This document shows, piece after piece, positions 1 through 37,791 of a stretch of DNA of 37,791 nucleotides. Source of the stretch: Prolixibacteraceae bacterium (lineage in GTDB: Bacteria > Bacteroidota > Bacteroidia > Bacteroidales > Prolixibacteraceae); assembly GCA_028282195.1 (NCBI GenBank), contig JANQII010000332.1, positions 1 to 37,791 of the forward strand. The letters are read 5' to 3'. The translations under genes and the position numbers were made by a program. The notes under the pieces were generated by a model, which saw only the letters and a list, made by a program, of their open reading frames with translations, was not told the origin of the DNA and searched no databases. Numbering within the stretch: position 1 is the stretch's first letter; each line of letters starts with the position of its first letter.

Positions 1-156
1 CAACTGGACACTTCATGCCCTCCCCTGGCAAATTTTCTGATTTAATTGGAGTGAGTACCCCTCCCACCGGCAATTTTTCATATTTAATTGGGCTTGCTAA
101 GCTTTCCCCTGGTAGTTTTTCACGTTCCTGAGCAAATAAAATATCATTACCCTTTA
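1..156 (-). repeat. 42-bp tandem repeat, open in one minus-strand frame
   Basis: Three imperfect units with an exact 42-base period; the matching ggc/ggt anchors lie at 27, 69 and 111 on the plus strand. Read on the minus strand, one frame stays open across all units and off the left edge. It gives a 14-residue repeat of the form E-K-L-P-G-x(5)-P-I-K. Several differences between units are synonymous (CTA/TTG Leu, CCA/CCG Pro, GAA/GAG Glu), which hints at translation. However, no ATG, GTG or TTG start is visible in frame before a stop, and a small transposable element sits just upstream (160-319). It may be the broken 5' part of a gene lying left of the window, or a dispersed repeat that only resembles coding sequence. 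I do not recognise the family. Confidence 0.45.
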
Positions 157-322
157 TTAGAGACTGTTTAAATATTATTGAATTATTCTATTATTCGTCT
201 TTTTCACCACTTCTGCGTTGAAAATTCCTTAAATAGCTGATGCTATTCGCGTCATTTCCGCCTTGAATTGGCAAAAAATACTTCATAATATTTCTAATAA
301 ATAAAATTTAAACAGTCTCTTA
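157..322. mobile_element. MITE-like element with 15-bp TIRs and TTA target duplication
   Basis: Perfect terminal inverted repeats GAGACTGTTTAAAT (from 160) and ATTTAAACAGTCTC (to 319) bound a 160-base segment with no reading frame. TTA flanks both ends (157-159 and 320-322), as expected of a 3-bp target duplication. Three-base TNA duplications are typical of some IS5-family subgroups, so a relative of that family probably mobilised it; this attribution is inference. It lies just beyond the 3' end of the GH172 gene and separates that gene from the 42-bp repeat. Confidence 0.75.
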
Positions 323-369
323 ATTCGTTCTCCGAATATAATTTTCAATTTTACCAAATTGCACACCAA

Positions 370-2061
370 TTACAAATCTTCAACAGTTACATCTTCAACT
401 TTTAAAGCCACCTTTTTCGTTACTCCAATTTCATCGGGCAAACAATTCCATTTACTTTCCGGGAAGGCATACCAAAACGTTGCTGGGGCATAATTCATTT
501 TAGCGCGGTAAGGATGCCATATTTCCATATCGAATTTAAAGTTGTTGTTAAATGGAATTGCATCTAACAGACGATAGCGGTTGTTGCTTGTATGTCCTGG
601 GGTTTTGTTCCCTTCACCGCATGGCTGTGACACATTGGGTGCTGAAAATTGTTGCGGGCGGCACCAGGCATAGCTATAATAATCTTCGGTCCCGGTTCCA
701 AAATGTGAAGGGAATGTTTCATTGTCCACATAAATTTTTTCATCGCCTTCGCCCCACCAGTTAATTCCTGTTGAATCGGGGAAAGAATTAAATAAAGTCA
801 GGTTGTCGCCAACAAATACACCTTTCCCTTCTATGGTGATGTAGTTGTAATCGAAACGAAGTTTGGATTCAAGATTTCGCGTTTCTTTCCATGCCGCATG
901 GAAATACATACTTTGATCTGTCCAGGCATAATCTGAATATTTCACTTCAAATGTTTTGAGTTCGATATCTTGCTCACCAAGGTTTTCAATAGTGATTTGA
1001 GTATCTTTTCTGAAGGGCATCACCCAATTGGCTTGCATCAAACCATCTTCATTGGATGACACATAGTAGGTTTGGTGGCTGTTCATTTTATAACCAACGC
1101 CAAAGAATTGCCCCACCGGGCACCAAACTGTTTGTTTGCCATCAAACTTAATTGAAAGGATTGTTGAACGCAGGGCTTGTTCCAGGTTTTCAGCATCGAT
1201 TTGCAAACGAAGCCCGGTGATAGCCTGCACGCCTTTTATTCTGATTGTTTTTGTCTTTCCACCTTTGAGTGTCGTTTCTTCTTGTTCGATTATTTTGTCT
1301 TGCGGCCCGGCTTTTTGAGTTAGCAATTTCCCAAAACCTTCAATATCTTTTTTATAGGTTTTGATTGTTTCTTTGGTAAAGCTTTCAACCTTTGTCCCCT
1401 GTTCATAGCTTCTGTAGTTGATTTGGTAGTAGTGCCCCTGCCACCCTCCATGGTGTACATATTTATGCTCGCCGTCGTAAGTAACTTTACAGCTTTTTGC
1501 ATAGGGGATTGGGAGGATAAGGTTCCGCCCGCGCCAGGTTGGGTTTTCTGCTTCAGCAGGGGCAAAAAAGGAAAAAGGTTTACCAACCAAGCCTGCCTCG
1601 CCAAGCAGGTTTTTATTGTACATTTCAATTACAGGTGCCGGATTTCCATCGATGTAGATCCGGTAGATGCCCCCAAATTTGTCCGTTATGCCCCCATAGG
1701 TTGCCCAGAAGCGCACAATGGCACCGGGACCTTCGGCTTCAAACATAACATCTTCTTTCCTTCCTGAATTTTCTTCGGTCCGAATGTATTGGCTAAAGTC
1801 GTGATTTTCGAACCATCCTTTACCCCAATCGCGCCCCTTTTCGGGTTTGAATTTACCATCTTCGGCTGCCGTTGTATTGGTTTTTGAGTCGCGCGAATAA
1901 CTGGATGCTTGCTTACACGTGTAGTATGGTTGCGGATATTCAGCCAGGCTTGCCCGGTCTGTCATCTCCTCCAAAAGGGTTTTCATTGTTATGGTTTTCT
2001 CCTGTGCCGAAATACAGAATATAAACAATGTAAAAACTGAAGTAAGGAATGTTTGTCTCAT
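370..2061 (-). CDS. GH172 (DUF2961) family secreted glycosidase
   Basis: A 563-residue protein of the DUF2961/GH172 family, whose characterised members act on alpha-D-fructofuranosides or D-arabinofuranosides. The longest frame begins at a TTG at 2067, but the ATG at 2061 (MRQTF) directly opens the signal peptide (hydrophobic residues 6-17, likely cleavage after A19) and is preferred. The family core is visible as WWGEGDE and GTGTEDYY. The Glu of GEG (E438) and of TED (E459) are 21 residues apart, the spacing of the nucleophile and acid/base pair I recall for the fructofuranosidase member. It is the last gene of the minus-strand utilisation locus, 450 bases downstream of the GH2 gene with a palindrome-rich gap between. 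The family is clear; the sugar released cannot be told from sequence. Confidence 0.9.
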   Translation of the reverse strand: MRQTFLTSVFTLFIFCISAQEKTITMKTLLEEMTDRASLAEYPQPYYTCKQASSYSRDSKTNTTAAEDGKFKPEKGRDWGKGWFENHDFSQYIRTEENSGRKEDVMFEAEGPGAIVRFWATYGGITDKFGGIYRIYIDGNPAPVIEMYNKNLLGEAGLVGKPFSFFAPAEAENPTWRGRNLILPIPYAKSCKVTYDGEHKYVHHGGWQGHYYQINYRSYEQGTKVESFTKETIKTYKKDIEGFGKLLTQKAGPQDKIIEQEETTLKGGKTKTIRIKGVQAITGLRLQIDAENLEQALRSTILSIKFDGKQTVWCPVGQFFGVGYKMNSHQTYYVSSNEDGLMQANWVMPFRKDTQITIENLGEQDIELKTFEVKYSDYAWTDQSMYFHAAWKETRNLESKLRFDYNYITIEGKGVFVGDNLTLFNSFPDSTGINWWGEGDEKIYVDNETFPSHFGTGTEDYYSYAWCRPQQFSAPNVSQPCGEGNKTPGHTSNNRYRLLDAIPFNNNFKFDMEIWHPYRAKMNYAPATFWYAFPESKWNCLPDEIGVTKKVALKVEDVTVEDL

Positions 2062-2511
2062 GTTCAAAATTTCTTGTTTAGTTATTTCCGGTTAATTTAT
2101 AAACTGCATAGTGAAGCTTTGCACTTCTATTGTTTTTTCATGCCCTCTGATATTCATGGAGGTGCACTTGCTTAAAAGGACGCTGACAGTCAGCATAAAA
2201 AAGGCTTCCAGTATTATTATCTGGTTAACGGTTAAAACCTCCGAACTTGGTTCGGAGCAGGCTCTGCATTTTCAATGCCCCGGATCCTCGGGGATAGTTT
2301 CTATCAACTTTTTAAGTATCGCTGGAAGTGGGATCCCGAAGTTTCGGGAGAAGCTGGAAGAAATTTCCCTTCCAGCTTCCCTGACTGCCGACAGGCAGGC
2401 AGCTTCTGGCTTCCAACCTGATTTTATCAACTGGGTTGTCAATGAATTTCCTGTCTGCCGAACAGGCAGGCATTCATCTGTTAAACCGATGTATTTTCAA
2501 TGCATAGTGGT
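2062..2511. repeat. Intergenic palindrome cluster between GH2 and GH172 genes
   Basis: This 450-base gap has no convincing gene; the plus-strand open frame here is palindrome-derived. It holds consecutive inverted repeats: TCCCGAA/TTCGGGA (2334-2349), GAAGCTGGAA/TTCCAGCTTC (2350-2379), CTGCC/GGCAG (2385-2398) and CTGCC/GGCAG again (2455-2469). The same CTGCC/GGCAG and agctggaag words recur near 16950-17040 and 31610-31670, so they are a dispersed family. They could end or process the transcript between the two enzymes. Confidence 0.7.
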
Positions 2512-5847
<3,336 letters not shown>

Positions 5848-5881
5848 TTACAACATCTTTGCAGACGAAAATACAGTTTTA

Positions 5882-6058
5882 TTATAGTTCCATATTGCCC
5901 ATAAGTTTCTTTTTTAGTTCAGGTAACAAAATCTTCTTGTATCCTTCAATATTTGGGTGTACGCCATCCGTAACGTATTCAATGTATGTTTCCCTTCCGT
6001 TTTGTTCGAGGAAATTTTTCCAGTTGGGATAGTGGTCGATTATGAGCAAACTATTTTT
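5882..6058 (-). pseudogene. 3' fragment of SGNH/GDSL hydrolase (catalytic Asp/His end)
   Basis: An open minus-strand stretch encodes the C-terminal end of a GDSL-type esterase. It contains LIIDHYPNW and then TDGVHPN, the Asp-x-x-His block that completes the SGNH triad, and ends GNMEL before TAA at 5882-5884. Upstream in frame is a TAG inside foreign sequence at about 6067, with no start codon. The matching N-terminal half with the catalytic Ser lies at 6655-7077. Between them sits a toxin-antitoxin pair. Roughly 60 codons expected between the FIEFA block and this fragment are missing, so this is an insertion plus deletion and not a clean split. Confidence 0.85.
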
Positions 6059-6097
6059 TTGACAGTCTGCCTATTTAAATTTAAACACTAATCGGTA

Positions 6098-6412
6098 TTA
6101 TTTTTTACTTTCCAATATTCTCAAAAGTTTTTTAGGGTCTTGTCGGTTATCCCAAAAGGAAGTGATAATGATTTCTTTATCAGTAATTTTGAAGTTGATG
6201 CTAAAATTACCCAATGAAGCAACTCTTATATTTTTAAAATCAGTTTTTTTATAAAGTAACGGGTTTTCTGCAATTTGTTTTGTCCTTTTCGAAACCAGTT
6301 TCACAAGCTTTTTTGAATAAATATTGGACTTGTTTTTCTTAACCCAAAATCCTAAAATCCCTACGAATTGGATGTCAGCTGTTCGTGTCCAAATTACATT
6401 GCGTTCAGCCAT
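6098..6412 (-). CDS. RelE/ParE-family toxin
   Basis: A 104-residue basic protein with the RelE/ParE plasmid-stabilisation fold pattern: an N-terminal helical pair rich in Lys (KLVKLVSKRTKQIAENP), then LYKKTDFKNIRVASLGNF and a C-terminal EIIITSFWDNRQDP strand-turn typical of the superfamily. It would act as an mRNA interferase or gyrase poison; which one is not decidable here. Its start overlaps the antitoxin end by 19 bases, so the two are translationally coupled in the order antitoxin-toxin. The pair lies inside a disrupted SGNH hydrolase gene. Confidence 0.8.
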   Translation of the reverse strand: MAERNVIWTRTADIQFVGILGFWVKKNKSNIYSKKLVKLVSKRTKQIAENPLLYKKTDFKNIRVASLGNFSINFKITDKEIIITSFWDNRQDPKKLLRILESKK

Positions 6413-6636
6413 TCCAGATTTCTTTTGTCCATACCTTCTTGAGAAATCAGTTTTCCGCTTTTGATATCCTGTTCGCTTATTTCCAGCATTATTTTCTGTT
6501 CTTTGGTCAGTTCAATTATTTCTGATTCGGACGAACTCGATGAGATTAGCTTGTCAAGAGCGACTAAAAAATCTTTATTTTTTATGGATAGTATTTTGTC
6601 AATTAATCCATTTCGTATATTTTCTACTGTTGCCAT
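6394..6636 (-). CDS. Antitoxin partner of the RelE/ParE toxin
   Basis: An 80-residue acidic protein (MATVENIRNGLIDKIL) with a Ser/Glu-rich middle and an ELTKEQKIMLEISEQDI segment, the layout common to small Bacteroidetes antitoxins that lie just upstream of RelE/ParE toxins. The N-terminal part probably dimerises and the C-terminal half wraps the toxin. It overlaps the toxin start by 19 bases. No named DNA-binding motif is obvious. Assignment rests on size, position and overlap more than on sequence identity. Confidence 0.75.
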   Translation of the reverse strand: MATVENIRNGLIDKILSIKNKDFLVALDKLISSSSSESEIIELTKEQKIMLEISEQDIKSGKLISQEGMDKRNLEWLNAM

Positions 6637-6654
6637 TTTGTTTGAAATTTATAC

Positions 6655-7077
6655 CTAAATATCCAAAAAATTATTGGTTTCCCCTAAGGTTGCACAACTT
6701 CTAAGGAAATGTCGTAGGGCATGCGATTCATTTTCGGCAAACTCAATAAACACCACATCGGTTTTTTCTTTTGCAAGAACCTTTGCCTTGTCTAGCCCAC
6801 TTTTACCCGGAGGATAAGATGATGCCGAGGCTCCAACACCTTTGTTAAAATATTCAACTTGCCCGGGATAACTTTCTTCCAGCCACTCTTTCATAACCTC
6901 AAACCAACGCCATTTTCCACCCGTGAGGCTGGTGCCAAGGGCTGCTACTTTTACTTTTTCCCCTTGTTCCAGTTTTTGAATGAATTGGGCTTTTTGTTTA
7001 TCAGCTGCACATCCATAATAAAGAGATGAGAAAAGAATAAGGGCTGAAAAGAGAATTGAAGAAAGTTTAGTATTCAT
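6655..7077 (-). pseudogene. 5' fragment of SGNH/GDSL hydrolase, truncated by TA insertion
   Basis: Encodes 140 residues: a lipoprotein-type or signal-peptide N-terminus (FSSLYYGCAAD), the block I motif AALGTSLTGG with the catalytic Ser, the GVGASAS block with the oxyanion Gly, and VVFIEFAENE where an N-D pair is normally found. After that the sequence (SHALRHFLRSCATL to the stop) is unrelated to the family and derives from inserted DNA. The Asp/His end is separate at 5882-6058. The gene start lies one base from the stop of the DUF6067-type gene (stop 7079-7081, ATG 7077), so it was once translationally coupled to it. The protein cannot be active as it stands. Confidence 0.85.
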
Positions 7078-7078
7078 T

Positions 7079-9709
7079 TTATTGTTTTAAAATGATTAAA
7101 TATCCTTTTGCCCCTGGTATTTCCAGACTGCTTATAGTTATATCTTTTACCTCCTCCTGAAACTCTTCGATATGAGGAGCAAATAGTTTAGCCGTTTCAG
7201 GGTTGATCCCTAATTGGTCCCAATTAACAGATAATGAAGTTTTGACTGCACTTTTTCCCCAATTTGCCACAGATATTATAACATCATTTTCACCTTTGTA
7301 AACAGATGCACGTACCATAGGGTGACTCGTTTTTACCGGGCATTTTTTGTCCCAGTACCCAATCATTTCCCTGTTGGAGAATTTAAAATTATCAAAAAAC
7401 TGCCAAAGGTATTTGGGTGTTGTTCTGGAGTAGCCTCCACGATCAGTAATGCCATAAACCATTCCTCTCCATTGGTTGTGTCCATGTAAAGTTTGTCCGG
7501 GTATCCCGAATGGTATCCCGGAAACTTCTACCAACCAGTGGTCCGGCATTCTATTGTAATCGCGCTCTTCTCCAATCCATACTAAATCAATATAAGGAAG
7601 TAAGTCCATGTACAGGTTAAGACAATTTGTATATCCGGCCCAATCATTAAAATGGTTCCAACTGTGCAAATCAATCCGTCCGTTTGTACGGTTGTAATCA
7701 ATCACTTTCCTGGCCCGTTTAATCGTGAACCGATCCAATGCAGAATCATCAATGTAAACTCCGTCAATTTTCATATTTTTAACCATCCAATCCAGCCCTG
7801 CAACGTAAAAATTATTTAGCCTGCTGTCCGGAGTAGTGATAACGGATAAATCTATTTCGCCTTTAAATTCACCTTCACGGATAATATTGTACCAGGCGGG
7901 AATATACTTTTCCCTAAGGTTTTCAATTAGCCATTTATTTGGCCCTTCAGGGTGCAAAGCTTCAGTTCTGGATAAATTACCTGGTCCCGGGAATATTACC
8001 TCTCCATTCAAACTGTACATTGCCCAAAACTCCGGAAGATTATTTGTTAGTTCCCTGGTGGTGTAGTAAAACTTCATTTGAAGGTTTTCCTGATGGGCTT
8101 CGTCAACTATCGCCTTTAGTTCATTTTTATAAGCATCCTGGTATGGGTAATTAATAAAAGGATATAAATCTTCATTGTGATGAATATTGACAACATTAGC
8201 GCCAATTGCTTTTGCTTTTTTTACTTTTGAAGATGCAATTGAGCCACCTCCGTGAAAATACCGGTCACCATACTTCTTTTCATTATCCATGACTTTGAAG
8301 GGTGTAATCAGTAATTCAAAATCATAATTAAGAATATCTCCCGAAACCATACTTCTCTGCCCTGAATATGCATTTATTAAAACTGTTTCTTTGTCTTGTT
8401 GAACGGAAACTCCGCCTTTCCCCGAATTACTCCAGGATGGGGGTAAATTAAGTGGGCCAAAGCCATAATAAATGTTGACCAGGGGGCGTGTATAATTTTC
8501 AGCTTTCCATTTAACACGGATGCCTCCATTTACGTCGCCAACCCATAGCATATCCTGATTTTTGGAAACATCCCATTCCCATTTCCACTCGGGAGCGCGC
8601 AAGCCGCCTTCATGACCAAGTCCCATCATGTACTTAGCCTTATCTTTTTCAACAGGGATTTCCAGACGAATATCTTTAATCTTAAGCGTGTTTTTAGCAA
8701 CCAGTTTGAGCCGGTAGTTTACAAAACCATCAAATTCCATCCTCCCAATACATTCCACTATACATTCTTCGGAAGTATTTCTAACTTTCCAGCAAATCTT
8801 AGATTCTGACTGCTCTATAATCTTTAAATCTCCGGGTGTCAACTGAACAATATTCCCATCTGTTTTTTCAATTACAAAGCGAAGTGCACTATTAATAATT
8901 GGAGAACCTTCCTGGTTCAATGACTGATTTGAGCCACTGAAGAAACTGGTAATTGATGAAGGTAACCCGTTGGACGCGATTTTAAGTTTTCTTCCTAAAA
9001 TTGATAATTCATTCCCCTGAATTTTTACCGGTTCATATCCATCTGTAATTTTGTCGTCTATGCCAATAGTTGAATTTAACCAGTTTAACCGTGACATGTT
9101 GCTGCCTTTATCGTATCCGTGATTTACAATTGTTTCTCCATTTACATTCAGGCTAAGTTTTATGTTTTGTTTTTCTTTTCCTGAAGCTACGGTAACGTCT
9201 CCGTAGTATATTCCTGTAGATGCACCTTCAAGGTCTATCCCAATCCACAATGGCTGTATTCTATTGGCAGAAACGTTGATTTGTTTGGCAAATGGTTGGC
9301 CCTTGAAATTGAGTCCACCTTTATTAAAGCAGGTTATTTTACCTGAAGGAATAAGTTGTCCGTTTTTGTTTTTGAATGGTGAGAAATAAATGTTAACGTC
9401 CTGAATGTCTTTAATCGCCCAAACCCCAAGTTGATAGGTAAGAAATTCGCCGGGCTGAGCATTTAGTTTGAAAATAGTCTCCGCATTTAAACTTGTTATT
9501 TTTCCTTCAGGAATTGAGTCATGCCATTTAATCGACTTGTTCCTATGTTCTGGAAAAATATAAAAAGATTTGTCCTGCAATACTGATTTATGTTTTTCAA
9601 ATGCTTTTTCTAAAGACAAATAGTTTACCAGTTGAGGTGTCTTATTTTGAGCAGCAGCACCTATGCTAATTGCTAAAATTAATATTGAAAGAATTGGTTT
9701 TAGGTTCAT
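7079..9709 (-). CDS. DUF6067-type glycoside hydrolase-like secreted protein
   Basis: An 876-residue exported protein (signal peptide 1-20, cleavage near AAA-Q). The N-terminal ~200 residues look like a beta-sandwich resembling those in front of GH123-type and related catalytic domains. A large middle beta-rich region follows, then a TIM-barrel-like C-terminal half. That half has KIDGVYIDDSALDR (D654, D655) and LVWIGEERDYNR (E714, E715), acidic pairs at barrel strand ends that are candidate catalytic residues. I match it to the uncharacterised DUF6067 glycoside-hydrolase-like group; no substrate is known to me. It is the first enzyme gene after susD, separated from it by a MITE, and its stop is one base from the next start. 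Confidence 0.75.
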   Translation of the reverse strand: MNLKPILSILILAISIGAAAQNKTPQLVNYLSLEKAFEKHKSVLQDKSFYIFPEHRNKSIKWHDSIPEGKITSLNAETIFKLNAQPGEFLTYQLGVWAIKDIQDVNIYFSPFKNKNGQLIPSGKITCFNKGGLNFKGQPFAKQINVSANRIQPLWIGIDLEGASTGIYYGDVTVASGKEKQNIKLSLNVNGETIVNHGYDKGSNMSRLNWLNSTIGIDDKITDGYEPVKIQGNELSILGRKLKIASNGLPSSITSFFSGSNQSLNQEGSPIINSALRFVIEKTDGNIVQLTPGDLKIIEQSESKICWKVRNTSEECIVECIGRMEFDGFVNYRLKLVAKNTLKIKDIRLEIPVEKDKAKYMMGLGHEGGLRAPEWKWEWDVSKNQDMLWVGDVNGGIRVKWKAENYTRPLVNIYYGFGPLNLPPSWSNSGKGGVSVQQDKETVLINAYSGQRSMVSGDILNYDFELLITPFKVMDNEKKYGDRYFHGGGSIASSKVKKAKAIGANVVNIHHNEDLYPFINYPYQDAYKNELKAIVDEAHQENLQMKFYYTTRELTNNLPEFWAMYSLNGEVIFPGPGNLSRTEALHPEGPNKWLIENLREKYIPAWYNIIREGEFKGEIDLSVITTPDSRLNNFYVAGLDWMVKNMKIDGVYIDDSALDRFTIKRARKVIDYNRTNGRIDLHSWNHFNDWAGYTNCLNLYMDLLPYIDLVWIGEERDYNRMPDHWLVEVSGIPFGIPGQTLHGHNQWRGMVYGITDRGGYSRTTPKYLWQFFDNFKFSNREMIGYWDKKCPVKTSHPMVRASVYKGENDVIISVANWGKSAVKTSLSVNWDQLGINPETAKLFAPHIEEFQEEVKDITISSLEIPGAKGYLIILKQ

Positions 9710-9738
9710 GGTTCAAGTTGGTATGATAAATGAAAGAA

Positions 9739-9891
9739 GAGGCTGTCCAAAAAGTTAACTTAACCGCTAAGTATTTTAAGGAACCGCAAAATACGCAAAG
9801 AATTAAGCTATTATATATCAGTATTTTAGTGTTCTTTGCGTAATCTTATGCGTTCTTTGCGGTTTGAATTTTATTCTTTTTGGACAGCCTC
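9739..9891 (+). mobile_element. MITE copy 1 with GGCTGTCCAAAAAG termini
   Basis: A 149-base unit (9741-9889) with inverted ends GGCTGTCCAAAAAG and CTTTTTGGACAGCC and no reading frame. The interior has inverted words (gaaccgcaaaatacgcaaag against ctttgcgtaatcttatgcgttc). A second copy lies in opposite orientation at 29741-29889. No clear target duplication is visible at either copy. It separates susD from the DUF6067-type gene and is the only large gap in that part of the locus, so it may act as a terminator or processing site. Confidence 0.8.
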
Positions 9892-9906
9892 GTGATGAAT
9901 TAATTT

Positions 9907-11655
9907 TTACTGAAGAGGATCAAAAGTTCCATCCCAGGTATTGTTTTGTTCAAGTTTACTATTTCTTTCTAAAATAGATTGTGGTAACCCGAAGTATGAG
10001 TATTTATCTTCCTCCAACATCGTTATTGGCTGCACGTCTTCGATTACCGAAACAGAGAATTGGTTAATAATCGTAGCAACGTCCTCCAATCCAACTGGTC
10101 TGTCGGCAGTAGCACCGAGCCATTCAATACGCAAACCATGCCTTTTGCTATCTTTTAACCCTTCCATGGTTGATTTATATTCTCTCCAGCGACGTAAGTC
10201 ATCGAAGCGTTTTCTCTCAAAAGCGAACTCAACAAAACGTTCATCTTTTATTGCTTGCCTAACTTCTTCTTGAGATGTAGCAGTAATCCCAAAATTGTTG
10301 GATGTACCAGGTATGATCCCTGCTCTTTCCCTGATTTTCTTCAGTACTTCCAAAGCTTCGGATGTGTTGCCTGTTTCATTGGCAGCTTCTGCAAAGTTCA
10401 TAATAACTTCTGCATACCTGATTTCAATCCAGTCAACTTCACCTTCCGTTTTATTAATTGCGTTAACGGTCCTATCAACCATCTTTTTTGTGTAAAAGCC
10501 TGATCTGGATTCGAAATTTTCAGCAAAGTCAGCCCTTACTTCCTTACCATTAATTCCGGTAGAAGCATCCCCGTCTTTGTCATACCAATAAGTCCAGAGA
10601 TTTTCGGTGTTAAACATATCCAGCAGATATGGATCTGAGCCGTTATATGCTATAGTTACGTAAAAGCGTTCATCCCTGTTTTCAAAAAAGCCAATGTAGT
10701 CCATGGCATCCGGATTCCATTTTGACCCATCTTTCATTGGGAAAGCATCAACAAGTTCCAGTGATGGCATATTTCCGCCTGCACAACCTGATTCTGCGTA
10801 CTTAAGAGGCATGACACATACCTGAGAAAAGCCATTGGCTGCTTCCGGAGCTGCATACCTTTTCACCATGATTACCTCTTTATTCATCTCATCGTGCCAA
10901 AGCTCCCTGAAATTTTCATAAAGCCCTTTGCCCTGGCCATCAAGGTAATCCATTGCTGCTTTTGTTGCATCATAAGCTGCCTGCCATAACTGGCTGTTGT
11001 TGCTCCTGTTGAATATGGGGCTGGCCTGGAACAAAGCAACACGTCCTTTAAAGGCCATTGCTGCACCTTTGTCAACACGCCCGTTACCCTGGGGATCACC
11101 AAGCAATTGAATGGCTTCATCCAGGTCTTTCATGATCTGACTATAACATTCAGAAGTTGAGTTTCTTGGTATAAAAATCGCTTCTACGTCATTCGCAGGT
11201 CCTGGTTTAAGTACTAAAGGAACACCACCATAAAGCTTGACCATGCCAAAATACAACCATCCCCTCCAAAACAATATTTCCCCTTTTAACCTGGTTTTTA
11301 CATCTTCTTCAAATGTAGCTTCCTCAATATTCTCGAGAAAAATATTCATCTGCCGCATGATCGTATATGCATAGTTTTCAACTGCATCGGCTGTTAAGGT
11401 TCCATCCAGGTATGAAGGTAGGGAAGTTGAATTCCTTGGTCCCATTGCTTCATCTGTATTGATTGATTCAAATCCCCAAACTTCCAGTCCTGGCATAAGG
11501 CTGGCGTGGATATCATTGACGTAAGCTTCTGCCACGGCAGCATTAGTCCAGATATCATTTGGGGAAATTGATTCCAGGTTTTCTTTATCCAAAGGATCGC
11601 ATGATGTTATTACCAACAATAACAAAAAGCTTCCTAATAATATTATCTTATTCAT
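9907..11655 (-). CDS. susD: SusD/RagB family glycan-binding lipoprotein
   Basis: A 582-residue SusD-like outer-membrane lipoprotein. The signal peptide ends in VITSC with the lipidated Cys at position 19. The N-terminal TPR-like region (YVNDIHASL, then LKGEILFWRGWLYFGMVKLYGGVPLV) and the C-terminal RagB/SusD domain (EIRYAEVIMNFAEAANETG, RERAGI, DERFVEFAFERKRFDDLRRW) are both complete. It sits 25 bases downstream of susC and forms the lid of the SusC transporter, binding oligosaccharide at the cell surface. The symbol names the family and does not claim starch as the substrate. Confidence 0.97.
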   Translation of the reverse strand: MNKIILLGSFLLLLVITSCDPLDKENLESISPNDIWTNAAVAEAYVNDIHASLMPGLEVWGFESINTDEAMGPRNSTSLPSYLDGTLTADAVENYAYTIMRQMNIFLENIEEATFEEDVKTRLKGEILFWRGWLYFGMVKLYGGVPLVLKPGPANDVEAIFIPRNSTSECYSQIMKDLDEAIQLLGDPQGNGRVDKGAAMAFKGRVALFQASPIFNRSNNSQLWQAAYDATKAAMDYLDGQGKGLYENFRELWHDEMNKEVIMVKRYAAPEAANGFSQVCVMPLKYAESGCAGGNMPSLELVDAFPMKDGSKWNPDAMDYIGFFENRDERFYVTIAYNGSDPYLLDMFNTENLWTYWYDKDGDASTGINGKEVRADFAENFESRSGFYTKKMVDRTVNAINKTEGEVDWIEIRYAEVIMNFAEAANETGNTSEALEVLKKIRERAGIIPGTSNNFGITATSQEEVRQAIKDERFVEFAFERKRFDDLRRWREYKSTMEGLKDSKRHGLRIEWLGATADRPVGLEDVATIINQFSVSVIEDVQPITMLEEDKYSYFGLPQSILERNSKLEQNNTWDGTFDPLQ

Positions 11656-11680
11656 TTTTTTATCAAATTAAGATTTCAAA

Positions 11681-14600
11681 TTAAAATGTAACTTCCACAC
11701 CCAAAGTATAGGTTTTCATTGTTGGGTAACCACGCATTCCTGACACTGTAGGATCATGATAGTCATATGCAGAGATTGTGAACAGGTTTGTACCAGTTGC
11801 ATGGAACCTTAATTTTGACAATCTCATTTTTTCTACAATCCGCTTAGGTACTGAATAGCTAAGGCTTAGATGTTGAAGCCTTAGATAGTCTCCTTTTTTC
11901 AACCAAAATGTTGAAGCACGGTGGTCTTCGGTTTGTCCCCAAGGCACAGGCTGAGGATAAGTTGCATTGGGTGTTTCAGGGGTCCATGAGTCCAGCCAGA
12001 ATGAAGGAGGCCTTGAATAAACCATAAACCTACGACCATAACCATCATTGTATAGCTTTGAAACCCCGGTTTTACCTTGCAGGAATACGTCAACTGCGAA
12101 CCCTTTCCAATCAGCAGTTAAGTTTAAACCATAGGTGTAAGGGGCACTCCAGTGTTTACCTTCCAGTACCTGCCTGTCGTAGTCATCAATTTTACCATCA
12201 GGAACCCCCTCTTGAATTCCACTTACATCTTCAAAATTTAAAGCCCCCAATGCGGGTGTCTTTCCATAAATGGTATATCCTTCGGGTAAGGCATCCAGTT
12301 CAGCTTGCGTACGGATAATACCAGTTGAAACCAACATGGCAACATAATCTGTACTCTTCCCATTCGGGTCGTTAACATACCGTACATTTTCCGGGGCATC
12401 CCTTAATTTGACTTCATTGGTTGCATAGGCGAAATTACCTGCAATACTATAATTAACATCCCTGGCTTTTCCGGAATAAGCTAATTCAAATTCAAAACCA
12501 TGGGCATCAACAATACCATAGTTAACAGGGGGCAAATCCCCACCAAAAGAGGCAGCCAATGATGATATCCTGGAATCCAGGATGTCATAAGTGTGCTTGT
12601 TGTAGTATTCAGCGTTTAAAACCACGCCTTCAAATATCCGTGAGTCAAAACCAATATTCCATTCCCTGGTTTTTTCCCAGGTCAGTTCTTCATTCACAAT
12701 ACCATCGTATCGAACCCGGTTTTCAATGCTTGAGCCCATTAATATTGAACCTGTAACGCCATATGATTCCTGCCATTCCCATCCACCAACGGCATCGTTC
12801 CCGACTAATCCCCAGGAAGCCCTGATTTTTAGAAAGTTTAAGAAATTTACATCTACAAAATCTTCTTCGGTTAGCACCCAACCCGCAGAAACTGAAGGGA
12901 AGTTACCCCAACGGTAATCGGGTGCGAAAAGCATTGAGCCATCCCTTCGAATCGTTCCTTGTAAGAAATACTTTTCTCCATACTGATATGCAAGCCTTCC
13001 GATATAAGAAGCCCGGCCAGCTTCATAATCAAAACCACTTACATAAGAATCTTCCCGGGAACTGCTTGTTGCCCAGAATTGATCTTTGCGGATCAATGGG
13101 AAGTTTTCCCTTACACCATAAAAAGTCTCAGCATCAAATTCGCTTTGTTCATAAACAAATAATGCATCAACTTTATGGTTTCCAAATTCCCTGACGTAGT
13201 TGGCCATCAGGTTTAACTGGTAACCTTTTGTAGTAGAGGTGTATTTGGCAAGTCTTTCCTTGCTCGGGAAAGAGGTTTTTTGTGAACTAATGATTTCATC
13301 AGTATATATATGCTGATTTGAACCTTTCCGGACAACATTATATACCGTTGGCTTTACTTCAAAGTTCTTAGCAATATTATTGTATAAGCTCCTGTTATAA
13401 AGTCCCGTAAAAGACAGCCCTTTTACAAATGGGACTTTGTAGGTTAACCTCACAAGGAAATCGACATTTTGATGGGTGTTTTCATTTTTACCACCCTCTT
13501 CAATAAAAGCCAATGGACTGCCAATCCATCCCGGGTTAATATATTTACCATCAGATGTTACTGGTTTTACTGTTGGCAAATAATACAGCAAACGTCCCCA
13601 CAAGGAACCAAACGTATTGGAAGCTACAAATGTATTTGCCATATCTTCCTGAAATGAAAACCGACTTGTTGTCCCTTCATTTAAAGAAAATTTAAAGATC
13701 CCGCTTAATTCATCTGTAAAATTCAAATCGAGGTTTGCCCTAATATTATATTTTTCGAAATTTGATGTTTTAATGAATCCTGTTTGGTCAAAATAGGAAG
13801 CTCCAACAAAATATCGGACTTTTTCTGCCCCACCCGATGCATTAATAGAATGTTTTTGCAATACAGGGTCATTGTAAGCTAAGTCATACCATAATTTCCC
13901 CGGGTCGTTTTCATTAAAATATGCGATCTCCTCATCATCAAACCAGGGAGAAGGTGTACCCAAAGTAGCTTCAGCCAGGGCGTAATTATTAAGCCTTACC
14001 ATATCAGCAGCTCCTACATATTCAGGTATTTTGGAGGGTTTGTCAAAGCTATAGAAATAATTGTAGTTCAATTGGAAAGTCCCTGCCTTACCGGTTTTTG
14101 TCGTTACCAGAACGACACCATTTGCTGCCCGTGCTCCATAAATTGCGGCAGACGCAGCATCTTTCAGCACTGTGATGCTCTCAACTTCGTTGTTGTCCAA
14201 TCCATCAAAATCGGTTTTGTCAGATACAATCCCATCAATTACAAAAAGGGGTGTGGCCCCGGTATCTTTCCATGTATTGGCAGCACGAATCCTGATATTT
14301 GAGGCGTAACCCGGGGCTCCTGATGCCTGATTAACAAAAACACCACTTAAACGGCCAGCCAAAGCATTTGATAAGTTTGGCACTGGGATTGCTTCAATCT
14401 TATCTGCTTTTACTGTTGCGATTGCTCCTGTTATTGACGATTTTTTTTGTGTACCATATCCCACTGCAACAACCTCATCAATACCAATGGCATCTATTTT
14501 CATCGTTACATTGATGGAACTTTGATCCCCGACAAATATCTCCTGGGTTAACATTCCCACGAATGAAAATAGTAGTGTACTGTTGCTTGTTACATCAGGG

Positions 14601-15118
14601 ATTGTATAATCCCCATCTGTATCGGTTATAGTTCCGGTTGTTGTTCCTTTTACGACCACGGTTACACCAGGCAGAGGAAGTCCGTCTTCATCAACTACTT
14701 TTCCGGTAACGGTTTTTTGTTGCTGAACACTTGAGAAGTTAGCTTCGGTTTGTTGCTCCTTTTTAATAATGATCTGACGATCCTTAATGGCATAATTCAA
14801 ACCAGTGTCTTTCAGGATTTGGTTAAGTGCTTCATCAATTTTAGAATTGTTTAGCTTTACATTAATCTTTTTGTTAATGTTTAGCTGCTCATAGTTAAAA
14901 AGAAAGTAATAATCTGTTTGATTTTCAATTTCTTCCAGTATGTCCACTACGTTTACATTAGACATGTTCAAATTTAGGACCGTTTTTTGTGAATACGATT
15001 CAATTGCCCAGGATTGGGCAATCAGAAATAGCAGTAAGAATAGAGATAATCTCATAATTCTAAAAAATTTGACCAGGCCATACTGTGTATTAGCCCAATC
15101 GGTTCGAATTTTTTTCAT
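11681..15118 (-). CDS. susC: SusC/RagA TonB-dependent transporter with STN domain
   Basis: A 1145-residue outer-membrane TonB-dependent transporter. Order: N-terminal signal region (hydrophobic 23-38), STN secretin/TonB domain (about 67-118), carboxypeptidase-D-like regulatory domain (about 136-220, VTGKVVDEDGLPLPGVTV), plug (about 225-335, beginning EVVAVGYGTQKKSSITGAI) and a beta-barrel ending in Phe. The STN domain marks the signalling subclass, which touches a FecR anti-sigma in the periplasm; the adjacent fecR and sigma genes fit this exactly. It pairs with the SusD lipoprotein 25 bases downstream. The symbol names the family only. Confidence 0.97.
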   Translation of the reverse strand: MKKIRTDWANTQYGLVKFFRIMRLSLFLLLFLIAQSWAIESYSQKTVLNLNMSNVNVVDILEEIENQTDYYFLFNYEQLNINKKINVKLNNSKIDEALNQILKDTGLNYAIKDRQIIIKKEQQTEANFSSVQQQKTVTGKVVDEDGLPLPGVTVVVKGTTTGTITDTDGDYTIPDVTSNSTLLFSFVGMLTQEIFVGDQSSINVTMKIDAIGIDEVVAVGYGTQKKSSITGAIATVKADKIEAIPVPNLSNALAGRLSGVFVNQASGAPGYASNIRIRAANTWKDTGATPLFVIDGIVSDKTDFDGLDNNEVESITVLKDAASAAIYGARAANGVVLVTTKTGKAGTFQLNYNYFYSFDKPSKIPEYVGAADMVRLNNYALAEATLGTPSPWFDDEEIAYFNENDPGKLWYDLAYNDPVLQKHSINASGGAEKVRYFVGASYFDQTGFIKTSNFEKYNIRANLDLNFTDELSGIFKFSLNEGTTSRFSFQEDMANTFVASNTFGSLWGRLLYYLPTVKPVTSDGKYINPGWIGSPLAFIEEGGKNENTHQNVDFLVRLTYKVPFVKGLSFTGLYNRSLYNNIAKNFEVKPTVYNVVRKGSNQHIYTDEIISSQKTSFPSKERLAKYTSTTKGYQLNLMANYVREFGNHKVDALFVYEQSEFDAETFYGVRENFPLIRKDQFWATSSSREDSYVSGFDYEAGRASYIGRLAYQYGEKYFLQGTIRRDGSMLFAPDYRWGNFPSVSAGWVLTEEDFVDVNFLNFLKIRASWGLVGNDAVGGWEWQESYGVTGSILMGSSIENRVRYDGIVNEELTWEKTREWNIGFDSRIFEGVVLNAEYYNKHTYDILDSRISSLAASFGGDLPPVNYGIVDAHGFEFELAYSGKARDVNYSIAGNFAYATNEVKLRDAPENVRYVNDPNGKSTDYVAMLVSTGIIRTQAELDALPEGYTIYGKTPALGALNFEDVSGIQEGVPDGKIDDYDRQVLEGKHWSAPYTYGLNLTADWKGFAVDVFLQGKTGVSKLYNDGYGRRFMVYSRPPSFWLDSWTPETPNATYPQPVPWGQTEDHRASTFWLKKGDYLRLQHLSLSYSVPKRIVEKMRLSKLRFHATGTNLFTISAYDYHDPTVSGMRGYPTMKTYTLGVEVTF

Positions 15119-15164
15119 AAATTTGAATGATTTTGAGGGTTAAAATTTAACTCTTTGATTAGGA

Positions 15165-15193
15165 TCAGGGGAGTGCTGCAATCGCTTCCCTGA
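15165..15193. promoter_or_regulatory. Hairpin between fecR and susC
   Basis: TCAGGG (15165-15170) pairs with CCCTGA (15188-15193) in the 109-base gap between the fecR stop and the susC start. There is no T-tract on the minus-strand side, so it is not a standard terminator of fecR; on the plus strand a short T-rich run follows. It could separate regulator and transporter transcripts. The stem is short and the call is weak. Confidence 0.3.
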
Positions 15194-15227
15194 TTTTCTT
15201 TCGTACAGTTTATTTTTCCATAAGTAT

Positions 15228-16238
15228 TTATTTTTTAGTGATAACTATTTTTGGTTTTTCGTAAGAACCATCTTCTTTAATCTTTCTTTTTTCAAACTGA
15301 TAGTTGAAGGTTGCCGTGTATTGCAAAAGTTTTAATGCTTCTTCTATACTTTCTTCTTCAAATGTTGCCTTAAAGTGCAGGCTGTTGAGCTTATCATCCA
15401 TCATCTCAATATCTACTCCATACCAACGTTCCATTCTGGCAATGACTTCAGAAAAAGGAGTTTCCCTGAAAATTAGTTTGCCATTAATCCATTGTGAATA
15501 ATCTTCTGCATTCGTTTTTAAATAATTCAAATCACCTGAAGTGCTATTGTACTTTAGTTGATAGCCTGGTTCAATCTTTTTTAAAAACTTTTTAGAATGA
15601 TCAAAAACATTCACTTTTCCTTCTTTCAAAATAACATTGATATCGGGCTCATCATCATAAGCAAAAACATTAAATTCGGTACCCGTAGCTTTTACAAAAA
15701 CATCTTTAGCTCCCACCAGGAATGGATTTTCAACATCGCTTTTTACTTTGAAGAAAGTTTCTCCGGAAATTTCAACTTTACGGTTTTCATTAAAAACGGC
15801 CGGATATTTAATAGTTGATTCACCGTTTAGCCATACTTTAGAGCCATCGGGTAAATTAATAGAGGTTCGGCCTCCAACAGGAGAAGCTACCTCAACAAAT
15901 ACATCTTTCTGGGATAAGTAATCATTAAACTCAAAATACAGGTATCCTGCTGCAATAATAAGTGGAAGTATAAGTATTGCAGCTACTTTAGAGAATGTCG
16001 TGAATATTTTCTTTATAGGATTAACGTCTTCGTTGTAAGAATTCGCACTAATTCTTTTACGAACTTCATCAAATCGTTTTTCTGTTTTTGCTTCTGGGTT
16101 GAATTCGTTCCAATGTTCCTGCATCATTTTTTCGAAATCATCTTCCCCGGAATAAACCAGTTTTTTTAATTCCTGATAATCATTTCTTGAGTATCGGTTC
16201 TCAAAAAAACGTTTAAGCAAGCCTAATTTATTGTTCAT
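15228..16238 (-). CDS. FecR-family anti-sigma factor
   Basis: A 336-residue inner-membrane protein. Residues 1-80 are the cytoplasmic sigma-binding region, a single membrane span lies at about 86-104 (AAILILPLIIAAGYLYF), the FecR domain covers about 115-212 (SPVGGRTSINLPDGSKVWLNG) and a DUF4974 domain about 257-325. This is the usual Bacteroidetes architecture in which the periplasmic part senses the STN domain of a SusC partner and releases the sigma factor. It lies between the sigma gene and susC on the same strand, 56 bases after the sigma gene. Confidence 0.95.
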   Translation of the reverse strand: MNNKLGLLKRFFENRYSRNDYQELKKLVYSGEDDFEKMMQEHWNEFNPEAKTEKRFDEVRKRISANSYNEDVNPIKKIFTTFSKVAAILILPLIIAAGYLYFEFNDYLSQKDVFVEVASPVGGRTSINLPDGSKVWLNGESTIKYPAVFNENRKVEISGETFFKVKSDVENPFLVGAKDVFVKATGTEFNVFAYDDEPDINVILKEGKVNVFDHSKKFLKKIEPGYQLKYNSTSGDLNYLKTNAEDYSQWINGKLIFRETPFSEVIARMERWYGVDIEMMDDKLNSLHFKATFEEESIEEALKLLQYTATFNYQFEKRKIKEDGSYEKPKIVITKK

Positions 16239-16294
16239 CTTTTACAGGTGTTTGTAAGTAATATCTGCGAATGAGATTTTACCCTTAGTCCCTG

Positions 16295-16897
16295 TCAGAT
16301 TCTTTTTCGAAAAATTAAGGCAAATAACAAAAGATCATCGAATCTTTCTGTTTTAAGTTGCTCTTTTAAGTATTTAAGGGCCGCTGTCAGGTGGGCTTCT
16401 ACGGTCTTTACTGCCAAAGAAAGTTGTTCCGAAATTTCTTTGACAGAGTAACCTTCTAATTTCCTAAGTTCCACAATTTCTTTTTGACGGGGCGGTAACT
16501 GATCTATTAACTGATTAATATGCTGAAGCAGAAAATGGTAGTTTACCATGTTTGAGGTCTGACTGTCAAAATAAACAAGTTCTTCGGTCAGATTATGCTT
16601 TAATTCTTCATCACTCATTTTTTTTATCAGCTTCTTTTGAATGAAGTTAAATGCAATTTTGAACAGATAAGCCTGGAAGGAAAGTTCCGGATTGATGTAT
16701 TCTTTCCGTTCCCAGATTTTCAGGAAAGTTTCCTGGACAACTTCTTCGGCATCTTTGTCTGATTTTAAGTAACCAAGGGCAAAGAAATATAATTTTTGAT
16801 TGAACAAGTTAAAGAAATGATTGAATGCAAACTTGTCCCCTTTAATTAGTCGAAGGATAAGTTTTTTGTCATTTGATTTTCCCTGTTCAGTCAACAC
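16295..16897 (-). CDS. ECF RNA polymerase sigma factor (Bacteroidetes type)
   Basis: An ECF sigma factor with region 2 (ALGYLKSDKDAEEVVQETFLKIW) and region 4 (LPPRQKEIVELRKLEGYSVKEIS with its helix-turn-helix). The open frame extends to 17032, but its first 40 codons translate a dispersed palindrome (CLPSGRQ) and cannot be native. No ATG lies in frame in the plausible zone; candidates are TTG 16903, GTG 16897 and TTG 16894. I chose GTG 16897, giving 200 residues, the usual ECF length. A TATATTTG -7 box at 16918-16925 would give a very short leader. It drives the fecR-susCD locus by trans-envelope signalling. The start is the weak point. Confidence 0.9.
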   Translation of the reverse strand: MLTEQGKSNDKKLILRLIKGDKFAFNHFFNLFNQKLYFFALGYLKSDKDAEEVVQETFLKIWERKEYINPELSFQAYLFKIAFNFIQKKLIKKMSDEELKHNLTEELVYFDSQTSNMVNYHFLLQHINQLIDQLPPRQKEIVELRKLEGYSVKEISEQLSLAVKTVEAHLTAALKYLKEQLKTERFDDLLLFALIFRKRI

Positions 16898-16917
16898 TTT
16901 CAATTTTTGATGTGCTA

Positions 16918-16925
16918 CAAATATA
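16918..16925 (-). promoter_or_regulatory. Candidate -7 box of the sigma factor gene
   Basis: TATATTTG on the minus strand fits the Bacteroidetes TAnnTTTG consensus and lies about 20 bases before the likely sigma start. No clear TTTG -33 element is present at the usual distance. Confidence 0.45.
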
Positions 16926-16950
16926 GATAGTTTTATTATATATAATGGCT

Positions 16951-17036
16951 GGAAGAGTGAAGTCAGAAGCTGCCTGCCTGACGGTAGACAGGGAAGTTGG
17001 AAGACAAAAAAACTTCTGACTTCTGGCTTCACTCTT
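16951..17036. repeat. Long imperfect palindrome between sigma gene and esterase gene
   Basis: GGAAGAGTGAAGTCAGAAG near 16951 is mirrored by CTTCTGACTTC...CTTCACTCTTCC ending near 17036, with a CTGCCTG/CAGACAGG-type core. It belongs to the same dispersed family as 2350-2470 and 31610-31670. It sits between divergent promoters and gives the false N-terminal extension of the sigma frame. Confidence 0.65.
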
Positions 17037-17101
17037 CCAACTTTTGAAAAATTTTCAATCCATATTAAAATCTGATGTTTTAATCCTTTTTTAGTTTTTA
17101 T

Positions 17102-17109
17102 TAGATTTG
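17102..17109 (+). promoter_or_regulatory. Candidate -7 box of the acetylesterase gene
   Basis: TAGATTTG matches TAnnTTTG and lies 29 bases before the ATG at 17139. The -33 element is not obvious. Confidence 0.5.
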
Positions 17110-17138
17110 AGATTGTAAATTAAATTCTACTAAAACTT

Positions 17139-17927
17139 ATGAAACGGATAGTTGTAATTCTTTTCTGTTTATTTATTTGTTTATCAGTTTTTGCACAGGA
17201 AAAGCTGGATTTATATTTATTGATCGGACAGTCGAATATGGCTGGTCGTGGTATTGTTGAAGCTGAAGATACCATTCCGCTGCAAAATGTCCTGACTTTA
17301 ACCAAAGACTTGAAGTGGAAACCGGCACAAGACCCGATCCATTTTGATAAAAAGATAGCTGGAGTTGGTTTAGGGCGTACTTTTGGGATTGAAATGCAGA
17401 AGTTAAATCCAGATGTCAAAATTGGTCTTATTCCATGTGCTGTAGGAGGGTCGCCGATTGATAGCTGGAAAGCGGGAGCTATTTATATGGGAACCGAAAC
17501 TTACCCCTGGGATGATATGGTAGCAAGATTGGAATTTGCTCTTCAGGATGGAGAGTTGAAAGGAATTTTATGGCACCAGGGGGAGGCAGACACGAAACTT
17601 GAGCGAGCTCCATATTATGGGCAAAAACTCAAAGATTTGATTTCACGCTTGAGAAAACTGGTTGGCAATCCTGAGCTTCCTTTTGTTGCCGGGGAGATGG
17701 TGAAAGCTTTTCAATCGTATAATGGTAAGGTTTGGAAAGAAGAGGCAATATATCCCAAAATGGTAACAAATGCCACTAAGTTGCTGGCAAAGGCTGACCC
17801 TAATATGGAAATGGTAAGTAGTAAGGGATTAAAAGACAAAGGGGATCAAGTCCATTTTGATGCGCAATCCTATCGTGAACTGGGGAAACGCTATGCTAAA
17901 GCAATGCAAAAACTACTGAAAAAATGA
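17139..17927 (+). CDS. SASA-domain (CE6-like) carbohydrate acetylesterase, exported
   Basis: A 262-residue SGNH-fold esterase of the sialate O-acetylesterase/DUF303 group. Signal peptide 1-19 (SVFA-Q). Block I is LIGQSNMAGRG with catalytic S32, the oxyanion region is PCAVGGSPIDSW, the WHQGEADT block is intact, and the Asp-x-x-His pair is D236/H239 in KGDQVHFDA. All triad elements are present, so it should be active. It likely removes acetyl groups from plant-type glycans before the glycosidases act. It is divergent from the sigma gene and the only plus-strand member of the locus; its intact state contrasts with the broken SGNH gene at 5882-7077. Confidence 0.9.
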   Translation: MKRIVVILFCLFICLSVFAQEKLDLYLLIGQSNMAGRGIVEAEDTIPLQNVLTLTKDLKWKPAQDPIHFDKKIAGVGLGRTFGIEMQKLNPDVKIGLIPCAVGGSPIDSWKAGAIYMGTETYPWDDMVARLEFALQDGELKGILWHQGEADTKLERAPYYGQKLKDLISRLRKLVGNPELPFVAGEMVKAFQSYNGKVWKEEAIYPKMVTNATKLLAKADPNMEMVSSKGLKDKGDQVHFDAQSYRELGKRYAKAMQKLLKK

Positions 17928-18022
17928 TTTACCTTTTCGCATAGCTAATTATAGATCAGCAAAGATTCATTGAGCTTGTCAAAAGTTTAGCTAAAAATGG
18001 CCTCTGATATAGCTTCAACCGG

Positions 18023-18064
18023 TTTGTACAGGGGTGTCATCTTCCCAAAAGATGACACCCATTG
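18023..18064. repeat. Dispersed hairpin repeat, copy 1
   Basis: A 42-base unit starting tttgtacag, with stem GGGTGTCATCTT/AAGATGACACCC and ending attg. A copy differing at only two loop bases is at 31482-31523. It lies between the convergent esterase and GIN-domain genes. No T-tract follows, so a REP-like element is more likely than a simple terminator. Confidence 0.8.
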
Positions 18065-18071
18065 AAATAGC

Positions 18072-18776
18072 TTAGAAGCTGTATACGTCCCCTCCGCTGG
18101 ACTCATTAGTGTCCCTGTGTGTTGGGTTGCCTTTATATCGGATATCCCCTCCGCTACTTGCATCAGCTTTCAGGCTCTCTGTTACATGAACAGTAGCATC
18201 TGAACCGCTGGATACCCTTACCTTGCAATTTTTACTTATCAGGTTTCCGGCATCAATATCGCTTCCACTTGAAGCTCTTGCCTCAAATTGTTCAACTTTA
18301 CCGGAAAGTTTTGCATCAGAACCACTACTTGTTTCCAGCCATATTTTTTGAGCGATTACATCTGTAAGCTTAATGTCAGAACCACTGCTGGCATCAAGTT
18401 TAAGATCTTCAAGATCGAAACTATTTTCTGAGTAAACATCAGAACCGGCAGAAGCCTTAATTGCTGTTAAATCATCGAATGTAACAAAAGCCTGACGTGA
18501 TTTATTCCATTTCCAGTTCATGTTTTTTTCAAGATAAATGTGTAAAACACCATCTTTAACTTTTGTAATAATCTTATCTATGATATCCTCGTCAGCTTTA
18601 ACTTCAACTTTTTCAGAATTACTTTGCGTTAAGTAAAGATCAATACCGCTGCTAACTTTTATGGCGCTGAACCCTGAAACATTACGAACCTGAGTATCTG
18701 ATTTCTTAGCAAAGGACTGAGCCCCAAAACAGACAATCAATGCCATTGAAATAGTAAAAAGTTTAATTGTTTTCAT
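18072..18776 (-). CDS. GIN-domain (DUF2807) envelope protein, Asp-ladder type
   Basis: A 234-residue exported protein (signal peptide 1-23, SFA-K) of the head-GIN/DUF2807 family, expected to fold as a right-handed beta-helix-like stack. Seven successive turns carry S-[SA]-G-[SG]-D (SAGSD, SSGSD four times, SSGGD twice) from about residue 110 to the C-terminus, so an Asp would stack along one face. The function of the family is unknown; adhesion or ligand binding is only suggested. It lies 23 bases downstream of a paralogue with His at the same positions and the two are almost surely co-transcribed. Confidence 0.9.
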   Translation of the reverse strand: MKTIKLFTISMALIVCFGAQSFAKKSDTQVRNVSGFSAIKVSSGIDLYLTQSNSEKVEVKADEDIIDKIITKVKDGVLHIYLEKNMNWKWNKSRQAFVTFDDLTAIKASAGSDVYSENSFDLEDLKLDASSGSDIKLTDVIAQKIWLETSSGSDAKLSGKVEQFEARASSGSDIDAGNLISKNCKVRVSSGSDATVHVTESLKADASSGGDIRYKGNPTHRDTNESSGGDVYSF

Positions 18777-18799
18777 GCTTATGGTTTTAAGTGTTTATT

Positions 18800-19522
18800 T
18801 TACCTGGAAACAATGTGCCCTCCTGATGATTTGTTGATATACGTATTTTCAGGGTTTCCGTAGTAATAAATATGCCCTCCACTTGATGCTTCACCATCTA
18901 AAAGTTCTGTAACTGTGAATGTAATGTGTGCGCCACTCGAAGCATCCGCATTAGCTTCATCAGTAGTTAGTTTTTTGGCTTTAATGTGCGCTCCTGAAGA
19001 AGCCTTAAATGTTGCTTTATCACTTTTGCCCTCAATTGAAATATGTGCTCCCGAAGAACACCTGGTGTTTAAACGTGATGAGCTTATTTCCATTTTTTGA
19101 TGACTTCCGGACGAGGCTGTAAGAATTAATGATTTTGAATGTAACATTCCGTTGGTATAGACGTGTGAGCCAGAACTTGATTTTACCTCGTTGATTTCTT
19201 CATAATGAACAAAAACTTTTTTTGATTCAGCTGAACGGATTTGTTCGTCAGCATAGATTTTCAGCTCATCACCTGCAACTTCCGTTTTAATAACTTCGAA
19301 CAGGTTGTCATCAGCTTCAACAACAACCAACTCTTCGTCGCTGGGAACAAGATAGACTTCGAGTCCCCGGGATGCTCTAATTGATGAGAAATCATCAATG
19401 TTTCGTTTTTGACGCTCTACCTGACCATTCCCTCTGATTGAAGGACCAATAAAAATACAAGATGTAGAGAATACAATTAGTGATAAAAAAGAAATGAAAA
19501 CTTGAAAAAAATGTTTCTTCAT
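18800..19522 (-). CDS. GIN-domain (DUF2807) lipoprotein, His-ladder type
   Basis: A 240-residue paralogue of the next gene. The open frame goes back to 19603, but the ATG at 19522 (MKKHFF) begins a lipoprotein signal ending STSC with Cys22, so that start is used. Seven turns carry S-S-G-[SAG]-H (SSGSH twice, SSGAH three times, SSGGH twice) where the neighbour has Asp. The stacked His would make a good metal or anion face, but that is inference. Being lipidated, it is probably tethered to the outer membrane, while the neighbour is soluble. Confidence 0.9.
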   Translation of the reverse strand: MKKHFFQVFISFLSLIVFSTSCIFIGPSIRGNGQVERQKRNIDDFSSIRASRGLEVYLVPSDEELVVVEADDNLFEVIKTEVAGDELKIYADEQIRSAESKKVFVHYEEINEVKSSSGSHVYTNGMLHSKSLILTASSGSHQKMEISSSRLNTRCSSGAHISIEGKSDKATFKASSGAHIKAKKLTTDEANADASSGAHITFTVTELLDGEASSGGHIYYYGNPENTYINKSSGGHIVSR

Positions 19523-19654
19523 GATATGTTTCTTTAAGATTATGACGCAAGATTTTGATTTTCGTTGCATAATATAGATCATTCTAAGAAGTAATCCCTT
19601 CATTTTTCGTTCAACACAAGTATTTTATCGGTAAGTATCTAAAATTTAGAGCAT

Positions 19655-19681
19655 AAAAAAGCCGGGAACTATCCCGGCTTT
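19655..19681 (-). terminator. Rho-independent terminator of the Spy-like gene
   Basis: AAAGCCGGGA/TCCCGGCTTT with a 4-base loop, followed on the minus strand by further T residues. It lies 24 bases beyond the Spy-like stop and separates it from the GIN-domain pair. Confidence 0.85.
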
Positions 19682-19704
19682 CAGTCATGAAATAAGAAAA
19701 CCAA

Positions 19705-20178
19705 TTACTCATTCCAACCTTTATTCCCAGGTCTTTTAAAATGATTGTGCTTTCCTTCTTTACGAAATTTATGAAAATGAGCCATTTTAAGTTTTTGTTC
19801 TTCTGTTAAATGAGAGGCCATTTCTACTCTTGATTTTGCTTTAATTTTTGTGAGTTTCGTTTTTAGCTCACTCATTTTATCAATGCTTGCGTAAATTTTG
19901 TTTAAGTCGGGCTTTTCAGCAGTCATCAAAGTTTGATGCTGAGCTTTTAATTCTCTAAGTTCATCCTGAATTGGTTTTGATTCTTTCATGCTTGTGAGGC
20001 GAATTTCTTTGAAAATCTCTTTTTGCTCTTCAGTAATCAGTTTTTCATGCATCATTCCATGATGACCTTTACCTTTAAATTCACCTCTTTGTCCTTTTTT
20101 TGAATTATTGGCCTGTACTAAACTTAGGCTTAAAATGAAAATGAGTGATAAGCCAATTGAAATTAATTGTTTCTTCAT
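19705..20178 (-). CDS. Spy/CpxP-like periplasmic protein
   Basis: A 157-residue exported, highly charged helical protein. Signal peptide about 1-23 (LVQA-NN). It has two LTEEQK-type motifs (LITEEQKEIF and SHLTEEQKLKM) bracketing a long amphipathic helical segment (IQDELRELKAQHQTL), the pattern of the Spy/CpxP/LTXXQ family. The termini are rich in Gly, Lys and His (GKGHHGMMHE, GKHNHFK), which may bind metal. The likely role is periplasmic chaperone or metal-stress protection. It is followed by its own terminator. The 300-base upstream region is rich in direct and inverted repeats, suggesting regulated expression. Confidence 0.8.
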   Translation of the reverse strand: MKKQLISIGLSLIFILSLSLVQANNSKKGQRGEFKGKGHHGMMHEKLITEEQKEIFKEIRLTSMKESKPIQDELRELKAQHQTLMTAEKPDLNKIYASIDKMSELKTKLTKIKAKSRVEMASHLTEEQKLKMAHFHKFRKEGKHNHFKRPGNKGWNE

Positions 20179-20478
20179 CGCTTTAAATTTTTTACTGATT
20201 ATTTTGTCCTTTTGACTTCTTGTTTTCCAAAGGGTTTAATCTAAAGCATGAATTTTACATGTTTTAACAACTAAAGCAGGACTTTTACAAATGCAATTTG
20301 CATTCAGTCAGCGACTTATAATTCTGCTCAAAAAAGAATACGATTGAATACAGTTGTAAACAATAGAAAAACAATTGTATTCAACTGCTTTCTATTGTCT
20401 TCAATAATTTCAGATATAAAAAGTATAACTCAATAATTCATGTTACTCATGAATTGTAGTTCATCACTTTGGGCAAAA
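20179..20478. promoter_or_regulatory. Repeat-rich control region upstream of the Spy-like gene
   Basis: No gene. It contains direct repeats ctaaagca-t/g-ga-a/c-ttttaca starting at 20241 and 20271 (30-base spacing), a perfect palindrome AATGCAA-T-TTGCATT (20290-20304), and a nested pairing array at 20344-20398. In the array a 14-bp stem (20344-20357 with 20371-20384) has in its loop a 10-base word (20360-20369) that is exactly complementary to 20389-20398. This could be an H-type pseudoknot or tandem operators. It lies between the coaX stop and the Spy-like start. Confidence 0.55.
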
Positions 20479-21243
20479 TCAAGAGAGAATATCCCCAATG
20501 GCCTTTAGCCCGTCGAGTGTAATATTTTCTTCAAGATGGTCAATCTCGTTGGTTTCAGCAGCAAGAATTTCGGAAAGGCCACCAGTTGCAATAACAAGTA
20601 GTTTTTTATTCAGGGCTTTTTCGGTTTCTGTAATCATTCGTTCAACTAAACCTGTAAATCCAATTAATATCCCTGATTGAATTGCATGAGTTGTGTTTTT
20701 TCCCAAAACAGATGGAGGAGCCTCCAATTGAACATGTGGAAGTTGTGCGGTATTGCCCGCTAAAGTTTTAATTGCAGTCCGTAATCCGGGAGCAATGGCA
20801 ACTCCCAGTATTTCCCCTTCTTTCGAAATCGTTGTGAATGTCAAGGCAGTTCCGAAGTCAATGATCATCACATCCTTTTCGTATTTGGTGAAAGCTGTCA
20901 TGGCATTGGCAACCAAATCTGTACCTATTTCAAAAGGATTAATTACTTTCAGCGGAAGTTTATCATAAATATCAGGGCCAATTAATATTGGATCCAGCCC
21001 TGTTAACACTTTGGTCATTTTTACAATTTCGGCAGAGAGCGCAGGAACCACACTACTTAAAATTACCTTAGTAAAGGAGTTTTTACAGACTTTGCCATTA
21101 ATAAAAAGCGATCTGAAAATGACTTCGTATTCGTCAGCTGTTTTTAAAGGATCAGTTTGGATTCTCCAGACTTTTTCCCATTGGTCTCCTGAATTAACTC
21201 CAAAAACAATATTTGTATTTCCAATATCAATTGCAAGTAGCAT
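20479..21243 (-). CDS. coaX: Type III pantothenate kinase
   Basis: A 254-residue cytosolic enzyme that phosphorylates pantothenate in the first step of coenzyme A synthesis. The ASKHA fold signatures are intact: phosphate loop LLAIDIGNTN (D6), the GTD catalytic-base block with D109 in PFEIGTDLVANA, and IIDFGTALTF (D129). C-terminal GILIGFTGLVERM and LLVIATGGLS are as in CoaX. Length is standard. The start is the ATG at 21243 at the family-typical N-terminus. Confidence 0.97.
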   Translation of the reverse strand: MLLAIDIGNTNIVFGVNSGDQWEKVWRIQTDPLKTADEYEVIFRSLFINGKVCKNSFTKVILSSVVPALSAEIVKMTKVLTGLDPILIGPDIYDKLPLKVINPFEIGTDLVANAMTAFTKYEKDVMIIDFGTALTFTTISKEGEILGVAIAPGLRTAIKTLAGNTAQLPHVQLEAPPSVLGKNTTHAIQSGILIGFTGLVERMITETEKALNKKLLVIATGGLSEILAAETNEIDHLEENITLDGLKAIGDILS

Positions 21244-21445
21244 GGTTATAAGCTTTATACAAAGAAAGTAAATATGCTAACTGAATGCCAGAAAAAAGAA
21301 AAAAGTTGAAAACAAAATATATTGTAACTATTAAATCTCACGTTTTTCAAATGTTGTATTTTATTTTTTACTAAATTTAACAAGCAATTATTCTCTTTTT
21401 TTAACTTTTTCAAAGACTGGGCGCTAAATAACTTATATCTGGATT

Positions 21446-21952
21446 ATGCAAAACAACAAGAACCCTTTGATTTTTGTAGTGGAAGACAACCATGTTTATA
21501 ACAAGTTGGTTGTTAGCTTTCTAAAAACAAACAAGTTTACTAATGTTGAAACATTTTACACAGGGGAAGAAGCTATTGCAGCAATGGACAAACAGCCTCG
21601 AATAGTTATTCAGGACTATTTGTTGGAGGGGATGAATGGTATTGAGGTTCTCAAGAAGGCTAAAAAGATAGTCCCTGATGTTGAATTTATCTTTTTGTCT
21701 GGACAGGATAGTATCGACATTGCTATTAATACAATGAAGTATGGAGCCTATGACTACATTGTTAAAGATCAAATGGCTTTGAAGAAAATGGTTAATAAGA
21801 TCAATAAGATTTTGTCGGTTACGCAGCTACAGAAAAGTAATAAACGTTATAAGGCTGGTGTAATTTTATTCTTTGTTGCATTGGCAATTTTTATAGTGGC
21901 TATGATTACAATTGCCATTATGTACCCGGATACCTTTGGTTTAGGAGGTTAA
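21446..21952 (+). CDS. Membrane-anchored receiver (REC) domain protein
   Basis: A 168-residue response-regulator receiver domain followed by one transmembrane helix and no output domain. The REC acidic pair E13/D14 (VVEDN), phospho-acceptor D57 (VIQDYLLEGMNG), conserved S85 (FLSGQD) and K107 (YIVKDQM) are all present, so phosphorylation is plausible. A short basic linker (SNKRYKAG) leads to the hydrophobic segment at about 137-159. Its N-terminus must be cytoplasmic. It may be a phosphate sink, a localisation module or a partner of a histidine kinase encoded elsewhere. It ends convergently, sharing its stop codon bases with the S41 protease gene. Confidence 0.9.
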   Translation: MQNNKNPLIFVVEDNHVYNKLVVSFLKTNKFTNVETFYTGEEAIAAMDKQPRIVIQDYLLEGMNGIEVLKKAKKIVPDVEFIFLSGQDSIDIAINTMKYGAYDYIVKDQMALKKMVNKINKILSVTQLQKSNKRYKAGVILFFVALAIFIVAMITIAIMYPDTFGLGG

Positions 21953-23688
21953 TTATTAATTATTATATCATGAAAAACCCGGTTTTTAGTACTGGGTTTT
22001 TTTATGTGGCTCATCGAAATAACTTTGCCAGGAGTAAATGTTAAACTGTACACCTCAGGGTCTTTGATTAACTTTTTGGCTTTAGCAATTCCTTTATCAT
22101 TTATAATTGCTGATCGTATTGCTCCTTTTTGAAAATAATACCGGGTAACAATTTCATCGGTAAGCATATCGGCAATCTCTTCCCTGAATTGCTCTAAATC
22201 TTTATCCAGTTCGTGTCCGATTTTTATTTTCAGGTTTTCAAATTGTTCCTCGGCAACAGAGTAATAGCGTTCTTTTTTTGCGATTTCCAAGAGCTCTTTG
22301 AATTGCTTTTCGGTCGCAGATTCGTAAGAAAAATCCTTTGATTTCACGAACTCTTTAAATTCAGCAAAAATTTCATCGTTAATCTTAAATTCTTCGGGCG
22401 ATGCGATGGTTTCGTTTTTATTTGCAAATTGGGTGGCAAAATCAAAAAACATAAAATCCCGAACAAGATGAATGCTAAGGCTACTCAAAATATCAAGGTC
22501 TATTTTAACGTCGGGAACAATTCCTCCGCCATCGTACACTTTACGTCCTTTTTTCGTGGTAAATTCAGTAATCAGTGAATCAGGAACAGTTCCAACACTT
22601 CCGTCATCATTTCTATGAGAATAATCAAGGGCCTGAATACAACGACCACTTGGGATATAATATTTTGCGGTAGTAATTTTCAATTGTGTATTGTAGCTAA
22701 GTTCACGTGTTGTTTGAACCAAACCTTTCCCGAAAGTTCTTGCACCAACAATAACCCCTCTGTCTAAGTCCTGTATGGCACCAGCAACAATTTCTGAGGC
22801 TGAGGCTGAGCTTCTGTTAACCAATACTGCAACAGGCATTATCGTATCCAGCGGCTCCTCAGTGGCTTTATACACTTTATCCCATTGTTTTACCTTTCCC
22901 CGTGTGCTAACTACTTCTTCCCCTTTAGGAACAAAAAAATTGGTAATTTTTACAGCCTCAATAAGCAATCCACCTGGATTTGAACGAAGGTCAAGTACCA
23001 ACGATTTGGCTTTCTTTTGCTCTTTCAATTCAACAAAGGCTTTTTTTACTTCTTCGCTGCAATTGGCGGTGAAATTTGATAAACGGATGTATGCCGTTTC
23101 ATCATCAAGCATTCCGTAATAGGGGACAGCATCAATGTGAATTTTTTCACGAACTACATCAAAGTTCCTGGTTTTCTTTTCGCCTGGTCGTTTAACTTTA
23201 ATTTTTACTACTTGGTTTGCAGGTCCTTTCAGTAGGTTACTCACATCTTCGGTATTCATCTTTTGAGTTTCTTTTCCTGAAACTTCAATAATAACATCTC
23301 CGGCTTTTAAGCCTGACTTGTGGGCTGGAAACCCCTCGTAGGGTTCAGCTATTACCACTTTATCACCATGCTTACTGATTAGTGCTCCGATACCGGCATA
23401 TTCTCCTGTAGTCATAAATTTGAAATCTTCCATATCCGATTCAGGAATGTAGTTCGTATATGGATCAAGGGACTGAAGCATTTCATCAATACTGGTTTTT
23501 ACCAAATCAGTCGGGTTAATATCGTCCACATAAAACAGGTTAAGTTCCCTGAAAAGGGTATAGTAGATATCCAGGTTTTTATCAATTAAAAAAAGCTTAT
23601 CATCACGATTGAGTGCTGTAAACAATACCAAAATACCCAGCAAGCCACTCAATACAATTCCTATCCTTGATTTCTTATTCAATTTCAT
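21949..23688 (-). CDS. S41-family C-terminal processing peptidase
   Basis: A 579-residue membrane-anchored serine protease (CtpA/Prc family). The start is the ATG at 23688 (MKLNKKSR); the frame runs upstream but that part is not family-like. Layout: N-terminal signal anchor (about 8-25), a helical segment ending SLDPYTNYIPES, PDZ domain (about 90-170, EPYEGFPAHKSGLKAGDVI), then the protease core VLDLRSNPGG and NRSSASASEIVAG with the catalytic Ser among residues 293-298, and general base K321 in FGKGLVQ. The last residues overlap a hairpin terminator belonging to the opposite gene. It trims C-termini of envelope proteins. Confidence 0.95.
   Translation of the reverse strand: MKLNKKSRIGIVLSGLLGILVLFTALNRDDKLFLIDKNLDIYYTLFRELNLFYVDDINPTDLVKTSIDEMLQSLDPYTNYIPESDMEDFKFMTTGEYAGIGALISKHGDKVVIAEPYEGFPAHKSGLKAGDVIIEVSGKETQKMNTEDVSNLLKGPANQVVKIKVKRPGEKKTRNFDVVREKIHIDAVPYYGMLDDETAYIRLSNFTANCSEEVKKAFVELKEQKKAKSLVLDLRSNPGGLLIEAVKITNFFVPKGEEVVSTRGKVKQWDKVYKATEEPLDTIMPVAVLVNRSSASASEIVAGAIQDLDRGVIVGARTFGKGLVQTTRELSYNTQLKITTAKYYIPSGRCIQALDYSHRNDDGSVGTVPDSLITEFTTKKGRKVYDGGGIVPDVKIDLDILSSLSIHLVRDFMFFDFATQFANKNETIASPEEFKINDEIFAEFKEFVKSKDFSYESATEKQFKELLEIAKKERYYSVAEEQFENLKIKIGHELDKDLEQFREEIADMLTDEIVTRYYFQKGAIRSAIINDKGIAKAKKLIKDPEVYSLTFTPGKVISMSHIKKPSTKNRVFHDIIINN
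21973..22003 (+). terminator. Terminator of the receiver gene, inside the protease 3' coding end
   Basis: AAACCCGG/CTGGGTTT with one G-U pair, loop of 9 bases, then a T-run to 22003. It terminates plus-strand transcription 21 bases after the receiver stop while also encoding the last codons of the convergent protease. Confidence 0.75.
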
Positions 23689-23712
23689 ATTCCTAATTTT
23701 TTTCTGAAACAA

Positions 23713-23720
23713 CAAAAGTA
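23713..23720 (-). promoter_or_regulatory. Candidate -7 box of the S41 protease gene
   Basis: TACTTTTG on the minus strand fits TAnnTTTG and lies 25 bases upstream of the ATG at 23688. No clear -33 TTTG was seen. Confidence 0.5.
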
Positions 23721-23827
23721 ATAAAGCTGTTGATTTATCTAACTATACTTTCACGACCAATTAGTTAATTAATTTTAATTGGCATTACAACCAGATTTTT
23801 ATTTTCTTTACCTTCTTCTTTAAAATA

Positions 23828-25276
23828 ATGATGATGGGAGCACTTAGTATCTTCAAAAAATACAATAAAACTTTTTGGGCATCAAATACAATTGAATTGT
23901 TTGAAAGATGGGCCTGGTACGGATTTTATATGGCTTTGGCTTTATTTCTTGTTAACTCGAAAGATACCGGAGCATTAGGGTTTACCCAGGCGCAGAAGGG
24001 GATCATAATGGGCACAGGCTCTATGCTATTATATTTTTTACCCGTTGTAACCGGGGCTATTGCAGACAAAGTAGGGTATAAAAAAATCCTCTACCTGTCT
24101 TTTGCTCTTTACATTTCCGGGTTTTACATGATGCGGAGCTTTCACAGTTTTGAAATGGCCTTTTTCTCATTTATCTGGATTTGTGTCGGAGGTGCATTCT
24201 TTAAGCCAATCATTACGGCCATGATTTCCAAAACTACCAATTCTGAAACAGCATCCATTGGATTTGGTATTTTTTATATGATGGTGAATATTGGTGGGTT
24301 TATTGGTCCTTTTATTGCAGGTATTTTGCTGAAGAAAGGATGGGATTACGTGTTTTTCATGTCGATCATTGTAGTTGCATTGAATTATGTAGTTACCTTT
24401 TTCTTTTTTAAGGAACCGATTGAAAAAAGCAGTGAGAGAGGTTTAGCAAAAAAGATAGGGCAAGCTTTTATAAATATATGGATTACGATGCAGAACTGGC
24501 GCTATGTCTTGTTTCTGATTATCATGTCGATATTTTGGGCAGCATATAACCAGTTGTATTATACATTTCCTGTTTTTGTTGATGAATGGGTAGATATAAC
24601 CATTTTGTATGATGCTTTACACTCCATTCTCCCTGGCTTAGCTGAAGCTGTTGGAAATGAAAATGGGAGCATTTCAACCCCTACTTTTTTAAGCCTTAAT
24701 TCCTTTTTTATCATTTGTTTTCAATTGGTAGTTTCGGCATTTGTTATGCGTTTTCGGTCATTAACAGCCATGATGGGTGGTATTTTTGTTTTGGCTGGTG
24801 GATTGGGTTTAATGTTCTCTTTTCAAAGCGGATGGATTATCATGCTGGGAGTGCTGATTTTTGCATTGGGCGAAATGGCCAGCTCGCCAAAATTCACCGA
24901 ATATGTTGGCCGGATTGCCCCGGATGATAAAAAGGCACTTTATCTGGGTTCTTCTTACATTGCTATTGCATTGGGTCATCAAATTGCCGGATTCCTGTCG
25001 GGAAGTCTTTACGAAGAAATCTCAGATAAGATTTTCTTGTTGAAAAAGGAAGTTGCCGAACGTGGCCTTCAAATCCCTGAAGTTTCAGCGGAATTTACTA
25101 AAAACGATTATTTGCAGGAAGCTGCTCAACAAATGAATATGACTGTTTCAGAATTGTCTGACTTTTTGTGGGTGAATTATCACCCTCAGAATATCTGGAT
25201 GATTTATGCAGGGGTTGCATTTTTGGCTGTCGTTTTGCTTTGGATTTATGACAGGGTAATTTTGAAAAGGCAGTAG
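23828..25276 (+). CDS. POT/MFS-family transporter, probably peptide
   Basis: A 482-residue integral membrane protein with about 12-14 hydrophobic spans. The N-terminal E-x-x-E-R motif of proton-coupled oligopeptide transporters is present (E23, E26, R27 in TIELFERWAWYG), as is the FKPIITAMISK and FYMMVNIGGFIGP segment similar to the POT signature. It is shorter in conserved blocks than DtpA-like proteins, so substrate specificity is uncertain. Three consecutive ATG codons at 23828-23836 leave the exact start open. It converges on the glycosylase gene with one base between stops. Confidence 0.85.
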   Translation: MMMGALSIFKKYNKTFWASNTIELFERWAWYGFYMALALFLVNSKDTGALGFTQAQKGIIMGTGSMLLYFLPVVTGAIADKVGYKKILYLSFALYISGFYMMRSFHSFEMAFFSFIWICVGGAFFKPIITAMISKTTNSETASIGFGIFYMMVNIGGFIGPFIAGILLKKGWDYVFFMSIIVVALNYVVTFFFFKEPIEKSSERGLAKKIGQAFINIWITMQNWRYVLFLIIMSIFWAAYNQLYYTFPVFVDEWVDITILYDALHSILPGLAEAVGNENGSISTPTFLSLNSFFIICFQLVVSAFVMRFRSLTAMMGGIFVLAGGLGLMFSFQSGWIIMLGVLIFALGEMASSPKFTEYVGRIAPDDKKALYLGSSYIAIALGHQIAGFLSGSLYEEISDKIFLLKKEVAERGLQIPEVSAEFTKNDYLQEAAQQMNMTVSELSDFLWVNYHPQNIWMIYAGVAFLAVVLLWIYDRVILKRQ

Positions 25277-25277
25277 G

Positions 25278-25793
25278 TTAGGTACAAAACCTCCACCTTT
25301 TGCTTACCCAGGGTTCACCGGCATAATCAATACCGATGCGCGGAGTTGATTTGAAATTAACTATAGGTTCGGAGTCTTCAACCCATAATCGTGTTGAAGT
25401 TTCAAGGTTTTCACCATAGAATGAACGATCGAGTTGCAGTTCGCGACCAAGTTTCCCAGGTCCATCAAACCCTTCTATGCCCCTGATCAGAACCGCAGAT
25501 GCATTCTCTTCGTTTTCTGTTACAAAATTTAGAAGCCAATACATCCCGTAAATCAGGTAAACGTAAATATGCCCTCCATCCTGAAACATGATTTCTGTTC
25601 GTTTTGTCCTTCCTTTACTTGAATGGCAAGCTAAATCTTCTTGTCCGCAATAAGCTTCCGTTTCTGTAATTCGATAATGTTTTATTTCACCATTCCCAAA
25701 ATCCCTAACAATTAATTTCCCCAACAAGTCTTGAGCAACAGTAACCGTATCGCGTTGGAAAAAATCGGCTTTTAATCGTTTGTTTTTGATCAT
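25278..25793 (-). CDS. DNA-3-methyladenine glycosylase, AAG/MPG type
   Basis: A 171-residue base-excision-repair enzyme that removes alkylated purines. The ATG at 25793 (MIKNKRLKADFF) is preferred to the upstream start because family proteins begin just before the DFF motif. Visible motifs: LLGKLIVR, the catalytic RITETEAYCG (E46), LACHSSKGRTKRTEIMF, and GHIYVYLIYGMYWLLNFV, followed by AVLIRGIE and DGPGKLGREL. Ends with the usual PRIGIDYAGEPWVSKRWRF. All functional blocks are intact. Confidence 0.95.
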   Translation of the reverse strand: MIKNKRLKADFFQRDTVTVAQDLLGKLIVRDFGNGEIKHYRITETEAYCGQEDLACHSSKGRTKRTEIMFQDGGHIYVYLIYGMYWLLNFVTENEENASAVLIRGIEGFDGPGKLGRELQLDRSFYGENLETSTRLWVEDSEPIVNFKSTPRIGIDYAGEPWVSKRWRFCT

Positions 25794-25817
25794 GATGCGA
25801 ATATAGCAATTTGTCAT

Positions 25818-26031
25818 TTAGTCATTAATTGTCATTAGACATTAGTTGGAATTTAGTAGTAAATAACTAAATCTTTGAATTTAACTCGAAACCCGCAACC
25901 CGCAACTCTCAACAGATTACTTCTTCGCTTTGCTCATCGTAATGACGAGTTCATTTCGAACTCCAAATTTCCAGTTCCTGGCTTCCCCTTGTAAATCTTT
26001 GCGTTAAATTTCTTTTTGGGAGTTTTTTCTG
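25818..26031. repeat. Intergenic dispersed simple repeats
   Basis: No gene. It holds runs of gtcatta/cattag words (25818-25850; similar words near 32728-32750), aacccgcaacccgcaa (about 25885-25905; similar near 31740-31770), and cttcgctttgctcatcgtaa followed by tgacgag (about 25925-25952), the kind of short dispersed repeat common in intergenic DNA. Confidence 0.55.
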
Positions 26032-26062
26032 TTTGGTTTTTCCGAAAAAAGAAATACTTTTG
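26032..26062 (+). promoter_or_regulatory. Promoter of the rplM-rpsI-rpsB-tsf operon
   Basis: TTTG at 26032-26035 and TACTTTTG at 26055-26062 with 19 bases between them match the Bacteroidetes -33/-7 promoter layout well. Transcription would begin near 26070. Confidence 0.8.
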
Positions 26063-26069
26063 CAGTCCC

Positions 26070-26223
26070 GATTATTGTCCGTATGTGAAGTTCTTATAAA
26101 TTGTTGAAAATCTTAGGAGTAGATCAGTTATCAACATGCCCGATGTTAATAAATTGTATTACTCGTAAGTGACTGATGAATAAGAATTTGCAGTTTTAAG
26201 TGTTAATTAAAAAATTAAAACAA
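26070..26223 (+). promoter_or_regulatory. Long 5' leader of rplM
   Basis: About 150 untranslated bases separate the promoter from the rplM start. Such leaders in ribosomal protein operons often bind a product of the operon. I see no strong long stem by eye, so this is only a candidate autoregulatory leader. Confidence 0.35.
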
Positions 26224-26682
26224 GTGGATACCTTAAGTTATAAGACCGTTTCAGCCAATAGTGCAACGGTAAATAAAGAATGGGTTGTTGTAGATGCAAC
26301 GGATATGGTGCTAGGCCGTTTGGCTTCATCTGTTGCTAAAATGTTGAGAGGGAAGCATAAACCCAATTTTACCCCTCATGCTGACTGTGGTGACAACGTA
26401 ATTGTTATCAATGCAGAAAAAGTAAAACTTACCGGAAAAAAAATGACTGATAAAGTTTATCTTCGTCATACCGGATACCCTGGTGGTCAACGCTCTCAAA
26501 CTCCTGAGGATATTATGACTAAATACCCTGAAAGACTGGTTGAAAAAGCTGTAAAAGGGATGTTGCCTAAAAACCGTTTAGGCCGCAAAATTTACGGTAA
26601 TATGAAGGTATATGTTGGCCCTGAGCACAAACAAGAAGCTCAAAACCCAAAAGTAATTGATTTAAATACGATTAAATTATAA
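26224..26682 (+). CDS. rplM: Ribosomal protein uL13
   Basis: A 152-residue large-subunit ribosomal protein. The frame extends to a GTG at 26200, but the GTG at 26224 precedes DTLSYKT, the usual N-terminus in Bacteroidetes, and gives the normal length. Family blocks WVVVDATDMVLGRLAS, GDNVIVINAEKVKLTGKK, HTGYPGG and GMLPKNRLGRK are all present. It is followed by rpsI after two bases, the standard L13-S9 pairing. GTG rather than ATG is the only mild oddity. Confidence 0.97.
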   Translation: MDTLSYKTVSANSATVNKEWVVVDATDMVLGRLASSVAKMLRGKHKPNFTPHADCGDNVIVINAEKVKLTGKKMTDKVYLRHTGYPGGQRSQTPEDIMTKYPERLVEKAVKGMLPKNRLGRKIYGNMKVYVGPEHKQEAQNPKVIDLNTIKL

Positions 26683-26684
26683 CA

Positions 26685-27071
26685 ATGGAAGTAGTAAACA
26701 CCTTAGGACGTAGGAAAAGTGCCGTTGCCCGTATTTATGTAAGCGAAGGCAAAGGAAACATTACCATTAACAAAAGGGACTTAAAAGAATATTTCCCAAA
26801 TGGTACGCTACAGTATATTGTTATGCAGCCACTCAACTTGATTGGTGTAGCTGATCAGTACGATATTAAAGTAAACCTGGACGGCGGTGGTATTAAAGGC
26901 CAGGCCGAAGCTTTACGTTTAGCGATTTCAAGAGCATTGATTGAAATTAATGCTGAGTCTCGCCCTGAGCTTAAGGCTGCCGGATTCCTTACCCGTGACC
27001 CACGTGAGGTTGAGCGTAAGAAACCAGGACAACCAAAAGCACGTAAGCGTTTCCAGTTCTCAAAACGTTAA
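26685..27071 (+). CDS. rpsI: Ribosomal protein uS9
   Basis: A 128-residue small-subunit ribosomal protein beginning MEVVNTLGRRKSAVARIY and ending in the basic tail KARKRFQFSKR that reaches the P-site tRNA. The GGGIKGQAEALRLAISRAL block is intact. It is two bases downstream of rplM and co-transcribed with it. Confidence 0.98.
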   Translation: MEVVNTLGRRKSAVARIYVSEGKGNITINKRDLKEYFPNGTLQYIVMQPLNLIGVADQYDIKVNLDGGGIKGQAEALRLAISRALIEINAESRPELKAAGFLTRDPREVERKKPGQPKARKRFQFSKR

Positions 27072-27101
27072 TCGATTTTTTAATAATAACTGTGGATCTG
27101 A

Positions 27102-27140
27102 AACCACTGAGACTTCACTCGAATGGACTACTCAGAGGTT
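27102..27140 (+). promoter_or_regulatory. Hairpin in the rpsI-rpsB gap
   Basis: AACCACTGAG (27102-27111) pairs with CTCAGAGGTT (27131-27140) with one mismatch and a 19-base loop. It lies 33 bases before the rpsB ATG, a suitable place for S2 feedback control, as is known for rpsB leaders in other phyla. Direct homology to those is not claimed. Confidence 0.5.
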
Positions 27141-27173
27141 GCTTTTCAACAAATTAATTCAAAAAGTAAAAAG

Positions 27174-27983
27174 ATGCCAAGAACTAATTTTCAAGAATTA
27201 TTGGACGCAGGTGTTCACTTTGGACACTTGAAAAGAAAGTGGAATCCAAACATGGCTCCATACATTTTCATGGAGAAAAATGGTATCCACATTATCGACC
27301 TTCAAAAAACAGTTGTAAAAATTGACGAAGCTGCTGCCGCTATTAAGCAAATCGCCAAGTCGGGCCGCAAGATTCTTTTTGTTGCTACCAAAAAGCAAGC
27401 AAAAGAAATCGTTGCTGATTTAGTAGGCGGGGTAAATATGCCATACGTTGTTGAACGTTGGCCAGGTGGTATGCTTACCAACTTCCCAACGATCCGTAAA
27501 GCTGTTAAAAAAATGATCTCTATCGATAAGATGATGAAAGACAGCAGTTGGGATAACTTGTCAAAACGCGAAAAACTTCAAATTACCCGTCAACGTGCGA
27601 AGTTGGAGAAAATTTTGGGTAGTATTTCTGATCTTACCCGTCTTCCGGCTGCATTGTTCGTTGTTGATGTATTGAAAGAGAAAATCGCTGTTCGTGAAGC
27701 ACAAAAATTAGGTATCCCTGTATTTGCAATGGTTGATACGAACTCTGAGCCAGAAGGTTTGGATTTCGTTATCCCGGCAAATGATGACGCTTCACAATCA
27801 ATTCGTTTGGTTGTTCGCTTGATGACTGAGGCAATTGGTGAAGGTTTAAACGAACGCAAAGTTGAGCGTGAAAATGAAGAAGCAGAAGCCAGCAAGAAAA
27901 AAGCAAAAGATGAGAAAAAATCTGCTGCTAAAGCTGAAGAAGTAGAAGAGGAAGCTGCTGAAGCTGAAAAGAAAGAAGATTAA
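27174..27983 (+). CDS. rpsB: Ribosomal protein uS2
   Basis: A 269-residue small-subunit protein. The ATG at 27174 (MPRTNFQELLDAGVHFGH) is the family start; the longer frame from 27123 translates the leader hairpin. Core motifs HLKRKWNPNMAPYIF, LFVATKKQA, RWPGGMLTNF and PVFAMVDTNSEPEG are intact. The last 35 residues are a low-complexity Lys/Glu/Ala tail, commonly seen in Bacteroidetes S2. It precedes tsf by 33 bases. Confidence 0.98.
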   Translation: MPRTNFQELLDAGVHFGHLKRKWNPNMAPYIFMEKNGIHIIDLQKTVVKIDEAAAAIKQIAKSGRKILFVATKKQAKEIVADLVGGVNMPYVVERWPGGMLTNFPTIRKAVKKMISIDKMMKDSSWDNLSKREKLQITRQRAKLEKILGSISDLTRLPAALFVVDVLKEKIAVREAQKLGIPVFAMVDTNSEPEGLDFVIPANDDASQSIRLVVRLMTEAIGEGLNERKVERENEEAEASKKKAKDEKKSAAKAEEVEEEAAEAEKKED

Positions 27984-28016
27984 TTGCTCATTTAAACAAT
28001 AATAAATTAAACAATT

Positions 28017-28844
28017 ATGGCAATTACTGCTACAGATGTAATGAAGTTGCGTAAAGCAACCGGCGCCGGAATGATGGACTGCAAAAAGGCCCTTACCGAC
28101 GCGAATGGTGACTTTGATGGCGCTGTTCAAATTATCCGTGAAAAAGGTAAACTCGTAGCAAGCAAGCGTTCTGATCGTGAGGCATCAGAAGGTGTAGCAC
28201 TTGCTAAAGTATCTGATGATAATAAATTTGGAGCTATCGTAGTGTTGAACTGCGAAACAGACTTCGTTGCTAAAAACGATGATTTTGTAAAGAAAACGGA
28301 TAGCTTCGCTAGTGTTGCAGTTGCAGATAAACCAGCAGACCTTGAAGGTTTGAAAGGCCTTGATGTTGATGGTCGTACTGTTGCTGATCACGTAACTGAG
28401 CAAACTGGTGTTATCGGTGAAAAGATTGAGTTGGGACACTTCGCAAGTGTTGAAGCTGAATTCGTTGTTGGTTACATTCACCCAGGTAATAAACTAGCTA
28501 CTTTGGTTGGTTTTAATAAAGCTGGATTTGATGCTCAGGTTGCAAAAGATGTTGCAATGCAAGTTGCTGCAATGAACCCTGTTGCTGTTGATAAAGATGC
28601 AGTTTCTCAGGAAGTAATTGATAAAGAACTGGAAATCGCTAAGGAAAAATTCCGTCAGGAAGGTAAACCAGAAGCAATGCTTGACAAAATTGCTCAAGGT
28701 TCTTTGAACAAATTCTTTAAAGAAAGCACTTTATTGAACCAGGCTTTTGTAAAAGACAACAAGCAAACGGTGAAGGATTATCTTGGTTCAGTTGATAAAG
28801 AGTTAACTGTAACTTCTTTCCAACGTTTTGCTCTTTCTGAATAA
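28017..28844 (+). CDS. tsf: Translation elongation factor Ts
   Basis: A 275-residue guanine-nucleotide exchange factor for EF-Tu. The N-terminal UBA-like domain (VMKLRKATGAGMMDCKKAL), the TDFVAKN contact motif (about 80-88) and the core domains are complete. Last gene of the operon, with a terminator 27 bases after the stop. Confidence 0.98.
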   Translation: MAITATDVMKLRKATGAGMMDCKKALTDANGDFDGAVQIIREKGKLVASKRSDREASEGVALAKVSDDNKFGAIVVLNCETDFVAKNDDFVKKTDSFASVAVADKPADLEGLKGLDVDGRTVADHVTEQTGVIGEKIELGHFASVEAEFVVGYIHPGNKLATLVGFNKAGFDAQVAKDVAMQVAAMNPVAVDKDAVSQEVIDKELEIAKEKFRQEGKPEAMLDKIAQGSLNKFFKESTLLNQAFVKDNKQTVKDYLGSVDKELTVTSFQRFALSE

Positions 28845-28871
28845 GATTTTATTTATTTGAAATATATTAAG

Positions 28872-28901
28872 GCCTGTGTGAGTTTCATGCAGGCTTTTTT
28901 T
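28872..28901 (+). terminator. Terminator of the rplM-tsf operon
   Basis: GCCTGTGTG pairs with CATGCAGGC (one G-U and one mismatch tolerated), 5-base loop, then a run of seven T. Confidence 0.85.
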
Positions 28902-28980
28902 GTGAAATCTTCCGGGTGATGAGAATTTCATACGCATTATTAAATCAACTATTAAGTTGGCAACAAGCAAAAAAATTAAA

Positions 28981-29003
28981 AATATTACCATTTTGGTAAT
29001 ATT
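28981..29003. promoter_or_regulatory. Operator palindrome of higBA
   Basis: Perfect inverted repeat AATATTACCA-ttt-TGGTAATATT, ending four bases before the TATATTTG -7 box. It is well placed for autorepression by the HigA antitoxin. Confidence 0.85.
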
Positions 29004-29006
29004 CAC

Positions 29007-29014
29007 TATATTTG
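29007..29014 (+). promoter_or_regulatory. -7 box of the higBA operon
   Basis: TATATTTG fits TAnnTTTG and lies 16 bases before the TTG start of higB, so the leader is very short. Confidence 0.6.
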
Positions 29015-29029
29015 TGGTAAAAGAATATT

Positions 29030-29323
29030 TTGAGAGTTATTGCAAAACGAACTTTGAAAGAATTTTGGGAACTAAATCCTGACAGCGAGCAACAGCTAAT
29101 TGTTTGGTATCGTGAAGCGAATAAAGCGGATTGGAACAGTCCAAACGAAATCAAAGCTCAATATGCATCAGCCAGTATTTTAAAAAATAGTCGGGTCGTA
29201 TTTAATATTTGTGGAAACAAGTACCGGCTGGTTGTAGAAATCAATTTCCCAAGAAAATGGGTGTTTATCCGATTTATTGGAACTCACAAAGAATATGATA
29301 AAATAGACGCCAACAGCATTTGA
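29030..29323 (+). CDS. higB: HigB-type mRNA-interferase toxin
   Basis: A 97-residue RelE-superfamily toxin of the HigB type, expected to cleave ribosome-bound mRNA. It starts at TTG (29030), giving MRVIAKRTLKEFWE, the family N-terminus; there is no ATG alternative. The core SILKNSRVVFNICGNKYRLVVEINFPRKWVFIRFIGTHKEYD is continuous and complete in family terms. The toxin-first order with an HTH antitoxin one base after the stop is characteristic of higBA. A palindromic operator and -7 box precede it. Confidence 0.9.
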   Translation: MRVIAKRTLKEFWELNPDSEQQLIVWYREANKADWNSPNEIKAQYASASILKNSRVVFNICGNKYRLVVEINFPRKWVFIRFIGTHKEYDKIDANSI

Positions 29324-29324
29324 T

Positions 29325-29681
29325 ATGGATATAAAAGCTATTAAAACAGAAGAGTATTACAACCAAGCATTAAAAAGATTGGAGGAAATTTTCCACGCAG
29401 AAATCGATACACGGGAAGGAGACGAAGCGGAGGTTCTTTCTATCTTAATCGAGAAGTATGAGGACGAGCATTATCCAATCGGATGGCCTGATCCAATCGA
29501 GGCAATAAAATTCCGAATGGAACAAATGGGAATGAAACAAAAGGATTTGGCAGAAGTGCTTGGATTTACGAGTCGGGTAAGTGAAATTCTTAACAGAAAA
29601 CGTAAATTGACATTAAATATGATAAGAAAGCTGAGCGACAAACTGCATATCCCTACCGAAGTACTAGTGCAAGAATATTAA
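29325..29681 (+). CDS. higA: HigA-type XRE-family antitoxin
   Basis: A 118-residue antitoxin. The N-terminal part (EEYYNQALKRLEEIFHAE, then GDEAEVLSILIEKYEDEHYPI) contacts the toxin in this family. The C-terminal half is a helix-turn-helix (MKQKDLAEVLGFTSRVSEIL, about 72-113). It begins one base after the higB stop. It should neutralise HigB and repress the operon through the 28981-29003 palindrome. Confidence 0.9.
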   Translation: MDIKAIKTEEYYNQALKRLEEIFHAEIDTREGDEAEVLSILIEKYEDEHYPIGWPDPIEAIKFRMEQMGMKQKDLAEVLGFTSRVSEILNRKRKLTLNMIRKLSDKLHIPTEVLVQEY

Positions 29682-29738
29682 ATGAAAAAAGTAAGTTGCC
29701 AGCAATGGCTACAATAATTGCTTGTTTCCATCTACATT

Positions 29739-29890
29739 GAGGCTGTCCAAAAAGAATAAAATTCAAACCGCGAAGAACGTATAAGATTATGCAAAGAACA
29801 CTAATATCCTGATATAACAAAGCTTGGCTCTTTGTGTCTTTTGCGTTTCCTTAAAATACTTAGCGGTTAAGTTAACTTTTTGGACAGCCT
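29739..29890 (-). mobile_element. MITE copy 2 with GGCTGTCCAAAAAG termini
   Basis: A 149-base element (29741-29889) with the same ends as 9741-9889 but inverted relative to it; inner words such as ttaacttaaccgctaagt and gaattttattctttttg match after reverse complement. No coding capacity, no clear target duplication. It lies between the two toxin-antitoxin pairs. Confidence 0.8.
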
Positions 29891-29998
29891 TTACTTGGAG
29901 TGTTTTTGCAAAGTTGAGTGCCTGTCCACGCAACTAGCTATAGCAGAGACTGCTCAATGCATACTATAATTTATAATTTACTTCATTCCCAAAAGTTC

Positions 29999-30331
29999 TT
30001 AGTACCGCATGATATCATCAAGACCTTGTTTAAGCTTTTTAAATTGTTCTTTTGAAATAGTTCCAATCTTTTTTATCAAACGGTCTTTAGAAACTGAGCG
30101 AATGTGAAAAATCATGATTTCAGATTTCTCTGTTAGGCCATTTTGCTCATTAGGCTCAAGAATAATATTCCCTTTATAGTTCTTTATTTTAGTGGTTAAC
30201 GGGCAGGTGATTACCGCCTGAAGGTATTTGTTTAGCATATTACCACTAACAATTACTACAGGCCTGAAACCCTGCTGTTCGCTACCTTTTGTTGGGTTGA
30301 GGTCAGCATACCATATTTCACACTGTTTCAT
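29999..30331 (-). CDS. MazF/PemK-family toxin
   Basis: A 110-residue endoribonuclease toxin. The N-terminal IWYADLNPTKGSEQQGFRPVV with the conserved G-x-E-Q-x-G-x-R-P loop, then VITCPLTTKI and the C-terminal IRSVSKDRLIKKIG are standard for MazF. It overlaps the antitoxin stop by four bases (ATGA type), so translation is coupled. Confidence 0.93.
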   Translation of the reverse strand: MKQCEIWYADLNPTKGSEQQGFRPVVIVSGNMLNKYLQAVITCPLTTKIKNYKGNIILEPNEQNGLTEKSEIMIFHIRSVSKDRLIKKIGTISKEQFKKLKQGLDDIMRY

Positions 30332-30561
30332 TGATCCAATTGTTTCATATAGTCTTCCATGCCTTCTTCTGCCATATCAAATATATTGATGTCATCAGCG
30401 GCTTGTTTGTATGATTTCACATACTCTGAGCGTATCAGTTGGTCGAGATAGATCGTTAAAGCTTTCTCAATTATTTTATTTTTTGGCATGGAAAGCCTTC
30501 CTGCTGTTTCATTCAACTTTTGCAGCAGATCATCTGGAAGTGTGCTGGTAAATGTTGTCAT
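30328..30561 (-). CDS. Ribbon-helix-helix antitoxin of the MazF-type toxin
   Basis: A 77-residue protein. The N-terminal FTSTLPDDLLQKLNETAGRL-type strand and helices match ribbon-helix-helix repressors (KIIEKALTIYLDQL), and the C-terminal acidic tail (DMAEEGMEDYMKQLDQ) would occupy the toxin RNA channel. It overlaps the mazF-type gene by four bases. Confidence 0.85.
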   Translation of the reverse strand: MTTFTSTLPDDLLQKLNETAGRLSMPKNKIIEKALTIYLDQLIRSEYVKSYKQAADDINIFDMAEEGMEDYMKQLDQ

Positions 30562-30661
30562 TATTTCTAAATCATATTTATGAAATACAAATATATTTTA
30601 AAAATAACAGAAATACAACTGGCTTTCAACTTCATTCTTCCATCTGTAAAAAAAATTCTTT

Positions 30662-30669
30662 TACTTTTG
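30662..30669 (+). promoter_or_regulatory. Candidate -7 box of the TauE/SafE gene
   Basis: TACTTTTG fits TAnnTTTG, 19 bases before the ATG at 30689. No TTTG is present at the -33 distance. Confidence 0.45.
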
Positions 30670-30688
30670 CTGAACCTGAACAAACATT

Positions 30689-31444
30689 ATGGAATTCCTG
30701 TCTTCAATTGAGCTTACCCCGTTGCAATGGTTTTTGATGGCCTTATGCGGAATGCTGATAGGCATGTCAAAAGTTGGTGTGCCTGGCGTATCCATGATTG
30801 TTGTTCCTACTCTGGCATTTATTTTTGGAGGAAAACTATCGACTGGCATTTTACTTCCAATGCTTATGATGGCCGACGTTTTTGGTGTTGCGTATTACAG
30901 GAGGCATGCAGAGTGGAAATACTTATTCAAAATCATTCCGTGGGCTTTTGTTGGCATCGGGATTGCGCTGTGGGTTGGTGAAATTGTTAACGATGAGCAA
31001 TTCAAAGATATCATTGCGGTCCTGGTTTTCTTATGCATTGGATTAATGCTATGGAAGGACAGGAAGAAAGGTAAAAACTTTTTCCCGGATAACTGGTGGT
31101 TTGCTGCTTCTATGGGCATACTTGGGGGATTTGCAACAATGATTGGAAATGTTGCCGGCCCAATATTCGCCATTTATTTATTGGCTATGCATCTTCCCAA
31201 AAATAATTTTATCGGAACATCAGCCTGGTTCTTCTTGATTATCAATATATTCAAGTTCCCTTTGCATGTTTTGGTCTGGAAAACGATTGATTGGGAAAGT
31301 CTTACCATAGATTTAATGACATTGCCGGCAATTGCGCTCGGAGCTTATTTAGGTGTTGTTTTGGTTAAAAAGATTCCTGAAAACACTTATCGGGCTTTTG
31401 TAATAATTATCACTGCATTATCCGCCTTCCTTTTATTGATATAA
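30689..31444 (+). CDS. TauE/SafE-family permease
   Basis: A 251-residue membrane protein with about eight hydrophobic spans. The two internally related halves begin with GMLIGMSKVGVPGVSM and GILGGFATMIGNVAGPIFAIYLL, the Gly-rich repeats typical of the TauE/SafE sulfite/sulfonate exporter family. The substrate is probably a sulfur-containing or other organic anion, but members vary. Single-gene unit with a -7 box and a terminator. Confidence 0.9.
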   Translation: MEFLSSIELTPLQWFLMALCGMLIGMSKVGVPGVSMIVVPTLAFIFGGKLSTGILLPMLMMADVFGVAYYRRHAEWKYLFKIIPWAFVGIGIALWVGEIVNDEQFKDIIAVLVFLCIGLMLWKDRKKGKNFFPDNWWFAASMGILGGFATMIGNVAGPIFAIYLLAMHLPKNNFIGTSAWFFLIINIFKFPLHVLVWKTIDWESLTIDLMTLPAIALGAYLGVVLVKKIPENTYRAFVIIITALSAFLLLI

Positions 31445-31456
31445 ATCATTAAAAAT

Positions 31457-31480
31457 CCACCCTCAAAGAAGGAGGGTTTG
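31457..31480 (+). terminator. Terminator of the TauE/SafE gene
   Basis: CACCCTC and GAGGGTTTG form a 5-7 bp stem (CCCTC/GAGGG core) with a 7-base loop and a weak T-rich end, 13 bases after the stop. Confidence 0.6.
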
Positions 31481-31481
31481 A

Positions 31482-31523
31482 TTTGTACAGGGGTGTCATC
31501 TTTTCAAAAGATGACACCCATTG
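31482..31523. repeat. Dispersed hairpin repeat, copy 2
   Basis: Same 42-base unit as 18023-18064: stem GGGTGTCATCTT/AAGATGACACCC, flanked by tttgtacag and attg. It differs only in two loop bases. It lies directly after a terminator. Confidence 0.8.
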
Positions 31524-31921
31524 TTTACAAAAACACAGAAAATCAAAATAAGAAAGAAGGAACAAACAATGGATAAGTAGCCAGTCAGGAACTTTCTGAT
31601 TGGATATTTCTTGTCTGCCGTCCCTACGGAAGGAAATCCATCTCTTCGGGAGGAAATCCGACAGGCAGGTTTATTCGATATTTTACATTTGAGTTGTGCC
31701 GGATACTGGATGCTCGATACTCGATACTGGATGCTGCATTCGCAACCCGCAACCCGAAACCCGCAACCCACTACTAAACTTTTTCTTACTTTCATTTTTT
31801 ATTGTTTTCCTTTCCTTGGCTGATACCCCGTCTGCTTGCAGCGGGGTAGTTCATTTTATACTAAAAAGGTTTTGGTAGAAGTTATATCTTTGAGTTTCTA
31901 ATTGATTCAAAAGAATATTAC
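31524..31921. repeat. Gene-free region with simple repeats and a strong hairpin
   Basis: No gene is supported. It has ctgccgt...gacaggcag words (about 31615-31670), gatactggatgctcgatact tandem words (about 31702-31738), aacccgcaaccc tandem words (about 31742-31772), and the hairpin TACCCCG/CGGGGTA (31824-31848) with an inner CTG/CAG pairing. A TATCTTTG -7-like box at 31885-31892 lies 33 bases before the methyltransferase ATG. Confidence 0.55.
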
Positions 31922-31924
31922 TTG

Positions 31925-32638
31925 ATGGAACAACTTAAATCTTTCTTTAACGGCAAATCAATAAAAAATATACTTGATATAGGAACCGGAGCCGGAGACT
32001 TTGTCAAAGTGCTTGATGATACATTTGGGGATTCGGTTGCAATTGTAGGAACTGATCCTGGGGAACAATGGCTAAAAGAAGCTCGTGAGCGTTTCCCAAA
32101 GGAGCACATTCAATTTATTCGAATGGAAGGGGAGAAGCTGGGTTTTAATGATGATTCATTTGATGTGGTTTCCATTTCAAATGCACTTCATCATTTGAAG
32201 GATATTGAGCAAGGCTTTTCTGAAATGAAGCGTGTATTAAAACCAAATGGATGGGTTGTGATTAATGAAATATCTGATGGTGATTTGAACGAGGCGCAAG
32301 AAAACCAAAAGATGTTGCACCATTTCAAGTCATTTGTTGATCGTCTTCATGGGATTAGTCATAAAAAAACCTGGACAAAAGAAGAGATAGTTGATATAGT
32401 AAAAGAGAATGGGGTAGATGTTCAGTTATCTTTTCCACATGAGAAAATGAAGAAGGCCAATTTTGATGAGGTTTTTCTGGATGAAAGGTATCAAATGATG
32501 GAAAACCTTTTAGAAGAACTTCAGGGACGCCCGGAACATGAAAAGATGGCTGATAAGCTTGCTCTTTTTCGGGAACGTCTGGATAAACATGGCTTCCAAA
32601 TGGCCACTCAGTTAATGGTTGTTGGCCAATTCACTTAA
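31925..32638 (+). CDS. Class I SAM-dependent methyltransferase
   Basis: A 237-residue cytosolic protein with motif I ILDIGTGAGDFVKVL (about residues 16-30), an acidic post-I turn (IVGTDPG), motif II/III DVVSISNALHHL and LKPNGWVVINEI, as in the Methyltransf_11 group. The ATG at 31925 is preferred to the TTG one codon upstream. The substrate is not predictable; a MenG/UbiE-like small-molecule or tRNA target are both possible. Monocistronic by spacing. Confidence 0.88.
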   Translation: MEQLKSFFNGKSIKNILDIGTGAGDFVKVLDDTFGDSVAIVGTDPGEQWLKEARERFPKEHIQFIRMEGEKLGFNDDSFDVVSISNALHHLKDIEQGFSEMKRVLKPNGWVVINEISDGDLNEAQENQKMLHHFKSFVDRLHGISHKKTWTKEEIVDIVKENGVDVQLSFPHEKMKKANFDEVFLDERYQMMENLLEELQGRPEHEKMADKLALFRERLDKHGFQMATQLMVVGQFT

Positions 32639-32824
32639 AAATATCAAAATCCAAAAAACAAATCCCCAAAAATAAAAGAAGTAACATTAGTCCCATAACA
32701 ATATTTTTGACTAGAAATGACATCTAATGACCAATGACTTAATGACTTTTTTCAGTTAGTGAGAAGCTTTTGTGTATAGATATATTTTGCAGATAGAAAC
32801 CATAGCATCATTCTTTTAAAAATT

Positions 32825-33412
32825 ATGGCAAAAATAAACTGGAAACCCGGCACAATGGTATATCCACTCCCCGCAGTACTTGTAAGTTGTGGAGAAAAAC
32901 CAGAAGAATTCAACTTAATAACAATTGCATGGACGGGAACTATTTGCAGTGATCCGCCGATGTGCTACATTTCTGTAAGGCCCAGCAGGCATTCTTACGA
33001 AATAATAAAAAGAACCGGAGAGTATGTGATTAACCTTACAACTGAGGAGTTAGCTAAGGCAACTGATTGGTGTGGAGTCCGTTCCGGTTCAAAGTTCAAC
33101 AAATGGAAAGAAATGGGCTTAACTCCCGCTTCAGCAACAGTAGTAAAAGCACCGATTGTTGAAGAGGCTCCAATAAATATTGAATGCAAAGTAAAGGACA
33201 TTATAAACCTTGGCACGCATGATATGTTTATTTCTGAAGTTGTGAACGTAATTGCTGATGATACGTTTCTGGATGAAGAAACTGGTGCTTTCAGCTTGAA
33301 AAAATCAGATCCGATTTGCTATTCCCATGGACACTACTTCAAATTAGGTGAGCCAATTGGAAAATTCGGCTGGTCGGTGGAAAAGAAAAAGAAAAAAAGA
33401 ACAGGGAAGTGA
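32825..33412 (+). CDS. Flavin reductase-like FMN-binding protein
   Basis: A 195-residue flavin reductase-like (flavoredoxin type) protein. Signature elements: WKPGTMVYPLPAVLVSCG, NLITIAWTGTICSDPPMCYISVRPSRHSY and EYVINL, the FMN-binding beta-barrel pattern, and DMFISEVVNV. Likely uses FMN for electron transfer. The Lys-rich C-terminus (VEKKKKKRTGK) is a mild oddity. It precedes the M3 peptidase by 85 bases. Confidence 0.9.
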   Translation: MAKINWKPGTMVYPLPAVLVSCGEKPEEFNLITIAWTGTICSDPPMCYISVRPSRHSYEIIKRTGEYVINLTTEELAKATDWCGVRSGSKFNKWKEMGLTPASATVVKAPIVEEAPINIECKVKDIINLGTHDMFISEVVNVIADDTFLDEETGAFSLKKSDPICYSHGHYFKLGEPIGKFGWSVEKKKKKRTGK

Positions 33413-33497
33413 ACCAAATTTTGAGTTTTCTGTAATTTATTCTGAATTGCGGATACCTATTCCCCGCAACTCTACTGAAAACTTAAAATTTTTTGAA

Positions 33498-35603
33498 ATG
33501 AAGAAAACATTTAAGGCACTGTTGCCTGCATTTTTAATTTTACTGATAATGAATAATTCGGTTGCTGAAAACCATGAAAACCCTTTATTGAAGCCTTTTA
33601 ATACGCTTCACCAAACAGCTCCCTTTGAGGAAATAAAAAATGAACATTACCTGCCGGCGTTTAAGATAACCATTGAAGAAGCTCGTGCTGAAATACAACA
33701 AGTAATTGACAACAAGGAGAAACCAGGTTTTGAGAATACTGTTGTTGCAATGGATAAGGCAGGGCAACGTTTAGGAACAATTCGTAAAGTATTTTTCAAT
33801 TTGAATTCTGCCGAAACGAATGATGAAATTCAAAAGATAGCACAAGAGGTCGCGCCAATGCTGGCCGAGTTTAGCAATGATATTTCGTTGAATAAAGATT
33901 TGTTTGAACGGGTTAAGGTTGTATACAATCAAAAGGATAAATTGAAGCTGGATGCAGAGCAGCAAACGCTTCTAGAGAAGTCTTATTTAGGTTTTGTACG
34001 GAACGGTGCCAATCTAACTGAAGAACAAAAAGTTCGTTACCGTGAAATTTCTGCCGAGCTTTCAAAACTTAGTTTGAAGTTCTCCGAAAATGTTTTGGCT
34101 GAAACCAATGCATTTGAAATGCTAATTACAGATGAGGCCGACCTTTCAGGCTTGCCCGGTTTTGCAAAAGAAGCTGCTGCACATGCCGCTAAGTCTAAAG
34201 GTAAGGAAGGTTGGTTGTTCACGCTTCAGTTTCCAAGCTTTGGCCCTTTTATAAAATATGCAGACAGCCGTGAATTGCGTGAAAAAATCTATCGTGCATT
34301 TACAACTAAAGCAAATAAAGGGAATGAATATGACAACAATGAATTGATTAAAAAGATTGTTGATTTGAAGCATGAAAGAGCAAATCTTTTAGGATATGAT
34401 TCACATGCTGATTTTCAATTGGAAAGAAGAATGGCCGAAACACAAGAACGTGTTCTGGAGTTTCTTGATGATTTGCACAAAGCATCACGCCCCGTTGCTG
34501 AAAAAGACTTTGCAGAGGTAACTGAATTTGCCAAAGAACTTGGTTTTACCGGGAAAATTCAAAGGTGGGACTGGACCTATTATTCTGAAAAATTGAAGAA
34601 TGCAAGGTATGGGTTTAACGAAGAAGAAGTGAAGCCATACTTTAAATTGGAAAATGTAATTGATGGCGTTTTTGGATTGGCTAAAACGCTTTACGGAATA
34701 GAGCTGAAGGAAAATAAAGATATACAGGTTTATCACCCTGATGTGTTAGCTTATGAAGTTTTTGATGAAAGTGGTAAATTCTTGTCCGTGTTGTACATGG
34801 ACTTCTTCCCACGTGAAGGAAAACGTTCAGGTGCATGGATGACCAGTTTTCGCGATCAACACCTGAAAGATGGCAAGGATGTTAGGCCACATGTGAGCAT
34901 TGTTACCAACTTTACAAAACCAACCGATACTACACCTTCATTGCTGACATTTGAAGAAGTAACTACTTTCCTTCATGAGTTTGGGCATGGTTTGCACGGT
35001 ATGCTTAGTAAGTGTCAGTATTCCGGAACCTCGGGCACCAGTGTTTTCTGGGACTTTGTAGAGCTTCCCTCTCAAATCCATGAAAACTGGGCTTATGAAA
35101 AAGAGTGGTTGGATTTGTTTGCTGTTCATTATGAAACCGGGGAAAAAATTCCGGCTGAGTTAATTGAAAAAATTGTTGCAGCGAAGAACTTTCAATCTGG
35201 TTATATGTCTGAAAGACAATTAAGCTTTGGAATGCTGGATATGGCTTATCATGTGTTAACAGAGCCATTAAGTGAAAAGCCTGCTGAACTGGAAGCTAAA
35301 GCAATGGCTCCAACCGAATTGTTTGATCCTGTTGAAGGAAGTATGATGAGTACAGCATTCTCGCATATTTTTGCAGGTGGTTATGCTGCAGGTTACTACA
35401 GTTATAAATGGGCTGAAGTTTTAGATGCGGACGCATTTGCAGCATTTAAAGAGAATGGCATTTTTGATAAGGAAACTGCAGACTCATTCCGTGAAAATAT
35501 TCTGGAAAAAGGGGGCAGTGAACATCCAATGCTACTTTACAAACGTTTCCGTGGACAAGAACCAACAGTGGATGCATTGCTTGAAAGAAGTGGTTTAAAA
35601 TAG
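33498..35603 (+). CDS. M3-family zinc oligopeptidase (Dcp-like), exported
   Basis: A 701-residue metallopeptidase of the M3A dipeptidyl-carboxypeptidase/oligopeptidase A group. The open frame begins at 33348 but overlaps the flavin reductase there; the ATG at 33498 (MKKTFKALLPAFLILLI) opens a signal peptide ending near SVAEN, so the protein is periplasmic. The zinc motif is HEFGHGLHG (H493, E494, H497) with third ligand E522 in FVELPSQ. The C-terminal MSTAFSHIFAGGYAAGYYSYKWAEVLDADAF and GGSEHPMLLYKRFRG blocks are typical. Probably degrades peptides in the periplasm. Confidence 0.96.
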   Translation: MKKTFKALLPAFLILLIMNNSVAENHENPLLKPFNTLHQTAPFEEIKNEHYLPAFKITIEEARAEIQQVIDNKEKPGFENTVVAMDKAGQRLGTIRKVFFNLNSAETNDEIQKIAQEVAPMLAEFSNDISLNKDLFERVKVVYNQKDKLKLDAEQQTLLEKSYLGFVRNGANLTEEQKVRYREISAELSKLSLKFSENVLAETNAFEMLITDEADLSGLPGFAKEAAAHAAKSKGKEGWLFTLQFPSFGPFIKYADSRELREKIYRAFTTKANKGNEYDNNELIKKIVDLKHERANLLGYDSHADFQLERRMAETQERVLEFLDDLHKASRPVAEKDFAEVTEFAKELGFTGKIQRWDWTYYSEKLKNARYGFNEEEVKPYFKLENVIDGVFGLAKTLYGIELKENKDIQVYHPDVLAYEVFDESGKFLSVLYMDFFPREGKRSGAWMTSFRDQHLKDGKDVRPHVSIVTNFTKPTDTTPSLLTFEEVTTFLHEFGHGLHGMLSKCQYSGTSGTSVFWDFVELPSQIHENWAYEKEWLDLFAVHYETGEKIPAELIEKIVAAKNFQSGYMSERQLSFGMLDMAYHVLTEPLSEKPAELEAKAMAPTELFDPVEGSMMSTAFSHIFAGGYAAGYYSYKWAEVLDADAFAAFKENGIFDKETADSFRENILEKGGSEHPMLLYKRFRGQEPTVDALLERSGLK

Positions 35604-35626
35604 TAATTAACACGTTAGAATATTGG

Positions 35627-35657
35627 AAAGAGGAACTAATTGGGGTTTCTCTTTTTT
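35627..35657 (+). terminator. Terminator of the M3 peptidase gene
   Basis: AAAGAGGAAC pairs with GTTTCTCTTT (one G-U), 8-base loop, then T-rich sequence. Confidence 0.75.
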
Positions 35658-35677
35658 CTTGTTGAAAGCTTGGAAAA

Positions 35678-35707
35678 TAAAAAAGAGAACCGATTAGCTC
35701 CATTCTC
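35678..35707 (-). terminator. Terminator following tRNA-like fragment 1
   Basis: On the minus strand GAGAA and TTCTC pair around a loop and are followed by six T residues (35679-35684). It directly follows the tRNA-like 3' end, the same order as at 37514-37620. Confidence 0.55.
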
Positions 35708-35712
35708 CCTGA

Positions 35713-35775
35713 TTAGTAGCGGGGGCCGTCCCGATTGCTATCGGGATTGAACCGACGACCTTTGGGTTAAGAGCC
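35713..35775 (-). pseudogene. tRNA 3'-half-like fragment 1 with palindrome in the T arm
   Basis: The minus strand reads GGCTCTTAACCC (anticodon arm, CTT at the anticodon), AAAGGTCGTCGGTTCAA (variable loop and T arm) and GGCCCCCGCTA (acceptor 3' strand), the form of an elongator-Met-like tRNA with CAT changed to CTT. The palindrome TCCCGAT/ATCGGGA (35729-35746) is inserted in the T arm. There is no matching 5' acceptor or D-stem strand, so it is not a working tRNA. It borders a DedA-like pseudogene and has a related fragment in the same orientation at 37555-37620. Confidence 0.7.
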
Positions 35776-35776
35776 T

Positions 35777-36316
35777 AAAGAATCTGTTACCTCCAGGATT
35801 AGTACCTTTCACACTTGCGTTATTTTTTACATTCTTTGTCTTTTGCTATCAGTTGTTTAGCTTGCCTCCTCCTGTTCAAATTATTGAAAGTTCAGAGTTA
35901 TTATATGAGAAATATGGATACATAGCCTTAGTGATTGCGGCTTTTATAGAAGGAATTTTTATTTTCCTGGTTCTTTAGTCATTTTGATCGCGGTAGTTGC
36001 ATCTGGTAAATCATCGGAAGCTTTGGCTTTCATAGGATTTTATTCGTTGATTGGATTTTCAATATCATCAATTCTGATTTTTTTAAAAAAGGGAGGTATA
36101 GTTTTTACAAGGTATTATATATTTCTTGGCAAAAAAGATTTAGTAACAAATATGGAAAAGAAACTATCAAAAAATAAATTTCGCACATTATTTTTTTCTC
36201 CGATTATTAATAAAGTAGATTTCAGTGATTCACATCAAGATTGGTATATAGTTGGAGTATTAGTCTTATGGGGATTTGTAAATATTATTATTGATCAAAA
36301 GATTAGAAGAGGTTAA
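35777..36316 (+). pseudogene. DedA-like membrane protein gene, frameshifted and 5'-truncated
   Basis: Two overlapping frames form one protein. The first reads NLLPPGLVPFTLALFF...ELLYEKYGYIALVIAAFIEGIF and stops at 35975-35977. The second supplies YFPGSLVILIAVVASGKSSEALAFIGFYSL and runs to 36316. Joined around 35955-35966, in an AT-rich homopolymer stretch, they give the FIEG...PGSL pattern of DedA/VTT membrane proteins. No start codon is present; the 5' end runs into tRNA-like fragment 1. A TTG at 35984 would give a 110-residue remnant. The family call is tentative; the frameshift is well supported. Confidence 0.6.
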
Positions 36317-36345
36317 AATAAGTTTATGATTTTTGGAAGTAAGTG

Positions 36346-37185
36346 CTATTCTTTTCCTTTGATCTTCTTTTGTCTTTTGTAATCCAAAAAATTCTGTGGC
36401 GTAACCACATCTTCTCCTGTTTTTGATTCTATTTCTTTCCGTGCAACTCCGGCTACATTCCCACCTTCTTGTGCAACCTTTTTATTTTGGCTTAAGGTCT
36501 TTGGTTTTTTCTTTTTTGAGATTTCTGTAGTAGAAGCCTCTGCAAGCATGTTCAAAACCAGTTCAAGGTTTGTCATATTATCTCGCAAGTTTTCTTTTTT
36601 CAGGTTTTTGAGCTTTTTATATTCTTTGGTAGTATGCCCCGCCCAGGCTTTAGTAATTTCATCAGTTAGGATCGCATATTCCAATCCTTTTTTTACACCC
36701 CTTGCATCCCATTCATCCGTCAGTTCTTTTCGGACTTCTATACTTTTCAAACGCTGGTTGATCCACTCTTTGGAATACCCCTTTTTCAAGTAGGTTTCCA
36801 TAGCCCTGTGAAAAGCCAGTTCGGGGTCTTCTGTTTCCTCAATGCGTTCATACCCGACTTTAGCAAGCCAGAGTTTAAAAGGTTCAGCTTTGGAAGAGGG
36901 AATGGACTGGATTAGGCGTAAAAGCTGTTCGGTATCCGCTACATCGGTCATTCTCATTTTGCCGTCAGTAGCTTGCATTTTCAACTGGCTACAATTTGTA
37001 GCCACTTCACTTCCCTCCTTTTTCAACCTAGTTTTTAAAACACTCCAGTATTTTTTGGGATTATTACTTTCCGTCAAAACACCTACGACATCAATAATTG
37101 AAAAATACCATTTCTCTGCTTCATCGTCCCAATGAGCACGGATTTGGCTTTCGTTAAAAAGTTTTATGGCTGTTTCTTTCGTCAT
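36346..37185 (-). CDS. Bro-N/phage antirepressor-like protein
   Basis: A 279-residue protein. The N-terminal ~100 residues (IKLFNESQIRAHWDDEAEKWYFSIIDVVGVL, then NPKKYWSVLKTRLKKEG and TDVADTEQLLRLIQSIPS) match Bro-N/antirepressor domains; the rest (KGYSKEWINQRLKSIEVRKELTDEW, ITKAWAGHTTKEYKKLK) is the conserved C-terminal part of the chromosomal Bacteroidetes versions. A basic tail follows. It would bind DNA or a repressor. No other phage gene is nearby, so it is a solitary, perhaps domesticated or leftover, gene within the tRNA-fragment-bounded segment. Confidence 0.8.
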   Translation of the reverse strand: MTKETAIKLFNESQIRAHWDDEAEKWYFSIIDVVGVLTESNNPKKYWSVLKTRLKKEGSEVATNCSQLKMQATDGKMRMTDVADTEQLLRLIQSIPSSKAEPFKLWLAKVGYERIEETEDPELAFHRAMETYLKKGYSKEWINQRLKSIEVRKELTDEWDARGVKKGLEYAILTDEITKAWAGHTTKEYKKLKNLKKENLRDNMTNLELVLNMLAEASTTEISKKKKPKTLSQNKKVAQEGGNVAGVARKEIESKTGEDVVTPQNFLDYKRQKKIKGKE

Positions 37186-37513
37186 GGCTAAATATTTGTT
37201 TAAAAATACAGATTAATTCTACTCTAAAATTACGTTTCGGAGAAAAGTTATCCAGTAATCGTACCGTTGTAATCGTCCGAAACTTCGATACTCCTTTATT
37301 TAAAAGTTCACAACACTATCAAGAGCCTCATCAAAATCTTTATGAATGCAAAGTGTGAATAAAAACCAACTCAAAAAGGCTTTGCGGTTTATTCAGGAAA
37401 ACAGAGGGAAAAGTTTGAAATATGTGGATTTGGAGAAGAAATTGTAATTTGTTCCATGGTTCATGAAAGTTTTTGTTCTAAAATGAATGCGGGAAAAATG
37501 TTGTACCCAGAAT
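37186..37513. other. Gene-poor region upstream of the Bro-N gene
   Basis: No confident gene. A 33-codon plus-strand frame (37346-37447, ATG to TAA, Lys/Leu-rich, ending YVDLEKKL) is the only short candidate; it has no recognisable family and no clear promoter. Confidence 0.3.
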
Positions 37514-37542
37514 AAAAAAGCCGCTTCTCTCGAACCGGCTTT
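37514..37542 (-). terminator. Terminator following tRNA-like fragment 2
   Basis: AAAGCCG and CGGCTTT with inner TTC/GAA pairing; on the minus strand a T-run follows (to 37514). It lies 13 bases beyond the tRNA-like 3' end. Confidence 0.8.
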
Positions 37543-37554
37543 CCCTTTGTTTAT

Positions 37555-37620
37555 TTAGTAGCGGGACCGGACTTGAACCGACGTCCGGAAACTGCCGGAT
37601 ATGGATCCAACGAGCTACTC
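37555..37620 (-). pseudogene. tRNA 3'-portion-like fragment 2
   Basis: The minus strand reads GAGTAGCTCG (D-arm 3' side), GTTGGATCCATATCC (degenerate anticodon arm), GGACGTCGGTTCAAGTCC (T arm) and GGTCCCGCTA (acceptor 3' strand). The 5' acceptor and D-stem strands are absent and the anticodon arm cannot form a normal 7-base loop, so it is not a functional tRNA. The GIY-YIG stop codon (37615-37617) lies inside it and a terminator follows. It shares ttagtagcggg and ttgaaccgacg with fragment 1, in the same orientation. Confidence 0.7.
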
Positions 37621-37791
37621 TTGTTTTAGAATTTTTTTTCGGATAAAATTCCTTCCCTGATGTGATTTGAGTTCTTTTTCCCGCTGGAGAGTGAGCTAAT
37701 GGTTTCCCGGAAAATTCTTCTAAGTGTATGATTTTCCATGGGCGAAATCTTTTTGTCCATCCTTTGGGAAGATTGTTATGGGCAAATAACC
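37615..37791 (-). pseudogene. GIY-YIG nuclease gene, 3' part, frameshifted; runs off right edge
   Basis: From the right edge one minus-strand frame reads LFAHNNLPKGWTKRFRPWKI then IHLEEFSGKPLA, the C-terminal half of small GIY-YIG (UvrC-like) nucleases. The matching family end LTLQREKELKSHQGRNFIRK, finishing ILKQE, is found in another frame from about 37694 and stops at TAG (37615-37617). The change of frame near 37691-37696 (gctcac) indicates a small indel. The catalytic GIY-YIG motif lies outside the window; the conserved Glu-containing REKELKS is present. Without correction, the first frame continues through the tRNA-like sequence and terminator. Confidence 0.7.

Follow-up and report, generated by a model that had tools for sequence, protein, structure and literature searches.

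The tRNA remnant that follows a broken GIY-YIG nuclease gene at the end of this DNA probably belongs to a mobile system of small GIY-YIG genes and palindromes, one branch of which lives on tRNA genes; the copy seen here would be a decayed unit of that branch. The observations behind this reading are the anatomy of the units, their repetition, the polymorphism of their sites, their fidelity to GIY-YIG lineages, the conserved active site of the nuclease and its association with hairpin DNA. From these sequence patterns we infer that the units have been mobilised. The window, that is, the whole stretch of 37,791 nucleotides analysed here, is the entire contig C63, and its parent assembly comprises 5.84 Mb in 348 contigs.

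A decayed unit at the end of the window

On the minus strand, the end of the nuclease gene runs into a tRNA 3' portion, with the stop codon inside the D-arm, and then into a terminator (Table 1), as the first-pass annotation had correctly described. The TAG at 37617-37615 is both the stop of the unshifted GIY-YIG frame and the first bases of the D-arm sequence TAGCTC. Because the window is a whole contig, the gene is truncated by the contig end and is thus incomplete at 37791. The fragment alone gave no match in Pfam; we call it GIY-YIG because the protein identity given in Table 1 extends over residues 28-78 of an intact gene on contig C264. Compared with that intact copy its frame is shifted, with a 4-bp length difference, which bears out the earlier impression of a frameshifted, decaying copy. 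The tRNA-like stretch is considered to be a remnant and not a gene, since ARAGORN reported zero tRNAs in the window and Rfam gave no match there at its gathering score. Five sub-threshold Rfam matches in the window resembled chance and were rejected. The remnant itself is not a chance resemblance, because it can be aligned to the unit on C264 and because remnants of this kind cluster strongly near GIY-YIG genes. The name tRNA-Met(CAT) is used throughout, without an initiator label. A Bro-N gene is located between this remnant and a second one, and is possibly cargo. Among the seven genomes of the same genus, matches to the Bro-N gene were found only in the window's own genome (G000), on three contigs.

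Table 1. Positions of the features discussed in the window
Feature	Position	Strand	Basis or remark
GIY-YIG nuclease gene, 3' part, frameshifted, cut by contig end	37618..37791	-	67% protein identity to C264 copy
Degenerate tRNA-Met(CAT) 3' portion, from D-arm 3' side to acceptor 3' strand	37558..37617	-	aligns to C264 remnant
Palindrome with one mismatch, replacing anticodon-arm 3' side	37584..37599	-	tRNA site common to 17 other loci
Intrinsic terminator-like hairpin and T-run	37514..37542	-	sequence unlike C264 terminators
Bro-N gene, PADLOC PDC-S13 candidate defence gene	36346..37185	-	E 3.1e-140
Second tRNA-Met 3' remnant, missed in the first-pass annotation	35716..35778	-	
TCCCGAT...ATCGGGA palindrome within second remnant	35729..35746	-	
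Terminator of second remnant	35679..35710	-	resembles tRNA-Met terminators of C264

The intact counterpart of the window unit was identified on contig C264 by a nucleotide-level search of the window's own genome. The order there is three tRNA-Met-like copies, an intact tRNA-Met gene, a terminator, an intact GIY-YIG gene, a tRNA 3' portion, a terminator and, near the contig end, the beginning of another GIY-YIG gene. The intact gene encodes 83 residues and matches PF01541 (E 3.3e-16). Given that C264 carries an intact unit of the same kind, we regard the window copy as a further decayed unit, and the window feature looks like one decayed unit of an apparent tandem array at a tRNA-Met gene. The two contigs overlap (54 bp, 98%), and it is suggested that they may be adjacent in the genome. 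In tblastn searches with the window's next gene for the right flank, nothing was found in the genus's seven tRNA-Met loci, the majority of which extend just 0.6-1.2 kb past the tRNA, or in L091, L101, L090 and L081.

The three tRNA-Met-like copies on C264 (L003, 1435-1857) are degenerate 125-bp tandem units that lack a GIY-YIG gene and contain two different palindromes; they are possibly non-autonomous units. Elsewhere in G000, several tRNA genes begin less than 180 bases from the contig start (C42, C58, C109, C125 and C177), as if tRNA-adjacent repeats broke the assembly at those starts.

Occupied and empty sites within the genus

The seven genomes of the genus all have a tRNA-Met next to one and the same divergent M23 peptidase gene. 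Adjacent to this tRNA-Met there is one unit and a broken-off second in G000, one unit and the start of a second in G004 (two in the PF01541 search of 41 genomes), and one unit in G005. In G001, G002 and G003 the terminator is present, and no GIY-YIG gene or remnant was seen in the 700 bp to the right of tRNA-Met. The tRNA-Met sequence of the occupied G005 is identical to those of the empty G001, G002 and G003, so that occupation leaves the tRNA unchanged. The first-pass annotation had suggested a mobile unit that targets tRNA genes. The part that stands is that the unit is repeated, apparently mobile and tied to tRNA; classical homing into the tRNA is the part that does not, given the identity between G005 and G001-G003. 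It had also held that an intact tRNA gene at this site in close relatives would speak against its interpretation. Such a gene is indeed present, yet the anatomy of the unit includes an intact tRNA next to the remnant.

We also compared the T-arm and acceptor end of the remnants with the host tRNAs. In four of the four genomes that were comparable, the best match of the remnant was the tRNA of the host itself, with 2, 0, 0 and 2 differences against 5, 6, 1 and 3 for the next best. This indicates that the remnant was copied from, or kept like, the host tRNA gene; fresh duplication and gene conversion would fit alike. In G041 (71% complete; L148), palindrome-bearing remnants were observed on both sides of tRNA-Met, with no GIY-YIG gene in the 700 bp shown.

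tRNA genes and remnants beside GIY-YIG genes

We analyzed 89 GIY-YIG matches in 80 loci, among the matches listed from the PF01541 search of the 41 genomes, with 20 uvrC genes as controls. Four small GIY-YIG matches (G000:C94, G000:C112, G031:C87 and G040:C122) were left out, and G014:C79:89669, which lies inside a 1205-codon frame, was kept among the 89. An intact tRNA was present within 500 bp of 38 of the 89 listed matches and of none of the 20 uvrC genes, and in 34 of these 38 the GIY-YIG gene was downstream of the tRNA on the same strand. Counted per locus, 33 of 80 had a near intact tRNA, and in 32 of the 33 all near tRNAs were on the GIY-YIG strand. When a library of 65 tRNAs drawn from the loci on which it was tested was used, 36 tRNA fragments were detected within 400 bp of GIY-YIG genes (80.0 kb), all on the GIY-YIG strand, compared with 1 at more than 1 kb (664.5 kb) and 0 around uvrC (229.2 kb). 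With 16 tRNAs from other places in the window's genome added (81 tRNAs), the counts were 42 near, 1 far and 0 at uvrC, so that the enrichment check proposed in the first-pass annotation turned out strongly positive. In total, a tRNA or remnant was present at 42 of the 89 listed matches and undetected at 47.

Two mirror layouts were found, one of intact tRNA, GIY-YIG gene and 3' remnant, and the other of 5' remnant, GIY-YIG gene and intact tRNA (Pro, Arg and Ser). The units repeat at a spacing of 294-623 bp with the GIY-YIG gene as the sole gene inside; this leaves room for that gene only, and an integrase is absent from the unit. For a test across the phylum, the C264 protein was compared with 296 genomes, of which 153 gave matches, by rules fixed beforehand. 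Among the 29 loci outside the window's genome that best matched the tRNA-Met-type enzyme, 24 had an intact tRNA within 500 bp and 21 matched a pre-set palindrome expression.

In 10 further array stretches, ARAGORN tRNAs together with tRNA fragments were found in 8 and not in L387 and L393. In L385, on a single-contig genome, one tRNA-Met is followed by five GIY-YIG units, and a remnant with a palindrome comes after every one of them. In L386, also on a single-contig genome, one tRNA-Asp precedes five units, each of them followed by a palindrome, and three tRNA fragments passed the BLAST cut. L387 (G094:C34) contains eight tandem GIY-YIG genes, each followed by one or two TCCGCC palindromes, and an intact tRNA was absent within the 3.7 kb examined. 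On C33 (L010/L056), a GIY-YIG gene lies between two tRNA-Leu(CAA) 3' remnants, and the contig also contains a tRNA-Leu(CAA) gene at a distance of about 17 kb.

Palindromes in the remnants and elsewhere

A perfect inverted repeat of at least 6 bp was present in or beside 30 of 37 tRNA fragments. A few of these repeats are the tRNA stems themselves, and the remaining ones are typically palindromes of 14-20 bp within a tRNA arm. A regular expression, built from the first loci after inspecting them, matched a palindrome within 260 bp at 26 of 35 tRNA-type loci, against 0 of 20 uvrC genes and 7 of 577 distant windows; the listed palindrome was absent from the other 9 loci. At one site of tRNA-Met, directly after the anticodon-loop sequence TCATA or TCTTA, the palindrome was found in 18 of 44 stretches, which represent 17 loci in 17 genomes because L364 and L391 are one locus. 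The palindromes in the remnants begin directly in tRNA sequence, and a GTC tag at the foot is absent.

The palindromes are also dispersed. The window's genome contains 71 copies of TCCGGCANNTGCCGGA (control, 0) and 84 copies of TCCCGA-N2-8-TCGGGA (control, 9). Among the 41 genomes, TCCGGCANNTGCCGGA reached at least 10 copies only in G000 (71), G018 (32) and G004 (11), all of which possess the tRNA-Met unit, the palindrome of G004 being a variant. In G005, which also bears a unit, its single copy is within the unit itself. The TCCCGA palindrome count correlated with the small-GIY count (rho 0.73, n = 41 genomes, uncorrected for kinship; the latter counts were taken from the loci, with corrections for three genomes). 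This palindrome was also near 15 GIY-YIG matches, 5 of them in non-tRNA clades. We considered a general rule that dispersed palindromes sit inside other hairpins. An outer stem of at least 5 bp was found for 11 of 36 TCCGGCA palindromes against a null of 2.1%, with several being copies of one repeat, and for 2 of 16 TCCCGA palindromes against 2.5%; in view of the redundant TCCGGCA copies and the TCCCGA result, the rule was dropped. In L172, L178, L318, L319, L322, L325 and L331, the TCCGGCA palindrome was seen in the apical loop of apparent GTCAT-type REPs.

The GIY-YIG enzyme and its lineages

A tree was built from 76 of the 89 GIY-YIG domains after partial or stop-containing ones were dropped; it rests on 86 columns, and many of its forks are weak. 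Mapped on this tree, affiliation (tRNA, ATTCCC palindrome or none; 66 rows, tandem copies collapsed) required 6 changes compared with a shuffled mean of 25.2. tRNA identity (29 rows) required 14 changes compared with 21.9, where 12 is the least possible because there are 13 labels. For both, 0 of 500 shuffles were as low as the observed value; tRNA type thus follows the GIY-YIG tree.

The dN/dS values of the seven pairs computed were 0.03-0.19, four of these being rough with dS above 1.3, and the reading frames look as though they are under selection. Six residues are the same in all 28 representatives (Tyr6, Tyr17, Gly19, His31, Thr39 and Glu63), and Arg27 is almost as constant. The predicted structure of the tRNA-Met-type enzyme (mean pLDDT 95.6) had its best fold match in Slx1 (6seh; 38% identity, TM 0.67-0.69), and the match to I-TevI was far weaker (E 0.47). 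A profile of the class-A proteins, which are described below, had its best sequence matches in UPF0213 (1zg2 and 1ywl) and UvrC (1yd6). The modelled enzyme resembles Slx1, a branched-DNA type of nuclease.

Sister lineages between tagged palindromes

The flanks of sister GIY-YIG lineages without tRNAs contain other repeats, which we grouped into family A (ATTCCC palindromes), family B (GTTCAGG), family C (TCATTGCGAG) and family I (terminal inverted repeats CCCTGTCAAATA). In the first set, windows within 300 bp of GIY-YIG genes (near; 65.2 kb) were compared with those beyond 1 kb (far; 664.5 kb). Family A was found 13 times near and once far, family B 12 and 3 times, family I 9 and 0 times, and family C, which is weakly enriched, 17 and 26 times; uvrC gave 0 for each. 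Each family occurs beside members of one GIY-YIG clade, one clade per family. Two more ATTCCC-flanked matches contain stops and are outside the tree.

These patterns had been written after seeing the flanks of the first set and were therefore tried on 79 new, named loci, obtained by scanning contigs with class A, B and C proteins (80 loci, from which L216 was dropped as it was taken to be the same contig as G015:C158). About 30 of the 79 titles lie outside Bacteroidota, namely in Alphaproteobacteria, Rickettsia, Nitrospirae, Chloroflexi, Cyanobacteria, candidate phyla and others, and many are MAGs. In this set (near 67.2 kb, far 118.4 kb), pattern A occurred 89 times near and 13 far, at 45 of the 79 loci, pattern B 9 and 0 times, pattern T 5 and 1 times and pattern C 4 and 4 times. 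Family I had zero matches in the 79 loci, and 28 of the 79 fitted none of the fixed families. We also scored flanks without any pattern, taking in 78 of the 79 named loci and 80 of the 89 first-set matches. Of the 78 named loci, 43 had inverted flanks with a score of at least 14, compared with 3 of 468 control placements. The first set had inverted flanks at 17 of 80 against 0 of 468 and direct flanks at 45 of 80 against 6 of 468.

Hairpins with a GTC tag were present at 60 of the 79 named loci, with 140 within 150 bp of the gene (23.6 kb) and 46 beyond 500 bp (145.4 kb); in non-coding DNA alone, the densities were 7.60 and 1.43 per kb. The tags face outwards, by 50 to 15 upstream and 53 to 22 downstream, and an outward-facing pair surrounds the gene at 37 of the 79 loci, compared with 1 of the 89 first-set (home-family) GIY-YIG matches and 0 of 20 uvrC genes. 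A readable tag, tested as GTC, was present in 20 of 28 upstream and 28 of 34 downstream family-A copies. The REP pairs of class-A enzymes include the GTCATTCCCGC type, in environmental Bacteroidota.

One GIY-YIG clade is bounded by inverted repeats of the type ACCCTGTCAAATA...TATTTGACAGGGT (L084, L089, L092, L094 and L095, with a variant seen by eye in L083), and its members are seemingly inserted inside genes at conserved motifs, as an IS-like one-gene unit. By eye, we take the genes holding them to be those for a Y1 transposase and a GxxExxY protein.

Possible mechanism and other explanations

A unit consists of one small Slx1-like GIY-YIG gene and a tRNA remnant, usually with a palindrome in an arm and often with a copied terminator. 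If the mobile-system reading is correct, the nuclease would recognise the hairpin or cruciform of its own palindrome, or a tRNA arm, and would nick or cut there. Repair from a unit-bearing copy would then insert the unit, or multiply it in tandem, by an intact tRNA or another palindrome. As the unit would land next to an intact tRNA, the host would be unharmed. REPs are thought to be non-autonomous offspring of RAYTs, and the dispersed palindromes may likewise be non-autonomous offspring of the GIY-YIG units. Since the remnant palindromes have no GTC tag and tagged pairs occur at 1 of 89 first-set matches, the link between the tRNA and GTC classes rests on the GIY-YIG tree and the layout. A wider proposal stands in our judgement at even chances: the CGTC-tagged repeats seen in many bacteria (dRS3, RPE and relatives) would have dedicated mobilisers after all, in the form of small Slx1-like GIY-YIG nucleases, a counterpart of the RAYTs based on an unrelated nuclease. 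A Bacteroidota branch would then have adopted tRNA genes, in which a palindrome that takes the place of part of one tRNA arm serves as the element end, and would build tandem arrays there.

We also considered a classical free-standing homing endonuclease that cuts the unit-free tRNA gene and is copied in by double-strand-break repair. The GIY-YIG fold, the tracking of the GIY-YIG tree by tRNA type and the presence/absence polymorphism in one genus would all agree with it. However, the intact tRNA by a unit is the same as at empty sites, and hence the unit does not split a recognition site inside the tRNA; moreover, tandem arrays of near-identical units are unexpected for homing, and the sister lineages sit between palindromes. 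Given that the adjacent tRNA is the same with and without a unit, homing on its own was judged unlikely, although a site spanning the tRNA and its downstream flank is still compatible. A minimal integrative element, inserted at the tRNA 3' half by a tyrosine integrase acting in trans so that the tRNA is restored and a 3' remnant (attR) displaced, is quite unlikely. Its units would have to recur every 294-623 bp and hold just a GIY-YIG gene, some of them leave tRNA 5' fragments (Pro, Arg and Ser), the choice of tRNA tracks the GIY-YIG tree, and the palindrome lies at a fixed tRNA-Met site. Nevertheless, the classical integrase layout is intact tRNA, element and tRNA 3' fragment, and the same layout is seen here, with the tRNA end duplicated on the far side of the insert; in addition, a candidate defence gene lies between the two remnants of the window.

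The least probable of the readings weighed here is a passive by-product, in which tRNAs were duplicated in tandem, a GIY-YIG gene with some other function (e.g. repair) hitch-hiked, and unrelated palindromes landed in the dead tRNAs. The dispersal of the palindromes (71 and 84 copies in the window's genome), the TCCCGA palindromes beside non-tRNA GIY-YIG genes and the G041 remnants, with no GIY-YIG gene in the 700 bp shown, would be natural under such an account. It does not predict the same tRNA-Met palindrome site in 17 loci of 17 genomes, the lineage fidelity over 13 tRNA labels, the occurrence of families A, B, C and I each beside one GIY-YIG clade, or the correlation between palindrome and GIY-YIG counts, for which kinship was uncorrected.

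Significance and comparison with known systems

REPs tagged with CGTC have been described with an 8-9 bp stem starting with AT, a 4-5 base loop and a CCA tail; they occur in several bacterial phyla, and some are equated with the dRS3 and RPE (RPE-4/6) repeats (Di Nocera et al. 2013, PMC3733652). According to that survey, a dedicated transposase is apparently absent for these REPs, and GIY-YIG is unmentioned in its text. In the accessible part of the 2025 RepRanger paper (PMC12306157), CGTC is named in the reference list only. Our literature search, with preprints and most subscription papers outside its scope, found no report tying GIY-YIG to tRNA remnants or REPs in bacteria. A candidate enzyme inside inverted pairs of CGTC-like repeats, with a different repeat family next to each of several GIY-YIG clades, makes the question of the missing transposase directly testable. 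If the proposal is true, the tRNA branch would represent a novel type of genomic parasite, a unit of roughly 300-600 bp with one gene, which occupies essential tRNA genes and leaves them unbroken. The fusions of GIY-YIG genes to tRNA sequence in Bacteroidota, and their tRNA remnants in tandem, would be accounted for as well.

Family A resembles the CGTC REPs: its foot bears GTC, its 8-bp stem begins with AT, its loop has 4 bases, and a CCA tail is often present too (by eye, uncounted). The tRNA-type palindromes differ in lacking the tag. Like the RAYT/REPtron, the GIY-YIG units have just one small gene, with inverted palindromic repeats on either side that also occur elsewhere in the genome, and part of the non-tRNA class (37/79 named loci) has the inverted REP pair. 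Nevertheless, the RAYT is a Y1 HUH transposase, its tag is different, and the GIY-YIG system has a branch that uses tRNA genes; we do not class the units as RAYTs because the enzyme differs. With free-standing GIY-YIG homing endonucleases of the I-TevI type they have in common the catalytic domain, the active-site residues and the presence/absence polymorphism, but their fold is closest to Slx1, the tRNA is uninterrupted, and they form tandem arrays with a palindrome-bearing tRNA remnant. Since an interrupted target was not found, they are not classed as homing endonucleases either. A tRNA-site integrative element likewise has a duplicated tRNA end beyond the insert, but it carries an integrase, and we do not place the units there because they encode none. 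From the Slx1, UPF0213 and UvrC nucleases the units are distinguished by a lone 83-residue domain tied to palindromes and tRNA remnants, which is presumably too short to include the additional domains that Slx1 has.
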